Source of the DNA: Bacteroidota bacterium
GTDB taxonomy: Bacteria; Bacteroidota; Bacteroidia; Bacteroidales; UBA12481
Direction of reading: 5' to 3'
Length of the DNA stretch: 64,000 nucleotides
Assembly (NCBI GenBank): GCA_018669475.1
Contig: JABHCC010000125.1
Span: forward strand, 1-64,000
A program made the position numbers and the translations under genes. Under the pieces are notes generated by a model that saw nothing but the letters and a program-made list of their open reading frames with translations, did no database searches and had not been told where the DNA came from. Of this stretch, positions 1 to 64,000 are shown in pieces. Each line of letters begins with the position of its first letter. The first letter of the stretch is position 1.

Positions 1-11
1 AAAAATAAACC

Positions 12-38
12 GCAGAAAAGTATGAGATACATTTCTGC
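12..38 (+). other. Small hairpin upstream of the GH95 gene
   Basis: GCAGAAA (12-18) is complementary to TTTCTGC (32-38), giving a 7-bp stem with a 13-nt loop that ends 15 nt before the fucosidase start. It could be a 5' UTR hairpin or belong to an upstream gene outside the window. There is no T-run, so it is not a terminator on this strand. Confidence 0.3.
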
Positions 39-53
39 CTGAAAAAGAAACAA

Positions 54-2354
54 ATGAAAAAACTAATTCTCCTCTTCAGCATTCTGACTTTACTCTTTTC
101 CTGCCAGGCCGATAAGCCTGACAGCGCGTTCAAGCTTTGGTACGATGAGCCAGCAGTAGAATGGGAGGAAGCCCTTCCTGTTGGAAATGGTCGCATTGGA
201 GGCATGGTATATGGCGATCCTCAAAGAGAACAGATTCAATTCAATGAAGAAACTCTTTGGACCGGAGAGCCACATGAATATCAGCATCCCGGGGCTTATC
301 AATATCTGGATACCATTCGACAGCTGCTATTTGCAGGTAAACAGCTTGAAGCTGATCGATTAGCCATGCAAAACTTCATGAGCATTCCATTGCGACAGAA
401 ATTTTATCAACCATTTGGTGATCTGATCATTGAGATGGTAGATTTGAATGAAACAACAGATTATCATAGAGAGCTCGACCTTGACGAGGGAATGGCACGT
501 GTAAGCTTTAACTCTGATGGTTATCAGCATCATAGAGAATTCTGGGTGTCCTATCCGGATCAGGTTATGGCTGCCAGGCTTACAGTAAATGGAAAAAGAA
601 AGTTAAATTTTGACTTAGCTTTTAATTCTGCTCATGAAGGCTTTGTAGTTGAAGGGAATGAGGATGGCTTAAGCTTAAAAGTCAAAGTTCAGGATGGTGT
701 TTTGAAAGGAGAGGCACTGGCATGGATTCACGAATGTGATGGAATTATCACAATAAAAGAGAATCATATTCAAGTCAGGGATGCCAGTTCAGCTTTAATT
801 CTATTATCTGCTGCAACATCATTCAGAGATTACCAAAATGCAGATGCTAGTCCTGCATTAGCATGCCAAAATAGCTTTCAGGATCTAAAAGACAAAAACT
901 ATAAAACCCTCCGAAAAGATCACCTGAAAGATTATAAAAATATTTACGACAGTTTTAGCCTCGATTTTGGCAAGGGAAAAGATTCTCTGCCAACAAATGA
1001 AAGGATACTACAATTCTGGAAGAATCCGGATGATCCTTCATTACTTGCTTTGTATGCTCAATACGGAAGATATCTTATGATTTCCTCCTCCCGGGGAGAT
1101 GGCCAACCTGCCAATCTGCAAGGAATCTGGAATCCTCATATCAAACCACCCTGGGGCTCAAAATGGACAGTTAATATCAATACTGAGATGAATTACTGGC
1201 CTGTTGAGGCTACCGGTTTAGAAGATTGCCTGAATCCACTTTTTAAGTTGATTGAAGAATGTGCGGAGTCTGGAAAAAAAGTGGCACAAGAGCAATATCG
1301 GGCCAGAGGATGGGTACTGCACCATAACACAGATATCTGGAGAGGCACAGCCCCAATCAATGCAGCAAACCATGGTATCTGGGTTAGCGGTGGAGCCTGG
1401 CTTACGACTCACATGTGGGAGCATTACCTTTATTCAGGGGACAAAGATTTTCTGCTTAACAGAGCTTGGCCGGTAATGCATGGAGCTGCACAGTTTTTTG
1501 TAGACTACCTCGTTGAAGATCCAGTATCAGGATGGTTGGTGAGCGGACCAAGTAATTCGCCTGAAAATGGCGGACTGGTTATGGGGCCCACAATGGATCA
1601 TCAGATAATCAGGAGTCTGTTCCGAGCCTGCATCGAAGCCAGTGAAATCCTGGAGATTGAAACAGATTTCAGTGACACCCTTTCAGCAATGCTGCCCAGA
1701 ATTGCCCCAAACCAAATAGGTCAATATGGTCAGTTACAGGAATGGATGACTGATATTGATAACCCGAATAATCATCACCGGCATGTGTCTCATCTTTGGG
1801 GTGTTCACCCCGGTTATGATATTACCTGGGAGCAAAAGGAGTTAATGGAAGCTGCTATGCAATCTCTCAATCAGAGGGGCGACGAAGGAACAGGGTGGAG
1901 CCTGGCATGGAAAATAAATTTCTGGGCCCGTTTCAAAGATGGTAACAGAGCATACAAACTGGTCCACATGCTTTTAAGTCCTGCAGAACATCCTGATCGC
2001 AAAATAAGAGGAGGATCATATCCAAATTTATTCGATGCACACCCTCCCTTTCAGATTGATGGCAACTTTGGTGGCACATCAGGTATAGTGGAAATGCTTA
2101 TTCAGAGTCATAATAATGAAATTCAACTGTTGCCTGCCCTGCCGGATGCTTTAGCATCAGGAAGTATCACAGGAGTTAGAGCCCGGGGTGGATTTATTCT
2201 TGATTTCTCGTGGAAGGATGGCAAACTAACAAATCTAAAACTAATGTCAACTATTGGGGGCAATTGCACTCTCCGATTAGGAAGCTATAGTGTACAATTT
2301 GATTCAGAGCCTGATACCCGCTTCTATTTTGATGGTAAATTAAACATGAAATAA
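54..2354 (+). CDS. GH95 family alpha-L-fucosidase lipoprotein
   Basis: This is a full-length glycoside hydrolase family 95 protein (766 residues), a family of inverting exo-alpha-fucosidases, some acting on alpha-L-galactosyl residues. A lipoprotein signal runs to Cys17 (LLFSC), so the enzyme should be anchored on the outer side of a membrane. The N-terminal beta-sandwich carries the family signature VGNGRIGGMVYG. The (alpha/alpha)6 barrel carries the residues known to matter in family members: the paired Asn374/Asn376 (VNINTEMNYWP), the general acid Glu504 in SNSPEN, and Asp669 in QIDGNFGG. The gene stands alone on its strand with no SusC/SusD pair in view. The sulfatase at 8661 fits a sulfated fucose-containing glycan, but that link is inference and the exact substrate cannot be read from sequence. 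Confidence 0.93.
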   Translation: MKKLILLFSILTLLFSCQADKPDSAFKLWYDEPAVEWEEALPVGNGRIGGMVYGDPQREQIQFNEETLWTGEPHEYQHPGAYQYLDTIRQLLFAGKQLEADRLAMQNFMSIPLRQKFYQPFGDLIIEMVDLNETTDYHRELDLDEGMARVSFNSDGYQHHREFWVSYPDQVMAARLTVNGKRKLNFDLAFNSAHEGFVVEGNEDGLSLKVKVQDGVLKGEALAWIHECDGIITIKENHIQVRDASSALILLSAATSFRDYQNADASPALACQNSFQDLKDKNYKTLRKDHLKDYKNIYDSFSLDFGKGKDSLPTNERILQFWKNPDDPSLLALYAQYGRYLMISSSRGDGQPANLQGIWNPHIKPPWGSKWTVNINTEMNYWPVEATGLEDCLNPLFKLIEECAESGKKVAQEQYRARGWVLHHNTDIWRGTAPINAANHGIWVSGGAWLTTHMWEHYLYSGDKDFLLNRAWPVMHGAAQFFVDYLVEDPVSGWLVSGPSNSPENGGLVMGPTMDHQIIRSLFRACIEASEILEIETDFSDTLSAMLPRIAPNQIGQYGQLQEWMTDIDNPNNHHRHVSHLWGVHPGYDITWEQKELMEAAMQSLNQRGDEGTGWSLAWKINFWARFKDGNRAYKLVHMLLSPAEHPDRKIRGGSYPNLFDAHPPFQIDGNFGGTSGIVEMLIQSHNNEIQLLPALPDALASGSITGVRARGGFILDFSWKDGKLTNLKLMSTIGGNCTLRLGSYSVQFDSEPDTRFYFDGKLNMK

Positions 2355-2373
2355 CCCTGATTGAGTTGTAATT

Positions 2374-3027
2374 TTATCTCTCAGGTAGCACAACATCGTA
2401 ATTTTTATTTACAATAAGTTGTGCTGATGGTTTTAGCTTTAACAGATTCTGATGCTCCATCTCAAGAACGGAGGATCTGAATTCGTCCATAAGCTCTTTG
2501 CCACGAACAACCCGCTCCATTTTGGTTTCGTGATAGGTGAGGTCAATAAATATTTTCAGATCAATCCCTTTTGTTTTAATTGCATACAAACCATCCACAA
2601 CCAGGACATCAATAACTGAAAAATCTGTTATTAATTTATCTGTTTGCTGAGAAATAATATCAATACAAGGCATCAGGGCTTCCCTACCCTCTCTGAACTC
2701 CTTAATATTCCTATTCAACAACTTCCAATCGTATTCATTCACTCCAACTTTAGAAACCCCGTTCTTTTTTCGCCATTCAGTCCGCTCGGTAGGAGGAACT
2801 TTATAATAGTTATCGGTATGCAGAACTTTAACTCTTTTTCCATCAGCCTTAATTAATAGTGCCAGAGAATGAGACAATTCTGACTTTCCCGCACCTGATT
2901 CGCCCGAAATAGCTACAATGTATTTATAGCCATTCTTCTTAGCTTCCATAATTTCATTAAGACTATTATGGATTGAAACTGCAGCCCTTTTATGTAAGTC
3001 ATTGATTAACAGAACATCGCCCAACAT
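2374..3027 (-). CDS. Uridine-kinase/phosphoribulokinase-family P-loop kinase
   Basis: The 217-residue protein has a P-loop GESGAGKSE at 42-50 and the family DNYYKVPP segment that follows the second strand in uridine kinases. It belongs to the PRK/uridine kinase superfamily; the acceptor is not fixed by sequence. It is the last gene of a minus-strand operon after the HAD and GH65 genes, with a 19-nt gap to GH65. That position suggests a role in sugar or nucleotide-sugar phosphorylation around disaccharide phosphorolysis rather than pyrimidine salvage (inference). An N-terminal extension of about 35 residues precedes the P-loop, longer than in classical Udk. Confidence 0.75.
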   Translation of the reverse strand: MLGDVLLINDLHKRAAVSIHNSLNEIMEAKKNGYKYIVAISGESGAGKSELSHSLALLIKADGKRVKVLHTDNYYKVPPTERTEWRKKNGVSKVGVNEYDWKLLNRNIKEFREGREALMPCIDIISQQTDKLITDFSVIDVLVVDGLYAIKTKGIDLKIFIDLTYHETKMERVVRGKELMDEFRSSVLEMEHQNLLKLKPSAQLIVNKNYDVVLPER

Positions 3028-3046
3028 AAGAAAAAAGAGTATTAAA

Positions 3047-5467
3047 TTAGTATTGTATAACTTGCTTTGAATTCGTTGACAAAATTATTTTTTTTCCGTT
3101 AAAAAACATCTCTGTCTGTTTATTATCATGGCTTTTAACCAGAATCTCCAACTCACTCTTACTGATTACCAGTTTATATGCGAGACCTTTGAAATTTATT
3201 TCGAATGCCAGACTTTGCCATGTAGATGGAAGATTAGGAGTAATTCTTAATTCCTTATGCTTAAGGTTAATCCCTGCAAAGCAAGTAATTGCCATCAGAA
3301 CTGTTCCGCCCATCACTCCTGCATGTATACCTTCAGCTGTAGTACCCCCTTGAATATCACTATAATCACTGGCAAGAGCTTCACTATATAGTTCCCAACT
3401 CTTTTCAGGATCTCCCAGCTGGTTTGCCAAATATGCATGAACTACTCTGCTCAGCGTTGATCCATGTGATGTGCGATTAATATAATAATCATAGTTAGCT
3501 CTCAAAAAGTTATTCCCTATATCGTATCCCATTTCAACAAGAATATTTTTGATCATATCCTCATCAAGATTGTAAAAGCTCATCAGAGTGTCGGCCTGCT
3601 TGGCCAATTTATAGTCATCCGGTGATTTTCCTTCAGCTTTTAGAATGCGGTCGAGTCGATAAATACTATTATACTTTGACCTGTATGCATCCCAATCCAA
3701 TTCCTCAAGCTCAAAATATCCGTCAAACTGTGCAAGAACACCATCCGGAGAGATTACCATGTTCAGTTTTATGGACATCAGCTTCCAGCTTTCCAGTTCC
3801 TCTTTACCAAGATTCAGTTTATTCAGTACTACAGTAACAGACTTATCTGGTAACTTATCAACTAGTTTCACTGCCTCCTTAAAAAGCCAGGCTACCATAA
3901 TATTTGTGTACGCATTATCTTTAACACCACCACCTGGACTATTAGGATGTTCTTCATGAAACTCATCCGGACCCATAACTTTTGCTATCTCAAATCGGCC
4001 GGTTTTTTCATTAAGAGCACATTTACTGGCCCAGAATCGGCAAATTTCCAAATACAGCTCAGCTCCTGATTCAATCATGAAATCGTTGTCATCGCTGATC
4101 TGATAATAATACCAGGTATTATATGCAATTGCGATGGAGATATGTCGTTGCAAAGAGCTGTAGTCATCTCCCCACTTGCCCGACACCGGATTAAGATGAA
4201 CTGTCTGTGTTTCCTCCCGTCCATCACTCCCGCTTTGCCAGGGAAACATGGCTCCCTTGTACCCATACTCTTTAGCATATGAACGAGCCTGATCCAATCG
4301 TCTGTACCTGTATTGAAGAATTGATCGGGCTACATCCGGCAGGAAAAGATTATACAAAGGCAGGATATATAACTCATCCCAGAAAATATGCCCTCTGTAT
4401 GCTTCACCATGCAATCCACGGGCAGGAATTCCCGCATCGATACCGATATTATGAGATGAGGCAGTCACGATCAGGTGATATAAATGCAATCGAATCAGTG
4501 CTTGTGATTTGGTATCACCTGTAATCCTGATATCAATCTTAGTCCAGATATCTTTCCATTTCTCAATATTCTCTTTGACCATTGCATCAAATGAACTTTT
4601 CTGAACCAGATCATCAAGGCAATGTTTTAATGGATTGGTAACATCGTCAGGCTTTGAAGTATACAGAACCGCAGTTTTATGGATAGATAAGCTTTGATTT
4701 TGCTTTAACAAAACGGAAAACTCAGCAGATATTCGTCCTGTTTCAATCTGATATTCCCAATCAACAGATAATTGCTCATTATTCAGGCTAATCTGATGTT
4801 TCACAGCCTCAGTGATTTCTATTTGAGATTGCGTAGTTTGCACTTTGAGCCATGCAATGTCACCTGATTGTCCCTCATCAACAGCCTCCAGATGTTTTTG
4901 ATTTAATGATCGATATCTGGCCACACCGTCATTAATCAAGGTGCCATCCACCAGTGAACGAATATGAAAAGTGCCTGAGTGGTTTATTGGTTCAATTATA
5001 TATTCATGGGCCAGCAAATGAGGATTAGTCATCGAGGCCAGACGTCTGCTGATAATTCGGGTAAGTTTCTCCCCATCGGTTCGAACAAGCATCTCCCGTT
5101 GCAGAACACCCGACTTAAAATCCAGTTCCCTTGAAACAGAAACCAGATTATCGGCTGTGATTGAAAACCAGTCATCACCATTAACTCTGAATTGCATATT
5201 CAGGAAGTTGGGGCAATTCACAAAATCTTCGTTTTCAATATCCCGGCCAGCCACTTTGGAAACTAATCGATTGTATAGTCCGGCCACATATATTCCCGGA
5301 TAATGAATATCACCGGCACATGACTCTTCCATGGCCCCCCGTACACCAAGGTAACCATTTCCGACTGCAAGTAGTGACTCCCTTGATTTCTCTTTTGAGG
5401 GATCAAAATCATTAAAGGAAAGGCTCCATTCCTTCCAATCTGCAAGCTCATTAAATGTCTCAGGCAT
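3047..5467 (-). CDS. GH65 disaccharide phosphorylase (maltose/trehalose/kojibiose type)
   Basis: This 806-residue protein has the complete GH65 plan: an N-terminal beta-sandwich, an (alpha/alpha)6 barrel and a C-terminal beta-sheet domain. The catalytic acid is Glu502 in MGPDEFHEEHP, and the acceptor-site region includes FWDELYILPLYN and the phosphate-loop segment HGSTLSR. GH65 phosphorylases split alpha-glucosides with phosphate to give beta-glucose 1-phosphate. The upstream HAD gene (9-nt gap) is the kind of enzyme that converts that product to glucose 6-phosphate. A trehalose-6-phosphate synthase/phosphatase fusion is transcribed divergently, which favours trehalose or trehalose 6-phosphate as substrate. 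Maltose and kojibiose remain possible, since specificity in this family depends on short acceptor loops. No signal peptide is seen, so it should be cytoplasmic. Confidence 0.88.
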   Translation of the reverse strand: MPETFNELADWKEWSLSFNDFDPSKEKSRESLLAVGNGYLGVRGAMEESCAGDIHYPGIYVAGLYNRLVSKVAGRDIENEDFVNCPNFLNMQFRVNGDDWFSITADNLVSVSRELDFKSGVLQREMLVRTDGEKLTRIISRRLASMTNPHLLAHEYIIEPINHSGTFHIRSLVDGTLINDGVARYRSLNQKHLEAVDEGQSGDIAWLKVQTTQSQIEITEAVKHQISLNNEQLSVDWEYQIETGRISAEFSVLLKQNQSLSIHKTAVLYTSKPDDVTNPLKHCLDDLVQKSSFDAMVKENIEKWKDIWTKIDIRITGDTKSQALIRLHLYHLIVTASSHNIGIDAGIPARGLHGEAYRGHIFWDELYILPLYNLFLPDVARSILQYRYRRLDQARSYAKEYGYKGAMFPWQSGSDGREETQTVHLNPVSGKWGDDYSSLQRHISIAIAYNTWYYYQISDDNDFMIESGAELYLEICRFWASKCALNEKTGRFEIAKVMGPDEFHEEHPNSPGGGVKDNAYTNIMVAWLFKEAVKLVDKLPDKSVTVVLNKLNLGKEELESWKLMSIKLNMVISPDGVLAQFDGYFELEELDWDAYRSKYNSIYRLDRILKAEGKSPDDYKLAKQADTLMSFYNLDEDMIKNILVEMGYDIGNNFLRANYDYYINRTSHGSTLSRVVHAYLANQLGDPEKSWELYSEALASDYSDIQGGTTAEGIHAGVMGGTVLMAITCFAGINLKHKELRITPNLPSTWQSLAFEINFKGLAYKLVISKSELEILVKSHDNKQTEMFFNGKKIILSTNSKQVIQY

Positions 5468-5476
5468 AGAATATTC

Positions 5477-6253
5477 TTATTTTGAATACTTGATAAATAA
5501 TTGATCCAGACCATCCAGACCACCAATTTCATCCAGATCTTCAACAACAAAATCTGCCCCGTTTTCTTCCAGATCTTTTCGGTTATCTTCACGGGCAATT
5601 CCCAGAGTAAATCCAAAATTACCTTTGGCTCCTGCCTGTACCCCTGAAACGGCATCCTCCACCACAATAGAATCAGAATAGCTCACTTTTAAAACATCGC
5701 AAGCTGTTGTGAAAATATCTGGCTCTGGCTTCCCACTAAGATTCAATTCAGCCGATACTTCACCATCGACTCTCACATCAAAAAAACGCAGAAGATCGAC
5801 TGCAATAAGCACGGGCTGACAATTTTTACTGGAGGAAGCAACTCCCATAGGAATCCCGGCAGCTTTAAGTTCTTTAATTAAGGCCAGGGTAGAAGGATAA
5901 ATTTCAACACCATCCCTATCCAATACTTCATTAAAAGCCTCGTTCTTTCTGTTCCCTAATCCACAGCAGGTTTCAGCTCCGGGCTTATCATCAGGATCAC
6001 CAAATGGAATTGAGATACCTCTTGACTCTAAAAAGGATTTCACTCCTTTATATCTTGGTTTGCCATCGACATAAGGTAGATAATCTCCCATATGAGTAAA
6101 CTCCTTGAAGCTTTCTCCATGTTCCGATTCTCTCTTTCTTAAATAATCATCAAACATTTTTTTCCAGGCAGAAGCATGCGTTAAAGCTGTTTTTGTAATA
6201 ACTCCGTCCATATCAAAAATAACCGCCTTAAAACTCAAATCTTTTTTTACCAT
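5477..6253 (-). CDS. HAD-IA hydrolase, beta-phosphoglucomutase type
   Basis: The N-terminal motif FDMDGVI supplies the HAD nucleophile Asp14 and the acid/base Asp16. Later motifs are VASSSKN (motif II Ser), GKPEPDIF (motif III Lys) and VVEDAVSGVQAG (motif IV acids). At 258 residues it is longer than a typical bacterial beta-PGM because of an extended cap with YVDGKPRYKGVKSFLESRGI. From memory, that cap resembles the HAD domain fused to GH65 in mycobacterial Rv2006 and the stand-alone Rv3400. As first gene of the HAD-GH65-kinase operon it most likely isomerises beta-glucose 1-phosphate to glucose 6-phosphate. A phosphatase role is the alternative. Confidence 0.85.
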   Translation of the reverse strand: MVKKDLSFKAVIFDMDGVITKTALTHASAWKKMFDDYLRKRESEHGESFKEFTHMGDYLPYVDGKPRYKGVKSFLESRGISIPFGDPDDKPGAETCCGLGNRKNEAFNEVLDRDGVEIYPSTLALIKELKAAGIPMGVASSSKNCQPVLIAVDLLRFFDVRVDGEVSAELNLSGKPEPDIFTTACDVLKVSYSDSIVVEDAVSGVQAGAKGNFGFTLGIAREDNRKDLEENGADFVVEDLDEIGGLDGLDQLFIKYSK

Positions 6254-6279
6254 GTGTACTTACTTATTATCAGGATAGC

Positions 6280-6307
6280 CAAAAGTAAGGCAATTTGTTC
6301 ATTCAAA
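6280..6307 (-). promoter_or_regulatory. Predicted promoter of the HAD-GH65-kinase operon
   Basis: On the minus strand TActTTTG (6287-6280) matches the Bacteroidota -7 consensus TAnnTTTG exactly. A TTTG (6307-6304) lies 16 nt upstream, closer than the usual 19-20. The element lies 27 nt upstream of the HAD start codon. Confidence 0.45.
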
Positions 6308-6324
6308 AAATAAGGCATAAAGAA

Positions 6325-6355
6325 TTTGACCCACAAGAAATAAACATTACCTTAC
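6325..6355 (+). promoter_or_regulatory. Predicted promoter of the trehalose synthase/phosphatase gene
   Basis: TTTG (6325-6328), then 19 nt, then TAccTTAc (6348-6355) matches the Bacteroidota TTTG-N19-TAnnTTTG architecture with two mismatches in the -7 element. The start site would fall near 6360, just at the AAGGAG sequence discussed for the short upstream ORF. Confidence 0.5.
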
Positions 6356-6370
6356 CCTAAGGAGTATTAT

Positions 6371-6400
6371 ATGCTGCTCATTCAAAACCACTATCTATGA
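6371..6400 (+). CDS. Putative 9-residue leader ORF overlapping the TPS/TPP start
   Basis: An unusually good Shine-Dalgarno AAGGAG (6359-6364) precedes an ATG at 6371 that opens a short ORF, MLLIQNHYL. Its stop codon overlaps the TPS/TPP start as ATGA (6397-6400). Strong SD sequences are rare in this phylum, so the ORF may serve translational coupling or leader control. The predicted transcription start lies very close to the SD, so whether it is present whole on the mRNA is uncertain. Confidence 0.35.
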   Translation: MLLIQNHYL

Positions 6401-8607
6401 AAAGATTGTTCATGATCGCTAATCGCCTGCCCCTCGAAGTATCTAAGCTTGAGGGTGAGATTGAGATTGTACCACGAAGAGATGGTTTTTCCTCCGGATT
6501 AAAGAGGTTTTACGAATCATTTGATATTAAGTGGATTGGGCGAGCAGGCCTGGATATTAACGAAATTAGCGAAAATGAAAAGATGAAAATCGACAATCAT
6601 TTTCGAAGCGGAAATTGTATCCCTGTGTACCTTGATCAAGAATTAAAGCAAGAATACCTTGAAGGCTTTTGCGACAATACACTTTGGCCGGTTTTTAACT
6701 ATTTTACTCAGAAAGCACAATACGAGACAAGCTACTGGGAAGCTTACAGGCATGTGAATCAGTTATATGCAGATCTCATTGTCAAGTATATCCAAAAGGA
6801 TGATATTTTGTGGATACATGATTATCATCTCATGCTTCTACCCAAACTTATAAGAGAACAATTCCCAAAAGTATCAATTGGCTATTTTCAGCATATTCCT
6901 TTCCCCTCTTTCGAAATCTTCAGATTACTTCCATGGAGACAGGAGCTTCTTGAAGGGGTTTCAGGTGCTGACCTGATAGGCTTTCACACATATGATTATC
7001 AGCGGCACTTCATGAGCTCAGTACGTCGTTTGATGGGTTATGAAACATTTTTTAATCGCATAAGACTCGATGACAGAATAATAAAAACAGATGCTTTTCC
7101 GAAAGGGATTGATTATGATTTTTTCAATTCTCGTGCTAAGGAGGTCAGTGAACAAACTATTGAGTCAGAGACAGTAATTCGTAGAGAATTGAAAACTTTT
7201 CACGAAAGAGGAGCCGGACGAAAGGTCATTTTGTCTATTGACAGACTTGATTACACTAAAGGAATCTCTGATCGCATTCTGGCTTTTGAGCAGTTTCTTA
7301 ATCTCTTTCCAGAATATTCTGACAAAGTCAGCCTTTTCCTCTTTGTCTATCCCTCCCGTGAAAATGTTCAGGACTATCAGGACTTAAAAAAAGAATTGGA
7401 TGAATTAGTGGGCCGCATAAATGGGAAATATGGCTCAATTAGCTGGATGCCAATATGGTACTTCTATCGCCAACTTGATATGGAAGAAACAATCGATCTG
7501 TATAGTTCAGCTGATGTAGCCCTGATTACCCCTATTCGTGACGGCATGAACCTGATCGCTAAGGAGTATCTGGCCTGTCGGGCCGACCAAACCGGAGTTC
7601 TTATTCTAAGCGAAATGGCTGGTGCAGCAAAGGAATTGGGTGAATCAATCATTGTAAATCCTAACAATGTTGAAGAAGTGGCTTTATCAATTCATAGTGC
7701 TTTGAACATGACTGTTGATGCACAAAAAGAGCGAAATATCACTCTTCAGAAGAGATTGAAAATATATAATGAAGAACGGTGGGCAAAAGATTTCATAGGT
7801 GCACTTGAAGATGTGAAGCAATTACAAGAATCAACCTATACTAAAAAAGTCACTGTTGAAATAACAGCCAAGCTGGTTAATGTCTACCAGAAAGCGAATA
7901 ACAGGATTATCTTCCTCGACTATGACGGCACGCTGACTGGTTTCCACAAAGATCCGCAAATGGCTGTTCCTAATACCGAACTCTATGGAATACTTGATCA
8001 ACTTACAGGTGATTCAGATAACACCATAGTGATAATCAGCGGACGTGACAAAGAAACTCTTTCGAAATGGTTCCAAGATAATACTAACCTAGCCTTTATT
8101 GCTGAGCACGGCGTTTGGGTAAAAGATCCTGGAGAAGATTGGGGAATGAGTGATCAAATTGACAAAGATTGGATGGAGATAGTTCATCCTATTCTCTCAA
8201 ATTATGTTGACCGTACACCACGATCATTTATTGAGCAGAAAAACTACTCCTTAGTATGGCATTACCGCGATGCAGACCCTGACCTGGGCACCCAAAGATC
8301 ATGGGAGCTAAAGGATGATCTGAAAAATTTTGTGGCAAATCTCAATCTCGAAATAATGGATGGCGACAAGGTTATTGAGATTAAGAATGCCGGAATCAAC
8401 AAGGGTCGTGCTGCATTGAACAAAATGGCTAATGATGAATTTGATTTTATTCTGGCTCTGGGAGATGACTGGACAGATGAATATACTTTTAATGCCCTCC
8501 CGGATGATGCCTTTACCATTAAAGTGGGAACAAAGTCAACAAGTGCAAAATACTATATAGATGATGTAAACGAAGTACGAAAACTTCTGAAAAAGCTTAA
8601 AAAGTAA
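6397..8607 (+). CDS. Bifunctional trehalose-6-phosphate synthase/phosphatase
   Basis: This fusion joins a GT20 trehalose-6-phosphate synthase (about residues 1-480) to a HAD trehalose-6-phosphate phosphatase (about 500-736). The synthase half shows MIANRLPLEV at the N terminus, WIHDYHLMLLP, FFQ-type FQHIPFPS and the nucleotide-sugar motif DGMNLIAKEY. The phosphatase half begins with FLDYDGTLTGF, whose Asp pair near 508-510 is the HAD nucleophile and acid. It ends with GDDWTDEYTF. Together they would make trehalose from UDP-glucose (or a similar donor) and glucose 6-phosphate in the cytoplasm. The gene is divergent from the GH65/HAD operon, so synthesis and phosphorolysis of an alpha-glucoside sit back to back with 143 nt between them. 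The start chosen gives the canonical short N terminus before the NRLP motif. Confidence 0.95.
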   Translation: MKRLFMIANRLPLEVSKLEGEIEIVPRRDGFSSGLKRFYESFDIKWIGRAGLDINEISENEKMKIDNHFRSGNCIPVYLDQELKQEYLEGFCDNTLWPVFNYFTQKAQYETSYWEAYRHVNQLYADLIVKYIQKDDILWIHDYHLMLLPKLIREQFPKVSIGYFQHIPFPSFEIFRLLPWRQELLEGVSGADLIGFHTYDYQRHFMSSVRRLMGYETFFNRIRLDDRIIKTDAFPKGIDYDFFNSRAKEVSEQTIESETVIRRELKTFHERGAGRKVILSIDRLDYTKGISDRILAFEQFLNLFPEYSDKVSLFLFVYPSRENVQDYQDLKKELDELVGRINGKYGSISWMPIWYFYRQLDMEETIDLYSSADVALITPIRDGMNLIAKEYLACRADQTGVLILSEMAGAAKELGESIIVNPNNVEEVALSIHSALNMTVDAQKERNITLQKRLKIYNEERWAKDFIGALEDVKQLQESTYTKKVTVEITAKLVNVYQKANNRIIFLDYDGTLTGFHKDPQMAVPNTELYGILDQLTGDSDNTIVIISGRDKETLSKWFQDNTNLAFIAEHGVWVKDPGEDWGMSDQIDKDWMEIVHPILSNYVDRTPRSFIEQKNYSLVWHYRDADPDLGTQRSWELKDDLKNFVANLNLEIMDGDKVIEIKNAGINKGRAALNKMANDEFDFILALGDDWTDEYTFNALPDDAFTIKVGTKSTSAKYYIDDVNEVRKLLKKLKK

Positions 8608-8624
8608 AATCCGAATATTGCTTA

Positions 8625-8656
8625 CCCCGCGGAAAGCAGCGGGGAACGCGCTCGCG
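8625..8656. other. GC-rich hairpin between convergent genes
   Basis: CCCCGC (8625-8630) pairs with GCGGGG (8639-8644) around an 8-nt loop and is followed by a CGCG/CGCG motif to 8656. It is a strong GC island in an AT-rich gap and lies exactly between the ends of two convergent genes. There is no T-run, so it is a poor classical terminator, but it may block convergent transcription. Confidence 0.4.
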
Positions 8657-8660
8657 TAAT

Positions 8661-10238
8661 TCAATCATTATTCCAGTATGTGGCTATTCGCCAGGCATTA
8701 TCTTTATCATGTGCCAGCCAATCCAAATACTCTTTTTTAGTGCGAAAAGGAGGATCATGATGAGGCAATAATCTTTCAGATGTTTTTATCAGAGGAGCCG
8801 GATCAACAGGAATGTACTTACGAAGCTCATTCAATTTTTCCTCATATTCGTGCTGCGCTGCCAAATTTATCCACTCATTGGGATCACTCCTATGGTCATA
8901 CAATTCTTCACTGCCATCGATATAGGTAGTGTAACGCCATCCTTCAACCCGAATAGAGAACTCACCAAAATCATAAGAACTGATTGCAGGATAATCCCAT
9001 GTCAGAGAAGGATTCTGCAATAATGGCACAAGACTCCTGCCGTCAATAGCTTCACGTGCCGGGAGATTGCATAAATCTACAATTGTGGGATAAATATCCT
9101 GTGTCGAAACCATTCGCAAGCACATTTCTTTGCCTGCAGTGCCTTCAGGCACATCACTTACTCCCTCTGGCACCCTTATCATCAGAACTGTTTGAAGAAC
9201 ATTCTCCCATAAGGCAAATTTCCTCCAATGCTCTTTCTCACCAAGCTGCCATCCGTGATCACTCCAAACCACGACAACAGTATTATCAGCATAGGCTGAA
9301 CGATCCAAAGCCTTTATCAATCGTCCGAACATTGCATCAGCAAAAGCAATAGATGCCAGATAAGCCTGAACACCAGCCTCCCACTGGCCAGCCTCAACAA
9401 CGTGTTGATGATAATTGCCTGAGCGATGTGCAATATCGATCATCCGATCACTAAGATCATCAAGATCATTAGCTTGATATGCTGGAAGTTGAACCGAATC
9501 AATGGGGAAAAGATCAAAATACTTCGCAGGCACATACCAGGGTGCATGGGGGCGGTAAATTCCACAAGCAAGGAAGAAGGGCTTATCATGCTCCTTCTCC
9601 AATTGATTGGCTACCCATTCCACCGATTTATAATCACCCATCAGAGAGTCTTCAATATCGAGAGCTGCCCAGTCAAACATCTTGTACATATTTTTAAACT
9701 CAGGCATATTAATAGTCCGGTATTCTTTCAATTCATCTTCCCCCGGCACAGGGTAATCCTGTGGGCGATATTCCTGAGGCATATTCCGCTTTTGTGATGG
9801 CCAGTATTCATCCCAACAGCTACTGTCAATCATATGATAATGATAAATTTTTCCTGCTCCTGCCGAATAATAACCATTATCCCGTAGGTAATGTCCGAGA
9901 GTTGTGTACTCAGGAATTGCTTCACGCCAATCCTGATAATTTGAATATACTCCGGATGTGTGGGGCGCCAAGCCAGTCATAATTGAAGTTCTCGAAGGAT
10001 TGCAAGCCGGGTTAGTGCAATAGGCATTTCCAAATTGAACTGCCTCTTCAGAGAATATATCCAGGTTGGGAGTATGAGCCTGTGGATGACCACCCATGTA
10101 GCCAACCCAATCATTCAGATCATCAATAGACACAAATAATACATTAGCCTGATTGATCTCAGAAGTATTTCTTCCAGATGAACAAGAAAATAGTATCATC
10201 ACAATGATTAGGGAAAAAGATGTAAACAGGTTTCTCAT
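8661..10238 (-). CDS. S1-family sulfatase lipoprotein (iduronate-2-sulfatase-like)
   Basis: A type I sulfatase of 525 residues. The maturation motif C-N-P-S-R (Cys79 from the chosen start) is the site where Cys becomes formylglycine. Metal-binding Asp pairs are present in VSIDDLND and SDHGWQLGEKEHW. The lipoprotein signal ends in ILFSC, so it is exported. The long ORF could begin at a TTG at 10256, but a perfect -7 element (TAacTTTG) covers that position. I therefore take the ATG at 10238, which also gives a normal signal peptide (MRNLFTSFSL). Similarity to iduronate sulfatases lies in the DLNDWVGYMGGH and HAPWYVPAKYF segments. The natural substrate may instead be a sulfated algal or host glycan. 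Confidence 0.9.
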   Translation of the reverse strand: MRNLFTSFSLIIVMILFSCSSGRNTSEINQANVLFVSIDDLNDWVGYMGGHPQAHTPNLDIFSEEAVQFGNAYCTNPACNPSRTSIMTGLAPHTSGVYSNYQDWREAIPEYTTLGHYLRDNGYYSAGAGKIYHYHMIDSSCWDEYWPSQKRNMPQEYRPQDYPVPGEDELKEYRTINMPEFKNMYKMFDWAALDIEDSLMGDYKSVEWVANQLEKEHDKPFFLACGIYRPHAPWYVPAKYFDLFPIDSVQLPAYQANDLDDLSDRMIDIAHRSGNYHQHVVEAGQWEAGVQAYLASIAFADAMFGRLIKALDRSAYADNTVVVVWSDHGWQLGEKEHWRKFALWENVLQTVLMIRVPEGVSDVPEGTAGKEMCLRMVSTQDIYPTIVDLCNLPAREAIDGRSLVPLLQNPSLTWDYPAISSYDFGEFSIRVEGWRYTTYIDGSEELYDHRSDPNEWINLAAQHEYEEKLNELRKYIPVDPAPLIKTSERLLPHHDPPFRTKKEYLDWLAHDKDNAWRIATYWNND

Positions 10239-10253
10239 GATTGGCAATTTTCC

Positions 10254-10261
10254 CAAAGTTA
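10254..10261 (-). promoter_or_regulatory. -7 element of the sulfatase promoter
   Basis: TAacTTTG on the minus strand matches TAnnTTTG exactly. About 18-19 nt upstream is only a T-rich CTTTT stretch instead of TTTG. The element decides the sulfatase start, because it overlaps the alternative TTG codon. Confidence 0.45.
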
Positions 10262-10338
10262 ATCATCTGATTTATCTTGAAAAGAAGCTATTAACAAATT
10301 TGACTATCTTCATTCACTAAATTTTAATTATTACAAGC

Positions 10339-11673
10339 ATGAAAGTTTATCCAGCTATTATTTTTCTTGGCTTATTGTTTTCTTTAAGCCAGGCTTCCGT
10401 CGCACAGCAGAATGAGAGCAACTGGCCTGACTGGCGCGGTCCACTGGAAACAGGAGCAGCCATAAATGCCCATCCACCTGTGGAATTCAGTGATACAATT
10501 AACTTAAAATGGAAGCTTGATATTCCTGGAAAAGGTCATGCCACACCCATTGTGTGGGGTGATCAAATGATAATATTAACTGCAGTCGCGACAGATATAA
10601 AAGGAAAAACTGAAGAAGAGGATACCGAAGAGGAAGGAATGGGCAGAAGAGCCATGTCTCCTAACCAAACCGACCTGATTCATGAATACCGGGTAATCTC
10701 AGTGAATAAAAATACAGGCGACATACAATGGGAAACAACTGTTATTGAAGAAATGCCTCTTGAACGGACTCATAAATTGGGTAGTTGGGCATCAAATTCA
10801 CCTGTAACAGATGGAGAACTAATCTATGCCTATTTTGGTTCACGTGGGCTTTTCTGTCTTGATTTTGAAGGCAAAATATTATGGAAGCAAGACTGGGGGC
10901 AAATGGAGAAAGTGATGAGTTTTGGAGAAGGCAGTTCACCAGCAGTATATGGTGATATTGTTGTAGTTGTTTGGGATCACGAAGGACAGTCCCTGATCTC
11001 TGCAATGGATAAAAAAACCGGAGAAGAAATTTGGATAAAGGACAGGGAAGAGCGTAGTTCATGGTCAACCCCCCTCATTTTAGATGTAAATGGTAAGGCC
11101 CAAGTGATAACATCTGCCACTAATAAAATAAGAAGTTATGATCTCGAAACCGGAGATATTGTGTGGGAAAGCACCGGGATGACTAGAAATGTCATTCCTA
11201 ATCCTGTATACGCTGACGGAATTCTTTACCTCATGAGTGGTTATCGGGGCACTGCATTGCAGGCGATAGATCTTGCAAAAGCTGAAGGAGATATTACTGA
11301 TTCAGAGGCCATGCTCTGGCAATACAATCAGGATACTCCATATACACCCTGCCCTCTTTTGATGGATGGTAAACTTTATTTCTTAAGGAATAACAACGGA
11401 TTCTTAAGCTGTCTGGATGCAAAAACCGGCGATCCTCTTTACAGTAAAGTTAAAATTGAAGGAATTGGCAACCTGTATTCGTCACCCACCGGAGCAGATG
11501 GAAAAATCTATATCGCTGCTGACGGGATAGTTGTTGTGATCAGAGCTGGTGAACAATATGAGTTACTGTCAAGCACTAATCTTGATGACACCTTCCATGC
11601 TTCCCCGGTAATTATTGGAAATGATCTTTTTCTCAGAGGATTTAAATCTCTCTATTGTTTTACTGAGAAGTGA
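10339..11673 (+). CDS. Exported PQQ-like beta-propeller protein
   Basis: A signal peptide ending near residue 22 (SQASVAQQN) leads into a repeat protein of 444 residues. Recurrent DKKTGEEIW, DLETGDIVWES and DAKTGDPLYS strand motifs are the PQQ/YVTN-like propeller signature. The WPDWRGP start of the mature protein is typical of the planctomycete/Bacteroidota outer-membrane-associated PQQ-like family. An acidic low-complexity insert (EEEDTEEEG) lies near residues 95-105. No catalytic residues of quinoprotein dehydrogenases can be assigned, so a scaffold or binding role is as likely as an enzyme. The last 14 nt overlap the end of the convergent gene at 11660. Confidence 0.8.
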   Translation: MKVYPAIIFLGLLFSLSQASVAQQNESNWPDWRGPLETGAAINAHPPVEFSDTINLKWKLDIPGKGHATPIVWGDQMIILTAVATDIKGKTEEEDTEEEGMGRRAMSPNQTDLIHEYRVISVNKNTGDIQWETTVIEEMPLERTHKLGSWASNSPVTDGELIYAYFGSRGLFCLDFEGKILWKQDWGQMEKVMSFGEGSSPAVYGDIVVVVWDHEGQSLISAMDKKTGEEIWIKDREERSSWSTPLILDVNGKAQVITSATNKIRSYDLETGDIVWESTGMTRNVIPNPVYADGILYLMSGYRGTALQAIDLAKAEGDITDSEAMLWQYNQDTPYTPCPLLMDGKLYFLRNNNGFLSCLDAKTGDPLYSKVKIEGIGNLYSSPTGADGKIYIAADGIVVVIRAGEQYELLSSTNLDDTFHASPVIIGNDLFLRGFKSLYCFTEK

Positions 11674-13147
11674 GTCCAAGCGGTACTTTGTAAAGATGCG
11701 TGGGTTCCTCAATCCCACCAATTTTTTTAGTGTATAAGAAATACAGAGAACCATTATATACTTTGAAATCTGTCATGTGCGGGAATTGGGGTAGAGTAAT
11801 AGATTTTACTATTTCTCCACTTACCGCACTTATCTCTTTAAGAGTTTTGGTAAAACCATAAGAATACAGTGTGAAAAAACGGCGGCTGACAGGATCCTGA
11901 ATAATTTTTTTTGCCCATCGGGAGGAAAGGTGAAAATCCATAGGGCGCATGAAGGTAAACCTACCCTTTCTGTCGTATATTTCAATCTGGTTATCCACAC
12001 AATTAAAGATTATCAAACTGGAGTCTTTTTCGAATAAAGGAGCATAAGCATCTACAAAACTTACATGCTGCAAATACTGCTGATGATATACTGTATGCCT
12101 GAGCAAATTCAATTTTTCGGATGGACCTTTGAAATCCTTCCAACCAGCGGGTTTATCCGATCGGCCAGCTGATCCGATAACATGACTTCCTCCGGTAAGT
12201 GCACCTGTTCCGAGTCCCAGGTAATTAAAATCCAGACTATCTAACATCTCAGTTGACTGCATAATCAGGTACTCATACAGTTTTGATGTCATGAAATCTT
12301 CCCAATACTCATAATCCTCAACTGTTTTTCGATTGCTAATTGATCTTAAAACCTGATATTCAGTCCAGTCTTTATGGATAAAAGAATAAGTCAACTCCTG
12401 AGCCCCCTTATCCATCTGCCTGAGTATCAACGTGTCACTAATTGCCAGATAGGCCTTATCCATCCATGAATGGAAGAAATCTCTGTTAACCGGAGGCATC
12501 ATAAAGACAGAATCACCCAAAACACCTATCTGACGGGCATTAAAATAATTGAGAACATGAATCTGACCGTAACAATCGCGAACAATTTTTTCAGGTCGGT
12601 TAAGCGAAAGAGTTGCTAACTCATTCCCGAAATGATCTGTTACAAGCAATTCGGGTTTCTGAGAATTGATATCCCGGTTAGCTAATAAAAGTATTTTATC
12701 TCCAACAAACTCATATTCTCTTATAAAAAGTGGTTTGTCATCAATCAGATCAATGTAGGGCTTAGCCCTGATCATTATTTCATCAAGTTTTATTGCTCTG
12801 GGGATCATCTCTGCCTGAATAAGCTCCGCATTAGCCTCTTCGAATGAGAGAAAAGTTCTCTCATATGCCAGGTGACTGAAATTCAGGATTACCGGAAATC
12901 CTTCAACTCGTAGTGAAAAATATCCATCTGAGCCACTAATAGTTCCCTTCCCCGAGAACCTGTTGATTATACTAAGCCCTTCAATTCCTGCCTTGGTTTT
13001 AGAATCAACGACATATCCTCTAAGCTGGTTTTGTGCTACCAACTGTCGGGGAAGTATTAATAGTAATATAATTACCACCAGGCTAAATAGCTCCAAAAAC
13101 CTGACCCTTTTATTGATCCTTTTGTTGACCCTTTTGTTTAGATTCAT
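11660..13147 (-). CDS. Exported protein with carboxypeptidase-regulatory-like domain and predicted beta-propeller
   Basis: After an N-terminal membrane/signal segment (about residues 17-38) comes a carboxypeptidase-regulatory-like beta-sandwich. Its start, LRGYVVDSKTKAGIEGLSI, and SGSDGYFSLR are typical of this domain in TonB-linked proteins. The rest (about 130-495) looks like a six-bladed propeller, with a blade-like FNCVDNQIEIYDRKGRF segment. There is no TonB plug or barrel. The N terminus is unusually basic (MNLNKRVNKRINKRVRF). The function is unknown. The gene converges with the preceding propeller gene and overlaps its last 14 nt. Confidence 0.7.
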   Translation of the reverse strand: MNLNKRVNKRINKRVRFLELFSLVVIILLLILPRQLVAQNQLRGYVVDSKTKAGIEGLSIINRFSGKGTISGSDGYFSLRVEGFPVILNFSHLAYERTFLSFEEANAELIQAEMIPRAIKLDEIMIRAKPYIDLIDDKPLFIREYEFVGDKILLLANRDINSQKPELLVTDHFGNELATLSLNRPEKIVRDCYGQIHVLNYFNARQIGVLGDSVFMMPPVNRDFFHSWMDKAYLAISDTLILRQMDKGAQELTYSFIHKDWTEYQVLRSISNRKTVEDYEYWEDFMTSKLYEYLIMQSTEMLDSLDFNYLGLGTGALTGGSHVIGSAGRSDKPAGWKDFKGPSEKLNLLRHTVYHQQYLQHVSFVDAYAPLFEKDSSLIIFNCVDNQIEIYDRKGRFTFMRPMDFHLSSRWAKKIIQDPVSRRFFTLYSYGFTKTLKEISAVSGEIVKSITLPQFPHMTDFKVYNGSLYFLYTKKIGGIEEPTHLYKVPLGLTSQ

Positions 13148-13273
13148 TGTCTGAAGATTTATGTACAGGGAGACAATATTTACTAAAAGTGGCTGGATAT
13201 ATCAAATATACAAATTTTTCCATATAGACCAAGGCTTCTAGGTGCTTTAGAAATAAGTTTATACCTTGCATTT

Positions 13274-14044
13274 ATGAATGATAAGCTTGCAATTCAGTGT
13301 ATAAATCTCACAAAAAGCTATGCATCAATAAATGCTGTTGATGGATTAAATCTGGATATTCGAAAAGGCGAGATTATGGGTTTTCTTGGCCCAAATGGGG
13401 CAGGTAAAAGTACTAGTATCAATATGATTTGTGGCTTACTCGAACCTGATCATGGCAAGGTGCTGATTTTCGGAGAGGATTTACGTATTCACGATAAAGT
13501 CAGATATAAAATTGGTATTTGTCCCCAGGAAAATATTTACTGGCCTAAACTCACTGGCCTTGAACAACTCCAGTTTATGGCCAGTATGTACGGTATGAAT
13601 TTGAGCACTAGTCGCAAGAAAGGGATGGAGCTTCTGGATCGTCTGGGCCTTGCAGATCATGCTCGAAAGCTATCAGTGAAATGGTCGGGAGGAATGAAAA
13701 GGAGGCTGAACATCGCTCTGGCCCTGGTTCATGATCCCGAAATAATTGTACTCGATGAACCTGAAGCTGGTCTGGATCCACAAAGCCGCATTATGATCAG
13801 GGAATTTATCACATCTTTGACGCCTCAAAAAACCGTTCTGCTAACAACACACAATATGGACGAGGCAGATCGGGTATCAGAAAGGCTTGCCATTATGGAT
13901 AAAGGTAAATTAATCAGGATAGGAACTCCTCATGAATTGAAAGCTTCCATTGATGGAGACATGCAAATCAAAGAAGTGGTAATTCGCCGGAAAACCCTCG
14001 AGGACGTATTTATTAATCTCACAGGTAAAAGTCTTCGTACATGA
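13274..14044 (+). CDS. ABC transporter ATP-binding protein (ABC-2 exporter)
   Basis: Walker A GPNGAGKS is at 39-46, the signature is WSGGMKRRLNIA (a variant of LSGGQ) and Walker B/D-loop is IIVLDEPEAGLD. The H-loop is TTHNMDEADR. At 256 residues it is a single nucleotide-binding domain of the CcmA/drug-exporter class. It overlaps the following permease by the 4-nt ATGA, so the two are translated together. Confidence 0.93.
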   Translation: MNDKLAIQCINLTKSYASINAVDGLNLDIRKGEIMGFLGPNGAGKSTSINMICGLLEPDHGKVLIFGEDLRIHDKVRYKIGICPQENIYWPKLTGLEQLQFMASMYGMNLSTSRKKGMELLDRLGLADHARKLSVKWSGGMKRRLNIALALVHDPEIIVLDEPEAGLDPQSRIMIREFITSLTPQKTVLLTTHNMDEADRVSERLAIMDKGKLIRIGTPHELKASIDGDMQIKEVVIRRKTLEDVFINLTGKSLRT

Positions 14045-15186
14045 AAATCCTGGCTATTATTCAAAAAAGTTTGCGTGAGCAGATCAGACAAGTATGGCTG
14101 GTGTTATTAACTATCTCCATGGCACCATTTTTTGTTGGTGTTTACTACCTGATGTGGGAAACAAGCTCCATGGATATAACTGTAAGCATTTTAAATCTGG
14201 ACAAAGGCATTAAGCAGCAAAATCATGGCAATGAATTTGCTTCCTGGGCCCTCAGTCAGGAGTCTGACAGCTTGCCCATCAGTTTCAATAAAGTCAAAGA
14301 TCGAGAAACCGGAATTGATCGAATTCGCAATAAAAAAACTGAAGCATTATTAATCCTTCCTTCCAATTTTAGTATTGCACTGAATCAACTATCAGCAGGA
14401 GAAGCTGTTAAGGTTCCTTTTGAAATAACAGGTGATCTTTCAGATATTAATTATATGGTCGCCGCAATCTGGACCCATGAAATGATTGTGAAGTATATCG
14501 GAGAAGAGGGACAGGTGGATAGCTTCACCAAGTTCACAGAGACCCCGGCTGGAGTATCCGGTGATCTGGATGAATTTGATCTCTATGTTCCCGGACTGAT
14601 AATTCTGTCTACAATAATGCTCATGTTTACTGCTGCAATTGCATTCGTCAGAGAATCTGAGCAAAAAACAATTATCCGGATAAAACTCTCCAAAGCAAAA
14701 ACATGGGAACTAATAAGTGGTATCAGCCTGGTGCAAATTTTGATTGGCTTTATATCAATTCTATTAACTCTTGGAATAGCAGCAGGGTTAGGCTTTGAAT
14801 TCAGTGGATCATGGGGGATTTTCCTTGTCATTCTTTCTATTACCTGTCTGTCAATAATTGGCTTCAGCCTTATTGTTGCAGCTCTCACAAAAACAGTTAA
14901 CCAGGTATTGATTGTTGGGAACTTTCCTCTTTTTCTGTTCATGTTCTTTACGGGTGCAATGATGCCGGTTCATGGTCCAACATTTTTCAGCTTTGCAGAA
15001 TATGATGTTACTCTTCCGGGACTAATGTCGCCCTATCATGCTGTTCAGGCTTTAAAAAAGGTAAGCATCTATGAAGCTGGATTAAATGAAATATGGCCAG
15101 AACTTATTTGCCTCTCAGCAATAACAATATTCTATTTCATAATTGGCGCCTGGCTTTTCAGACGAAAACACTTGAGATTATCATAA
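14041..15186 (+). CDS. ABC-2 type transporter permease
   Basis: The 381-residue protein has one N-terminal membrane helix (about 18-37), a soluble extracytoplasmic region to about 175, then five hydrophobic segments including LIILSTIMLMFTAAIAFV. This is the plan of ABC-2 permeases related to YhgE/YbhR and daunorubicin-type exporters. The ATGA overlap with the ATPase gene makes them one transporter. The substrate is unknown. It converges with the serine hydrolase gene, leaving a 2-nt gap. Confidence 0.88.
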   Translation: MKILAIIQKSLREQIRQVWLVLLTISMAPFFVGVYYLMWETSSMDITVSILNLDKGIKQQNHGNEFASWALSQESDSLPISFNKVKDRETGIDRIRNKKTEALLILPSNFSIALNQLSAGEAVKVPFEITGDLSDINYMVAAIWTHEMIVKYIGEEGQVDSFTKFTETPAGVSGDLDEFDLYVPGLIILSTIMLMFTAAIAFVRESEQKTIIRIKLSKAKTWELISGISLVQILIGFISILLTLGIAAGLGFEFSGSWGIFLVILSITCLSIIGFSLIVAALTKTVNQVLIVGNFPLFLFMFFTGAMMPVHGPTFFSFAEYDVTLPGLMSPYHAVQALKKVSIYEAGLNEIWPELICLSAITIFYFIIGAWLFRRKHLRLS

Positions 15187-15188
15187 GC

Positions 15189-16802
15189 TTAAAATAGCCA
15201 GAATGCATAATAAGCAGGATTGACCAGATTCCAATTAATCAGGAAAGCCAAATAGGCTATCAGTGCCAGGCTGACAAGACTGTACTGTATCCTCCAGTTT
15301 GAAGTGCCGTATTTACCAGTCCATATTATTATTGTCCAAATAAGCTGCAGAGGTAGCAATATTCCAAGTAAACTGGGCAAAGCAATAAATACATTTTGAT
15401 ATATTGCTGCTCCAGCTATAATACCTGGAAAATCTGTCCAATACATGAGTTCTACCTCTTGAGAAAGCATGCCGCTAATCATCAGACAAATTACGATCAT
15501 GACTACTCCATAGTATCTGAAAAAGGTAAAATTTTTGCCATATCGAACATTAATAAACAGTTTGCGATGCTTTATATTCCAAGGTTTCCGTAATAACCAT
15601 GCAAGAGGCCAGAGTATCAGTGCCGATAAAAGAAACAGAAAAATCACCCAGATTCCGATTTTGCTTAAAAATGACACAAACGGTTTTTCCCCCTTAAGCT
15701 TATCAATTATTATTTCACTCTCCCTTTCATAAGCAACAAGTTCAGGAACTTCCTCTCCCTGAAAGACCATTGTACGTAGAAACACCTGGGTCAAAGGTGA
15801 TTTCAAAAAATCACCATGCTTCAGTTCAAAGGGCCGTGAAAGAACATCTGTGTTTGCCATCACTACCAGTTTTAGTCCTGAAGTACGATCCTGAATAACC
15901 ATAGCCGACACCCCTGGAGGGTTCCAGCCGTAATGCCAGGCAAAATGGTGCTCCTTAAAGTCCTGCACAAACCAACCCATTCCATAAGGTATGATATTGC
16001 CCTTTCTGCCTTCGACAATTTGATACATATTATTCTGGGTATTGGCAGCCAGAAGATTATCCTGACATTGCAGAAAGTGCATGTAATCCAAAGCAGAACT
16101 TACCAAACCAGCAGAGGGCCCAAAACCCTGAGGATATTGAACCTCCCGGGCTTGCCCCTTTTCGTCAAGTGAATAATACTTTGTCAGATTATCAACTATG
16201 TTGACATAATTCGGGTCATCCAAAGCTATTGGAATTCCGCCGGAAATCGTTCCCGGTGCAGTCTGATTCAGACTAAGAGCTTCTATCACATCCCTTGACA
16301 ATAAACTTGCATAACTCAGTCCGGATACTGACACAAATACAGAATCTAATGAACCAAATCTATATCCATTGTAATGAAACCTTTTGCCTGGTTCTCCTTC
16401 ACTACTGTGACTTAGAATATGATACAAGCGGATATCTGAACTGTTCCTGAAGCTAATATCAAAATCAGAAGCCTTATCACTTAGTGAGATAATACCTCTC
16501 TGCTGGTACAGCATTAGCAAATATGCTGCAATGGGCTTACTTAGCGATGCAATCTTATAGCATGTACCGGGCTCTGCCTTAATTAGTTGCCTTAAATCAG
16601 CATAACCATACCCTTTCTCAAAGAGGATTGAATCCTCCTGGGAAAGAACCACCGACATCCCGGGAATTTTCAAATCCCTGTGCAATTGAGACATGAGCCG
16701 GTCAAATTCAACAATACCTTTTGACTCCTGCGCCAGACTCGTAACTGAACTTAGTGAGACTAAAAGAATTATAACTGACCAGTAATTCTTAGCTGATTTC
16801 AT
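15189..16802 (-). CDS. Membrane-anchored serine hydrolase, beta-lactamase class C fold
   Basis: After a signal peptide (cleavage near SLAQE, residue 25) the protein shows the penicillin-binding/class C nucleophile motif S86-L-S-K89. A C-terminal HYGW (in AWHYGWNPPG) fills the KTG-like position. The usual YxN motif appears as HYNGYRFGSL, where Asn directly follows Tyr, so the second catalytic motif is shifted or altered. Residues from about 375 form four membrane helices, so the hydrolase domain would be tethered at the inner membrane facing the periplasm. Likely activities are D-aminopeptidase or esterase rather than beta-lactam hydrolysis; this is inference. Confidence 0.82.
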   Translation of the reverse strand: MKSAKNYWSVIILLVSLSSVTSLAQESKGIVEFDRLMSQLHRDLKIPGMSVVLSQEDSILFEKGYGYADLRQLIKAEPGTCYKIASLSKPIAAYLLMLYQQRGIISLSDKASDFDISFRNSSDIRLYHILSHSSEGEPGKRFHYNGYRFGSLDSVFVSVSGLSYASLLSRDVIEALSLNQTAPGTISGGIPIALDDPNYVNIVDNLTKYYSLDEKGQAREVQYPQGFGPSAGLVSSALDYMHFLQCQDNLLAANTQNNMYQIVEGRKGNIIPYGMGWFVQDFKEHHFAWHYGWNPPGVSAMVIQDRTSGLKLVVMANTDVLSRPFELKHGDFLKSPLTQVFLRTMVFQGEEVPELVAYERESEIIIDKLKGEKPFVSFLSKIGIWVIFLFLLSALILWPLAWLLRKPWNIKHRKLFINVRYGKNFTFFRYYGVVMIVICLMISGMLSQEVELMYWTDFPGIIAGAAIYQNVFIALPSLLGILLPLQLIWTIIIWTGKYGTSNWRIQYSLVSLALIAYLAFLINWNLVNPAYYAFWLF

Positions 16803-16918
16803 AAATTCTCATGCATAAACCTGTTTAAAAAGCTAAATTTACTAATTCATTCTATTGATTGAAACCTAAAAATTTCAACAAAGCTTGCAATGACTTTGTT
16901 CAATAAAACTAATATCTA

Positions 16919-19360
16919 ATGAAAAAGCTGATTCTCAATGCTATTACTGCGCTTTGCCTGTCTATTATTCTTGTCTCTTGTCAGTCAGGAACTTTTCACT
17001 GGACAACAGATTATGTAAAGCTTTCAGTAAACAATAATGGATTTCTAACTGAATGGACCAATCTGGCAAGCTCAGAAACATATTATCCTGATCAGGCAGA
17101 ATCCCCCTTATTGCAAATCAGGAAAGACTCTGTTTATTATCAGCCTGACAATATGGTTAAGGGAGAAACAGAGGGTTTATTCATCCTCAGCTTTTCAGAC
17201 CTTGATATCAAAGCTCAGATAAAAGTTAGAGCTGAATCCAGTCACATTGTGTTTGAACTGGTTGAGTGTGACAAGGCAGATGAACTCGATTTGATCGTAT
17301 GGGGTCCTTATGCCAATACGATTAATCAAATCATTGGGGAGATAGTCGGTGTTGTTCGCGACAGCAGTTTTGCAATAGGTATTCAATCTCTCAATATCCG
17401 TACTCTGGGTGGCTTCCCAAGTCAGGAAAACGACCAGGATCCAAGTTATGATATTTTTGAAACGAATAGTTTGGTGGATGTATCTGATTCGCTGAGGGTC
17501 TTTTACCGCGGTCAAACTGCCCGCCATACAGACTATGGAAGCATTCTTCAGGCCTATTCACGAAATCGTAATAGTGAACGAATAATCTCTAATTGGAATC
17601 ACGACTATTATCTTGCTCCGGCATTTGAGGATAAAGGAATCCTTGGTTCCGCAATTGCTTTATTTGGAGCGCCAGCCTCAAAGGCTCTTGAGATTATAGG
17701 AAAGATTGAAATAGCCGAGGGCTTGCCCCATCCTATGATAGATGGAGAATGGGGAAAAACCGTACGATCAGCCTCTGCTTCCTACCTCATCATGAACTTT
17801 GGTGAAGAAAATCTTGAGGAGGCAATTGACCTGACCAAGAAAGCGGGCCTGAAATATCTGTATCATGGTGGTCCTTTCGTAAATTGGGGCCACTTTGATT
17901 TGAATGAAAAAGAGTTTCCTGAGAATTGGGAATCTCTGAAGGCATACGTAAAAAAAGCTGAGCAGGCTGGTATTCACCTGGGCTTACACACTCTTTCTAA
18001 CTTCATCACTACCAATGATCCCTATGTCACCCCGGTACCAGATGCAAGATTAGCAAAGGTAGGATCATCATCTCTGGCAAAAAGCACCAGCCCAACTAGT
18101 AAGGAAATCGAAATTGTTGACCCCTTGTTTTTCAATCAAATGAAAAACAACACTCTTCATGCTCTTATGATTGAAAATGAGATCATCCGCTATGAAAGTG
18201 TATCAGAATCTGCCCCGTGGATATTACGCAACTGTGAACGTGGTGCTTTCGGAACCCAGGCCTCAGCTCACGATGAAGGCCAATTGATTTCTAAATTAAT
18301 GGATCATGGATATCGTACTTTCTTAACCAATGCTGATCTGTCAAAAGAAGTCGCATTAAGAATAGCTGATCTTTATAACCAAACCGGAGTGCGTCAAATT
18401 TCTTTTGACGGACTTGAAGGAAATTGGTCCACTGGTATGGGTCAATACGGCAGACAACTTTTCGTTAAATACTGGTATGATGCTCTCAACAAAGATCTCC
18501 AGGGAACTGTAATAACTGATGCCTCCAACCCTGGCCATTATTTCTGGCATATGTATACCCGCATGAATTGGGGTGAGCCCTGGTATGCTGGTTTCAGAGA
18601 AAGTCAAACCCAATATCGCTTATTGAACCAGGCATTATTCCAGCGAAATCTTATGCCGTCAATGTTGGGTTGGTTTAAAATGACGAATGAAATAAGTCTT
18701 GAAGATATTGAATGGTTATTGGCCCGGGCGGCAGGTTTTAATGCAGGATTTGCCCTGGTGACCGGTCCGGAAATCGTACAACAACATGGTAAAGGTGCCT
18801 TAATGCTCGAAACCATCAAAATATGGGAGACTGCACGAATGGCAGGGGCTTTCCCTGATAAAATCAAAGCTGAACTTCAGGATATAAGCCAGGAATTTCA
18901 TCTTGAAAAGGCCGGATCAAACGCATGGCAGCTTTATAAGGCCACCCTGGTAAAAAGTAAATATAAAAATATTGATAAACAGCCGGGAGAACCCAATATT
19001 GTAAAAATGGAATTAAACAATCAGAATCCTGAACAAGCCCTGCATCTGATGCTCTCATCTCCCAAAGAATCAGGTCTCCAGAACATGCAAGTTGAGATCG
19101 ACAATTTCAGAAAAATCCTTCTGCCTCTTGATCTCCCACCCAATCACCATCTGAAATATACAGGAGGAAGCTATGTAGAATTGTATGATGCCAAATGGAA
19201 TCTTATTTCGACCGGACGAATCATTCAGGATCATTTCATTCTTGATCAGGGCAAGCATGAAATCAGCTTTAACGGTGAATTCACCTCTGAGGGTGGAGAG
19301 CTAAGTATCGAAATGCGAACCTGGGGTTTACCAGTACGCCTCTCCAGCAAGGCGGAATAA
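16919..19360 (+). CDS. Unclassified large lipoprotein with putative TIM-barrel glycosidase-like core
   Basis: The 813-residue protein has a lipoprotein signal to Cys21 (ILVSC). Residues about 25-270 look like a beta-sandwich of the galactose-mutarotase type (NNNGFLTEWTNLAS). Residues about 270-620 look like an (alpha/beta) barrel: KYLYHGGPFVNWGHF, then ISFDGLEGNW with acids at a strand end, then ITDASNPGHYFWH and the conserved TRMNWGEPWY. A C-terminal beta domain follows. I cannot place it in a named glycoside hydrolase family. Asp/Glu in FDGLEG are the best candidate catalytic residues (inference). The URO-D-like gene follows after 33 nt and is probably co-transcribed. Confidence 0.6.
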   Translation: MKKLILNAITALCLSIILVSCQSGTFHWTTDYVKLSVNNNGFLTEWTNLASSETYYPDQAESPLLQIRKDSVYYQPDNMVKGETEGLFILSFSDLDIKAQIKVRAESSHIVFELVECDKADELDLIVWGPYANTINQIIGEIVGVVRDSSFAIGIQSLNIRTLGGFPSQENDQDPSYDIFETNSLVDVSDSLRVFYRGQTARHTDYGSILQAYSRNRNSERIISNWNHDYYLAPAFEDKGILGSAIALFGAPASKALEIIGKIEIAEGLPHPMIDGEWGKTVRSASASYLIMNFGEENLEEAIDLTKKAGLKYLYHGGPFVNWGHFDLNEKEFPENWESLKAYVKKAEQAGIHLGLHTLSNFITTNDPYVTPVPDARLAKVGSSSLAKSTSPTSKEIEIVDPLFFNQMKNNTLHALMIENEIIRYESVSESAPWILRNCERGAFGTQASAHDEGQLISKLMDHGYRTFLTNADLSKEVALRIADLYNQTGVRQISFDGLEGNWSTGMGQYGRQLFVKYWYDALNKDLQGTVITDASNPGHYFWHMYTRMNWGEPWYAGFRESQTQYRLLNQALFQRNLMPSMLGWFKMTNEISLEDIEWLLARAAGFNAGFALVTGPEIVQQHGKGALMLETIKIWETARMAGAFPDKIKAELQDISQEFHLEKAGSNAWQLYKATLVKSKYKNIDKQPGEPNIVKMELNNQNPEQALHLMLSSPKESGLQNMQVEIDNFRKILLPLDLPPNHHLKYTGGSYVELYDAKWNLISTGRIIQDHFILDQGKHEISFNGEFTSEGGELSIEMRTWGLPVRLSSKAE

Positions 19361-19393
19361 ATATAAAAAAACATATCTGATAAACATTACGAA

Positions 19394-20422
19394 ATGACTG
19401 ACACTCAATGGCAAACGCTCCTCTCAGTTATCAATGGAGATAAGTTCAAACAGTACCCAACCGGATTTATTATTGACTCACCGTGGTTACCCAATTGGGC
19501 CGGAATGAGCATCATGGATTATTTCTCAAGCGAGGAGATGTGGTTCCAGGCCCACCTGAAAGCTGCAAAAACTTTCCCTGAAACAATTTTTCTACCTGGC
19601 TTTTGGTCAGAATTCGGTATGTGCACTGAGCCATCTGCCTTTGGTGCCCGCTGCTCTTTTCCCGAGAATGAATTTCCTCATGCTCATAAAATAATTAATA
19701 ATGCAAATGAGATTGACAATCTTTCCCTGCCGGATGCAAGGAAAGACGGGCTGCTTCCATTTATGTTAAAACGACTGGAGCATAACAGAGCAAAAATGGA
19801 AAAAGAAGGATATAGAATCCGGTTTTCTGTTTCAAGAGGCCCTCTTAACATTGCCACTTATCTCATGGGGACTACTGAATTTCTGATGCTAATGATGATG
19901 GATAGTAAAAGATGCCATACATTGATACGAATCATCACTGATTTCTTAATCCAATGGCACGATTTACAGAAAAACCGCTTTCCAGAGATAGATGGAATTA
20001 TGATGCTCGATGATATTGTAGGTTTCGTTAGCCGTGAACAATTTGAAGAATTCGGACTCCCATATTTCAAAGAACTATACAAACGAGAACTTAGTGTTAA
20101 ACTCCTACATAATGATGCTCCTTCGCGTGAATCAGCCCCATTACTACCCGAAATGGGAGTTAATCTCTTCAACATGGGTATTGATGTAAGCATACCTGAA
20201 TTGCTGGATATCACTGATAACAAGGTAGCCTTCTTAGGAAACCTTCCGCCAAGGGATGTACTGGCTGCAGATACTCCGGAGCTTGTATATGCAAAAACGA
20301 GGGAGTTAATCCAATCCTTCGAGGGGAAAAGCAGAATATTACTATCCTGTGGTGGTGGAATGCCTCCCGAAGTTTCAAGCGAAAATATTCAGGCAATGAT
20401 TAATGCTGCCCAAAGTTTTTAG
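19394..20422 (+). CDS. Uroporphyrinogen decarboxylase-fold protein, non-haem subfamily
   Basis: The 342-residue protein matches the URO-D/MtaA fold, with GPLNIATYLMGTTEFLMLM, a MMLDDIVGF segment and the C-terminal LLSCGGGMPPEVSSENIQAM. It lacks the N-terminal Arg-rich signature of true HemE. The HxC zinc motif of methylcobamide:CoM methyltransferases is replaced by LLHNDAP, leaving one Cys in SCGGG. It is therefore unlikely to be a haem enzyme or a canonical corrinoid methyltransferase. Its position 33 nt after a large putative glycosidase-like lipoprotein suggests a role in catabolism of that substrate's product (inference). Confidence 0.7.
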   Translation: MTDTQWQTLLSVINGDKFKQYPTGFIIDSPWLPNWAGMSIMDYFSSEEMWFQAHLKAAKTFPETIFLPGFWSEFGMCTEPSAFGARCSFPENEFPHAHKIINNANEIDNLSLPDARKDGLLPFMLKRLEHNRAKMEKEGYRIRFSVSRGPLNIATYLMGTTEFLMLMMMDSKRCHTLIRIITDFLIQWHDLQKNRFPEIDGIMMLDDIVGFVSREQFEEFGLPYFKELYKRELSVKLLHNDAPSRESAPLLPEMGVNLFNMGIDVSIPELLDITDNKVAFLGNLPPRDVLAADTPELVYAKTRELIQSFEGKSRILLSCGGGMPPEVSSENIQAMINAAQSF

Positions 20423-20473
20423 TAAACTTTTCAAACCTGAAGTTGTACAGTAATAAATCATAAGACCTGAATT

Positions 20474-22267
20474 GTGAGAGACAACTTGAAATACGACAAA
20501 ATAAAGAGACGTAAGATTACCCGAAAAGGATTATTCAATGTCTGGAAATTATTCGGATATATAAAGCCATATCGCTTAGAATATGGATTGGGACTATTCT
20601 TTCTTCTGGGAGCCAGCTTAGCCAATCTGGCATTCCCAAAACTGTTAGGCGACCTTGTCAACTCTGGCAATACGGGCCAATTGAATAATGACCTGAGCAA
20701 TCTTATCATATTACTTGTGATTATACTGATTGTCCAGGCTCTGTTCAGCTATTTCAGAACTGTTCTTTTTGTGAATGTCACAGAAAAATCAATGGCCGAT
20801 CTGCGTCGCAAAACATACAGTCATCTGGTTAAACTTCCCATGCGTTTTTTTGACAAAAACAGGGTTGGTGAATTAAATAGCCGCATTTCAGCCGATGTAT
20901 CTCTGGTGCAGGAAACTCTCACTTCTACTCTAGCTGATTTCATCCGGCAGGTCGTCATAATTTCAGGAGGAATAATCCTTTTGCTTTCTATTGTTCCTCA
21001 ACTCACCTTGTTCATGCTTGCCATTTTACCTGTTGTAGTGATACTGGTATTTTTCTTTGGGCGCTTCATCCGCAGGTTTTCAAAAGATGCTCAAAAAAAA
21101 GTGGCTGAATCCAATACCATTGTAGAAGAAACTCTACAGGGAATAACAAGTGTAAAAGGATATACTAATGAGTTTTTTGAGATTGCACGTTACCATAAAA
21201 AAATTCTGGAAGTTGCCCAAATCGGGATGAAAAGTGGTCGTTATCGTGGAGCATTCTCAGTATTTTTGATACTCAGTGTGTTTGGATCACTCGTTGCAGT
21301 AGTATGGAAAGGGGCGATATTGATGTCACAGGGTGAAATGCTGGCAGGAGATTTATTCAGCTTTGTCATTTACTCAGCCTATATAGGAGGTAATATTGGT
21401 GGAATGGCTGCTGTTATAACAAGAATGCAAAGATTTATTGGAGCTACTGAGGATCTGTTTGAGATTTTTAATGCAGAAGAAGAAACAATTACTCAGGTTT
21501 CCACTGATTCTGAATCAGCAAACCGCCTGACTGGTGAAATTTCATTTGAGAATCTAAGCTTTGCTTACCCATCCCGAAAAGATGAAATGGTTCTTCAATC
21601 CATCAATCTTACAATACGGCCAAATCAAATGATTGCCCTGGTGGGGCCCAGCGGTGCAGGAAAATCTTCCATCGCAAATCTGATCCTACGCCTGTATGAA
21701 CCTACAGATGGAAAAATTATGTACGACAAGCATCCGGCAGGTGATTATGAACTATCTGACATAAGGAATCATATTGCATTAGTTCCTCAGGATATATTTC
21801 TGTTCGGTGGTTCAATCAGGGAAAATATTGCTTATGGCAAACCTGGAGCCTCTGAAGATGCAATCCGGAAAGCCGCAGAGAAAGCCAATGCCTGGGAGTT
21901 CATCAGTAGATTTCCCGACGAGCTGGAAACTATTGTAGGAGAGCGAGGAACGCAACTATCAGGAGGTCAAAGACAACGCATAGCCATTGCTCGGGCAATC
22001 CTTAACGATCCCAGAATTCTAATTCTGGACGAAGCAACTTCATCCCTGGATGCAGAATCTGAAAAATTAGTACAGGAAGCACTTGAGAAGCTAATGATTG
22101 GCAGAACCTCAATTGTTATTGCTCATCGCCTGTCAACTATTCACCGGGCTGACCAGATATTTGTATTGGATCAGGGAAGCATAGTTGAGCTTGGAACACA
22201 TAAAGAATTAATGGAGAAAACTGAGGGAGTTTATCGCAAATTAAATGAATTGCAATTAATCCAGTAG
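20474..22267 (+). CDS. ABC exporter, fused membrane and ATPase domains (MsbA type)
   Basis: A half-transporter of 597 residues. A six-helix membrane domain (about 30-320) is followed by a nucleotide-binding domain with GPSGAGKSS (Walker A), LSGGQRQRIAIARAIL (signature) and ILILDEATSSLD (Walker B). It probably works as a homodimer exporting lipid, peptide or drug. The start is GTG at 20474; no in-frame ATG lies before the first membrane helix. The DUF5655 gene begins 3 nt after its stop. Confidence 0.92.
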   Translation: MRDNLKYDKIKRRKITRKGLFNVWKLFGYIKPYRLEYGLGLFFLLGASLANLAFPKLLGDLVNSGNTGQLNNDLSNLIILLVIILIVQALFSYFRTVLFVNVTEKSMADLRRKTYSHLVKLPMRFFDKNRVGELNSRISADVSLVQETLTSTLADFIRQVVIISGGIILLLSIVPQLTLFMLAILPVVVILVFFFGRFIRRFSKDAQKKVAESNTIVEETLQGITSVKGYTNEFFEIARYHKKILEVAQIGMKSGRYRGAFSVFLILSVFGSLVAVVWKGAILMSQGEMLAGDLFSFVIYSAYIGGNIGGMAAVITRMQRFIGATEDLFEIFNAEEETITQVSTDSESANRLTGEISFENLSFAYPSRKDEMVLQSINLTIRPNQMIALVGPSGAGKSSIANLILRLYEPTDGKIMYDKHPAGDYELSDIRNHIALVPQDIFLFGGSIRENIAYGKPGASEDAIRKAAEKANAWEFISRFPDELETIVGERGTQLSGGQRQRIAIARAILNDPRILILDEATSSLDAESEKLVQEALEKLMIGRTSIVIAHRLSTIHRADQIFVLDQGSIVELGTHKELMEKTEGVYRKLNELQLIQ

Positions 22268-22269
22268 AA

Positions 22270-22677
22270 ATGACATGGACATGTCCGAATTGTAAAAGAT
22301 CATTTTCGCGCAACAAACAATGGCACTCTTGCGAAAAGCATGATATGAATGATCTGTTTACTAATAAACCAGCTATTATCCGGGATTTATACGATGAGCT
22401 TATCAGCCAAATAAAAAAAATTGGCCCAATGGATATTCATGCCGGGAAATGGAATATTACTTTACGCTCTGGTTCAACCTTCTTCTCAGTTAATCCTGAA
22501 AAAACCTATCTGGGCATTGTTTTCGTACGCGATGAAGCTCTTGATGATTTTCCAGTATATCAATGCCATCAATACTCCAAAAACCGTTGGAGCAATCATG
22601 TCAAAATCGAAGACTTCGATGAAATCGACAAGCAACTTTTAGGCTGGATCCGTGATGCTTATGAGATATGCAAGTAG
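22270..22677 (+). CDS. Small DUF5655-type protein with N-terminal zinc-ribbon-like motif
   Basis: The 135-residue protein opens with WTCPNCKRSF...WHSCEKH, a CxxC...CxxH arrangement that could bind zinc. A compact alpha/beta domain follows with the conserved SGSTFFSVNPEKTYLGIVFV and HVKI motifs of DUF5655-type proteins. These bind DNA-unrelated ligands of unknown nature. It follows the ABC exporter by 3 nt and is probably co-transcribed. No catalytic function can be assigned. Confidence 0.7.
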   Translation: MTWTCPNCKRSFSRNKQWHSCEKHDMNDLFTNKPAIIRDLYDELISQIKKIGPMDIHAGKWNITLRSGSTFFSVNPEKTYLGIVFVRDEALDDFPVYQCHQYSKNRWSNHVKIEDFDEIDKQLLGWIRDAYEICK

Positions 22678-22694
22678 GAATCTGAATATAAGCT

Positions 22695-23570
22695 TTAGTA
22701 GGTCTCGGTCATATCTTCATCCACTACAAGAATAAAATCACCAAGGCCCTTGTTATCCTCTTCCAATAAATGAACATCAGCCTGGCTAACTGTATGTATC
22801 ACCTGGATGTTAAGGCCAGGAACCATTTGATTAACAAACCATATAGTTCCCTCATGATTTTGTGAATGATAAGATCCATTAAAATGTAAAATCTGCTTAC
22901 CTGAAATAAACTCCTTAAGAATAAAGAAAGCCATTGTTACATCTTTAAGGGCCTGTGCTTTAGGGAGATTAGCTGTTACATGAGCTGGCATTCCTCCACC
23001 GCCCATATTGAGCATCTCCTTATAACAAGCTACTTCAGGATCATACTGAATGGGTAAAGGGGCAAAAAATGATTGTCCCTGAACTGAAACTGAGCTCAAT
23101 ACCTCGAACCCTCCTTTAGAAACTATATTTGCATAACGACGTGGAACGTTGGCTGCAATAAATTTAAGGCCTTTGTCTTTGGCAAATTCAACCAATGGTT
23201 TGTAATCGGTTTTATAATTAGGCCACAAACGACATTCTGCCTCAAATTTCGATCGGGAAATAAGTCCGCTAAGATATTCATCAAGAATTATCTGGTTATC
23301 TGACTCAAACATTTCTGCTGACAGAATCAGATTCTCTTTATGCTTTTCATATAATGAGTTGGTTAGCTCTATCTGTAGCCAGTGAGCAATTGTATTATTA
23401 TGTAGTTCACCGAAAAAAACAAGATCAGCAGGCTGGATTACCTCGAGCATTTGGTCATATGTTACAGGTGAACCTTCAGCTGTAAATAATTGATAAGCTT
23501 TTTTATCCTGAGCAAAAGAGATTGTAGTCAACAGGGTCAGGCAAAACGAAATTAGTAGTGTTCTGTTCAT
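22695..23570 (-). CDS. ChaN-like (DUF399) exported protein
   Basis: A signal peptide ending near residue 20 (TISFAQD) precedes a domain with VFFGELHNN, the conserved ChaN motif. AEMFESDNQIILDEYLSG and FNGSYHSQNHEGTIWF follow. ChaN of Campylobacter is a haem-binding lipoprotein, and related proteins resemble the EreA/haem-binding fold. The protein lacks a lipobox here. A haem or iron role is family knowledge only; nothing adjacent supports it. Confidence 0.82.
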   Translation of the reverse strand: MNRTLLISFCLTLLTTISFAQDKKAYQLFTAEGSPVTYDQMLEVIQPADLVFFGELHNNTIAHWLQIELTNSLYEKHKENLILSAEMFESDNQIILDEYLSGLISRSKFEAECRLWPNYKTDYKPLVEFAKDKGLKFIAANVPRRYANIVSKGGFEVLSSVSVQGQSFFAPLPIQYDPEVACYKEMLNMGGGGMPAHVTANLPKAQALKDVTMAFFILKEFISGKQILHFNGSYHSQNHEGTIWFVNQMVPGLNIQVIHTVSQADVHLLEEDNKGLGDFILVVDEDMTETY

Positions 23571-23612
23571 AATTAGATTTATGTCGAAATTACAAGAGTT
23601 CTGTTCAAAATT

Positions 23613-25019
23613 CTAGTCAAAGAAAGCAAAATATTCCTTGGCATTGCCATATGAAACTCGTGAAACCAAGTGACCGACTAAATCCATATCATCCGGGAGG
23701 AGACCTGATTTCATTTCATTACCAAGTATATTACACAGAATTCGTCTGAAATACTCATGCCTTGGATATGACAGAAAGCTTCTGGAATCAGTTAACATCC
23801 CAACAAAACGGCTCAATAATCCCAAATTTGACAGGGCATTCATCTGCTTTTCCATTCCATCTTTCTGATCCAAAAACCACCAGCCCGATCCAAATTGCAT
23901 TTTACCTGCCGTGCTACCATCCTGGAAGTTCCCAATCATGGATGCCAGAACATGGTTGTCATTAGGATTCAAATTATACAAAATTGTTTTTGTCAACTGA
24001 TTACTTTGATCCAGGCTGTCTAAAAACCTGGAAAGAGAAGCAGCTACAGGTAAGTCTCCAATAGAATCAAAACCTGTATCAGGGCCAATTGCCTCGAACA
24101 TCCTTGTACTGTTATTCCGCAGTGCTCCGTAATGGAACTGCTGAACCCATCCTTTTTTGTGATCCATTCGTGCAAGTTCAGAGAGAATACCTGTCTGAAG
24201 TTTTGCTTTCATACTATAAGACAATTCTTTGCCTGTCACTACATTACTAAAAATGACCTCCAGTTCTCTCACATCGGCTCGTGACCACAAGAAGGTGCTT
24301 AAGCCATGGTCAGATAACCTGCATCCCCTCGAATGGAAATAATCATGACGTATTTCAAGTGCCTGCAACAAATCCTGATACGACTTAATTGGCAAACCAG
24401 CTTTCCCTGAGAGTTGCTCCAGATATTTACAATAAGTACGACTATCCACAATATTAGTGGCCTTGTCTGGCCTGAAGCTTGGCAATACTTTTACTTCTAA
24501 ATCTGATCTTGCGATTCTTTGATGGGCATCCAGATCATCAATCGGATCATCCGTTGTGCAAACAACTTCAACATTCATCTTTCTCAGCAAATTCTGACAA
24601 CTGAATTCAGGCAGAGACAAGTGCTCATTACAGTGATTATATATATCATCTGCATTGTTCGCATTTAGCAATTGATTGACCCCAAAATACCGTGATAGTT
24701 CCAGATGGGTCCAATGGTAAAGTGGATTTCTAAGAGTAAAAGGTACCGTTTCTGCCCATTTTTTGAACTTTTCACGGGGATTTCTATCTCCTGTGCAAAA
24801 GTCCTCTGAAATCCCATTGCTGCGCATGGCCCGCCATTTGTAATGGTCTCCGTTGAGCCATACTTCTGTAAGATTCTCAAATTTGTGATCTGAAGCAATT
24901 AAATCCGCATCCAGATGGCAATGATAATCAATAATTGCCTGATCTTTAGCATACTTATGATATAGCTCTACTGCCTGATCAGTTTGAAGTAAAAAGTTCT
25001 CATGAATAAATTCTTTCAT
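23613..25019 (-). CDS. uxaC: Glucuronate isomerase
   Basis: This is uronate isomerase (468 residues), an amidohydrolase-superfamily TIM barrel. The metal/substrate motif DYHCHLDADLIASD, the TTDDPIDDLDAHQ segment and the SRFVGMLTDSRSFLSYPRHEYFRRIL C terminus are diagnostic. It interconverts D-glucuronate/D-fructuronate and D-galacturonate/D-tagaturonate. It lies 12 nt after uxaE, forming a short operon for uronate entry. UxaB/UxuA/UxuB genes are not in the window, so the lower pathway must be elsewhere. Confidence 0.95.
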   Translation of the reverse strand: MKEFIHENFLLQTDQAVELYHKYAKDQAIIDYHCHLDADLIASDHKFENLTEVWLNGDHYKWRAMRSNGISEDFCTGDRNPREKFKKWAETVPFTLRNPLYHWTHLELSRYFGVNQLLNANNADDIYNHCNEHLSLPEFSCQNLLRKMNVEVVCTTDDPIDDLDAHQRIARSDLEVKVLPSFRPDKATNIVDSRTYCKYLEQLSGKAGLPIKSYQDLLQALEIRHDYFHSRGCRLSDHGLSTFLWSRADVRELEVIFSNVVTGKELSYSMKAKLQTGILSELARMDHKKGWVQQFHYGALRNNSTRMFEAIGPDTGFDSIGDLPVAASLSRFLDSLDQSNQLTKTILYNLNPNDNHVLASMIGNFQDGSTAGKMQFGSGWWFLDQKDGMEKQMNALSNLGLLSRFVGMLTDSRSFLSYPRHEYFRRILCNILGNEMKSGLLPDDMDLVGHLVSRVSYGNAKEYFAFFD

Positions 25020-25031
25020 AATCTTCGCGTT

Positions 25032-26267
25032 TTAGAAAAGGCGTTTAATATGTCTTTCAAATAAATTTTCTTCCACTTCTCTTGCAATAATCAGTTCATT
25101 CCTTTTCAGAGCCTGTCGAAATTCATCCCCTCTTTCTGCTGCCAGTTTATATGCTACATGCATTAACTGTCGCATGCTTGGATTATAAGATGAGTTGTCA
25201 GGTATATGCCTGAAAGCTGCGCTAGTCTCTTCACTACTCCATTTATCAATGTTTTGCGGTAAATCTTCTTTCTTTATATCAATCACATCAGCATAAGGGC
25301 TACAAAGTTCATGTTGGCGTAAATATGCCTCCTTATATATTTCCTTGACCATCAGAAGACTTTGTGAATCACCCTTTGAAAGACCGATAATCTCCTCGAG
25401 CCAGGTAGTACCAGCCGTTTTTACATGTATCCCCATGTCATGCTTTCTGATCAGTTCACCTATAATGGGATATATGCTGAACTTATCTGATCCTGAGTGA
25501 ATAGATAACTTTAAATCAGACGGTAATCCAAATTCTTCAATTGCATATTTGATTACTAAAAGGTCTGATTCGAATTCCTCTCTGAATAACTCCAGATCAC
25601 CAACATAATCAACTCCTTTGTTGAACCTGCCCGAGAATTTGGGTGCAATTGTTCGTACTGGTATCTTATACTCAGCTAAAAGGGCAAGAATAATTAATAA
25701 CTCATTAGGGCTTTGCGGTGTATCGACCTCATCCATTGACACCTCTGCAATAAAATTATCCGTGCCTTTCTTTTCAACGATATAAGCATACAATTCACTC
25801 GCCGCCTCAATGGCCAGCAGATAATTCCTGAGAACTTCTTCGAGGAAATCATCCGGGAGGAGTATAGCTTTATCCAAACCCGCAATATTAACAGTTTTTT
25901 CCAGTTTTGAAATCATCGCCCTGCCCCGTGCTATTTGATCAGAATCGGGTACATTTCCAATATAGGCTGCAACATCCAGAGTAAAAAAATCAGAGTGATC
26001 AATGAAGGGATCAACGCTTTCCATATTTATGTGATCAGCATCAACAAAATATGGATTATCGAATCCTGAATCCTTTATCGCCTGATCAGCTTCCAGCCTT
26101 ACTGAAACAGGTAAGGTGCCAATAATTTGATGTTCGCGGTTTGACTTGTTCCATACTGGAGTTAGATCAAGGCCTATATCACGAGCCTTAATAATGGCTG
26201 CCAATTGTGCTTTTCCCTGATAAGCGAAACGATCTCCTGTACCAAATGAATATTTTCCTAGTTCCAT
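25032..26267 (-). CDS. uxaE: Tagaturonate epimerase
   Basis: The protein (411 residues from the chosen start) matches the UxaE family, with MELGKYSFGTGDRFAYQGKAQ at the N terminus, LSIHSGSDKFSIYP in the middle and KTAGTTWLEEIIGL near the C-terminal third. UxaE epimerises D-tagaturonate to D-fructuronate. Paired with UxaC, this lets galacturonate join the glucuronate branch. I choose ATG 26267 because the upstream extension (MRTRKTNYYIT) would run into the LacI-type operator and has no family match. Confidence 0.92.
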   Translation of the reverse strand: MELGKYSFGTGDRFAYQGKAQLAAIIKARDIGLDLTPVWNKSNREHQIIGTLPVSVRLEADQAIKDSGFDNPYFVDADHINMESVDPFIDHSDFFTLDVAAYIGNVPDSDQIARGRAMISKLEKTVNIAGLDKAILLPDDFLEEVLRNYLLAIEAASELYAYIVEKKGTDNFIAEVSMDEVDTPQSPNELLIILALLAEYKIPVRTIAPKFSGRFNKGVDYVGDLELFREEFESDLLVIKYAIEEFGLPSDLKLSIHSGSDKFSIYPIIGELIRKHDMGIHVKTAGTTWLEEIIGLSKGDSQSLLMVKEIYKEAYLRQHELCSPYADVIDIKKEDLPQNIDKWSSEETSAAFRHIPDNSSYNPSMRQLMHVAYKLAAERGDEFRQALKRNELIIAREVEENLFERHIKRLF

Positions 26268-26289
26268 TGTTATGTAATAATTCGTTTTC

Positions 26290-26303
26290 CGTGTACGCAC
26301 ACG
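26290..26303. promoter_or_regulatory. LacI-type operator between uxaE and its regulator
   Basis: CGTGTACGCACACG is a 14-bp inverted repeat with a central CG and one mismatched pair, the form recognised by LacI/GalR-family proteins. It lies 22 bp upstream of the uxaE start and a few bases before the divergent LacI-family gene. It probably lets that regulator control both directions in response to a uronate intermediate (inference). Confidence 0.6.
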
Positions 26304-26309
26304 AAGTTC

Positions 26310-27413
26310 ATGTTTTTTTTATCTTTATACAAAAAAAAGGTGAGCGAAGAAGTCCCACATAGGAAAATCAGGATAAAGGATATTGCTGAACAGGCTGGTG
26401 TATCAACCGGCACAGTGGATCGGGTATTGCATAAACGTGGTGAAGTTTCTTTAGAGACAAGAAAGAAAGTTCTGAGAATTGCTGAAAAGCTTGAATATAA
26501 GCCAAATTTTGTCGCACGTACGCTGGCGTCAAAAAAGGAATTCCATTTTGGTGTTCTCATCCCGGATGCCTCCAATTCAAATCCATATTGGGAAGCTCCT
26601 CTAAAGGGCATACTGAAAGCCCAAAACGAACTTCAAAGCTATGGAGTACGACTAAGCATTAAAACATTTTCTTTAACAAACATTGGAGACTTCGCGCAAA
26701 AAAGCTCTAAGCTGCTTGAGTTGAAACCAGATGGATTATTATTAGCCCCATTATTCTATTCAGCATCCACAAAGTTTTTAGATAAATGCTCTGTTTTAAG
26801 TTTGCCTGTAGTCTTTATTGACGCGCAGCTTAAATACTCTAATCACTTGAGTTATATTGGCCAAAACTCTTGTCAGGCAGGATTTGTAGCAGGTCGCTTA
26901 CTCGGGATGGGGCAAGCTGATAATTCCAGATTTGCAGTTTTTAATATCGCCAGTGAGAGGGACCAATTACATCATTTCAATGAAAGAGATAAAGGGTTCC
27001 GCGAGTTTTTCAAGGAAAAAGTAAGCAATAACGAAATTATCAGCTATGATATTCATGGGGCTACATCAGCCCGATTAAATGAGATTCTACTGGATTACCA
27101 GAGGTCATCAGCTGGATTAGATGGTATATTTGTTACCAGTGCAAAATCTCATCAGGTTGCTAAGGAGTTAGAGAAGCTTGGCATGAATTCAGTAAGACTG
27201 GTTGGATTTGACCTCGTAAAACAGAATGTAAAATACTTAGATCTGGAGATCATTGACTTTCTGATAAGTCAACAACCTGAGGAACAAGGGTATTTGGGGA
27301 TTCAAACCTTATACACGGCTCTGGCGCTCAAACAAAGGGTTTCTACATTAAAAAGCACTCCTGTTGATATTATTACAAAAGAGAACATTAAACAATATTT
27401 GGCATGCAAATAA
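26310..27413 (+). CDS. LacI-family transcriptional regulator of uronate genes
   Basis: The helix-turn-helix RIKDIAEQAGVSTGTVDRVLHKRG (about 20-43) is followed by the hinge helix YKPNFVARTLASKK and a periplasmic-binding-protein-like sensor domain to residue 367. The ATG at 26310 gives a hydrophobic FFLSLYKK lead that comes from promoter-like T-rich DNA. A GTG at 26340 (VSEEVPHRKIRIKDIA) is an equally good start and closer to family length. It is divergent from uxaE with a LacI operator between them, so the uxaC-uxaE operon is the likely target. Confidence 0.9.
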   Translation: MFFLSLYKKKVSEEVPHRKIRIKDIAEQAGVSTGTVDRVLHKRGEVSLETRKKVLRIAEKLEYKPNFVARTLASKKEFHFGVLIPDASNSNPYWEAPLKGILKAQNELQSYGVRLSIKTFSLTNIGDFAQKSSKLLELKPDGLLLAPLFYSASTKFLDKCSVLSLPVVFIDAQLKYSNHLSYIGQNSCQAGFVAGRLLGMGQADNSRFAVFNIASERDQLHHFNERDKGFREFFKEKVSNNEIISYDIHGATSARLNEILLDYQRSSAGLDGIFVTSAKSHQVAKELEKLGMNSVRLVGFDLVKQNVKYLDLEIIDFLISQQPEEQGYLGIQTLYTALALKQRVSTLKSTPVDIITKENIKQYLACK

Positions 27414-28651
27414 ATACAAGAAACTATTTATTAGCGATTTCATTCTGTATCTCAGGCTTTGCACTCACTTCATGCAATTCAAACGGCAAACTCCAATCCG
27501 GAGATTGGCGTGCAGTCATTATACCTGACACCACAAGACCAGATCTGGAATTACCTTTTAACATAGAGTTTAGCTATGGAAACAGTTCTTCTATTCTGGC
27601 AAAAATCCGTAATGCTGATGAAATAATTGAAGTTACTGAGATTGTTGAAACAGATGATTCTCTTATCCTGCACTTACCAGTTTTTGAAGGAACTATCAAA
27701 GCCGAAAAAAAGAAGACCAAACTAATTGGCATTTATACTCATAAAGCGGCTGGTCGAACATGGTCAGTGCCATTTGAAGCCTTCCGCGGTGAAAATGATC
27801 GATTCACAATCCCTGATGAACCAGCTTTGTTTGATGTATCAGGAAAATGGAAGGTTGAGATCAATCCTGAAAGCCCTGGTGCTGAAATTCAGGTAGGCGA
27901 GTTTCGGGCAGAAGGGAATCACCTTACCGGCACTTTCCTCACCACTATTGGTGATTACAGATATCTGGAGGGTAAAGTCAGTGGAGATCAGTTTATGATG
28001 TCATGCTTTGATGGAGCTCATTCGTTGATTTTTACAGCACGACTGAGTGAAAATGGAGAAATAGAAGAAGGAATATTCTGTGGTGGGCCATATTGGAAAG
28101 GTACCTGGAGAGCGGTAAAGGATCCAGACGTCAGTTTGCCTGATGCTACACAACTGACTTATTTAAAATCCGGATATGAATCAATTGACTTTTCATTCCC
28201 GGATCTGTTAGGACAAATGGTAAGTCCTGAAGATGAGAAATATAATAACAAAGCTCTGATCATCCAGATTATAGGGAGCTGGTGTCCAAACTGCATGGAT
28301 GAAACCAGATATTTCGCGGAACTTTATCGTAAGTACAAGACTAAAGGATTAGAGATCATCGCCCTCTGCTATGAGTCTGATGACTTTGAAGCATCAAAGA
28401 GAGCTATTTTTCGATTTAAGAATGACCTGAATGCTGCATATACTTTTTTACATGCAGGTGAATCGAACAAAAATAAAGCCTCCCAAACCCTGCCTATGAT
28501 TAACCGGGTGATTAGCTACCCCACCTCAATTTTTATTAACAAAGAGGGGGAAATCCAGAAAATATTCACAGGATTTACCGGACCTGGAACTGGCAAACAT
28601 TTCGATAATCTGGCAAGTGAGATGACATCTTTGATTGAATCTATGCTATAA
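27404..28651 (+). CDS. TlpA-like thiol-disulfide lipoprotein with C-terminal thioredoxin domain
   Basis: A lipoprotein signal ends in ALTSC (residue 24). Residues about 30-240 are two beta-rich segments of lipocalin-like character. Residues about 265-415 form a thioredoxin fold with the redox pair Cys294-Pro-Asn-Cys297 (GSWCPNCMDE) and the cis-Pro loop SYPTSIFI. It would act in the periplasm or at the outer membrane as a thiol oxidoreductase. Its ATG lies inside the last codons of the LacI gene (10-nt overlap), so the two are translationally linked, although a functional link to uronates is not obvious. Confidence 0.85.
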   Translation: MQINTRNYLLAISFCISGFALTSCNSNGKLQSGDWRAVIIPDTTRPDLELPFNIEFSYGNSSSILAKIRNADEIIEVTEIVETDDSLILHLPVFEGTIKAEKKKTKLIGIYTHKAAGRTWSVPFEAFRGENDRFTIPDEPALFDVSGKWKVEINPESPGAEIQVGEFRAEGNHLTGTFLTTIGDYRYLEGKVSGDQFMMSCFDGAHSLIFTARLSENGEIEEGIFCGGPYWKGTWRAVKDPDVSLPDATQLTYLKSGYESIDFSFPDLLGQMVSPEDEKYNNKALIIQIIGSWCPNCMDETRYFAELYRKYKTKGLEIIALCYESDDFEASKRAIFRFKNDLNAAYTFLHAGESNKNKASQTLPMINRVISYPTSIFINKEGEIQKIFTGFTGPGTGKHFDNLASEMTSLIESML

Positions 28652-28655
28652 AATT

Positions 28656-29756
28656 CTAGGATCGCCGTGGACAAACAGGCAGCTTGAAAGGTATATCTGT
28701 ACCTTTATATTGGGCCTCAACACAATCTGTTGGGTCACAACATGTCTGACAAACCCTCTTAAATGCTGAAAAACTTTTTAGTGTAATATTTGGAGAATAA
28801 AAATCAGATTTGACTCTTTCCTGTCTCAATAAATCTGTACTTAAATACTTTTTATTGTCATCCGGAAAGATTGTCACAACGATAGCATCCTTACCAATTT
28901 TCTCCTGCACTTTCAGGGCTCCAATGAAATTAGCTCCTGATGAAATCCCAACTCCAATACCTAATTCTGACGAGAGCTTTTGAGCCATAATGATTGCATC
29001 ACCATCGTCAACACAAATAACTTCATCCAATTCATCCAGTTTAACTATTTCCGGAATAAACTCATCTGAGATTCCCTGAATTCGATGGTGCCCCACTTTG
29101 CATCCTGTAGTTAAGGTCGGTGAATTTGAGGGTTCCAGCGGATATACTTTAATTGATTGATCTTTGTCCCGCAAATAATTACCAACACCCATTACTGTGC
29201 CACCAGTCCCAACTCCGGCAATAAAAGCATTCAACTTGAGATTGCGGTACTTTAATTGCCAGTATATCTCTGGCCCGGTGGTAAGATAATGTGCCTCTAC
29301 ATTATCCTTATTAGAAAATTGTCGTGGTAAGAAACTGTTAGAGTCAGATTGGGCTAGTTCATTAGCCTGAGCTATACTACCTGTGAAACCACCATCTGTT
29401 TTACTAACTAAACGGATATTTGCTCCAAAACCTCTAATCAGATTAATTCGCTCACTACTCATCCAATCAGGCATGAAAATAGTCACAGGGTGACCAAGAG
29501 CCCTGCCAATAGCAGCAATAGAAATCCCGGTATTCCCACTTGTTGCCTCTATCAGCTGATCTCCCTGTCTCAAATGTCCGTTTTCATAACCTTTTTGCAA
29601 AATATGGAATGCCATCCGATCTTTAATCGAACCCGTCATGTTAAGATTTTCTGCTTTCGCATAAATTGTTCTGGTCTGACCTTTAAACTCAAATTCAAGT
29701 GCTAGTAATGGTGTATTCCCTATTAAACTGGATAGTCCCCGGATTCTTGATTTCAT
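28656..29756 (-). CDS. PLP-dependent cysteine synthase family enzyme with Cys-rich tail
   Basis: The fold-type II PLP enzyme has the internal aldimine Lys45 ([11 protein letters not shown]), the substrate loop [12 protein letters not shown] and the phosphate cup [10 protein letters not shown]. These define the cysteine synthase/cystathionine beta-synthase group. At 366 residues it exceeds the usual 300-320. The extra C-terminal 40 or so residues contain [11 protein letters not shown] and a final Cys (LPVCPRR), which could bind a metal or act in redox control. Whether the donor is O-acetylserine, O-phosphoserine or a homologue cannot be told from the sequence. Confidence 0.85.
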
Positions 29757-29944
29757 GTTTGTTGTTCTGGATTAATTCGAGCATTTAGTGGCTGAAAGAT
29801 AAGAGATAGATTCTAACATTAAGAATTTGAATAGCTGATATGTATCATCCTGGCATTATCATAAAAAAATCTCCTGGTTTTTCGTAATTTCGTTATCAGA
29901 AGTTAAAGAAACAGCATTATTACTTTCGTTAAAACTATCGTGTA

Positions 29945-30394
29945 ATGGCAGCAAAAAGCAAGCAAAACACATCTATCAGATTCATAATCTTAACTCTGGC
30001 AGTGATTTTCGTCATCTGGTCTGTGTATCAGGAGAGGATAGCTAAGACTCAGCTTGGCGTAGTTGAATTTAAAATGGTAACAGGCGAAAAGAATGGATCA
30101 TTTCAGGTAATCATGCTAGAAACATCTGATAGGTTTTTTGTTCTTGACTCGGCATTCAGAAAGACTTTTGAGACAAATGATGCTGAAGTCGTTTCCAGAC
30201 CTGAACAATTACAATTACTGTCAGCTTACTCCGATTTACAATATCGGGTTGGATTCCATCAAATTGCTAATGGACAAAGGACTCAATTCAGGATCAACCG
30301 TGATCACTTCAATCTTTTGGAGTTTAATAAGGAAATTGAGTTTACTATCCACAGAAAGATCACAGACTCTCTGAATCAGTTAAATATAAAGTAG
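29945..30394 (+). CDS. Hypothetical single-pass membrane protein
   Basis: The 149-residue protein has one N-terminal membrane helix (about 11-26, FIILTLAVIFVIWSVY) and a soluble domain rich in beta strands facing outside. I recognise no family. Translation is supported by a clean ORF with codon use like its neighbours and an ATG that follows 188 nt of gap. It converges with the propeller lipoprotein gene, 3 nt apart. Confidence 0.6.
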   Translation: MAAKSKQNTSIRFIILTLAVIFVIWSVYQERIAKTQLGVVEFKMVTGEKNGSFQVIMLETSDRFFVLDSAFRKTFETNDAEVVSRPEQLQLLSAYSDLQYRVGFHQIANGQRTQFRINRDHFNLLEFNKEIEFTIHRKITDSLNQLNIK

Positions 30395-30397
30395 CTC

Positions 30398-31687
30398 CTA
30401 GTAATTACCACGACCAGTATTCCGATTATCACCACGAGCTCTGGCGTAGCTTTTTGATAAGCTTGAATAACCTTGTACCGCAGTAATGGTGCTATGCCCA
30501 ACAATCAAAATAGCTCCATTATCCACAATCACTGGAGAACTATTCTCCCAACTAATATTTTTTGACCATAAAAGCTGGCCCGAGGCATTGAATACTCCAA
30601 AATTATTGCCCACATATTTTTCTTTTCCAAAGAAATTCCCCTGGGCATCCACTGCTGTTCTTCCCTCCATTAGATTAACACCAATATTGCTCACTGTGAT
30701 AATGCCTGTGGAAGAAAAAACAACCAAGCCATCCACCGGATGAACCGAAATATAACTTCCGTCTGGTCCAATCACAGTATTCGCAACACTCTGTGAATTA
30801 CTGAATGAATAGACCCATTTCAGATTCTGGTTTGAATAATACGCTTCAACTTTGCCCATCATATCTACTCCGGTTTGAGAAACAAAAATATCACCACTGC
30901 CAGAAACTGGTATATTGGATGAAGCCAATTGATAATCTTTCAGATGGACACGCCAAACCTCGCTTAGCCCCACTGATCTCTTGTTCAGCCAATTGAAGTC
31001 TTCCCATTGAGAACCATCCCATGATTGGCCACTTAATTGTGACACAAGGTTATTATTAGGTCCGATAGATAAGCCCTCATAAAAATCTACATCACCTTCG
31101 AAAGTATCATCAATACCCTTGCCATCTTCCCCAATTATTGCCATACCTCCTTTCACTCCACCTGCAATCACAACCAACTTTCTCTCTGAATGGTAATATA
31201 AATTCTTGATCTCACGATCTGTGATATTATACACCCATAAATTACCTCCGGTAACAGGATTGAGCGCATAGATGACATTCATTCCATGGTAATAAACTAT
31301 CCCGTCTCCCCCTATTATTGGGCAACCACCAGTTCTGAAATCCCCGGGATTTGATTCCCATTTTTTAGTGCCGTCTCCATTAACTGCAAGAACTCTTACA
31401 TTCTCTCCTGATGATACCGAAGCTGCTTCAACAGTAACATAAACAGTTTGTCTGCTTTTGTCAAAGGCAGGATCACCAACAAATTTCAACTCTGAATTTC
31501 CAAGATTATACTCCCACAGGATATCCCCCAATGTGCCTGAACTTACAGGAAAGATCTCTTCCTCGTCACCGCCTCCTCCATTCCCCCCATTTCCTCCATA
31601 TCCACTAGCATCACTAATCAGCTCACAAGATGAAAATAATAAGGACAGAACAGGAATGATTATGAATAATCCAATTTTACAGTTCAT
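30398..31687 (-). CDS. PQQ-like beta-propeller lipoprotein
   Basis: From ATG 31687 the protein (429 residues) has a lipoprotein signal ending in LLFSSC. A glycine-rich flexible linker (YGGNGGNGGGGDEEE) and propeller blades follow, such as GILWEYN-type GDILWEYNLGN, VLAVNGDGTKKWES and VFNASGQLLWSKN. It resembles the BamB/YVTN propeller class and is probably displayed on the outer membrane. An upstream ATG at 31735 would put 16 extra residues before the signal and is unlikely. Confidence 0.82.
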   Translation of the reverse strand: MNCKIGLFIIIPVLSLLFSSCELISDASGYGGNGGNGGGGDEEEIFPVSSGTLGDILWEYNLGNSELKFVGDPAFDKSRQTVYVTVEAASVSSGENVRVLAVNGDGTKKWESNPGDFRTGGCPIIGGDGIVYYHGMNVIYALNPVTGGNLWVYNITDREIKNLYYHSERKLVVIAGGVKGGMAIIGEDGKGIDDTFEGDVDFYEGLSIGPNNNLVSQLSGQSWDGSQWEDFNWLNKRSVGLSEVWRVHLKDYQLASSNIPVSGSGDIFVSQTGVDMMGKVEAYYSNQNLKWVYSFSNSQSVANTVIGPDGSYISVHPVDGLVVFSSTGIITVSNIGVNLMEGRTAVDAQGNFFGKEKYVGNNFGVFNASGQLLWSKNISWENSSPVIVDNGAILIVGHSTITAVQGYSSLSKSYARARGDNRNTGRGNY

Positions 31688-31781
31688 AAGATAAGTAGTC
31701 TGGTTTGTTTGAAAATTAAAGCAAATTTTCAACAAAACAAACTAAATCAGCAAATTAGTAATGTAAAAAGGTTAAATGCTT

Positions 31782-33437
31782 CTATTTATATATGTAACGT
31801 TTAATCTTCTTTGTTGCTGTTTTTTCAAATGGATCTGTGTGTGCTACAACAGTCTGAAGTTTGGAAAAGTTATTCACCCTGTGATTAACAAAAGCATGTA
31901 ATTCGCGAACTAACTCTTCTGTTCTTTCTTCAAGATTCTTCTTCGCCTCATCTTTCATGTGATGTAGTTGTTTTTCAATTTCTTCAAAATTAAAATGAAC
32001 CAGGGCAACTAATTTCCCATCCCGGTCAACTACAACAGATTCTAACACATGGCTAAACCTGTTTATAACAGATTCAATTTCTTCAGGATAGATATTTTCT
32101 CCTGATGATCCAACAATTACATTCTTCAGCCTGCCCTTTATATAGAGATAATTCTCTTTATCCAGAAAGCCAAGATCACCTGTTCTGAACCAACGGTCTT
32201 TCGTCAACACCTGACTGGTCAGCTCAGGCTCTTTGTAATAGCCTTGCATAATGTTATCTCCTCTGACCCAAATCTCGCCCTCACCTGTTTCTTTATCAGG
32301 TTTATGGATTTTCATCTCGACATTATCAACAGGTCTGCCTGTTGACTGGAACCTAGTGTACTTAACACCATCGCCGGCAACAAAGGGAGCTGTCTCTGTC
32401 AAACCATATCCAATAGCGTATGGGAAGCCCGCTTCACTGAGAAAACGCTCTGTAGAAGCATCCAGTTTAGCTCCTCCAATTCCAAAGAATTTCAATCGAC
32501 CACCAAATGTTTCATACAAACGTTTCCCTGCAATGCGATGCAATTTTTTTCTGATAAGTGGTATGCGATATAACCTTCGAACAACCGGACTACGATTGAA
32601 TTTTGCTTTAATCTGCAGCTTATAGATTTTTTCAATAACCAATGGAACGCTGAGCAAATATGTTGGCTTAACCTTTTTCAGAGCAGGAACCAAAACTGAT
32701 GCTGTTGGTGGACGGTCGAGGTAGTTCACAAAAGCACCAAATGCTATTGGTAGTAATAAACCAACAGTATTCTCCAGAGTATGTGATAATGGAAGAATAG
32801 ATAAGAAAACTTCACCTTTCCCCAATGGTTCAACTTTAGCACACTGCTGGATGTTTGTATATAGATTCTTATGACTTAACATCACACCTTTTGAGCCACC
32901 TGTTGTGCCGGAAGTGTAAATAATTGAAGCCAGATCATCAGGCATGACTTCTGAAGCAATCTCCTTACTTCCAATACCTTGAAACGCCTCAACCTGCTTC
33001 AGCTGACTGGTTTCCAGCTCCTTTGGAATTGCTCCAAGATTTTCAATGAGAACAAAGTGCTCAACTTTTTGAAAAACGGTTTCTGTTATTTTTGTATGTA
33101 ATTTTTCAGAAACAAAAATCATTGTGGCCTCGGAATGCAGAAGTACATTTTCAATTTCCTGAGCAGTAAAGTCAGGTAGTACAGGTACTGCAATTGCTCC
33201 ATGGCACAGAATGCTAAAATATGCCACTACCCAATTAGGCGAACTGGCTCCGACAATAGCTACTTTATCACCAGGTTTTATTCCTGTTTGTGCCAAACGG
33301 AAGAGCTGAGCTTCAACCTTACTTTGCAATTCTGAATATGTCCATACTTTCCCATCAACAAATCCTATTGCAGGTTCAGATGAGTATTTGATAAAACTGT
33401 CTCTCAGTAAACTCTGGAGGGTGTGATTATTTTCCAT
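31782..33437 (-). CDS. Long-chain fatty-acid CoA ligase (AMP-binding)
   Basis: The adenylate-forming enzyme (551 residues) shows the P-loop IIYTSGTTGGSKGVMLSH, the GYGLTETAP motif, the hinge/ATP motif WFRTGDLGFLD and the catalytic-Lys region near the C terminus (KTATKKIKRY). It is a FadD-type acyl-CoA synthetase. It lies alone on its strand, divergent from the candidate ncRNA at 33616. Confidence 0.92.
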   Translation of the reverse strand: MENNHTLQSLLRDSFIKYSSEPAIGFVDGKVWTYSELQSKVEAQLFRLAQTGIKPGDKVAIVGASSPNWVVAYFSILCHGAIAVPVLPDFTAQEIENVLLHSEATMIFVSEKLHTKITETVFQKVEHFVLIENLGAIPKELETSQLKQVEAFQGIGSKEIASEVMPDDLASIIYTSGTTGGSKGVMLSHKNLYTNIQQCAKVEPLGKGEVFLSILPLSHTLENTVGLLLPIAFGAFVNYLDRPPTASVLVPALKKVKPTYLLSVPLVIEKIYKLQIKAKFNRSPVVRRLYRIPLIRKKLHRIAGKRLYETFGGRLKFFGIGGAKLDASTERFLSEAGFPYAIGYGLTETAPFVAGDGVKYTRFQSTGRPVDNVEMKIHKPDKETGEGEIWVRGDNIMQGYYKEPELTSQVLTKDRWFRTGDLGFLDKENYLYIKGRLKNVIVGSSGENIYPEEIESVINRFSHVLESVVVDRDGKLVALVHFNFEEIEKQLHHMKDEAKKNLEERTEELVRELHAFVNHRVNNFSKLQTVVAHTDPFEKTATKKIKRYIYK

Positions 33438-33580
33438 TTCCGGATTTTTTTATTGAACGAAGATACACTTCAAATAAAGAATAACAAATGCTGCCTCCTA
33501 CAGTTATTAATACAAGCTACTCACTTACTATGTTAAGCTACGGATATAACAATTAAAGCCTCTCGCAACCTTCTGATTGC

Positions 33581-33611
33581 TTGGTATTTACAAAACCCTT
33601 GTTTACCTTTA
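33581..33611 (+). promoter_or_regulatory. Predicted promoter of the candidate ncRNA
   Basis: TTGG (33581-33584), 19 nt, then TAccTTTa (33604-33611) fits the TTTG-N19-TAnnTTTG pattern, one mismatch in the last base of -7 and two in -33. A start near 33616 would place the conserved stem P1 about 18 nt into the transcript. Confidence 0.4.
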
Positions 33612-33615
33612 AAGT

Positions 33616-33826
33616 GGAAAGACAAGGGTAATCGGTTGGTCCGACGGGTGATGTAAGACCGGAAGCGATAAGGAGGTTTGGCTGAACCTGAATCGTGAAA
33701 GCATAAACGGAAGGGGGACACCGTTAGCAACAAAGTCACGCATTGCGAATCGAATTTGCAACACCGCAGTCGGGCCAACCTTTTCAAAAGAACAAAAACC
33801 TGATCCGTATGGTGAAGGTTTTTTTT
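33616..33826 (+). ncRNA. Candidate structured small RNA of unknown class
   Basis: The 409-nt gap between the acyl-CoA ligase and hisIE contains nested complementarity that no protein explains. GGTTGGTCCGAC (33634-33645) pairs over 12 bp with GTCGGGCCAACC (33769-33780), including one G-U. GGTG (33647-33650) pairs with CACC (33762-33765). Inside are hairpins AGGTTT/GAACCT (33674-33689), AACGG/CCGTT (33706-33725) enclosed by CGTGA/TCACG (33694-33740), and TTGCGAA/TTTGCAA (33743-33761) with a 5-nt loop. A predicted promoter lies upstream and a T-rich terminator downstream, so the RNA would be about 210 nt. I do not see the hallmark sequences of RNase P, SRP, tmRNA or T-box RNAs. A 6S-type RNA is not excluded. 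Confidence 0.6.
33794..33826. terminator. Bidirectional terminator between ncRNA and his operon
   Basis: AAAAACCT (33794-33801) pairs with AGGTTTTT (33816-33823) and both sides are T-rich on their own strand. It can end the plus-strand RNA and the minus-strand his operon (hisIE stops at 33847). Confidence 0.6.
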
Positions 33827-33846
33827 GTTTTGAGATATACCATTCG

Positions 33847-34446
33847 CTACGGGTCATGGCGCTTTGCAAGAACCCCAGCTAAGTCATCAAGGTCATATCC
33901 CCTCTCCTGAAGTAAAACAATCAGATGGTACATTAAATCGGCACTCTCAGAAAGGAAAGCCTCATCATTATCACTTAAGGCCTCCAGCGCAAGCTCAACA
34001 GCTTCTTCTCCAACTTTCTGTGCAATCCTTTTCGCTCCAGACTCAAATAGTTTTGTTGTATATGAATCTGCTGGCATATTCTTTTTCCTTTCCTTAATAA
34101 AATCATTTAGCTGAATTAAAAATGTAATAGATGAATGATTTTCCTCCTCAAAACATGTATCTGATCCTTTATGGCATACCTGTCCATATGGTCTAACCTT
34201 AACTAACAAAGTATCTGCGTCACAATCGGGCAGTATTTCGATCATTTCCAAATAATTCCCACTTGTCTCTCCTTTGGTCCAAAGTTTTTTGCGACTGCGG
34301 GAGTAAAAAGTAACTATACCGCTATGAATTGTTTCTTCCATGGCTTCCTCATTCATATATGCTAACATCAGTACCACCTGAGTACTATAGTCCTGAATTA
34401 TCACCGGAACCAGTCCGGCTCCTTTTTTAAAGTCAATATTCATCAT
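33847..34446 (-). CDS. hisIE: Bifunctional phosphoribosyl-AMP cyclohydrolase/phosphoribosyl-ATP pyrophosphatase
   Basis: Residues 1-110 are HisI, with the metal motif CDADTLLVKV and TKGETSGNYLEM. Residues 115-199 are HisE, with KVGEEAVELALEAL and a SADLMYHLIVLLQERG helix. The fusion performs steps 2 and 3 of histidine synthesis. It is the last gene of the operon, 14 nt after hisF. Confidence 0.95.
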   Translation of the reverse strand: MMNIDFKKGAGLVPVIIQDYSTQVVLMLAYMNEEAMEETIHSGIVTFYSRSRKKLWTKGETSGNYLEMIEILPDCDADTLLVKVRPYGQVCHKGSDTCFEEENHSSITFLIQLNDFIKERKKNMPADSYTTKLFESGAKRIAQKVGEEAVELALEALSDNDEAFLSESADLMYHLIVLLQERGYDLDDLAGVLAKRHDP

Positions 34447-34460
34447 TATGGTTCTTATTC

Positions 34461-35216
34461 TTAAATTCTTACACTTACATTATTTTTTCGTAAAAACAAT
34501 TTCAATTGAGGTATAGGTATTTCACCATAATGAAACACACTGGCGGCTAGTGCAGCATCAGATTTGCCCCATTTGAATACCTCAAGAAAATGATCCATTG
34601 TTCCGGCTCCTCCCGATGCAATAATTGGAATATGTAACAAATCAGATAACTTCCTTAATGTATCACACACATACCCACCCTTTGTTCCGTCATGATTCAT
34701 ACTGGTAAATAGAATTTCCCCACATCCCCTGTCCTGCCCCTCCAGTGCCCATTCGAACAAGTTTTTTGTATGCTTAATCCGCCCACCATGGATATACACC
34801 TGCCAATCATTCCCCGAAGCACTAGCATCAATTGCCAATACAACAAACTGGCTTCCATATGCATTAACCAATTGATTAATCAACACTGGATTTTTAACTG
34901 CCGCAGAATTAATACAAATCTTATCGGCACCGGCAGCCAGTAATAGCTCAGCATCCCGATAATCATTAATTCCTCCACCTATAGTAAATGGGATATTGAT
35001 TTCCTTTGCAATCAACTTCACAAGGTCCACTCTGGTTTTACGGCCCTCATGGCTTGCAGTAATATCAAGAAATACAAGTTCATCTGCTCCTTCTTCCACA
35101 TAGCGGCAAGCTAGTTCAATCGGATCACCTGCATCCCGGATACCGACAAAGTTCACTCCTTTTACAGTTCTTCCTTCACGAATATCCAAACAGGGAATTA
35201 TTCTTTTAGCCAGCAT
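34461..35216 (-). CDS. hisF: Imidazole glycerol phosphate synthase cyclase subunit
   Basis: A (beta/alpha)8 barrel of 251 residues with catalytic Asp11 ([11 protein letters not shown]) and the second acid in [10 protein letters not shown]. Phosphate motifs GGGIND and [11 protein letters not shown] are present. It partners HisH, encoded two genes upstream. It overlaps hisA by 11 nt. Confidence 0.96.
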
Positions 35217-35934
35217 AGATCCATGGCTTTAAGTGGTTAAAATCAAGTTTTCCCTCATAAAAAGCTTTACCAATAATAACACCGGTGACTCCTGTTTCAG
35301 ACAGATTCTCAAGGTCTTCAACTCCTGAAACACCACCGCTCGCGACCAGGTTTATATTAGGATAATCTGCCAGGATATCTCTATAAAGCTCAGTTGCTGG
35401 TCCTTTTAATGTTCCATCCCTACTAATATCTGTACAAAAAAAGTCTGCTACTCCCAGCTTATTCCAATAATCAATAAAGCCTGTCAAACTCACCTTGCTT
35501 TTTCTTAGCCATGCATGTGTTGCGATATGTCCGTCCCTCACATCTGCTCCAACAAAAAAAGTTTCATATCCAAACTCAGCTATCCAATCCATAACTGTTT
35601 TCGGATCGCTAAGTGCAATACTTCCAATACTTACCTTTTGAGCCCCTGCTTCAAGAATTTTTTCCACATCTATGCGTTCCCGTACCCCGCCACCAAAATC
35701 AATATTCAAATCAGTCTCCCTGCACAATGTGTGAAGAAGTTTAAGCTGCTTTGGCGCACCATTTCGGGCACCCTCAAGATCTACTATATGCAAGCGGCGA
35801 AGTCCGGCATCCTGAAATGAAAGTGCCACAGACAAAGGATTCTCTGAATAAATAGTTTGTCGATTGAAATCACCTTCAATCAAACGAACGGCAGTGCCAT
35901 TGATCAGATCAATAGCTGGAATTATCTCCATCAT
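35206..35934 (-). CDS. hisA: ProFAR isomerase
   Basis: The paralogous barrel of HisF (242 residues) with [17 protein letters not shown] and catalytic Asp9. The second acid is in [13 protein letters not shown] and phosphate motifs are FGGGVRE and ASGGVSG. It overlaps both hisH (4 nt, ATGA type) and hisF. Confidence 0.96.
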
Positions 35935-36515
35935 AAAGCAATAAAGTTTTGAATGAATTTAGAACCAGTTTTCCCACTTTTCTCAGGATGAAACTGAACC
36001 CCATAGAAGTTGTCTTTCTTAAGATAGGCTCCAAATGAGATTCCATACTCACAACTCGCAACAGTAGATTCACCAGATTCAGCATAGAAAGAGTGCACGA
36101 AATAAAACCAGGCTTGCTCAGGCAGATCAGTTAATAAGGGATCGGTAGAAGGCATCAGGGTATTCCATCCCATATGAGGTACCTTTTCATTTATTCGAAA
36201 TTTATAAACCCTCTCCTTAAAAATGCCCAGGCCCCGTGTATCACCCTCTTCTGACCAGGCACACATAAGTTGCATACCCAGACATATACCCAGAACTGGC
36301 TGTCTTAAACGCGGAATTAACACATCCAAACCTCTCTCTCTGAGGTTTTTCATAGTACTACTGGCTTCTCCAACACCCGGAAAAATAACTTTATCTGCCT
36401 TGCCTATGACATCCGGATCAGCACTTATTTTATAATTAACATCAAGTCTCTTCAGAGCATTTGCCACCGAGCCAATATTTCCTGCATTATATTTTATTAT
36501 GACAATATTCTCCAT
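35931..36515 (-). CDS. hisH: Imidazole glycerol phosphate synthase glutamine amidotransferase subunit
   Basis: Class I glutamine amidotransferase of 194 residues: oxyanion strand FPGVGEASSTM, nucleophile Cys78 in GICLGMQLM and the His-Glu pair in VQFHPEKSG. It supplies ammonia to HisF. It overlaps the hisB stop by one base. Confidence 0.96.
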   Translation of the reverse strand: MENIVIIKYNAGNIGSVANALKRLDVNYKISADPDVIGKADKVIFPGVGEASSTMKNLRERGLDVLIPRLRQPVLGICLGMQLMCAWSEEGDTRGLGIFKERVYKFRINEKVPHMGWNTLMPSTDPLLTDLPEQAWFYFVHSFYAESGESTVASCEYGISFGAYLKKDNFYGVQFHPEKSGKTGSKFIQNFIAL

Positions 36516-37588
36516 TACAAAATCCCTTTCGTGCTAGGTAACTGACACTCTCCGTTTTGAGAAACAGCCATCTTTATAGTCCGTGCAAATGACTTGAAAA
36601 TTGCTTCAATCTTGTGATGCTCATTTTCTCCATATGCCTCTATTCTTAGGTTACATTTAGCAGCATCAGAGAATGATTTAAAAAAGTGGGAAAATAATTC
36701 TGTTGGAAAGGTTCCAATTAACTCTCTTTTGAATTCAGCATCCCATGAAAACCATGGCCGCCCACCAAAATCGATCAGCACCTTCGCTCTGCAATCATCC
36801 ATGGGTAATTCAAACCCATAGCGGCTGATGCCCCGCTTATGACCAAGAGCTATCAGAAATCCCTCTCCTAAAACTAAGGCTGTATCTTCAACCGTGTGAT
36901 GTTCATCCACCTGTAAATCTCCCTCAACCTTAAGCTCGATATCTACAGATGCATGATGACATATCTGATCAAGCATATGATCAAAAAAACCAATTCCGCT
37001 ATTTATCTTTGATCGTCCCTTTCCATCAAGTGACATATTGAGCCAAATTCGGGTTTCACCTGTAAATCTTTCGATCTTGACCTGTCTTTCAACCTTAAAT
37101 AAATATTCAGCAATAAGTTTCCATGTAGCAAACTCATCTGATCCGAACCTGATGGCCTTACAGCCCAGATTATCTGCTAATTCAACATCCGATTGACGAT
37201 CACCAACAACAGAAGAATGCTCCAGATCATAATCAGGATTATTCAGGTATGCTGCAAACATTCCAGTCCCGGGCTTGCGCGTAGGCATATTATCCGAAGG
37301 TAAAGTTCTATCAATAAGTTCATCAATAAATATTATGCCTTCTGCTCGCAATGTCCCCATAACCAGCCTGTGAACTGGCCAAAAATCAGATTCAGGAAAA
37401 GCATCGCTTCCCAAACCATCCTGATTGCTCACCAAAACCAAATGATAATTCAGTTCCCTGGCCAACTTCCCCAAATGTGTAAAAACTCCTGGCAGAAATT
37501 TGAGCTTATCAAAACTATCAACCTGTTCATCTGGTGGTTCCTCTATTAAGGTTCCATCCCTGTCAATAAATAATATCCTCTTTTTCAT
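36515..37588 (-). CDS. hisB: Bifunctional histidinol-phosphatase/imidazoleglycerol-phosphate dehydratase
   Basis: Residues 1-165 are the HAD phosphatase (nucleophile Asp9 in FIDRDGTLIEEP). Residues about 170-357 are the dehydratase with paired metal motifs FFDHMLDQICHHA, DEHHTVEDTA and HHKIEAIFKSFA. This fusion is typical of enterobacteria and Bacteroidota. The start codon lies directly at the end of an intercistronic repeat (CGG-ATGA), the only upstream gap in this part of the operon. Confidence 0.95.
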   Translation of the reverse strand: MKKRILFIDRDGTLIEEPPDEQVDSFDKLKFLPGVFTHLGKLARELNYHLVLVSNQDGLGSDAFPESDFWPVHRLVMGTLRAEGIIFIDELIDRTLPSDNMPTRKPGTGMFAAYLNNPDYDLEHSSVVGDRQSDVELADNLGCKAIRFGSDEFATWKLIAEYLFKVERQVKIERFTGETRIWLNMSLDGKGRSKINSGIGFFDHMLDQICHHASVDIELKVEGDLQVDEHHTVEDTALVLGEGFLIALGHKRGISRYGFELPMDDCRAKVLIDFGGRPWFSWDAEFKRELIGTFPTELFSHFFKSFSDAAKCNLRIEAYGENEHHKIEAIFKSFARTIKMAVSQNGECQLPSTKGIL

Positions 37589-37633
37589 CCGCGTGTGGGT
37601 TAAACTATCTTTCCTTTTGTCATGCTCGGTTCA
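37589..37633 (-). repeat. Short copy of the TGA...GGATGA intercistronic repeat (hisC-hisB)
   Basis: This 45-nt half-unit begins with the hisC stop codon TGA (TGAACCGAGCATGACAAAAG) and ends in CACACGCGG directly before the hisB ATG. It matches the first half of the 100-nt copy between hisG and hisD and of the copies at 63394-63590. Confidence 0.75.
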
Positions 37634-38671
37634 TGCTAAAATATTTTGCATCTCCTTTAACAGAAATTCATTTTCTTCTCTCGTACCAATACTTATCCGT
37701 AAACAGCCAGAGCAGAGTTCTAAACTGCTCCTGTTTCTTATAACTACTCCTCGCTTTATTAGTTCTGCGTACAGATAATCCGCTTCATCAAGTTTTATGA
37801 GTATGAAATTTGCTTCACTGGGATACACCCTTAACACTCCGCCAATTTTTTGCAATTCACCAGCCATCCGCTTTCTTTCTTTTACAATCAGGCCAATCAT
37901 TTCATATACATAAATGGGGTTATTCAATACCTCCCGGATTTTTCTCTGGGTCAAGACATTAAGATTATATGGATATTTAATTTTCGATAGATAAATAATT
38001 ATCTCAGGATGACCCAATGCCATCCCGCATCTGATTCCTGCCAGTCCCCATGCTTTAGAGAAAGTCCTGAGCAAAACAAGGTTCCGGTACTTCTTTAAGA
38101 GACCTGTCAAACCCTGACTGTCTGAAAAATCAATATAGGCTTCATCCACTACCACTACCCCGTTAAAAGCCCGGACAAGTTTTATAATCTCATCTTCATC
38201 CAGTAAATTTCCTGTCGGATTATTTGGTGAGCAAAGGAAGAGAAGCTTATGATTATTCCTGAACAAGCTGATAACACGATCGGCCGAAAGGCTAAAATCT
38301 TCATTCAATAATACCATATCAATATCAACTCCCTGTATCGCTGAACAAACAGAATACATTCCATAACTTGGTGCAATTGATATTACCCTGTTTTTGCCAG
38401 GATCACATGAGGCCCGTATTAGGAGATCAATTGCCTCATCACTTCCATTTCCAAGAAAAATTTGTTCTGGCTCTATCTCCAGCTCTTCGCCGATCAGAAC
38501 TTTAATCTCGACTTGTTTCTGATCAGGATATCTGTTCAACTCAGTCCCAAATGGATTTTCATTGGCATCAAGATAAATCCGGGCCGTTCCCTCAAATTCA
38601 TCTCTTGCTGAAGAATAGGATTGTAATGACCTGATATTTTCCCTGACCCAATTATCTGCACTGAACTTCAT
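37631..38671 (-). CDS. hisC: Histidinol-phosphate aminotransferase
   Basis: Fold-type I aminotransferase (346 residues) with the PLP Lys in LRTFSKAWGLAGIRCG, the cofactor Asp in VVVDEAYIDFSD and the Asn in SPNNPTGN. It converts imidazole-acetol phosphate to histidinol phosphate. The 1-nt gap to hisD and the shared TGA with the downstream repeat are notable. Confidence 0.96.
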   Translation of the reverse strand: MKFSADNWVRENIRSLQSYSSARDEFEGTARIYLDANENPFGTELNRYPDQKQVEIKVLIGEELEIEPEQIFLGNGSDEAIDLLIRASCDPGKNRVISIAPSYGMYSVCSAIQGVDIDMVLLNEDFSLSADRVISLFRNNHKLLFLCSPNNPTGNLLDEDEIIKLVRAFNGVVVVDEAYIDFSDSQGLTGLLKKYRNLVLLRTFSKAWGLAGIRCGMALGHPEIIIYLSKIKYPYNLNVLTQRKIREVLNNPIYVYEMIGLIVKERKRMAGELQKIGGVLRVYPSEANFILIKLDEADYLYAELIKRGVVIRNRSSLELCSGCLRISIGTREENEFLLKEMQNILA

Positions 38672-38672
38672 T

Positions 38673-39956
38673 TTACTCTCCTTTCATCATTCTCATCCGT
38701 ACTGCCTGAGCATGTGCCTGTAAACCCTCAGCTTCAGCCATTTCAATTACATCAGGCCCAAGCTCTGCAAGTCCGTCTGCCTGAATCTCCTGAAATTGTA
38801 TCGTTTTCATGAAAGATTGCAGATTCAGAGCGCTGAACGACCTGGCATAGCCATTTGTTGGTAGGGTATGATTGGTTCCTGATGCATAATCTCCCGCACT
38901 CTCAGGTGTATAGTTGCCAATAAAAACCGAACCTGCATTCCTCACGTCTTCTGATAATTTCCTGGCCTCTTTTACGCAAATTATCAAGTGCTCCGGAGCG
39001 TAAAAATTTGAAAACTCCATCATCTCACTCAATGATTCGAGTACAATAATCCTGGAGTTAATCAATGACTGCAAAGCAATATCCTTTCTGGGCAGTTCTT
39101 CTACCTGAAGCATAAGTTCCTCTTTAACCCTACTTGCAAATGTTAGACTCATACAAGTAAGAACAACCTGGCTATCTGCACCATGCTCAGCTTGAGATAA
39201 GAGATCAGCAGCCACAAAAGCCGGATCTGCTGTTTCATCAGCAATAAGCAAAAGTTCAGAAGGCCCTGCAGGCATATCAATGGCAATTCCTTCTTCACTC
39301 ACTAACTGCTTTGCAAGCGTAACATATTGATTTCCCGGACCGAATATTTTGTCAACAGGCCTAATTTCTTTGGTTCCATAAGTCATAGCCGCTATTGCCT
39401 GGACCCCACCTATGCGAAAAACTTTTTTTATCCCGCAAATATTTGCAGCATATAAGATGGCCGGATGTATCCGGCCCGATGAATCAGCTGGTGTACACAT
39501 AATTACATCCTGACATCCGGCGATTTTTGCCGGAATACCAAGCATCAGGACCGTTGAGAATAAGGGGGCTGTACCTCCAGGAATATAAAAACCGAGTCTT
39601 TCAATAGGAATATCTTTTTGCCAACACTGAATACTCCGGCTGATATAAACAATAGGTAATTCGACCAACTGATTTCGGTGAAATAGTTCAATATTTCGAG
39701 CAGCTCGTCTGATAGCTAACTTCAGTTTTTCACCCAATACTTCCTCAGCACTTCTGAATTCCATCGCAGGAATCTCCATTGGTGAAGGGTCATAAGCATC
39801 GAATTTCAGACAGTAATCCCGAACTGCATTTTCTCCTGAAGTTTTCACATCATCAAGTATACTTCTTACTTTTCCGACAAGCTGACGGCTATCTATAAGT
39901 GGTCTGACTGCCAATTCTTTCCAATGACTTTTTGGTGGTCTTATAACTGTTTTCAT
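38673..39956 (-). CDS. hisD: Histidinol dehydrogenase
   Basis: The zinc enzyme of the last two steps (427 residues). Signatures are FYIPGGTAPLFSTVLMLGIPA, IDMPAGPSELLLIAD, AEHGADSQ with the zinc ligands and NHTLPTNGYARSFSALN. The ATG start falls at the end of a 100-nt repeat copy (AACGG-ATGA). Confidence 0.96.
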   Translation of the reverse strand: MKTVIRPPKSHWKELAVRPLIDSRQLVGKVRSILDDVKTSGENAVRDYCLKFDAYDPSPMEIPAMEFRSAEEVLGEKLKLAIRRAARNIELFHRNQLVELPIVYISRSIQCWQKDIPIERLGFYIPGGTAPLFSTVLMLGIPAKIAGCQDVIMCTPADSSGRIHPAILYAANICGIKKVFRIGGVQAIAAMTYGTKEIRPVDKIFGPGNQYVTLAKQLVSEEGIAIDMPAGPSELLLIADETADPAFVAADLLSQAEHGADSQVVLTCMSLTFASRVKEELMLQVEELPRKDIALQSLINSRIIVLESLSEMMEFSNFYAPEHLIICVKEARKLSEDVRNAGSVFIGNYTPESAGDYASGTNHTLPTNGYARSFSALNLQSFMKTIQFQEIQADGLAELGPDVIEMAEAEGLQAHAQAVRMRMMKGE

Positions 39957-40056
39957 CCGTTTATATTTAATTTAATTTATCGGATGGAGCTCGCACAACA
40001 AAAACAATCATCCGCGTGTGTGTTAAAATATTTATCCTTTTGGCATGCTCGGTTCA
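39957..40056 (-). repeat. Full copy of the TGA...GGATGA intercistronic repeat (hisG-hisD)
   Basis: The 100-nt element fills the hisG-hisD gap from TGAACCGAGCATGCCAAAAG to AACGG, with the next ATGA being the hisD start. It aligns along its length with the copy at 63490-63590 (same 100-101 nt length, about 85% identical by eye). Two internal features are kept: CACACACGCGGATGA in the middle, where the short copy ends, and an ATCCG...CGGAT stem around an AT-rich loop near the end. Confidence 0.8.
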
Positions 40057-40067
40057 TACTAAATCTT

Positions 40068-40925
40068 TTACTGTATCATCTTTTCTATTGGAATCACTAA
40101 AATACCTTTGGCCCCTGCATCTTTCAGCTGTCCTATAGCTTCCCAAAAAGTATTTTCATTAACTACTGAGTGAACTGAGCTCCATCCCTCCCTGGCCAGG
40201 GGCATCACAGTGGGACTCTGCATTCCTGGCAAAATACTGCATATCTTTTCCAGACTCTCATCAGGTGAATTCAACAGTATATATTTATTGTCACGTGCTG
40301 ACAAAACGGCCTTGAGACGAAAAATAAACTCATTCAATATCCTGACTTTTGACAATTCAAGAACAGGTCTTGCAATCACAACAGCCTCTGATCGCAGAAT
40401 AACTTCAACCTCTTTCAGACCATTTGACATTAGTGTACTCCCTGAACTTACCAGATCACAAATGCCATCGGCCAGACCGATTCCAGGCGCAATTTCTACT
40501 GAGCCACTGATTTTATGTATTTCAGCATTAACACCGTGTTCCTCTAAGAACTTCCTCAGAATATTAGGAAAGGATGTGGCAATTTTTTTTCCAGAAAACC
40601 ATTTTGGTGAATCATAGCCAAAACCTTTGGGAATTGCCAAAGACAAACGACATTTGCTGAAGCCAAGACGTAAAACAATATCCAACTTCTCTCCCCCTTC
40701 CAGGAATACGTCCTCCCCAACAAAACCTATATCAGCCACACCATCAGATACATATTGCGGAATGTCATCATCTCTCAGATATAATACCTCAACAGGAAAG
40801 CTAGTCGCCTGGGCCAATAGGAGACGTTTTCCGTTTGTAAGTTTAATGCCGGCCTCACGAATTATGTCAAGTGATTTCTCACTTAGCCTGCCGGATTTTT
40901 GGATTGCGATTTTTAGTTTTTTCAT
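40068..40925 (-). CDS. hisG: ATP phosphoribosyltransferase, long form
   Basis: HisG of the long, HisZ-independent type (285 residues): KIAIQKSGRLSEKSLDII at the N terminus and the PRPP motif GLADGICDLVSSGSTL. A C-terminal ACT-like regulatory domain (about 210-285) mediates histidine feedback. I start at ATG 40925, because the upstream extension would be translated from the attenuator terminator hairpin. It is the first gene of the operon. Confidence 0.95.
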   Translation of the reverse strand: MKKLKIAIQKSGRLSEKSLDIIREAGIKLTNGKRLLLAQATSFPVEVLYLRDDDIPQYVSDGVADIGFVGEDVFLEGGEKLDIVLRLGFSKCRLSLAIPKGFGYDSPKWFSGKKIATSFPNILRKFLEEHGVNAEIHKISGSVEIAPGIGLADGICDLVSSGSTLMSNGLKEVEVILRSEAVVIARPVLELSKVRILNEFIFRLKAVLSARDNKYILLNSPDESLEKICSILPGMQSPTVMPLAREGWSSVHSVVNENTFWEAIGQLKDAGAKGILVIPIEKMIQ

Positions 40926-40935
40926 TTTTTTGCAC

Positions 40936-40970
40936 AAAAAAAAGGCTTGCAGAATCTGCAAGCCTTTTTG
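40936..40970 (-). terminator. his attenuator terminator
   Basis: On the minus strand AGGCTTGCAGA pairs with TCTGCAAGCCT (40943-40965), followed by eight T (40936-40943). It lies between the His-rich leader ORF and hisG. Its inner TCTGCA can also pair with the TGCAGA at the end of the leader ORF, which gives mutually exclusive structures. Confidence 0.85.
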
Positions 40971-40991
40971 GAGTTTATACCAATTTCTTAC

Positions 40992-41039
40992 TTATCTGCA
41001 CAGCGGAACCACATCAGAATGATGATGACGATGGTTCAT
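40992..41039 (-). CDS. hisL: Histidine operon leader peptide
   Basis: The short ORF encodes MNHRHHHSDVVPLCR: four His codons (CAT) among codons 3-7. It is followed by an intrinsic terminator and hisG. TCTGCA-GAACC before and at the start codon pairs with GGTTC-TGCAGA at its end, forming a 1:2 hairpin that contains the His codons. A ribosome stalled on His codons would free TGCAGA to pair with the terminator arm and allow readthrough. That is the classical attenuation logic, read here from sequence. Confidence 0.85.
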   Translation of the reverse strand: MNHRHHHSDVVPLCR

Positions 41040-41077
41040 ATGCAGATTTATTGTTCTCATTTGTTCGAAAATCTTGA

Positions 41078-41109
41078 CAAAACTATATCGTTTTTTCCTT
41101 TTTACCAAA
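41078..41109 (-). promoter_or_regulatory. Predicted his operon promoter
   Basis: TTTG (41109-41106), 20 nt, then TAgtTTTG (41085-41078) on the minus strand, a perfect -7 element. The start would lie near 41071, about 32 nt before the leader ATG. The promoter overlaps no coding sequence and starts just after the end of the DUF1080 gene. Confidence 0.7.
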
Positions 41110-41113
41110 TTGG

Positions 41114-44100
41114 CTATAATTCTTTGATTCGGATATTCCTGAATTTGACCACTGATCCGTGTCCCAGAAAACCTATGTGTCCTTTGGTATTCTTCAATCC
41201 GGGATGATCACGGTGATCCATGGTTCCATTATCACGTCCATCAGCAATATCACCATCTACAATGACTGTTCCGTTAAGTATTACTTTAACCCGGGTACCC
41301 TGAACAATAACTTCTTCAGTATTCCATTCACCAACTGGCTTTAAGAATCCACGCTTTGCAGGGATCACACCATAAACAGACCCATGATACTGATAAGGCT
41401 GCAGATTAGCATAAATTGCTGCCGTATTATCCAGAATTTGTAATTCCATCCCTGAATATGCTGCATCTCCTTTTGGAGGGGTTCGAATACCGAGGCCATT
41501 GTTTGCTCCGGGTGTTAACTGAAATTCAAATCGGTAATTAAAATCAGCATATTCTTTCTCTGTGTAAAGGTTTCCTGATCCACCCCGATCTGGCCTGATA
41601 ACAACCACGCCCTCCTCTATCAGATAATCAGTCTTATTGCCTATCCAGCCATCGAGATTTTTGCCATTAAAAAGACTGGTAAAACCGTCGGCCTTTTCTG
41701 CTACACTCAAATTGTACTCTCCTGATTTAATTTCACGAACATAAACATCTCTAAAGCCTAAATCAGTGCCATGAGCCTGCAATTCGATTGCTCCGCTTGG
41801 GAAAATTGGAATCGAACGATCCCAATAGTTTTCAAGAATTACATTATCAACTACCAATACACCATTAAGATAAACAGTCACATTTTCACCTATCATCGTA
41901 ATATATAAGGTATTCCAATCATGAATAGGATTATCAGCAACAACAAGTGGAATTCTCTCATGCTTCTGATTATTGTATAAACCGCCCGATCCAACCTGTG
42001 CTCCGGCATCTACTCTTGATGTATCCCAAATCTGAACCTGTGGTGTTCCCCGAAGATAAATCCCACTATCACCTTTATCATTGATTTTCCAGTCGACCAA
42101 AAATTCAAAATCAGCATAATCCTTATTTGAACATAGATTTTTATACCCTGTGCCAATGAACCTAATTTCACCATCAACCACCTCCCAGTTTTCAGACATC
42201 AGAGCATTAGCTTCGGCCTGAGCTTTAGCCAATTCTTTCTCCGTCATTTTAGCTCTGGAAACAGGATTACCAACAAGGGCTTTCCATCCGGAGAGATCAT
42301 TACCATTAAACATTGATGTATACCCCTCACCCTCAGGCATCTCCTCAATCCATCTTGTTATATTAGCTTTTATATAATCTGATTCTTCGCCTGAGATCAC
42401 CTTTTTGGCCTTGTTCAATATTTCCTTTACCAGGTCTCCATACATCCCTTCTTTACTACCGGATGGGGGGAGGGCGACTGTGGCAATCGCTCGTCCTGCC
42501 TCATTTGCTACCTGAGAATCGTCCAGAAATCTGCTTAGATAGGTCAAAGTAAGGAAGGTTTTATTACCGCCAAGAGCATTAATTACCAGCTTTTTCTGAT
42601 CAGCATTCTTAGCCAATGGCATGACTTTTCTTAGTAGAAGACGTTTCTGGTCTGCATGAACAGGAGCCTTTTTCACCTGTCTTACATAGCCAGTAAAAGC
42701 TTGCTTCTGATACTCCCTGGATCCTTCTTTGCAAATATCAAACAGAGCAGAAGAAGCCGAATAGTCTTTCCAATTGCTTAAGGCTTCAAAGGCCAGCTTT
42801 TTAAGTTCATTATCCTCTGAACTAAAGGCTTTAGCTACAGTTTTAAGGGCCTTTGGGCCTCCCAGTGAAGGGAAAATTCCAATAAAACGATCATGATTTT
42901 TAGTTGCACCTGAATAGGCATCAAGGACAGGTTTTGCGTGATCAGTCTTAAATTTTTGAGCTGATGAGATAATTGCTGCCTGTGTTTCTTCGAGATAAGG
43001 CAGCTCATCTGACATATACAACAAATTCAGCAGGGATTTCATGTTTTTGGAATCTGACACCGCAGCAAGAGCCTTGTAAGCAGCCTTTTGCACCTGAGGA
43101 TCATCGCTGCCAACATTTTTCCTTACCAATTTGTAGTAAGAAGTTGCCTGGCGATTGGCAAATAACTCCAGTAATGCAACTTTGCCTGCCGGATTTTGTC
43201 CCTCAAAATGATCTGCCACAAGTTCTATCTCTGCAGGTCCTACCAATGTATTTAGCACAGCCTGAGTGGTTTTCACCTCTACATCTGAAGCCTTTTCCAT
43301 ATAAGACAACAATGTTCCTGTCGCAGATGAGCCTTTCAATTTTCCCAGAGCTACAACACTGGCATTACGCACACATGGGGCATCAGATCGCATACCCTTC
43401 ATTACCAAAGGCATTACAGTAAGATCACCTTGTTGACCGAAAAACTGCATCAGTTCGGCCTGAATTGGAGGAGCCACATCAGGATACAAAGCCATCCACT
43501 TACGGGTAGCTCCAATATCATTTATTTGTCCGGCATATAATAAAACAGCACCGCGATACTCTTTATTCGGATGTTTTATTCCCTCAAGAAGCAGTTCCAG
43601 AACCTCATATCCTTGTTGATCAACCAAAATACTAAGAGCATTCAGAGCATAAGTCAGTTGTTCCGGTTCTTTGCACTTTTTCATCAGCAATTCACAAATC
43701 TTCTCACTTACTTCCAATTCGCCTTTTTCACCCAGTCTTTCCGCATAACGCAGCATGGCAGGCATTGCCTGAGTATTTTCATACTTGTAAGCGGCTTCTT
43801 TCGCCGCATTCAATATCAGCTTTGAAGAAGAAAGGTCAGCTATCTCTGCCAGGGCATACAGCACTTCATGTTTTAAATCAGAATCATTAGTGTCAATAAG
43901 AGGTGTAACCGCCTCAAGACCACAAAGCTGACCCATTTCACCAATAGCCTTAACAACTGTGATCTTATTTTTTGTGTCAAGAGAAGGCAAAGCATCTGCA
44001 AGTGCATGAACAGCCTTATGGCCTGCTATAGAGTGCAATAGAGCAACTGCCGGAGCATTGAGCCGTTCATCATTAAGGTAAGCAACAGCAACAGGGACGG

Positions 44101-44503
44101 CCTCATCTTTAGCAAAGAAATTCAGATGGTAGAAGAAAAAAGCCTTAATCTCTTTATCCGACTTATTTTCCAATGCCTTAATGAACACATTTGAAACCAT
44201 TATGCGAGCTTCTTCTTTACCGTTACGACCTACATATTTTGACAAATCGCCAAGGGCAAACCTCACCTTTGTATCGTCTCCTGTACCAGGGGCAACAATC
44301 ATATCAGTGAATTGAAATAGTCCGTCTTCACCCAGATTGATCATATCATTCATCAATCTATCCCTATGACTAAGATCATGAGCAGGCATCTGCGTTAAAA
44401 CATCAGCTACTTTTGTCTCCAGAGTTCTTTTATCCTGTCCGTAAGCTGAAAATGACAAAGCTGCCAGGAGGATAATTACCAGAGTATTATTTATGTTTTT
44501 CAT
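41114..44503 (-). CDS. HEAT-repeat protein with two C-terminal DUF1080 domains
   Basis: A large exported protein (1129 residues, signal peptide to about residue 22, SAYGQD). Residues about 30-715 are alpha-helical HEAT-like repeats, e.g. NASVVALGKLKGSSATGTLLSYM and AAYKALAAVSDSKNMKSLLNL. Two DUF1080 jelly-roll domains follow at about 728-925 (SMFNGNDLSGWKALVGN) and 938-1129 (SLFNGKNLDGWIGNK). DUF1080 is related to 3-keto-disaccharide hydrolase/concanavalin-like lectin folds. The Gfo/Idh/MocA gene 41 nt upstream is in the same operon, which fits 3-keto-glycoside metabolism (inference). Confidence 0.85.
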   Translation of the reverse strand: MKNINNTLVIILLAALSFSAYGQDKRTLETKVADVLTQMPAHDLSHRDRLMNDMINLGEDGLFQFTDMIVAPGTGDDTKVRFALGDLSKYVGRNGKEEARIMVSNVFIKALENKSDKEIKAFFFYHLNFFAKDEAVPVAVAYLNDERLNAPAVALLHSIAGHKAVHALADALPSLDTKNKITVVKAIGEMGQLCGLEAVTPLIDTNDSDLKHEVLYALAEIADLSSSKLILNAAKEAAYKYENTQAMPAMLRYAERLGEKGELEVSEKICELLMKKCKEPEQLTYALNALSILVDQQGYEVLELLLEGIKHPNKEYRGAVLLYAGQINDIGATRKWMALYPDVAPPIQAELMQFFGQQGDLTVMPLVMKGMRSDAPCVRNASVVALGKLKGSSATGTLLSYMEKASDVEVKTTQAVLNTLVGPAEIELVADHFEGQNPAGKVALLELFANRQATSYYKLVRKNVGSDDPQVQKAAYKALAAVSDSKNMKSLLNLLYMSDELPYLEETQAAIISSAQKFKTDHAKPVLDAYSGATKNHDRFIGIFPSLGGPKALKTVAKAFSSEDNELKKLAFEALSNWKDYSASSALFDICKEGSREYQKQAFTGYVRQVKKAPVHADQKRLLLRKVMPLAKNADQKKLVINALGGNKTFLTLTYLSRFLDDSQVANEAGRAIATVALPPSGSKEGMYGDLVKEILNKAKKVISGEESDYIKANITRWIEEMPEGEGYTSMFNGNDLSGWKALVGNPVSRAKMTEKELAKAQAEANALMSENWEVVDGEIRFIGTGYKNLCSNKDYADFEFLVDWKINDKGDSGIYLRGTPQVQIWDTSRVDAGAQVGSGGLYNNQKHERIPLVVADNPIHDWNTLYITMIGENVTVYLNGVLVVDNVILENYWDRSIPIFPSGAIELQAHGTDLGFRDVYVREIKSGEYNLSVAEKADGFTSLFNGKNLDGWIGNKTDYLIEEGVVVIRPDRGGSGNLYTEKEYADFNYRFEFQLTPGANNGLGIRTPPKGDAAYSGMELQILDNTAAIYANLQPYQYHGSVYGVIPAKRGFLKPVGEWNTEEVIVQGTRVKVILNGTVIVDGDIADGRDNGTMDHRDHPGLKNTKGHIGFLGHGSVVKFRNIRIKEL

Positions 44504-44544
44504 TTCTTTTCTTTCTTTTGATTCTTAAATCAATGCTTCAATTC

Positions 44545-45816
44545 TTACAGTCGCCATGGACCACGCATTGGTTGATAGATCATCCTGTTGGCCTCATCAT
44601 CATTAATAAATCTCTGATTTACCGGATCATAGTCCAAAGAACGTCCAAGCCGAACAGCAATAATTCCGAGGTTAACAACAGTCGATGAACGATGTCCGTT
44701 CATTTCATTAAGAGCAAACTTCTGTCTTGACCTCACAGAATCTGAAAATATTCCAATTTGAGGCTCAGGATCAGGCATAGCAGCAATCTTTTTCTGAAGA
44801 TCAGGAATTGTTGATTTGAATCCCCTGAAAACTTTTCCATTAGGCCCCTCAATATATGCTGCATCCTTGTCTTTGTTCTCACCGTCCAGAATGATTTTGC
44901 AACCATCAGCATAAGTATATTCAATACGTCTCCATGATCCTACGGCATCGGGATGTTGTTGTGGAGCATCCACATCAACTCTTACCGGACTGGTATCGTC
45001 TTTGCCTAAGAGATATTGAACAGGATCAAGATAATGTTGGCCCATATCTCCTAATCCACCTCCATCATAATCCCAGTATCCTCTGAAAACTGAATGTACT
45101 CGTTCAGGATTATATGGTTTATATGGTGCAGGTCCCAACCACATATCATAATCCAGCTCGCCAGGTACCGGCATTGGTTTGAGATTGTGTTTGCCACTCC
45201 AATAAAACTTCCAGTTATAACCTGTAATTCCACTTACAGTGAATTTCAGAGGCCAGCCTAGCATACCACTTTCAATCAATTTCTTGAGTGGCTTAACATC
45301 CGTGCCTAAACCATAGAAGTTATCCTTAAATCTAAACCATGTATTCAGCCTGAACATACGTCCATGCTGCTTAACAGCTTTTACAACCTCAATACCTTCT
45401 CCAATTGTACGGGTCATTGGTTTCTCGCACCAGATATCCTTCCCTGCACGTGCAGCTGCAATTGACATAAGGCCATGCCAGTGTGGAGGTGTGGCTATAT
45501 GAACAACGTCAATATCCGGACGAGCCAGTAGTTCACGGAAATCAGAGTACCCGCTGACATCCTTTCCTACTGAATCCAGGGTTTGTTTGAGATGACTTTT
45601 ATCAACATCACAAACCGCCAGCAATTTTGTTCCTTCATAGCCAATATGGCCACGTCCCATGCCACCTACACCAATAATTCCTTTGGTTAGCTGGTCACTG
45701 GGAGGAATATAACCGGGTCCACCCAATACATGTCTGGGAACAATGGTAAACGCAGCAACTGAGGCAAGAGAGTTCCTCAGAAAATCCCTCCTTTTTAAAG
45801 ATCTTTTCTTTTCCAT
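44545..45816 (-). CDS. Gfo/Idh/MocA-family oxidoreductase with Tat signal
   Basis: The protein (423 residues) begins KRRDFLRNSLASVAAFTIVP, a twin-Arg-like Tat signal, so it is exported folded with its cofactor. The Rossmann motif GVGGMGRGHIG and the conserved CEKPMTRTIGEG (Lys of the EKP motif) identify the family. The C-terminal domain has the GGLGDMGQHYLDPVQYLLG motif. Exported members oxidise sugars with a tightly held NAD(P). It is first in the operon with the DUF1080 gene. Confidence 0.9.
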   Translation of the reverse strand: MEKKRSLKRRDFLRNSLASVAAFTIVPRHVLGGPGYIPPSDQLTKGIIGVGGMGRGHIGYEGTKLLAVCDVDKSHLKQTLDSVGKDVSGYSDFRELLARPDIDVVHIATPPHWHGLMSIAAARAGKDIWCEKPMTRTIGEGIEVVKAVKQHGRMFRLNTWFRFKDNFYGLGTDVKPLKKLIESGMLGWPLKFTVSGITGYNWKFYWSGKHNLKPMPVPGELDYDMWLGPAPYKPYNPERVHSVFRGYWDYDGGGLGDMGQHYLDPVQYLLGKDDTSPVRVDVDAPQQHPDAVGSWRRIEYTYADGCKIILDGENKDKDAAYIEGPNGKVFRGFKSTIPDLQKKIAAMPDPEPQIGIFSDSVRSRQKFALNEMNGHRSSTVVNLGIIAVRLGRSLDYDPVNQRFINDDEANRMIYQPMRGPWRL

Positions 45817-45932
45817 TCTATATGAAATTAATATTACAATCTATTAGAAAATGGTATGGCTTAAGCAAGCTGTGAAGTTATTAATTTAGTGTTTTAGAAA
45901 CAAACCACAGCAAAACTGATTATCTTAGTATT

Positions 45933-46841
45933 ATGAATAAAAGTTCCAGCCTTCTTTTCGCACTGCTCACAAGTACAACTTTAGTCCTTGGCCAAAATCA
46001 AAGTACAAATGTGATCCGTATGGGATTAGTTGCTGATATTCAATATACTGACCAAGCTACAGCTGGATCCCGACACTACCGTGAAAGTCTGCAGAAACTG
46101 GAGGAAATGGTAAATGTCATGAACTCCTATGAGCTCAGTTTCATAGTTGATCTGGGAGATAGGATTGACCGGGATTTCGCAAGTTTTAAGCCTGTTGATG
46201 CTATCCTGAATCGTTTAAATGCTCCTGTTATTTTCGTTCCCGGTAATCATGATTTCCTTGTTAAGAACCGACTTAAAAAAGTGGTCAGACGCAAAACCAA
46301 ATCAAACAGAGGGTATCAATCACTCAAGCAGGGGGAGTGGCGCTTTATCTACCTGAATGGGCTTGACAATAGTCTGGTAGCGAACCCATGGTACCTCCCG
46401 AAGCATTGGATTGCCAGAAAAGAGTTAAAAAAACAGCAGGCAGAGAAACAAGTCAATGCTTATGACTGGAATGGTGGTTTTAGCATCCGGCAGGAAAAAT
46501 GGTTGATTAATCAACTGGCTTCAGCTACTGAAGATCAACAGGATATTATGCTCTTCTGTCACCAACCTCTTTCTCCAGGTAACGCCCATAGTTTGTGGAA
46601 TTATCAGAATATCCTAAACCTGTTGAATGATTATCCTTACCAGGTTTTTTGGATTAATGGCCATGATCATAAAGGAGGGTATGAGAAATCGGGTAAGGTT
46701 CATCTGCTTACATTACATGGCATGGTTGAAGGCGAAAACCCATCATTCGCTGTATTAACAATTGATGACGAAGAGATTACGCTAAAAGGATTCGGAGACC
46801 AGGTTTCTATTCAATTAATGAGAAACGAAAAAATAAATTAG
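45933..46841 (+). CDS. Exported calcineurin-like metallophosphoesterase
   Basis: A signal peptide (cleaved near residue 20, LVLGQNQ) is followed by the metal motifs VADIQYTDQ, VDLGDRIDR, PGNHDFL and NGHDHKGGYE. These form the two-metal site of the family. At 302 residues it resembles the ADP-ribose/CDP-alcohol phosphohydrolase-like group, so a nucleotide-type phosphodiester is plausible. The precise substrate is unknown. Confidence 0.87.
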   Translation: MNKSSSLLFALLTSTTLVLGQNQSTNVIRMGLVADIQYTDQATAGSRHYRESLQKLEEMVNVMNSYELSFIVDLGDRIDRDFASFKPVDAILNRLNAPVIFVPGNHDFLVKNRLKKVVRRKTKSNRGYQSLKQGEWRFIYLNGLDNSLVANPWYLPKHWIARKELKKQQAEKQVNAYDWNGGFSIRQEKWLINQLASATEDQQDIMLFCHQPLSPGNAHSLWNYQNILNLLNDYPYQVFWINGHDHKGGYEKSGKVHLLTLHGMVEGENPSFAVLTIDDEEITLKGFGDQVSIQLMRNEKIN

Positions 46842-46859
46842 TTCAGAACCCTTCAATAT

Positions 46860-47966
46860 CTATTCTAATCGTTCGGTGAGTTTTTGAACCAACTTTGATT
46901 GGCTTAAGAACTCTTTAGCAACCACCCTGATAACGGTATATGTGGGTACCGCCAGAATCATCCCGACAACTCCGCCCAGTGTGCCGGCAGAAATGATAAC
47001 AAGGAAGATTTCCAGAGGATGAGCCTTCACTGATTTAGCAAAAATCAAAGGCTGGAATAAGATATTATCTATAACCTGAGTGATCTCCATAGCAATAATA
47101 ATAAAGACAAGTCTGGGTAAAAGCTCAGTGTAAAAGTCCATCGGAATACTAACAGCTGTCCCTATAGTTAATCCAATGAGCAATCCAATTAGCGGTCCTA
47201 CATAAGGGATAACATTAAGTACACCCGACACAAGTGCAATAGTTACTGCCGTACTAAAATCAAGACCAACTATGGATAAGCCAACAGCGTTGAGCAGAAT
47301 TATTCCTGTAACCTGTAAAGAAACACCAATAAAATAGCGCTTCAGGAAACGTGAGATTGAACTCAGGGCATTTCTGATTTTTTGCTCTTGCTCCTCAGGA
47401 AAAAATAATATAAGTGAGTTTTCAAATAACCTGGCCTCTTTCATAAAGAAAAATGAAGTAAAAGAGATGACTACAAAAGCTACAAAAATATTGCCTACAG
47501 TTCCAGCCACGCCTCTGGCGAAGCTGGTAATTCTCTCCAGGCCCATAACAGATGTGATTGTTTCAGTAGCCCAGGCCTCCACAGTAAACTCCTCATCACC
47601 AGTCAATTTAAATTCATCAACGAAGTGCTCAAGTTCGGCTATCGGCTCCCTGAGATTTTCCAGAACCGACTGAATATCAAGACTTGAGAAATACTGAAAT
47701 TCTTTAGCGAGCAAAGGAATAAAGAATCTGAAAAAGAAAATAATAAGAACCCAGATTATTAATAGTGTAAACAGAGAACACAGCCATCTTGGGAAATGCC
47801 ATTTCCTTATTCTGATCTTTTGCATTACATCCACAAGAGGCTGGCCAATCATAGAAATTATAAAGGCCACTAATACATAAGCCATTACATTGCCCAATTG
47901 CCATACAGCTAAAGCTATAAGCAATATGGGTAAAATAAACAGGATGATACGTGTGCTTCTATTCAT
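46860..47966 (-). CDS. AI-2E family membrane transporter
   Basis: About eight membrane helices in 368 residues, with the characteristic VLNVIPYVGPLIGLLIG and TLGGVVGMILAVPTYTVIRV motifs. The family contains the autoinducer-2 exporter TqsA and Na+/H+ antiporters, so the substrate cannot be named. It converges with the phosphoesterase gene. Confidence 0.9.
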   Translation of the reverse strand: MNRSTRIILFILPILLIALAVWQLGNVMAYVLVAFIISMIGQPLVDVMQKIRIRKWHFPRWLCSLFTLLIIWVLIIFFFRFFIPLLAKEFQYFSSLDIQSVLENLREPIAELEHFVDEFKLTGDEEFTVEAWATETITSVMGLERITSFARGVAGTVGNIFVAFVVISFTSFFFMKEARLFENSLILFFPEEQEQKIRNALSSISRFLKRYFIGVSLQVTGIILLNAVGLSIVGLDFSTAVTIALVSGVLNVIPYVGPLIGLLIGLTIGTAVSIPMDFYTELLPRLVFIIIAMEITQVIDNILFQPLIFAKSVKAHPLEIFLVIISAGTLGGVVGMILAVPTYTVIRVVAKEFLSQSKLVQKLTERLE

Positions 47967-47996
47967 TAAACAAATCCTAAACTAGTTGATCTAAAA

Positions 47997-49361
47997 TTAC
48001 GAAAAAAGAGAGAGTATCGCATCCTTCAGGAAGCTCTCCACTAAAATGAAGGCAAGTAAAACAACAAGCGACCAGAGTAAATGTCTGATTATATTTGTAT
48101 ACTGACTGACCCTGATACCCAGTATTACCCGGAGGTAGACCATTAAGAATACCCTCTCAAAAGAATATGCAATTAATGTTGCAAAGGCTACACCCAAGAG
48201 TCCGAAATACTGAACAAAAATCAGGCTAAGACCCACATTGACAAGCAATTCAAATCCGGCAGCCAGCATTAATACTTTGGTTTTCTTCAGAGCAATAAAT
48301 ATTGCCTGAGGGAAAAGAAGGCGAGTAAGGATCAATAGTAAATAAACATTAAAAATACCTGCACTTGCAATAAACCGTTCATCGTAAATAAGTGGAAAAA
48401 GCAAATAAGAAGTAAGTATCAGGAATAATGTTACCGGAAACAACCACTTTGCAAGTACTGTAGAACGTTCTTTGAGGCTTTTTAATCCGGCATGAATTCC
48501 TTTTTCTGTAAACACTGGTATGATCCCATTACTAAGAGCATGAGCCAGTAATGCTACGAGAGGTAATTCCCGGGCTCCATATCTGAAAACCGCAAAAGTG
48601 CTCTCGTCATAATAGGCCTTAATAATAAATCCATCAACATAGTGAGCTGATCCACTTAAGAACACACTTACCAGAATTGGAATACCCAGCTTCATATGCT
48701 CGACCTGAAACTTCCAGGAAAATTGTATCCGGCTGTATTCGGATATTACAACAAGTAAGTACACAAAACGCAAAAAAGCACTTCCTACTAAGGCTGTAAG
48801 CACCCAATTCAGAGGCAGGTTTAACAAAGCAGCAGTAGATACCAGCAAAAATTGAAATCCGAATACCAGCCACCCGTAACGGACTAATTTACGTGCTTCT
48901 TTATTTAGAAGATATATATATTCAACTAGTGCCGATGGTGATTGGAATATTACAAATGCAGCAACAAAATAGCTCAGGTTCCGGCCAAGTTTTATATCGA
49001 TCAGATTAGCTATTGATTCACCAATAAGCAACACTAATAATCCGCCCAGTAATGAAAAAGCCATTAAGCTGATAAAGGCATTGAAAATTTCTGGTGATTT
49101 CTTCCCAGATGACTGATCTTCAAAGCTTTTACTGTTTTTGAAAAGCGGCAGTAATGACTGGATGATTCCTGTTACCCAGAAGAAAGTCAAGGCTCCCGTG
49201 AACAAGAGCAAAGACTCAAATTTACCGATTGATTCGGTTGATAAGGCTGATTTTGCCAGAACAATACTGATCAGAAACAACGAACCATAACGGATTAGTT
49301 GCACTATTTGCAGTCCCGATAGTGAATCAGGTCTGAACAGTTTTTTCAGGGCCTTAGCCAA
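47997..49361 (-). CDS. Polysaccharide/oligosaccharide flippase (Wzx/MATE-like)
   Basis: A 454-residue protein with about 12-14 hydrophobic segments of the MVF/polysaccharide-export fold, e.g. LIRYGSLFLISIVLAK and LGVAFATLIAYSFERVF. It probably flips lipid-linked sugars. Its start is a TTG at 49361, two bases after the lon stop, with no ATG before the first helix. No glycosyltransferases accompany it here. Confidence 0.8.
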   Translation of the reverse strand: MAKALKKLFRPDSLSGLQIVQLIRYGSLFLISIVLAKSALSTESIGKFESLLLFTGALTFFWVTGIIQSLLPLFKNSKSFEDQSSGKKSPEIFNAFISLMAFSLLGGLLVLLIGESIANLIDIKLGRNLSYFVAAFVIFQSPSALVEYIYLLNKEARKLVRYGWLVFGFQFLLVSTAALLNLPLNWVLTALVGSAFLRFVYLLVVISEYSRIQFSWKFQVEHMKLGIPILVSVFLSGSAHYVDGFIIKAYYDESTFAVFRYGARELPLVALLAHALSNGIIPVFTEKGIHAGLKSLKERSTVLAKWLFPVTLFLILTSYLLFPLIYDERFIASAGIFNVYLLLILTRLLFPQAIFIALKKTKVLMLAAGFELLVNVGLSLIFVQYFGLLGVAFATLIAYSFERVFLMVYLRVILGIRVSQYTNIIRHLLWSLVVLLAFILVESFLKDAILSLFS

Positions 49362-49363
49362 TA

Positions 49364-51808
49364 TTAATCAATTTTTATTGCGTCTTTTACCTTTTGCTTT
49401 AATAAAGCATTGTCCAGCACTTCCTTAATAGAACTAACGTACTGAATTCGTAAACCTTTTAAATATTTTGGTTTAATTTGTTCAACATCTTTACGATTCT
49501 CTTCTGCAAGCAGTACTTCTTTGATAGAAGCCCTCTTCGCAGCTAAAATCTTCTCCTTGATCCCGCCAACTGGCAATACTCTGCCTCTCAATGTTATTTC
49601 GCCAGTCATAGCAAGCTGACTTTTAATCTTTCTCTGAGTAAAAGACGAAACTAAAGAGGATACCATAGTTACACCTGCTGAGGGACCATCTTTCGGAATT
49701 GCACCCTCTGGTACATGAATATGAACATTCCATTTCTCAAAAATGTCAGCAGGAATATTGAAGTAATCGGCATGTGATTTTATGTACTCTAAAGCTAGCA
49801 TCGCTGATTCCTTCATAACCTCACCCAGGTTTCCTGTCAGAGTTAAATTGCCTTTGCCCCGGCTAAGACTACTTTCCACGTAAAGAATTTGTCCTCCTGT
49901 TTCTGTCCAGGCCAAACCCGTAACCACACCTGCGTATTCATTTCCCTGATATTTCTCCCTTAAAACTTCAGGAGGGCCAAGAAATTTACGAATCCCCTCT
50001 AAAGACAGCTTCTTTTCTACTTTCTCAGCAAAAGCAACACTCTTTGCTATTTGTCTCACGACTTTAGCAATTTTTTTATCTAACTGGCGTACACCTGATT
50101 CCCGGGTATAATTCTCTATAATATGAGATAATACCTCATTTGAGAATTTCACATGGCCCTTTTTGAGGCCATGAGCTTCGAGCTGTTTTTCAACTAAATG
50201 TTTATGAGCAATTTCAATTTTCTCCTCCACAACATAGCCTGAAATTTCAATCATTTCCATCCGATCCCTCAAAGCAGGATGGATTGTTGCCGGATTATTG
50301 GCAGTAGCAATAAATAATACTTTGGAAAGATCATACTCCATTTCAAGGAAGTTGTCATAGAAAGCACTGTTTTGTTCCGGATCCAGAACCTCTAACAAAG
50401 CTGATGCTGGATCCCCACGAAAATCACTCCCGACCTTGTCTATCTCATCAAGAATAAATACAGGATTCGAGCTTTGTGCCCTTTTTATATACTGTACAAT
50501 TCTACCTGGCATGGCTCCAATATATGTTTTTCTGTGTCCTCGAATTTCAGATTCATCTTTTAAGCCACCCAGAGACATGCGAACATAGTTTCTGTCAATT
50601 GCCCTCGCTACAGATTTTCCCAGAGAAGTTTTACCGACTCCAGGAGGTCCGTACAGGCAAATTATTGGTGATTTCATGTCACCTTTAAGTTTTAAGACAG
50701 CAAGGTGCTCAAGAATTCTATCTTTCACCTGATCTAATCCAGAATGATCTTCATCCAGTATTTTCTGTGCCCTTTTCAAATCGAAATTATCTTCAGTGAC
50801 CACATTCCATGGTAAATCAAGGATAATATCAAGATAATTCAACTGCACAGAATACTCTGCTGATGAGGGATTAATACGTGAGAGTTTATCCAGCTCCTTC
50901 TCAAATACTTTGGCAACTTCTTCAGACCAATCTTTCTTTTTTGCCTTATTTTTGATCTCCTGAATCTCCTGATCCATTGGATTGCCTCCAAGCTCATCCT
51001 GAATAGTTTTCATTTGCTGATTAAGCAAATACTCCTTCTGCTGCTGATCAAGCTCCAGTTTCACTTTGTCCTGGATATCTCTTTTTAGCTTTTGTTTCTG
51101 ATATTCCAATGACAGATACTCAAGTAAACGAACACCACGTTCCTTAAGGTTATCCATTTCAAGAAGTCTTTGCTTTTGGTCTGCATCAATATCCAGATTT
51201 GAGCAAATATAATTGACCAGAAAACTTGCACCTTCAATATTTTTCAAAGCAAAACTGGCTTCTTGGGGAATATTAGAGGAAAACTGAACAATTTTGAGTG
51301 CTATGTCTTTGACAGATCCAATAACGGCATCAAAATCTTCTTGCTTATCAATTGGTTTCACATCTTCCAGTGCCGTCACTTTTCCCAATAAATAGGGATC
51401 ATCTGACAAGAGTTCATCCAAATGGAAACGCCTCTTTCCCTGGATGATTACAGAAGTGGAATCATCAGGCATATTAAGAATTTTCACAATACTTGCCACA
51501 GTCCCGACACTGTACAGATCATCAATTCCCGGGTCATCAATTACTGTGTCTTTCTGAGCAATAACTCCAATTTGCTTATTGCCTTTGTACAGATCTTTAA
51601 TCAGTTTTATTGACTTCTCCCGCCCTACTGTAATAGGAATTACCACACCAGGAAAAAGTACCGTATTCCTTAAAGGGAGTATTGGCAGATTATCTGGTAT
51701 TTCAGTGCTGTTTATGTCTTCATCTTTGCCGTCAGAGAGTAAAGGAATGAAATCTGAATCATCATCCCCAAAGTCCATGAAAATATTATCACTTAGTTTT
51801 CTACCCAC
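49364..51808 (-). CDS. lon: ATP-dependent protease Lon
   Basis: A full Lon (814 residues): N-terminal substrate-binding LON domain (about 40-235), coiled segment, AAA+ module with Walker A GPPGVGKTSL, Walker B VFILDEIDKVGSD and sensor motifs. The protease domain has catalytic Ser710 (KDGPSAGVTM) and Lys753 (IKEKILAAKR), 43 residues apart as in E. coli Lon. The start is GTG at 51808 with AGGA upstream; ATG 51778 is the alternative. The flippase gene begins 2 nt after its stop. Confidence 0.96.
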   Translation of the reverse strand: MGRKLSDNIFMDFGDDDSDFIPLLSDGKDEDINSTEIPDNLPILPLRNTVLFPGVVIPITVGREKSIKLIKDLYKGNKQIGVIAQKDTVIDDPGIDDLYSVGTVASIVKILNMPDDSTSVIIQGKRRFHLDELLSDDPYLLGKVTALEDVKPIDKQEDFDAVIGSVKDIALKIVQFSSNIPQEASFALKNIEGASFLVNYICSNLDIDADQKQRLLEMDNLKERGVRLLEYLSLEYQKQKLKRDIQDKVKLELDQQQKEYLLNQQMKTIQDELGGNPMDQEIQEIKNKAKKKDWSEEVAKVFEKELDKLSRINPSSAEYSVQLNYLDIILDLPWNVVTEDNFDLKRAQKILDEDHSGLDQVKDRILEHLAVLKLKGDMKSPIICLYGPPGVGKTSLGKSVARAIDRNYVRMSLGGLKDESEIRGHRKTYIGAMPGRIVQYIKRAQSSNPVFILDEIDKVGSDFRGDPASALLEVLDPEQNSAFYDNFLEMEYDLSKVLFIATANNPATIHPALRDRMEMIEISGYVVEEKIEIAHKHLVEKQLEAHGLKKGHVKFSNEVLSHIIENYTRESGVRQLDKKIAKVVRQIAKSVAFAEKVEKKLSLEGIRKFLGPPEVLREKYQGNEYAGVVTGLAWTETGGQILYVESSLSRGKGNLTLTGNLGEVMKESAMLALEYIKSHADYFNIPADIFEKWNVHIHVPEGAIPKDGPSAGVTMVSSLVSSFTQRKIKSQLAMTGEITLRGRVLPVGGIKEKILAAKRASIKEVLLAEENRKDVEQIKPKYLKGLRIQYVSSIKEVLDNALLKQKVKDAIKID

Positions 51809-51944
51809 AGTTCCTACTTTCTAATTGTGTTCACTAAAAATATAAATTTCTTCACCGGAATCAAGTAAGGATACCAGCCAATATGGCAGAATCCCCTAAT
51901 AATATCCAGCTCAGCCCTATTGGCAATCATTGTGCCAAGTTCAC

Positions 51945-51972
51945 AAAAAAAGGGAGTACTGTCAGTACCCCC
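51945..51972 (-). terminator. Terminator of rpmE2
   Basis: The hairpin 51972-51952 pairs GGGGGTACT with AGTACTCCC (9 bp, one G-U, 3-nt loop) and is followed by seven T on the minus strand. It lies 24 nt after the L31 stop codon. Confidence 0.85.
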
Positions 51973-51996
51973 TTATAAAATCTATATGTGAAATTA

Positions 51997-52263
51997 TTAT
52001 TTCTGTACGCGCTTATCCATATGCTGACTATAACGTTTTTTAAACTTATCAACCCTACCAGCAGTATCAACAAGCTTCATCTTTCCTGTATAGAAAGGAT
52101 GAGAAGTATTGGAGATTTCAAGTTTAACCAATGGATATGTAGTCCCTTCAATCTCGATAGAGTCTCTGGTGTTAACTGTTGAACGAGTCAGGAAGGTGTG
52201 TTCATTTGACATGTCCTTGAAGGCCACCATTCTGTAATTATCCGGATGTATTCCTTTTTTCAT
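51997..52263 (-). CDS. rpmE2: 50S ribosomal protein L31 type B
   Basis: The 88-residue protein [18 protein letters not shown] matches L31. It lacks the CxxC/Cys zinc ligands of type A, so it is the zinc-free form ([13 protein letters not shown] is conserved). It has its own consensus promoter and terminator. Confidence 0.95.
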
Positions 52264-52283
52264 TGCTCTAATTTTTTTGCAGA

Positions 52284-52308
52284 CCCTTACTACATTCTAC
52301 ATTAAGGG
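52284..52308 (-). promoter_or_regulatory. 5'-terminal hairpin of the L31 mRNA
   Basis: CCCTTA and TAAGGG (52308-52303 and 52289-52284 on the minus strand) pair around a 13-nt loop. Flanking TGCA/TGCA could extend the stem, but the outer arm overlaps the promoter. The hairpin would sit at the very 5' end of the transcript, about 20 nt before the ATG. L31 autoregulates through its leader in other phyla; nothing here proves it. Confidence 0.4.
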
Positions 52309-52312
52309 AGTG

Positions 52313-52343
52313 CAAAGGTAAACACAATCCACATAATTCCAAA
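52313..52343 (-). promoter_or_regulatory. rpmE2 promoter
   Basis: TTTG (52343-52340), 19 nt, TAccTTTG (52320-52313): a perfect match to the Bacteroidota promoter consensus on the minus strand, 50 nt before the start codon. Confidence 0.75.
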
Positions 52344-52361
52344 ATTATCCCTGGTAATTTA

Positions 52362-53561
52362 CTAATTTGATTTTACATGCTTTCGCAGACTACTATTTCC
52401 TTGTTCATTGCTAAAACGTTGAAAAGTAGCATTCTGATCGAATAAGTACCGGAAGGTGATATGCTTTTTCATTTGCACACCTCCTATTTGCTCATACATT
52501 TTTATCATTCTTGGATTATAATCAGCTACCCATGAAAGCTCCATCTCAGTATATTCCGGCCGCTTTTTCATTGACCTTACAAACTGCAGGAAAAGTGCAC
52601 TGATCACACCAGAATTCTGGTATTCAGGGATGACACCTGCTAAAAAGACCCGGTTGCGTGTTATTGTCTTTCTCTTTTTCAGATATAAAAATTTCAATGC
52701 CTGTAAATAATTCAACCTTCCATTGAAATGCTTCAGTATCTGATTGACATCAGGAAAAGCCACTGTTACCCCGATTGGTTCTCCATCCTTATAATCAAAC
52801 CATATGAAATCATCAACAATAATTGATTGCGCCGATTCCAGAACCTGTGCTAGATCAGCTTCTTTCAGATCAACAAAACCTTCCATATAATCTGACCAGG
52901 TTTTATTCAATATTCTGACAAAATCCGGAATAAACTTTTTTGATTTCTTTTTTGAGTAGTGTTCGAATGTATAGCCGGGACGAGTTTCAAGATATTCAGC
53001 AAATTTCACCATCCTGGCAGGAAATGGTTTGTTCATATCGACGTGATAACTAAATTGCTGGTAATAATCTTTAAACCCGTATGCCTCAAATAGATCCCTG
53101 TAATATGGTTTGTTGTATGGCATTCCATAACCCTGAGGAACAAATCCCTCAACGAGCACACCCCAATTCACAAAATTTTCACCAAAATTTATGCTGCCAT
53201 CCATTGCCTTACATCTTCGCTCCTCCAACCAGTCTTTTGCTGTGTCAAAAAGCAAATCTGCAGTTGGCTGATTATTATGACATACAAAAAAGCCAATCCC
53301 TCCTGTTGGCAGTTTATCTTTTCCTGTTTTTTGAAAGTCAACAAAAGCAGCAATCCTGCCAAGAAGCTGTCCGTCATCTGTACTCACAACCCACCGGATT
53401 GCCTCAGCATTCTGAAACAAACTGTTTTTTTGGGGGTCGAACATATTCTCAAGCTCCATCCTTAAAGGAGCCACATAATTATTGTCATCCCTGTATTGCT
53501 CAATAGCGACAGCATGAAACAACTCAATGCCAATTTGATCATTTACCTCAATAACTTGCAT
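52362..53561 (-). CDS. GNAT-fold N-acyltransferase-like protein
   Basis: A 399-residue protein with an N-terminal region QVIEVNDQIGIELFHAVA and a C-terminal acetyltransferase-like fold containing FLAGVIPEYQNSGVISALFLQF. The sequence ELSWVADYNPRMIKMYEQIGG resembles the acetyl-CoA-binding and strand-7 region. The family is widespread in Bacteroidota without a known substrate. I start at ATG 53561, because the longer ORF (MSIFDPLPNRKF) adds an unconserved lead. Confidence 0.65.
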   Translation of the reverse strand: MQVIEVNDQIGIELFHAVAIEQYRDDNNYVAPLRMELENMFDPQKNSLFQNAEAIRWVVSTDDGQLLGRIAAFVDFQKTGKDKLPTGGIGFFVCHNNQPTADLLFDTAKDWLEERRCKAMDGSINFGENFVNWGVLVEGFVPQGYGMPYNKPYYRDLFEAYGFKDYYQQFSYHVDMNKPFPARMVKFAEYLETRPGYTFEHYSKKKSKKFIPDFVRILNKTWSDYMEGFVDLKEADLAQVLESAQSIIVDDFIWFDYKDGEPIGVTVAFPDVNQILKHFNGRLNYLQALKFLYLKKRKTITRNRVFLAGVIPEYQNSGVISALFLQFVRSMKKRPEYTEMELSWVADYNPRMIKMYEQIGGVQMKKHITFRYLFDQNATFQRFSNEQGNSSLRKHVKSN

Positions 53562-53663
53562 AAATTTCCTATTAGGTAGCGGGTCAAAGATACTCAAACT
53601 GTGTTTTTTTTCAAGTGCTTGTTTTTGTGCTTGGTTTTTTCTTAAATTTGTGCCACCAAAAAT

Positions 53664-53738
53664 GGTGGGTGTAGTTCAGTAGGTTAGAACGTTGGATTGT
53701 GGTTCCAAAGGTCGCCGGTTCGAATCCGGTCATCCACC
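53664..53738 (+). tRNA. tRNA-His (GTG anticodon)
   Basis: The cloverleaf can be drawn completely: acceptor GTGGGTG with CATCCAC, plus the extra G-1 (53664) opposite C73 that marks tRNA-His. The anticodon stem TTGGA/TCCAA holds GTG, and the T arm is CCGGTTCGAATCCGG. CCA is only partly encoded. Confidence 0.95.
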
Positions 53739-53747
53739 CAAAATTGT

Positions 53748-53785
53748 GTCCCAATCGCCCCCTGGAGATTGGGACTTTTCTTTTT
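53748..53785 (+). terminator. Terminator after tRNA-His
   Basis: GTCCCAATC (53748-53756) pairs perfectly with GATTGGGAC (53767-53775), followed by TTTTCTTTTT. It ends 3 nt before the EamA start codon. Confidence 0.85.
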
Positions 53786-53788
53786 ATT

Positions 53789-54703
53789 ATGAACTGGTTA
53801 AAGATCAAGACATACACTGAGATCTCACTGGCAATGGTTTTCTGGGCCGCCAGTTTCATCTGGTATAAAGAAGCTTATTTATACCTGGGGCCAATGACAT
53901 TGATATTTATTAGATTGATTGTGTCATCAGTCTTTCTGTTCAGTTTAATGGCCATTCTAAAACGTCTTGAGATGGTCAAAACAAAAGACATTCCCATATT
54001 TCTATTACTCGCTCTGGTTGAACCCCTTCTATATTTCCTGGGTGAAAGCTATGGAATGCAAATAGTGAGTTCGACAGTAGGCTCAGTTATTATATCAACA
54101 ATTCCCCTTTTCACCCCATTTGCCGCCTTGATTTTTTACAAAGAAAAAATTTCATGGTATAAAATGGCAGGTATAACAATCAGCTTTTTTGGGGTTTTGC
54201 TGGTAATCATGGGTAAAGGCTTTCAACTTATCGCACCTGTCGAAGGGATAGCCTTGATGTTTCTGGCTGTAATATCTGCTGTATGTCACTCAGTAATAAT
54301 CGCATATCTCCTACCTCGTTATAGAATTCTGACTATTATTCTGGGGCAAAGTGCTCTGGGTGTCCTATATTTCCTGCCGATTTTTCTACTCACAGAATGG
54401 GAGCTGGCTAAAGAGATTAATTGGAGCTGGACTGTCATTGAACCGATAATTAAGCTAGGAGTTTTTCCATCCTCCCTGTCCTTTATTTTTTATGCCAGAA
54501 CTGTCAGGATTCTTGGAATTACACGAACAAATGTTTTCATTAATTTCATTCCGATTTTTACTGCCTTTATGTCATTTTATCTTTTGAATGAAGAAATGTC
54601 TCTGGGTAAAATCATTGGTATATTAGTAGTTATATCAGGTTTACTCTTCGCGCAATCTGAGGGCTTGCGAAAAAGCACACTAAATAATTCCAAAAACCGT
54701 TAG
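53789..54703 (+). CDS. EamA/DMT-family transporter
   Basis: Ten predicted helices in 304 residues arranged as two EamA repeats (MVFWAASFIWYKEAYLYLGP and the second repeat after about 150), typical of drug/metabolite exporters. A longer reading frame starts inside the tRNA; the true start is the ATG at 53789. It sits directly after the tRNA terminator, so how it is transcribed is unclear. Confidence 0.87.
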   Translation: MNWLKIKTYTEISLAMVFWAASFIWYKEAYLYLGPMTLIFIRLIVSSVFLFSLMAILKRLEMVKTKDIPIFLLLALVEPLLYFLGESYGMQIVSSTVGSVIISTIPLFTPFAALIFYKEKISWYKMAGITISFFGVLLVIMGKGFQLIAPVEGIALMFLAVISAVCHSVIIAYLLPRYRILTIILGQSALGVLYFLPIFLLTEWELAKEINWSWTVIEPIIKLGVFPSSLSFIFYARTVRILGITRTNVFINFIPIFTAFMSFYLLNEEMSLGKIIGILVVISGLLFAQSEGLRKSTLNNSKNR

Positions 54704-54734
54704 CTTAGGTAAATATTACTATCTTGTTTTTGCT

Positions 54735-55781
54735 ATGAATCAACTGAATCATCATAAAATAGTCCTTTTGTTAAGCGCAGTACTACTTTGCTTTAACACG
54801 GTTCATGGACAAATTGGAGGAAGCTATACTTATGGTTTGCTTAATCTGAATACTTCAGCCCGATCAGGTGCTTTGGGTGGTGCCCTCATTGCTGTCACTG
54901 ATCCTGATGTATCTGTTGTTAATGAAAATCCTGCATTTCTTGGTTTGGGAATAGACAATCAACTCAGCTTGAATTATGTTAACTATTTTGCCGACATCAA
55001 CTACGGACGGGTTGAATACGCGCATGGTACAAAAAAGCTTGGAACTTTCTCAGCTGGCTTGTTTTATTTAAATTATGGGGATTTCATTGAAGCCAATGAG
55101 TATGGTGACATTACCGGCGAATTTCAGGCAGCAGAATATACTTTTGATCTTTCCTGGGGCTACCGTATTGACAGTATTCTATCAATTGGTGTGTCGGTAA
55201 GTCCGATTTATTCAGTTTTTGAACGCTACAATTCCTGGGGTATAGCAGTAGATGCCGCTCTTCTATATATATCCCCCGGACAACTGAGTGCCGCCTCTCT
55301 GATTGTACGAAATATTGGCACCCAGCTTACCACATACTATTCCCCCGACCCTGAGCCTCTGCCTTTTGAGTTACTGGCAGGTTTTTCGCAAAAAATCCGA
55401 TATGCACCATTTCGACTCTCTCTCACTCTGAGAAACTTACAGAAATTCAACTTAGACCTGATACAGCCTGATGACGAAACAGATCCTGCAACAGGTGAAA
55501 AGATTTATGATAGCAACTTTAAAGAATTTGCCTCAAAAGGATTAGATCATCTGGTCGCCGCAGTAGAATTTGTCCCGGGTGAGGTAATTTCCCTGCGATT
55601 TGGTTACAACTTTCGCAATCGCGCTGAATTGAAACTCGGAACCAGAAATACAGCCAGCGGACTAACTTTTGGCCTGGGTCTGAATCTGGGTAATTTCGTT
55701 ATAGATTATGCATTAGCTAATTATCACGTGGCCGGGATTTCACATTTATTGAGCTTAACTTCGCGTTTAAGCGATTTCTGA
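54735..55781 (+). CDS. porQ: Type IX secretion system protein PorQ
   Basis: An outer-membrane beta-barrel of 348 residues with signal peptide (cleaved near residue 25, TVHGQIG). The PorV/PorQ motif ARSGALGGALIAVTDPDVSVVNENPAFLG is followed by barrel strands to a C-terminal aromatic end. PorQ is required for T9SS outer-membrane steps in Porphyromonas. The porQ-cmk order is conserved in Bacteroidota and supports the call. Confidence 0.9.
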   Translation: MNQLNHHKIVLLLSAVLLCFNTVHGQIGGSYTYGLLNLNTSARSGALGGALIAVTDPDVSVVNENPAFLGLGIDNQLSLNYVNYFADINYGRVEYAHGTKKLGTFSAGLFYLNYGDFIEANEYGDITGEFQAAEYTFDLSWGYRIDSILSIGVSVSPIYSVFERYNSWGIAVDAALLYISPGQLSAASLIVRNIGTQLTTYYSPDPEPLPFELLAGFSQKIRYAPFRLSLTLRNLQKFNLDLIQPDDETDPATGEKIYDSNFKEFASKGLDHLVAAVEFVPGEVISLRFGYNFRNRAELKLGTRNTASGLTFGLGLNLGNFVIDYALANYHVAGISHLLSLTSRLSDF

Positions 55782-55808
55782 TTCAGATATTATACTTTAA
55801 CTCCAAAA

Positions 55809-56516
55809 ATGAATTCTGATAAAAAACTAACCATTGCTATTGACGGGCATTCTTCATGTGGAAAAAGCACAGTAGCCAAAGCACTGGCAAAACTCTTGAA
55901 TTACAAATATATCGATAGTGGTGCAATGTACCGGGCCATAACCTTATTTTGCATTGAACAGAATCTGGTGTCAGATTCAATAATTGATGAGGAAAAATTG
56001 GCTCAAAGTATCGACAAAATCAGAATTGATTTCAGAATCAACGATTCAACAAGGCAGTCTGAAACCTTTCTGAACAATATAAGAGTAGAAGATAAAATAC
56101 GTGAAATTGAGGTTTCTAATCTGGTTAGCCCCGTAAGTAAGATCGCCTTTGTAAGAGAGGCTTTGGTTGCACAACAGAGGTCTTTAAGTGATGGAGAAGG
56201 TACTGTTATGGATGGCAGGGATATCGGAACTGTAGTGTTTCCAGATGCTGATATCAAGATATTTATGACTGCTGATGCTGAAACCCGCGCTAAACGGCGT
56301 TATGACGAACTTATTGCTAAAGGTCAAACAGTTAGCATTCAGGAAATCCGTAGCAACATCAATCAACGTGACTACATTGACTCTAATCGTGATATTAGCC
56401 CCCTGAAACAAGCTGAGGATGCCCTTGTACTGGATAATTCGGATTTAAGTCGCGAAGAACAGCTAAAATGGATCACAGATATTATCGCTGAGAGATTCAA
56501 TTGGACAATTTCTTAA
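55809..56516 (+). CDS. cmk: (d)CMP kinase
   Basis: P-loop GHSSCGKST at 13-21, YIDSGAMYRA, and the DGRDIGTVVFPDA motif define cytidylate kinase. The protein has 235 residues. It follows porQ by 27 nt. Confidence 0.95.
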   Translation: MNSDKKLTIAIDGHSSCGKSTVAKALAKLLNYKYIDSGAMYRAITLFCIEQNLVSDSIIDEEKLAQSIDKIRIDFRINDSTRQSETFLNNIRVEDKIREIEVSNLVSPVSKIAFVREALVAQQRSLSDGEGTVMDGRDIGTVVFPDADIKIFMTADAETRAKRRYDELIAKGQTVSIQEIRSNINQRDYIDSNRDISPLKQAEDALVLDNSDLSREEQLKWITDIIAERFNWTIS

Positions 56517-56538
56517 GAAACTCTTTATTTATTGCCTC

Positions 56539-56569
56539 TTTTCTGGGTGCTCATTATTGACTATCTTTG
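56539..56569 (+). promoter_or_regulatory. Predicted pfkA promoter
   Basis: TAtcTTTG (56562-56569) is a perfect -7 element and TTTT lies 19 nt upstream at the -33 position (one mismatch). The start would be near 56574, about 29 nt before the pfkA ATG. Confidence 0.5.
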
Positions 56570-56602
56570 CACCGCTTTTTTCAAATATAGAAATTACCAG
56601 AT

Positions 56603-57574
56603 ATGCCAAATATAAGAAAAGTAGGCGTCTTAACATCAGGAGGAGATGCCCCGGGAATGAATGCTGCAGTTCGTGCAGTTGTTCGTGGATGTTTATACCA
56701 CGGAATTGAAGTTGTTGGAATTCGTCGAGGCTACAAAGGGATGATAGCAGGAGATTTTATTCCCATGTCAACCAAAGATGTGGCAAATATTATTCAGCGT
56801 GGTGGAACAATTCTTGGAACGGCCAGAAGTATGGAGTTCAAAACAGAAGAAGGCCGAAAAAAAGCATACAATGCCCTGCAAAATGAAGGGATAGACGCTT
56901 GTGTGGTAATAGGAGGAGATGGATCTTTCACAGGAGCAGGAATTTTCAGCAAAGAATATGATATCCCGTTTATTGGAATTCCGGGAACTATAGATAACGA
57001 TCTCTATGGCACCGATTATACAATTGGTTACGACACTGCACTCAATACTGTGGTTGAAGCTGTTGATCGTATTCGCGACACGGCAAGTTCGCACGAGCGG
57101 CTCTTTTTCATTGAAGTAATGGGACGTGGTGCCGGCTTTATTGCTCTTCATTCAGGAATTGCTACCGGAGCTGAGGCGATGCTGATACCTGAGATTGATC
57201 ATCAGGAAGAGGGCTTACATGCTTATTTGAAACGTCAGGACAAAAAATCTAATATCATTCTCGTAGCAGAAGGATGTAAAATGGGAGGTGCAGCGGAAAT
57301 TGCTGAACGGGTAAAAGAAGATTTTAAAGACCATGATGTTCGGGTTAATGTACTGGGGCATATGCAACGGGGAGGTTCGCCTTCAGCATTCGACCGCTTT
57401 CTGGCTAGCCGCTTAGGAGTAGCAGCTGTAGATGCTTTGCTTGATAACCAACGTTCAATTATGGTTGGCTTTGTGAATCACGACATTGTACATGTGCCAT
57501 TCAATAAAACGATTAAGTTTAATCGAAATCTGAACAGAATCCTTCTGGAAGTTGCAGATATCCTGTCCTACTAA
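56603..57574 (+). CDS. pfkA: 6-phosphofructokinase
   Basis: A classical ATP-type PfkA of 323 residues: VLTSGGDAPGMNAAVRA, GGDGSFTGA with the ATP-site Gly, IPGTIDNDLYGTDYT holding the catalytic Asp, MGRGAGFIA and GHMQRGGSPSAFDR for fructose 6-phosphate. PriA follows 35 nt downstream. Confidence 0.96.
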   Translation: MPNIRKVGVLTSGGDAPGMNAAVRAVVRGCLYHGIEVVGIRRGYKGMIAGDFIPMSTKDVANIIQRGGTILGTARSMEFKTEEGRKKAYNALQNEGIDACVVIGGDGSFTGAGIFSKEYDIPFIGIPGTIDNDLYGTDYTIGYDTALNTVVEAVDRIRDTASSHERLFFIEVMGRGAGFIALHSGIATGAEAMLIPEIDHQEEGLHAYLKRQDKKSNIILVAEGCKMGGAAEIAERVKEDFKDHDVRVNVLGHMQRGGSPSAFDRFLASRLGVAAVDALLDNQRSIMVGFVNHDIVHVPFNKTIKFNRNLNRILLEVADILSY

Positions 57575-57609
57575 TACATTTGTCGGGGAACACTAATCCC
57601 GCAAATGAT

Positions 57610-60075
57610 ATGGGCCAGGTTCAATATACTAATGTTCTGTTACCAATTCCTATTCCTCAGGTCTTTACATATGAGATCCCTGAAGAATTGGTTTCCCGCC
57701 TCAAAGTGGGACAGAGAGTTATTGTGCAATTCGGTCCGCGAAAAGTGTTATCAGCCCTGGTTTGGGAAATTCATCAACAAAAACCAGAACACGAAGCAAA
57801 GACTCTCTTAGGGCTCCTCGATCAGGATCCTGTTATTAACCCATATCAGCAAAAATTTTGGGAATGGCTTGCTGATTATTACATATGCAGCCTTGGAGAA
57901 GTTATGAAAGCAGCCTTTCCTGCCGGATTAAAGCTTGAATCCCATACACGGATTCTTGTAAATGAAAATTTTGAAGCCCCCGAGGGTTTATCTGAGATCG
58001 AAGAGTTGGCCTGGCTTTATCTTCTGAAAAATCCGGGAGTTAAAATACAAGATTTGGGAGATGTATTAAAACGAAAAAATCCATTCCCCATCGTTCAAAG
58101 TCTTAACCAACGTGGAGCTATTCGCCTCGAGGAGAAACTGATTGAAAGTTACAAACCACGCATACAAAGTTATCTGGAGTTAGCACCTGAATGGCGCTCA
58201 GATGAAGCCCTGCATCAGGTCCTGGACCAACTCATCAGGGCGCCAAAACAAAAAGCCAGTCTGGAGGCATACATATCTCAGATTAATCAGGAAGCTGATG
58301 AGCCGGTTTGGATTATTGAACACTCCCTTTTGCTCAAATGTGACGGGGTTTCTTCTGCAGCCTTAAGCTCCCTGGTCAGCAAGAAAATACTTGTCAAAAC
58401 CCATGAGCATAAAAGCCGACTTGAAGGATTCAATGCTGATGTTGAAGACCCAAAGACACTCAACAAAATGCAGCTGCAAGCCCTGAAACAACTGCGTGAT
58501 TTCGATGTCATCAAGCCGGTTACCCTCATCCATGGTGTCACATCCAGTGGTAAAACCGAAGTTTACATTCACCGAATCATGGATATGATAGATTTGGGGA
58601 AGCAAGTATTATACTTATTGCCAGAAATTGCTCTGACAGAACAAATTATTAATCGACTACGCCGTGTTTTTGGTGATACTGTTGGTGTTTTTCATTCAAA
58701 ATATTCTGACAGTGAGCGCGTTGAAGTTTGGAATGACATTAACCTGCCGGATGGCAGATATAAACTTATTCTCGGAGCCCGCTCCTCACTTTTTTTACCT
58801 TTTAGCAAGCTTGGACTGATAATCATTGATGAGGAGCATGAAACCAGTTATAAACAACAAGATCCTGCTCCGAGATATCATGCCAGGGATGCTGCTATCG
58901 TACTTGGACAAATTCATCAGGCTCAGGTAGTATTAGGAACAGCCACACCAGCCCTGGAGAGCTATTTCAATGCTCAGACAGGCAAGTATAATCTTATTGA
59001 GCTAACTGAAAGATACAGTGAAATTCCACTTCCTGAAATACTTATTGCCAATGCAAAAGAAGCATATCGTAAAAAAAAGATTACAGGTCATTTCACACCA
59101 GAGCTACTTGAAGCTGTGGACCAGGCTCTGGTAAATAAGGAACAAATCATACTTTTTCAAAACCGTCGTGGATATAGTCCTTATCTGGAGTGTGGCAGCT
59201 GCGGACATATACCAAAATGCAGAGATTGCGATGTTAGTCTGACACTCCACAAATATAAAAATCGACTGGTATGTCATTATTGTGGCTATTCTGAAAAAGT
59301 TTCACCTAAGTGTCCATCCTGTCAAAACTCATCTTTGCGCACACGTGGTTTGGGAACAGAGGGTCTGGAAGATGAAATTGGAATAATCTTTCCTGATGCA
59401 CAAATTGCTCGACTGGATTTAGATGCAGCCCGGTCAAAAAAAGGATACTCACGCATTCTTGAGGATTTCGAAGCTGGGAAAACAGATATTCTCATTGGCA
59501 CTCAAATGGTATCAAAAGGTCTGGACTTTCCCAATGTTCGGGTTGTAGGAATTATTAATGCCGATAACCTGCTCCATTTTCCGGATTTTCGATCTTTTGA
59601 GCGAAGCTATCAACTGATGACTCAGGTAAGTGGCCGGGCCGGACGTAAGGAGGAGCAAGGATTAGTGGTTATTCAAACCTTTGATCCAAATCACAGGGTA
59701 ATTTTACAAGTGAAGAATAATGATTATCTGGGCCTCTATAATAATGAAATGACAGAAAGAAGAGGCTTTGGCTACCCCCCCTTTACAAGATTAATTAACT
59801 TAACTTTCAAACACAAAGATCAGGATTTGGTAGCCAGATGTGCCCATGTTTTTGCTCAAAAGCTCAGGAAAAAATGGACTACCAGAATTCTTGGTCCTCA
59901 GGCTCCTGCAATTTCAAGAGTTCAACAGAATCATTTAAGAGTAATCCTTATCAAGTCAGCAAAAGGTCAGGAATTAAAAGAGATACGTTCCAGCATAATA
60001 AATCTGACCAACAGAATCAAACAAGATAAAAGTTTCAAATCTGTAATTATTCAGGCAGATGTTGATCCGGTATGA
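57610..60075 (+). CDS. priA: Primosomal protein N' (replication restart helicase)
   Basis: A full PriA (821 residues from ATG 57610). The 3'-DNA-binding and winged regions precede Walker A GVTSSGKTE (309-317) and Walker B DEEH (407-410). Eight Cys of the zinc-binding insert begin at about 528 (CGSCGHIPKCRDC, CHYCG, CPSC). The helicase motif GTQMVSKGLDFPNV follows. A TTG at 57580 would add ten residues with no family support. Confidence 0.95.
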   Translation: MGQVQYTNVLLPIPIPQVFTYEIPEELVSRLKVGQRVIVQFGPRKVLSALVWEIHQQKPEHEAKTLLGLLDQDPVINPYQQKFWEWLADYYICSLGEVMKAAFPAGLKLESHTRILVNENFEAPEGLSEIEELAWLYLLKNPGVKIQDLGDVLKRKNPFPIVQSLNQRGAIRLEEKLIESYKPRIQSYLELAPEWRSDEALHQVLDQLIRAPKQKASLEAYISQINQEADEPVWIIEHSLLLKCDGVSSAALSSLVSKKILVKTHEHKSRLEGFNADVEDPKTLNKMQLQALKQLRDFDVIKPVTLIHGVTSSGKTEVYIHRIMDMIDLGKQVLYLLPEIALTEQIINRLRRVFGDTVGVFHSKYSDSERVEVWNDINLPDGRYKLILGARSSLFLPFSKLGLIIIDEEHETSYKQQDPAPRYHARDAAIVLGQIHQAQVVLGTATPALESYFNAQTGKYNLIELTERYSEIPLPEILIANAKEAYRKKKITGHFTPELLEAVDQALVNKEQIILFQNRRGYSPYLECGSCGHIPKCRDCDVSLTLHKYKNRLVCHYCGYSEKVSPKCPSCQNSSLRTRGLGTEGLEDEIGIIFPDAQIARLDLDAARSKKGYSRILEDFEAGKTDILIGTQMVSKGLDFPNVRVVGIINADNLLHFPDFRSFERSYQLMTQVSGRAGRKEEQGLVVIQTFDPNHRVILQVKNNDYLGLYNNEMTERRGFGYPPFTRLINLTFKHKDQDLVARCAHVFAQKLRKKWTTRILGPQAPAISRVQQNHLRVILIKSAKGQELKEIRSSIINLTNRIKQDKSFKSVIIQADVDPV

Positions 60076-60105
60076 TAAAAAAAAAAAGAAAAAAAAAGAG
60101 GGCAC
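60076..60105 (-). terminator. T-rich end of the Crp/Fnr gene
   Basis: On the minus strand GGG...CCC at the end of the Crp/Fnr gene is followed by two T-runs separated by a C. The stem is only 3 bp, so this is a weak terminator candidate. It sits in the 30-nt gap between convergent priA and the regulator gene. Confidence 0.4.
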
Positions 60106-60801
60106 TTAACCCGTATCACTAATTCTTCTCAAACGGCTGAAATCATTTATTATAAATTTCTTGCCATCCAGGGCTATAAGGCCTTCTTCATTAAACTTCT
60201 TTAGCATCCGAATGACTGTCTCAGAACTCATCCCTGATAACTCAGCCAGCTCTTTGCGCGAAAGGGGCAATTCAAATTCTGAATTTTTAAACACGCGATC
60301 AGACAAACATAGAAGAATGTCAGCCAGACGACCATAGGCCTGTTTGTGTGTCAGACAAAAGAACCGACCATAAATCTGCACACTATTAGCACTCAGTATA
60401 TCAATTACCTCCCTGGCAAAATCAGCATTTATATTCAATAATTCCCTGAAAGCATTGATATCAATTTGTGTGATTTCTGTGTCTATATAGGCGGATGCTG
60501 AATATTGGTAGGTATTATTGTCTTCAGATACTGAAGCCAAACCTAACAAATTGCCACCAGGTATAATCTTCAAAACCAGCGTGTTTTCACCATCGTCAAG
60601 AAATACTTTTGCCAGCCCTGACTCGACAAACATCACATCAGAAACAAAACTACCTTGCTTGCAAATAATTTCCTTTCTCTTGTAAATAATTTTTACCGAA
60701 TTATCGTCCAGATAAGCCTTTTCACTTGGAGACAATTTCTCAAAACATTTACAAGGATGAATACTTATAGGGCAGCCAGTGAACTTTTGTTGATTTCCCA
60801 T
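60106..60801 (-). CDS. Crp/Fnr-family regulator, FNR-like
   Basis: The protein (231 residues) has a cyclic-nucleotide-binding-type beta-roll (about 30-140), a dimer helix and a winged helix (about 170-225). The recognition helix MSSETVIRMLKK keeps the Glu and Arg of the FNR/CRP pattern E-x-x-x-R. Three Cys cluster at positions 10, 17 and 19 (TGCPISIHPCKC), as in iron-sulfur FNR proteins though with different spacing. An FNR-type box lies upstream in a class II position. The divergent cytochrome and rhodanese genes suggest it controls anaerobic redox metabolism. Confidence 0.88.
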   Translation of the reverse strand: MGNQQKFTGCPISIHPCKCFEKLSPSEKAYLDDNSVKIIYKRKEIICKQGSFVSDVMFVESGLAKVFLDDGENTLVLKIIPGGNLLGLASVSEDNNTYQYSASAYIDTEITQIDINAFRELLNINADFAREVIDILSANSVQIYGRFFCLTHKQAYGRLADILLCLSDRVFKNSEFELPLSRKELAELSGMSSETVIRMLKKFNEEGLIALDGKKFIINDFSRLRRISDTG

Positions 60802-60823
60802 CCCGTTAAACCTTTCTATTGTC

Positions 60824-60831
60824 CAAAACTA
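60824..60831 (-). promoter_or_regulatory. -7 element of the Crp/Fnr gene promoter
   Basis: TAgtTTTG on the minus strand is a perfect -7 element. There is no TTTG at -33; the FNR-type box at 60852-60865 occupies that position instead. Confidence 0.55.
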
Positions 60832-60851
60832 CTAAAAAGTCATGAATTGTA

Positions 60852-60865
60852 TTGATTTAGATCAG
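60852..60865. promoter_or_regulatory. FNR-type box
   Basis: TTGATTTAGATCAG matches the FNR consensus TTGAT-N4-ATCAA at all but the last base. Its centre lies about 39-42 bp upstream of the start site predicted from the -7 element at 60824, the class II activator spacing. It also lies in the shared intergenic region with the cytochrome gene. Confidence 0.6.
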
Positions 60866-60990
60866 TTTTTTTAGCGACCCGAAGCATATTCATTCAAAAG
60901 CTATGTCACCATCTATTACTTCCTGATCTCATAGTAATACCACATCTTTATGTTATTACAAAAACGGAAAACATTAATTCTTTCACCATT

Positions 60991-62334
60991 ATGAACAAAT
61001 TGATTACTAGTCAACTGAGATTACTATTAGGAATGATTCTTGTTTGCATAGTATTTGGTAGTTGCAAAAAAGACAACCCTGATGCTGAGTTTGCATCCTG
61101 TGAAGCTTGTCATACAAATTATGCTCATTTGCAAGAAGTTTTTTCACCTGACACGTCTGCTCCAGCTGGAGGATGCGGTGGAACAGCTCCTCATTATGAG
61201 CCTTATGACCGTGTGTATATGGGAGGTACAGGATTTGAAGACTATAAAGAATCAGGCCACTATGCTATAGGTTGTGTAGGTTGCCATAATGGAGTGGATG
61301 AAACAGCTGACAAAGTAGAAGCACACTCAGGCGACTTCATCAGACATCCATCAATGTTTTACAAAGAAAAATGCGGAACCTGTCATAGCGAAATATCCAA
61401 TAACTACGATACCAGTATTCATCAGGGAACAGGTCAAAAAAGGAAAGTAACCATGCGAAGTGGACTTAGCGGAGCCCAGGATTTTGACCAACTGCCTGCC
61501 CATCAGATTGAAGGATACAATGCCAATTGTGCAACTTGCCACGGAACCTGTGGAAACTGTCACGTCGTACGGCCGAAAATTGCTGGAGGAGGATTGTCTA
61601 AAGGACATAAATTCACCAAAACCCCGGATATGGTCGGTATTTGTGTGAGTTGTCACGTTTCCAGAGGTGGTCATGCTTATTTAGGAGTATCACCGGGAAC
61701 TCAGTCAGACACTCATTTGCAGAAAATGGGTTTCAAGTGCACTAATTGTCATAGCGGTTCAGAATTACATGGTGACGGTAATCCTGTTGACCAACGATAT
61801 GCATACGCAAAACTGCCAACATGTGATAATTGCCACAGCGGACTTAAATCAGGCAACATGTACCACTCTATTCACTATGATGACTTCAACTGTCAGGTAT
61901 GTCATTCACAAGACTATAACAATTGTGGAAGCTGCCATGTTCATGGTGAGGGAGCCCGGGTTCCTTCATATATGGACTTCAAAATCGCAATGAATCCTAT
62001 TCCTGACATTAAAACAGGATTTAATTTCTGTCTGGTACGTCGTACCTTGGCAGCACCTGACAACTGGAAAGAATATGGAGTTGACCAGTATGCCAATTTT
62101 GACCAGTTCCCTACATATAATTATACATCACCTCACAATCTTCAAAAATGGACTACACGTACACAAGTTGAAGATGGTGCCAGTTGTTCTTCAAACTGCC
62201 ATATCAGAAATGAGGGTGGAGTATTAATTAATAAGGAGCTTTACCTTTTTGAAGAAAATTTACTCGATTGGGAAAAATCTGCCACAGGTAGTATCACTGT
62301 GGATGGTAACCTTCCGGACTCATGGACAAAATGA
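60991..62334 (+). CDS. Decaheme-type c cytochrome lipoprotein
   Basis: A lipoprotein signal ends at Cys25 (VFGSC). The 447-residue protein contains ten CxxCH haem-binding motifs (CEACH, CVGCH, CGTCH, CATCH, CGNCH, CVSCH, CTNCH, CDNCH, CQVCH, CGSCH). There is one further CSSNCH, which would be an unusual CxxxCH site. Many separate His residues can act as distal ligands, as in multi-haem electron carriers. It is exposed outside the cytoplasm and probably passes electrons to or from a terminal reductase. The rhodanese lipoprotein gene is 49 nt downstream. Confidence 0.9.
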   Translation: MNKLITSQLRLLLGMILVCIVFGSCKKDNPDAEFASCEACHTNYAHLQEVFSPDTSAPAGGCGGTAPHYEPYDRVYMGGTGFEDYKESGHYAIGCVGCHNGVDETADKVEAHSGDFIRHPSMFYKEKCGTCHSEISNNYDTSIHQGTGQKRKVTMRSGLSGAQDFDQLPAHQIEGYNANCATCHGTCGNCHVVRPKIAGGGLSKGHKFTKTPDMVGICVSCHVSRGGHAYLGVSPGTQSDTHLQKMGFKCTNCHSGSELHGDGNPVDQRYAYAKLPTCDNCHSGLKSGNMYHSIHYDDFNCQVCHSQDYNNCGSCHVHGEGARVPSYMDFKIAMNPIPDIKTGFNFCLVRRTLAAPDNWKEYGVDQYANFDQFPTYNYTSPHNLQKWTTRTQVEDGASCSSNCHIRNEGGVLINKELYLFEENLLDWEKSATGSITVDGNLPDSWTK

Positions 62335-62383
62335 CCATTTAACTACTTAACTAATAAAATACACAATTAACATTTTAAACATT

Positions 62384-63376
62384 ATGAAAAGATCAAATTT
62401 AAAATTTCTTGTGCTCAGCATTCTCTGCGTTTCTCTGCTGGCCACATCTTGTAAAAAAGACCCAGTCCCGGTTAACGAAGCCCAGGTTTTAGTTGACTAT
62501 CTCGAATCAGCTGATTCACCACTAATGAAAGATTATGTAAGTACAGATATGCCAGCAATGATTCTGGCCAGCGATGTACATACCCTGAACCAAACCGGAC
62601 AGGTGTATATCATTGATATCCGTGGTGCTACTGATTTTGCAGCAGGTCACATTGCTAATGCGGTGAATGTATCTACTCTGGATATGCTGACTCATGTAGA
62701 TGGAGTTGATTTGACTACTTATGAAAAAGTAGCTATAGTATGTTACTCAGGACAAACAGCTTGCTGGACAACTTGTTTACTCAGAATTATGGGACATGGT
62801 AACGTTTATGCAATGAAATGGGGTATGTGCTCATGGCATGCTGATTTTGCCGGATCATGGCAAGGCAATATTACTAACTCACATGTTTCTGAATTTGTTT
62901 CAGAAGAAACAGCCAAAGGAGCAGCTGGTGATATGCCAACATTAACTACCGGATTCGAAACTGGTCAGGAAATTCTTGAGGCACGCGTTGCTGCTGTTTT
63001 CACTGAAGGTTTTGGTGCTGCCAAAGTAAGTAAAACTGAAGTATTCGGTGCATTAGACAGTTATTGCATTGCTAACTACTGGAGTGCTGAACATTATGCT
63101 GCACCCGGACACATTCCCGGAGCTATGCAGTATACTCCTAAACTATCAATGCAAGTTGGTGAAGATCTGAAAACTCTTTCAACTACCAAACCAGTTGTAA
63201 TTTATTGCTATACAGGCCAAACCAGTGCCAACCTGACTGCCTATCTGCGCGTTTTAGGATATGATGCTAAGTCATTGCTATATGGAGTAAATGGAATGGC
63301 ATATGATGAAATGGTTGCAGGATCAATGCCGCATTTCGGTGATGAGTATATTATGAATTACGATTACGTTCAGTAA
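62384..63376 (+). CDS. Lipoprotein with two rhodanese domains
   Basis: The lipobox ends at Cys23 (LATSC). Two rhodanese folds follow, each with a Cys active loop: CYSGQTA with Cys120, and CYTGQTS with Cys275. Rhodaneses move sulfane sulfur as a Cys persulfide, so the protein probably handles thiosulfate or polysulfide at the membrane surface. It is co-oriented with the multihaem cytochrome, consistent with an anaerobic sulfur or electron-transfer module (inference). Confidence 0.88.
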   Translation: MKRSNLKFLVLSILCVSLLATSCKKDPVPVNEAQVLVDYLESADSPLMKDYVSTDMPAMILASDVHTLNQTGQVYIIDIRGATDFAAGHIANAVNVSTLDMLTHVDGVDLTTYEKVAIVCYSGQTACWTTCLLRIMGHGNVYAMKWGMCSWHADFAGSWQGNITNSHVSEFVSEETAKGAAGDMPTLTTGFETGQEILEARVAAVFTEGFGAAKVSKTEVFGALDSYCIANYWSAEHYAAPGHIPGAMQYTPKLSMQVGEDLKTLSTTKPVVIYCYTGQTSANLTAYLRVLGYDAKSLLYGVNGMAYDEMVAGSMPHFGDEYIMNYDYVQ

Positions 63377-63393
63377 AAAGTTTTCTCATAGGT

Positions 63394-63590
63394 TGAACCG
63401 AGCATAACAAAACAAAACCATTGTGACGCTTACAAGGATGATGTTTGTTGTGCTGGAGTAATCCGGCAAATTGAATAAATATTAACGGATGAACCGAGCA
63501 TGACAAAAGGAACAATATTTTAACACACACGCAGCTGATTGTTTTTGTTGTGCGAGCTCCATCCGACAAGTAAAATTCAATATAAACGGA
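63394..63590 (+). repeat. Two tandem copies of the TGA...GGATGA repeat
   Basis: Copy 1 (63394-63489, 96 nt) and copy 2 (63490-63590, 101 nt) each run from TGAACCGAGCAT to AACGGA, with the next TGA following directly. Copy 2 is closely similar to the element between hisG and hisD (39957-40056). Copy 1 is more diverged but keeps TGAACCGAGCAT, GGATGATGTTTGTTGTG and the ATCCG...CGGAT stem. They fill most of the 302-nt gap between the rhodanese gene and the methyltransferase. Confidence 0.8.
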
Positions 63591-63597
63591 TGAATTT

Positions 63598-63627
63598 AAA
63601 GGCTGTCTTCGGACGGCCTTTTTTTTT
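63598..63627 (+). terminator. Terminator with UUCG tetraloop
   Basis: AAAGGCTGTC pairs with GACGGCCTTT around a TTCG loop (63598-63621) and runs into nine T in total. It ends the rhodanese transcript, after the repeats. Confidence 0.85.
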
Positions 63628-63678
63628 ATGTGTAATGCGTCTATATTTATCCGGCAGGAAAATAAATATATTACCAAA

Positions 63679-64000
63679 ATGTCTGATAAGCTGATCGATC
63701 AGGAAATCAATGATTTCTACAATGAAACTTCAGAGAACGATCGTTTGCTTTATGGATTAGGTCCGCTTGAATTTGAAAGAAACCAGGAACTAATTACTCG
63801 CTATTTACCAGCACAAAACAGTGTAATTGCTGACATAGGTGGTGGCCCTGGCATTTATTCTCAATGGCTGGCGAACAAAGGTCATACCCTACACCTGATC
63901 GACCCTGTTGCCAAGCACATAAAAGAGGCTAAAAAAAAGGCGGCTGCTATGCAAAATCCTTTTCAATGCCTATTGGGGGAATCAAGAAAGATTGACCTGC
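63679..64000 (+). CDS. SAM-dependent methyltransferase (partial)
   Basis: The ATG at 63679 opens a frame that runs past the window end (107 codons seen). It shows the methyltransferase motif I VIADIGGGPGIYS near residue 50 and an acidic strand LIDP near 74. The C-terminal part and substrate are unknown because the gene is cut. Confidence 0.75.
   Translation, partial: MSDKLIDQEINDFYNETSENDRLLYGLGPLEFERNQELITRYLPAQNSVIADIGGGPGIYSQWLANKGHTLHLIDPVAKHIKEAKKKAAAMQNPFQCLLGESRKIDL

Follow-up and report, generated by a model that had tools for sequence, protein, structure and literature searches.

Comparison with described mobile repeats

REP sequences and REPINs, with their partner TnpAREP (RAYT), are short, high-copy, mostly extragenic, hairpin-forming and non-autonomous repeats found in many genomes of a clade, and the repeat described here, recognized in the his operon of a member of the Bacteroidales, resembles them in all these respects. 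It differs from them in being about 100 nt long, in having two adjacent hairpins and no GT[AG]G foot in the consensus of our alignment A2, and in lying at start codons and ending in ATG; no linked transposase was found. The IS200/IS605 elements (IS608, ISDra2) and the MITEs derived from them have several features in common with it: terminal inverted repeats are lacking, hairpins lie close to the ends, insertion takes place on the 3' side of a short constant target, and a stretch inside the element could base-pair with its ends; in IS200/IS605 such guides pair with the element ends, according to the accessible text of PMC6006769. The inner CATNNG/CNNATG pairing of the present repeat has, on the complementary strand, the geometry of a guide lying 5' of the hairpin foot that would pair with the cleavage site. 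Unlike IS200/IS605, the repeat has one inner segment for both ends, has ATG|AA as target (the bar marks the insertion point or junction), and has no TnpA or TnpB inside it or linked to it in the loci examined.

Integron attC sites and the attP of CTX phage are recombination sites made by the folding of a single DNA strand, with unpaired bases at fixed places. The repeat would be like them in both features; in contrast to them, the whole mobile unit would be the folded site and the crossover would fall at ATG|A, not in GTTRRRY. The Rickettsia palindromic elements are short repeats that insert inside reading frames without destroying genes. Both kinds spare genes, but the present units lie ahead of the coding sequence, with the start codon replaced.

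We consider it likely that the repeat is a non-autonomous mobile element with the target ATG|AA(A), which probably moved as folded single-stranded DNA. Such an element would insert directly 3' of an ATG and, its own last three bases being ATG, would leave the protein unchanged when inserted at a start codon, while replacing that codon and its immediate context; an insertion inside a gene would break the gene. Insertions at starts would survive because the start codon is re-supplied by the element.

Two copies in the his operon

The window, the whole stretch of 64,000 nt analysed here, belongs to a 5.56-Mb draft genome of 215 contigs. A full unit of 101 nt lies on the minus strand between hisG and hisD (39954-40054; 95.2 bits with covariance model R2 for 39954-40057). 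Read on that strand, the junction runs AGT-ATG|AACCGAGC...AAACGGATG|AAAACAG, and the final ATG (39954-39956) is the start codon of hisD (38673-39956, minus strand). The ATG on its left flank (40055-40057) is the likely old hisD start. On the upstream side lies hisG (40068-40925, minus strand; stop codon 40068-40070), for which an ATG start at 40925 appears appropriate, the open reading frame list beginning at a TTG at 40961. Within the unit two hairpins are predicted: H1 (39987-40050), closed by GAGC..GCTC with ACACACA in its loop, and H2 (39954-39986), in which CATCCG (39981-39986) pairs with CGGATG (39954-39959), the latter containing the hisD start codon. A short unit of 46 nt (37586-37631, minus strand; 27.7 bits with R2) lies between hisC (37631-38671, minus strand) and hisB (36515-37588, minus strand; bifunctional by eye). 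Its junction reads TTTTAGC-ATG|AACCGAGC...CACACGCGGATG|AAAAAG, and its last bases are the hisB start codon (37586-37588). The ATG on its left flank (37632-37634) is probably the old hisB start, and the TG of this codon together with the first A of the element forms the stop of hisC.

The sequence-only reading had recognized the repeat at both junctions, with sizes (100 and 45 nt) within a base of ours, and had placed its last bases against the hisD and hisB start codons and taken the repeat to supply start context, all of which holds. Its wider interpretation, a translational linker filling his junctions, is partly supported. With the units subtracted, the hisG-hisD gap is 10 nt and hisC and hisB share ATGA, as at the other tight junctions of the operon; the element follows a pre-existing start codon and does not fill a junction. 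The idea that it supplies stop codons fails at hisC, to whose stop it contributes a single A, and stands elsewhere, at aroA and at an isomerase-like gene. Short reading frames within the unit of this genome, seen by eye, encode MNRA, MTKGKIF and MIVFVVRAPSDK, each ending at a stop codon; they show no apparent sequence conservation across the family, where the one modest enrichment is that of an early stop in the first frame.

A 19-nt core from the 5' part of the unit occurs four times in the window at up to 3 mismatches, against 0.02 expected. Besides the two his junctions noted in the sequence-only reading, a tandem pair lies on the plus strand after a gene end: an older, diverged unit (63396-63491; 72% identity) follows a TTG (63393-63395), and the second unit (63492-63592), recognized from its sequence and by model R2, has no gene start at its end; downstream of it lies GGCTGTCTTCGGACGGCC, a hairpin resembling a terminator, with a run of T. 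A scan of the window with Rfam at gathering score returned one tRNA and no match on the element, and a scan of four element loci at E up to 5 gave five sub-gathering matches, none on an element.

Copy number and boundaries in the genome

With as many as 3 mismatches allowed, the 19-nt core is matched 101 times in the genome and the reversed pattern never; a 22-nt core from the 3' half has 85 matches, against 0 in the control. The suggestion that the repeat forms a family with further genomic copies is thereby borne out at more than 100 places. We assembled 109 copies, comprising 70 full units, 25 with the 5' part and a different 3' end, and 14 without the 5' part; most scored copies are 90-95% identical to those of the window. 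Among the 25 with an altered 3' end, 19 measure 43-47 nt, like the hisC-hisB copy, at least two of these (L047, L162) being longer variants measured short. Most copies of 43-47 nt end at an inner CGGATG that recurs at the true end of the unit, and therefore fit deletion between short direct repeats. The short copies, including that at hisC-hisB, are probably products of a deletion running from one CGGATGA repeat of the long unit to the other, an origin that fits them better than the view that the 45-nt version is a first half-unit. In a variant seen in another genome, G223 (L303-L305, L309-L312, L314, L315), and in the present one (L047, L053, L115), an additional hairpin (CCCGATT..ATCGGG or similar) separates H1 from the 3' end; most examples of this variant still finish in ATG.

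The trinucleotide to the left of the unit is ATG in 87 of the 99 copies with a 5' end, the remainder having TTG (3), ATA (3), GTG (2), and TGC, ATT, GAT and ACG (one each); these look like decay of a codon that is no longer needed. At the other end, 86 of the 109 copies have a terminal ATG that begins a frame of at least 60 aa, while 5 are followed by another unit, one unit following the ATG of another in tandem, and 18 have neither a 60-aa frame nor a tandem copy. The 77 left flanks display an A-rich peak 11-12 nt before the left ATG, as at ordinary starts, which suggests that this ATG probably once served as a genuine start codon; an adenine excess from -14 to -11 is described for Flavobacterium johnsoniae starts in the accessible text of PMC6847099. 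The target preference is (T/G)ATG|AA: T or G precedes the left ATG in 67 of 77 flanks, against about 45% of 135 background starts, and the right ATG is followed by A in 81 of 83 cases, compared with 86 of the 135 background starts. The element thus inserts 3' of a fixed short target, as IS200/IS605 elements do.

Distribution across the order and phylum

Covariance model R1 was built from 13 sequences, 8 of them from this genome, and R2 from 28. As at most 10 candidates per genome were scored, under strict filters, the genome counts are lower bounds: with R1, the usual layout was found in at least 96 of 393 genomes and at least 62 of 206 genera of the order, and with R2 in at least 29 of 395 genomes (the present one included) and at least 20 of 171 genera of the phylum (Bacteroidota). 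This layout consists of ATG|AAAC..., H1 with an ACACACA-like loop, GTTC, and H2 in the form CATNNG...CNNATG|AAA; unit length is mostly 86-106 nt, with some variants longer. Counts were made on 52 of 57 order and phylum loci, leaving aside L254, L329, L337, L348 and L350 for locus-end offsets, poor matches or near-duplication. A frame of at least 60 aa begins where the match ends in 24 of the 29 loci from the order and in 22 of the 28 from the phylum, and AAA follows the terminal ATG in 47 of the 52; frame length and the following AAA lie outside the models. Judged by eye, the downstream genes look mutually unrelated and include metG-, dprA-, sucC- and murI-like genes, so that the tie to his genes proposed in the sequence-only reading was too narrow.

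Phages may carry the element: an IMG/VR contig classed as viral (L302, 2973-3052, minus strand) has a shortened copy before a reading frame, at 39.7 bits. This copy aside, four scans of viral contigs yielded three matches in one scan that look like chance, and two of the scans were empty. Plasmids and phages gave no match, apart from two of 27 nt in enterobacterial plasmids (E 0.8).

Predicted fold and covariation

Full units are mostly predicted to fold into two adjacent hairpins. The sequence and length of H1 vary, with a hairpin predicted there in nearly all copies. The arms of H2 are exact complements in 45 of the 52 loci, with the pair types CTG/CAG, GTG/CAC, ATG/CAT, CCG/CGG and ACG/CGT; the copies having been found with models built on the layout, this count and that of the ATG ends lean towards it. 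In alignment A2, which excludes four longer variants (L256, L257, L259, L264), H2 is present in the minimum-energy fold of 27 of 28 sequences by eye, the exception being L263. Its positions are paired in 99.4% of cells, as against 16-55% when the pairing is slid along the alignment, and 14 double-change cells are seen, against 3.7 in shuffles, with 0 of 500 shuffles reaching 14. Two of five covariation measures for H2 are not above shuffles, namely double-change pairs (2 vs 1.8) and further pair types (5 vs 4.1).

The inner segment GTTC-CATNNG nearly complements the joined ends of the element, CNNATG|AAAC. Over 53 loci (the 52 and L254), the first element base is mismatched in all 53 and the next three positions are paired in 49, 43 and 49; the base opposite the junction is C in 40, A in 10 and G in 3, and never T, while in the 70 full copies of the present genome it is C in 66, T in 3 and A in 1. 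Copies with AACC ends have a second mismatch in this complement. When folded as circular single-stranded DNA, the helix is continuous over the junction in 36 of 53 (the 52 and the window copy), with a median z of -3.0 against mononucleotide shuffles; in the window copy it is not continuous there (z -1.4). Linear RNA folds compared with dinucleotide shuffles have z of -1.2 for the consensus, +1.4 for the short copy, and -6.9 and -3.0 for the copies of two relatives. Subterminal hairpins are present and the ends, AACCG and CGGATG, are by eye not inverted copies of each other; terminal inverted repeats are thus lacking.

Empty sites in a relative

A genome of the same genus (G001; 62% complete, about 70% identical) gave no match to the element, and 60 pieces of it (654 kb) were used for comparison. 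For the 109 copies, any flank could be aligned to these pieces in 27 cases and both flanks in 7, and the element is absent at all 7 sites with both flanks aligned. The clearest of these are the aroA/aroC junction (L068/L181) and the pair L088/L179. In the relative aroA and aroC overlap; in the present genome the element lies exactly after the ATG of aroC, and the aroA frame now extends into the unit and stops there. At the other five sites the flanks fit loosely, since the genomes are only about 70% identical, or the present copy is itself deleted or diverged. Such presence and absence of copies suggests mobility. In two genomes of one genus (G616, G735), loci L347 and L348 bear the same insertion, almost identical in sequence, before a dprA-like gene; this insertion has been kept in place.

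Search for a mobilizing enzyme

Neither an enzyme nor an autonomous copy was found in searches of the present genome and of the multi-copy genomes. Most of the 3' halves in the present genome without a nearby 5' match, sought as candidates for an autonomous copy, are copies that have diverged or are truncated on the 5' side, and in G223 the matches to the 5' end are likewise short elements. A search for Y1 transposases with PF01797 covered the present genome and 14 multi-copy genomes, with 50 matches in the 14; the single match in the present genome has no model match nearby. Thirty loci from the 50 matches, together with L164, made up 31 Y1 loci, and a model match at E < 0.01 occurred in one of them (L277), which by our estimate is expected by chance at such copy numbers; a Y1 transposase as linked partner was rejected on this count. 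With TIGR02249, none of 15 genomes had an integron integrase over the cut-off, a further difference from integrons; the weaker matches present in all 15 were attributed to other tyrosine recombinases. In one genome, a stretch of about 110 kb (G223:C1:179709-290208) contains eight tyrosine recombinase frames, all of 310 aa and of similar score, and is perhaps an invertible or shuffling region.

The best remaining lead to an enzyme is TnpAREP subclass 2.6, and the element might itself be an unusual REP of such a domesticated HUH transposase, although we regard this as unlikely. The accessible text of PMC6006769 places this subclass mostly in Bacteroidetes, with 'atypical secondary structures', and describes its genes as flanked by atypical structures that are repeated in the genome and are without GT[AG]G. 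Hairpins with an inner segment that pairs with the ends, resembling IS200/IS605 guides, would also agree with such an origin. Against it stand the single match among the Y1 loci, the lack of a PF01797 match in a multi-copy genome that is 89% complete (G362), and two loci whose product has a YIH[NQ]NP motif (L290, L292), which have no model match and, by eye, other palindromes; no RAYT gene flanked by the repeat was found in the scan of the 31 Y1 loci or by eye at L290 and L292. Y1 genes at L273, L290 and L164 are flanked by different GC-rich palindromes (e.g. CCGGCCTTCAGGCCGGGG), apparently REP-like families of their own.

Placement at start codons

The position of the units exactly at starts is also what a cis-acting RNA leader would have, one whose inner CAU pairs with the old or the new AUG as a translational switch and which spread because it is regulatory. 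The start codon does lie within a covarying helix, and in 29 of the 52 loci a stop codon comes no later than 5 codons into the frame of the left ATG, as against 35% in shuffles, with in-frame read-through in one. A leader would, however, hardly account for the apparently unrelated downstream genes, the near-identical copies within a genome, the empty sites in the relative, or the copies away from starts, namely the tandem pair at 63396-63592 and 8 of 15 places in G223 without a frame of over 60 aa near the end of the unit. Start placement itself is moreover largely explained by a target motif and purging, as set out below, and we therefore consider the leader reading improbable.

Of the KATGAA sites in the contiguous window, 116-121 are within genes, 13 are at start codons and 5-10 fall elsewhere; start codons account for 57-72% of the non-coding KATGAA sites and for 76-88% of the ATGAAA sites. 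Interrupted genes were sought among the 95 copies with a 5' part and none was recognised: 25 of the 95 give a joined stop-free stretch of at least 25 codons on each side, of which the two longest, on inspection, proved not to be interrupted genes, the others having at most 57 codons on the shorter side. This, taken together with the scarcity of non-coding KATGAA sites other than starts, suggests that a motif target combined with purging predicts most of the placement; loss of gene-breaking insertions and restoration of the ATG at starts complete this explanation of the element as a mobile unit with a short DNA target. Two other notions were dropped: a spliced or self-splicing intron, no interrupted gene having been recognised among the 95 copies, and retro-insertion as the cause of 5' truncation, a deletion sparing the gene start yielding the same pattern.

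Insertion aimed at start codons as such, through mRNA or single strands exposed at initiation sites and not through a DNA motif, would accord with the roughly 80% of copies at starts. A null drawn from element-bearing loci (with 28 KATGAA sites at starts, 256 between genes and 663 in coding sequence) had suggested a stronger start excess, but it is biased by masked starts and truncated genes. When the KATGAA sites of the window serve as the null, its own copies being left unmasked, a start excess remains (p from 0.07 to 8e-7 according to the gene-length cut-off); with the ATGAAA null there is none (p 0.3 to 1). As the window null removes most of the excess, the claim of start-codon targeting was lowered, and we now hold it to be very improbable. 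Finally, the notion that the units are ordinary conserved his spacers, which their position alone might suggest, is refuted by the 101 places in the genome, by the lack of a model match at E up to 0.5 in hisB loci of relatives, of which 14 were retrieved and 8 scanned, and by four relatives' junctions, read by eye on one strand only, which are not conserved his spacers.

Proposed mechanism and implications

Returning to a mobile element with a short target, the excised form would be a single-stranded circle folding into a dumbbell, in which ATG|AAA would lie in an almost perfect duplex, mismatched at the crossover. This folded junction could be used in trans by a strand-specific recombinase or an HUH transposase. 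The repeat may, more tentatively, represent a phylum-wide class of single-stranded DNA elements, undescribed as far as our literature search reaches, in which the excised dumbbell circle is the recombination site and the start codon the attachment site. That search met no start-codon element of such kind; its coverage of subscription papers was thin, and absence from print is not claimed. After insertion the old start codon would open a short upstream reading frame and the new one would sit in H2, so that expression of the downstream gene is probably changed.

If this is correct, the element would limit its own harm by carrying the codon that it disrupts, and the swap of start codons would be silent for the protein. 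Translation starts would also have been exchanged naturally, many times over, in bacteria described in the accessible text of PMC6847099 as being without Shine-Dalgarno sequences. The copies point to a recombinase acting on the element, and across the phylum they offer ready pairs of gene starts with and without it, suited to studying effects on initiation, of upstream frames and of hairpins at the start. For annotation, it matters that the repeat forms the 5' context of many gene starts and that the reading frames of some upstream genes terminate within a unit. One such case (L163, ~2437-2539) is the isomerase-like gene, assigned by eye, which ends inside a unit with its stop codon supplied by the latter, the left ATG having been lost.
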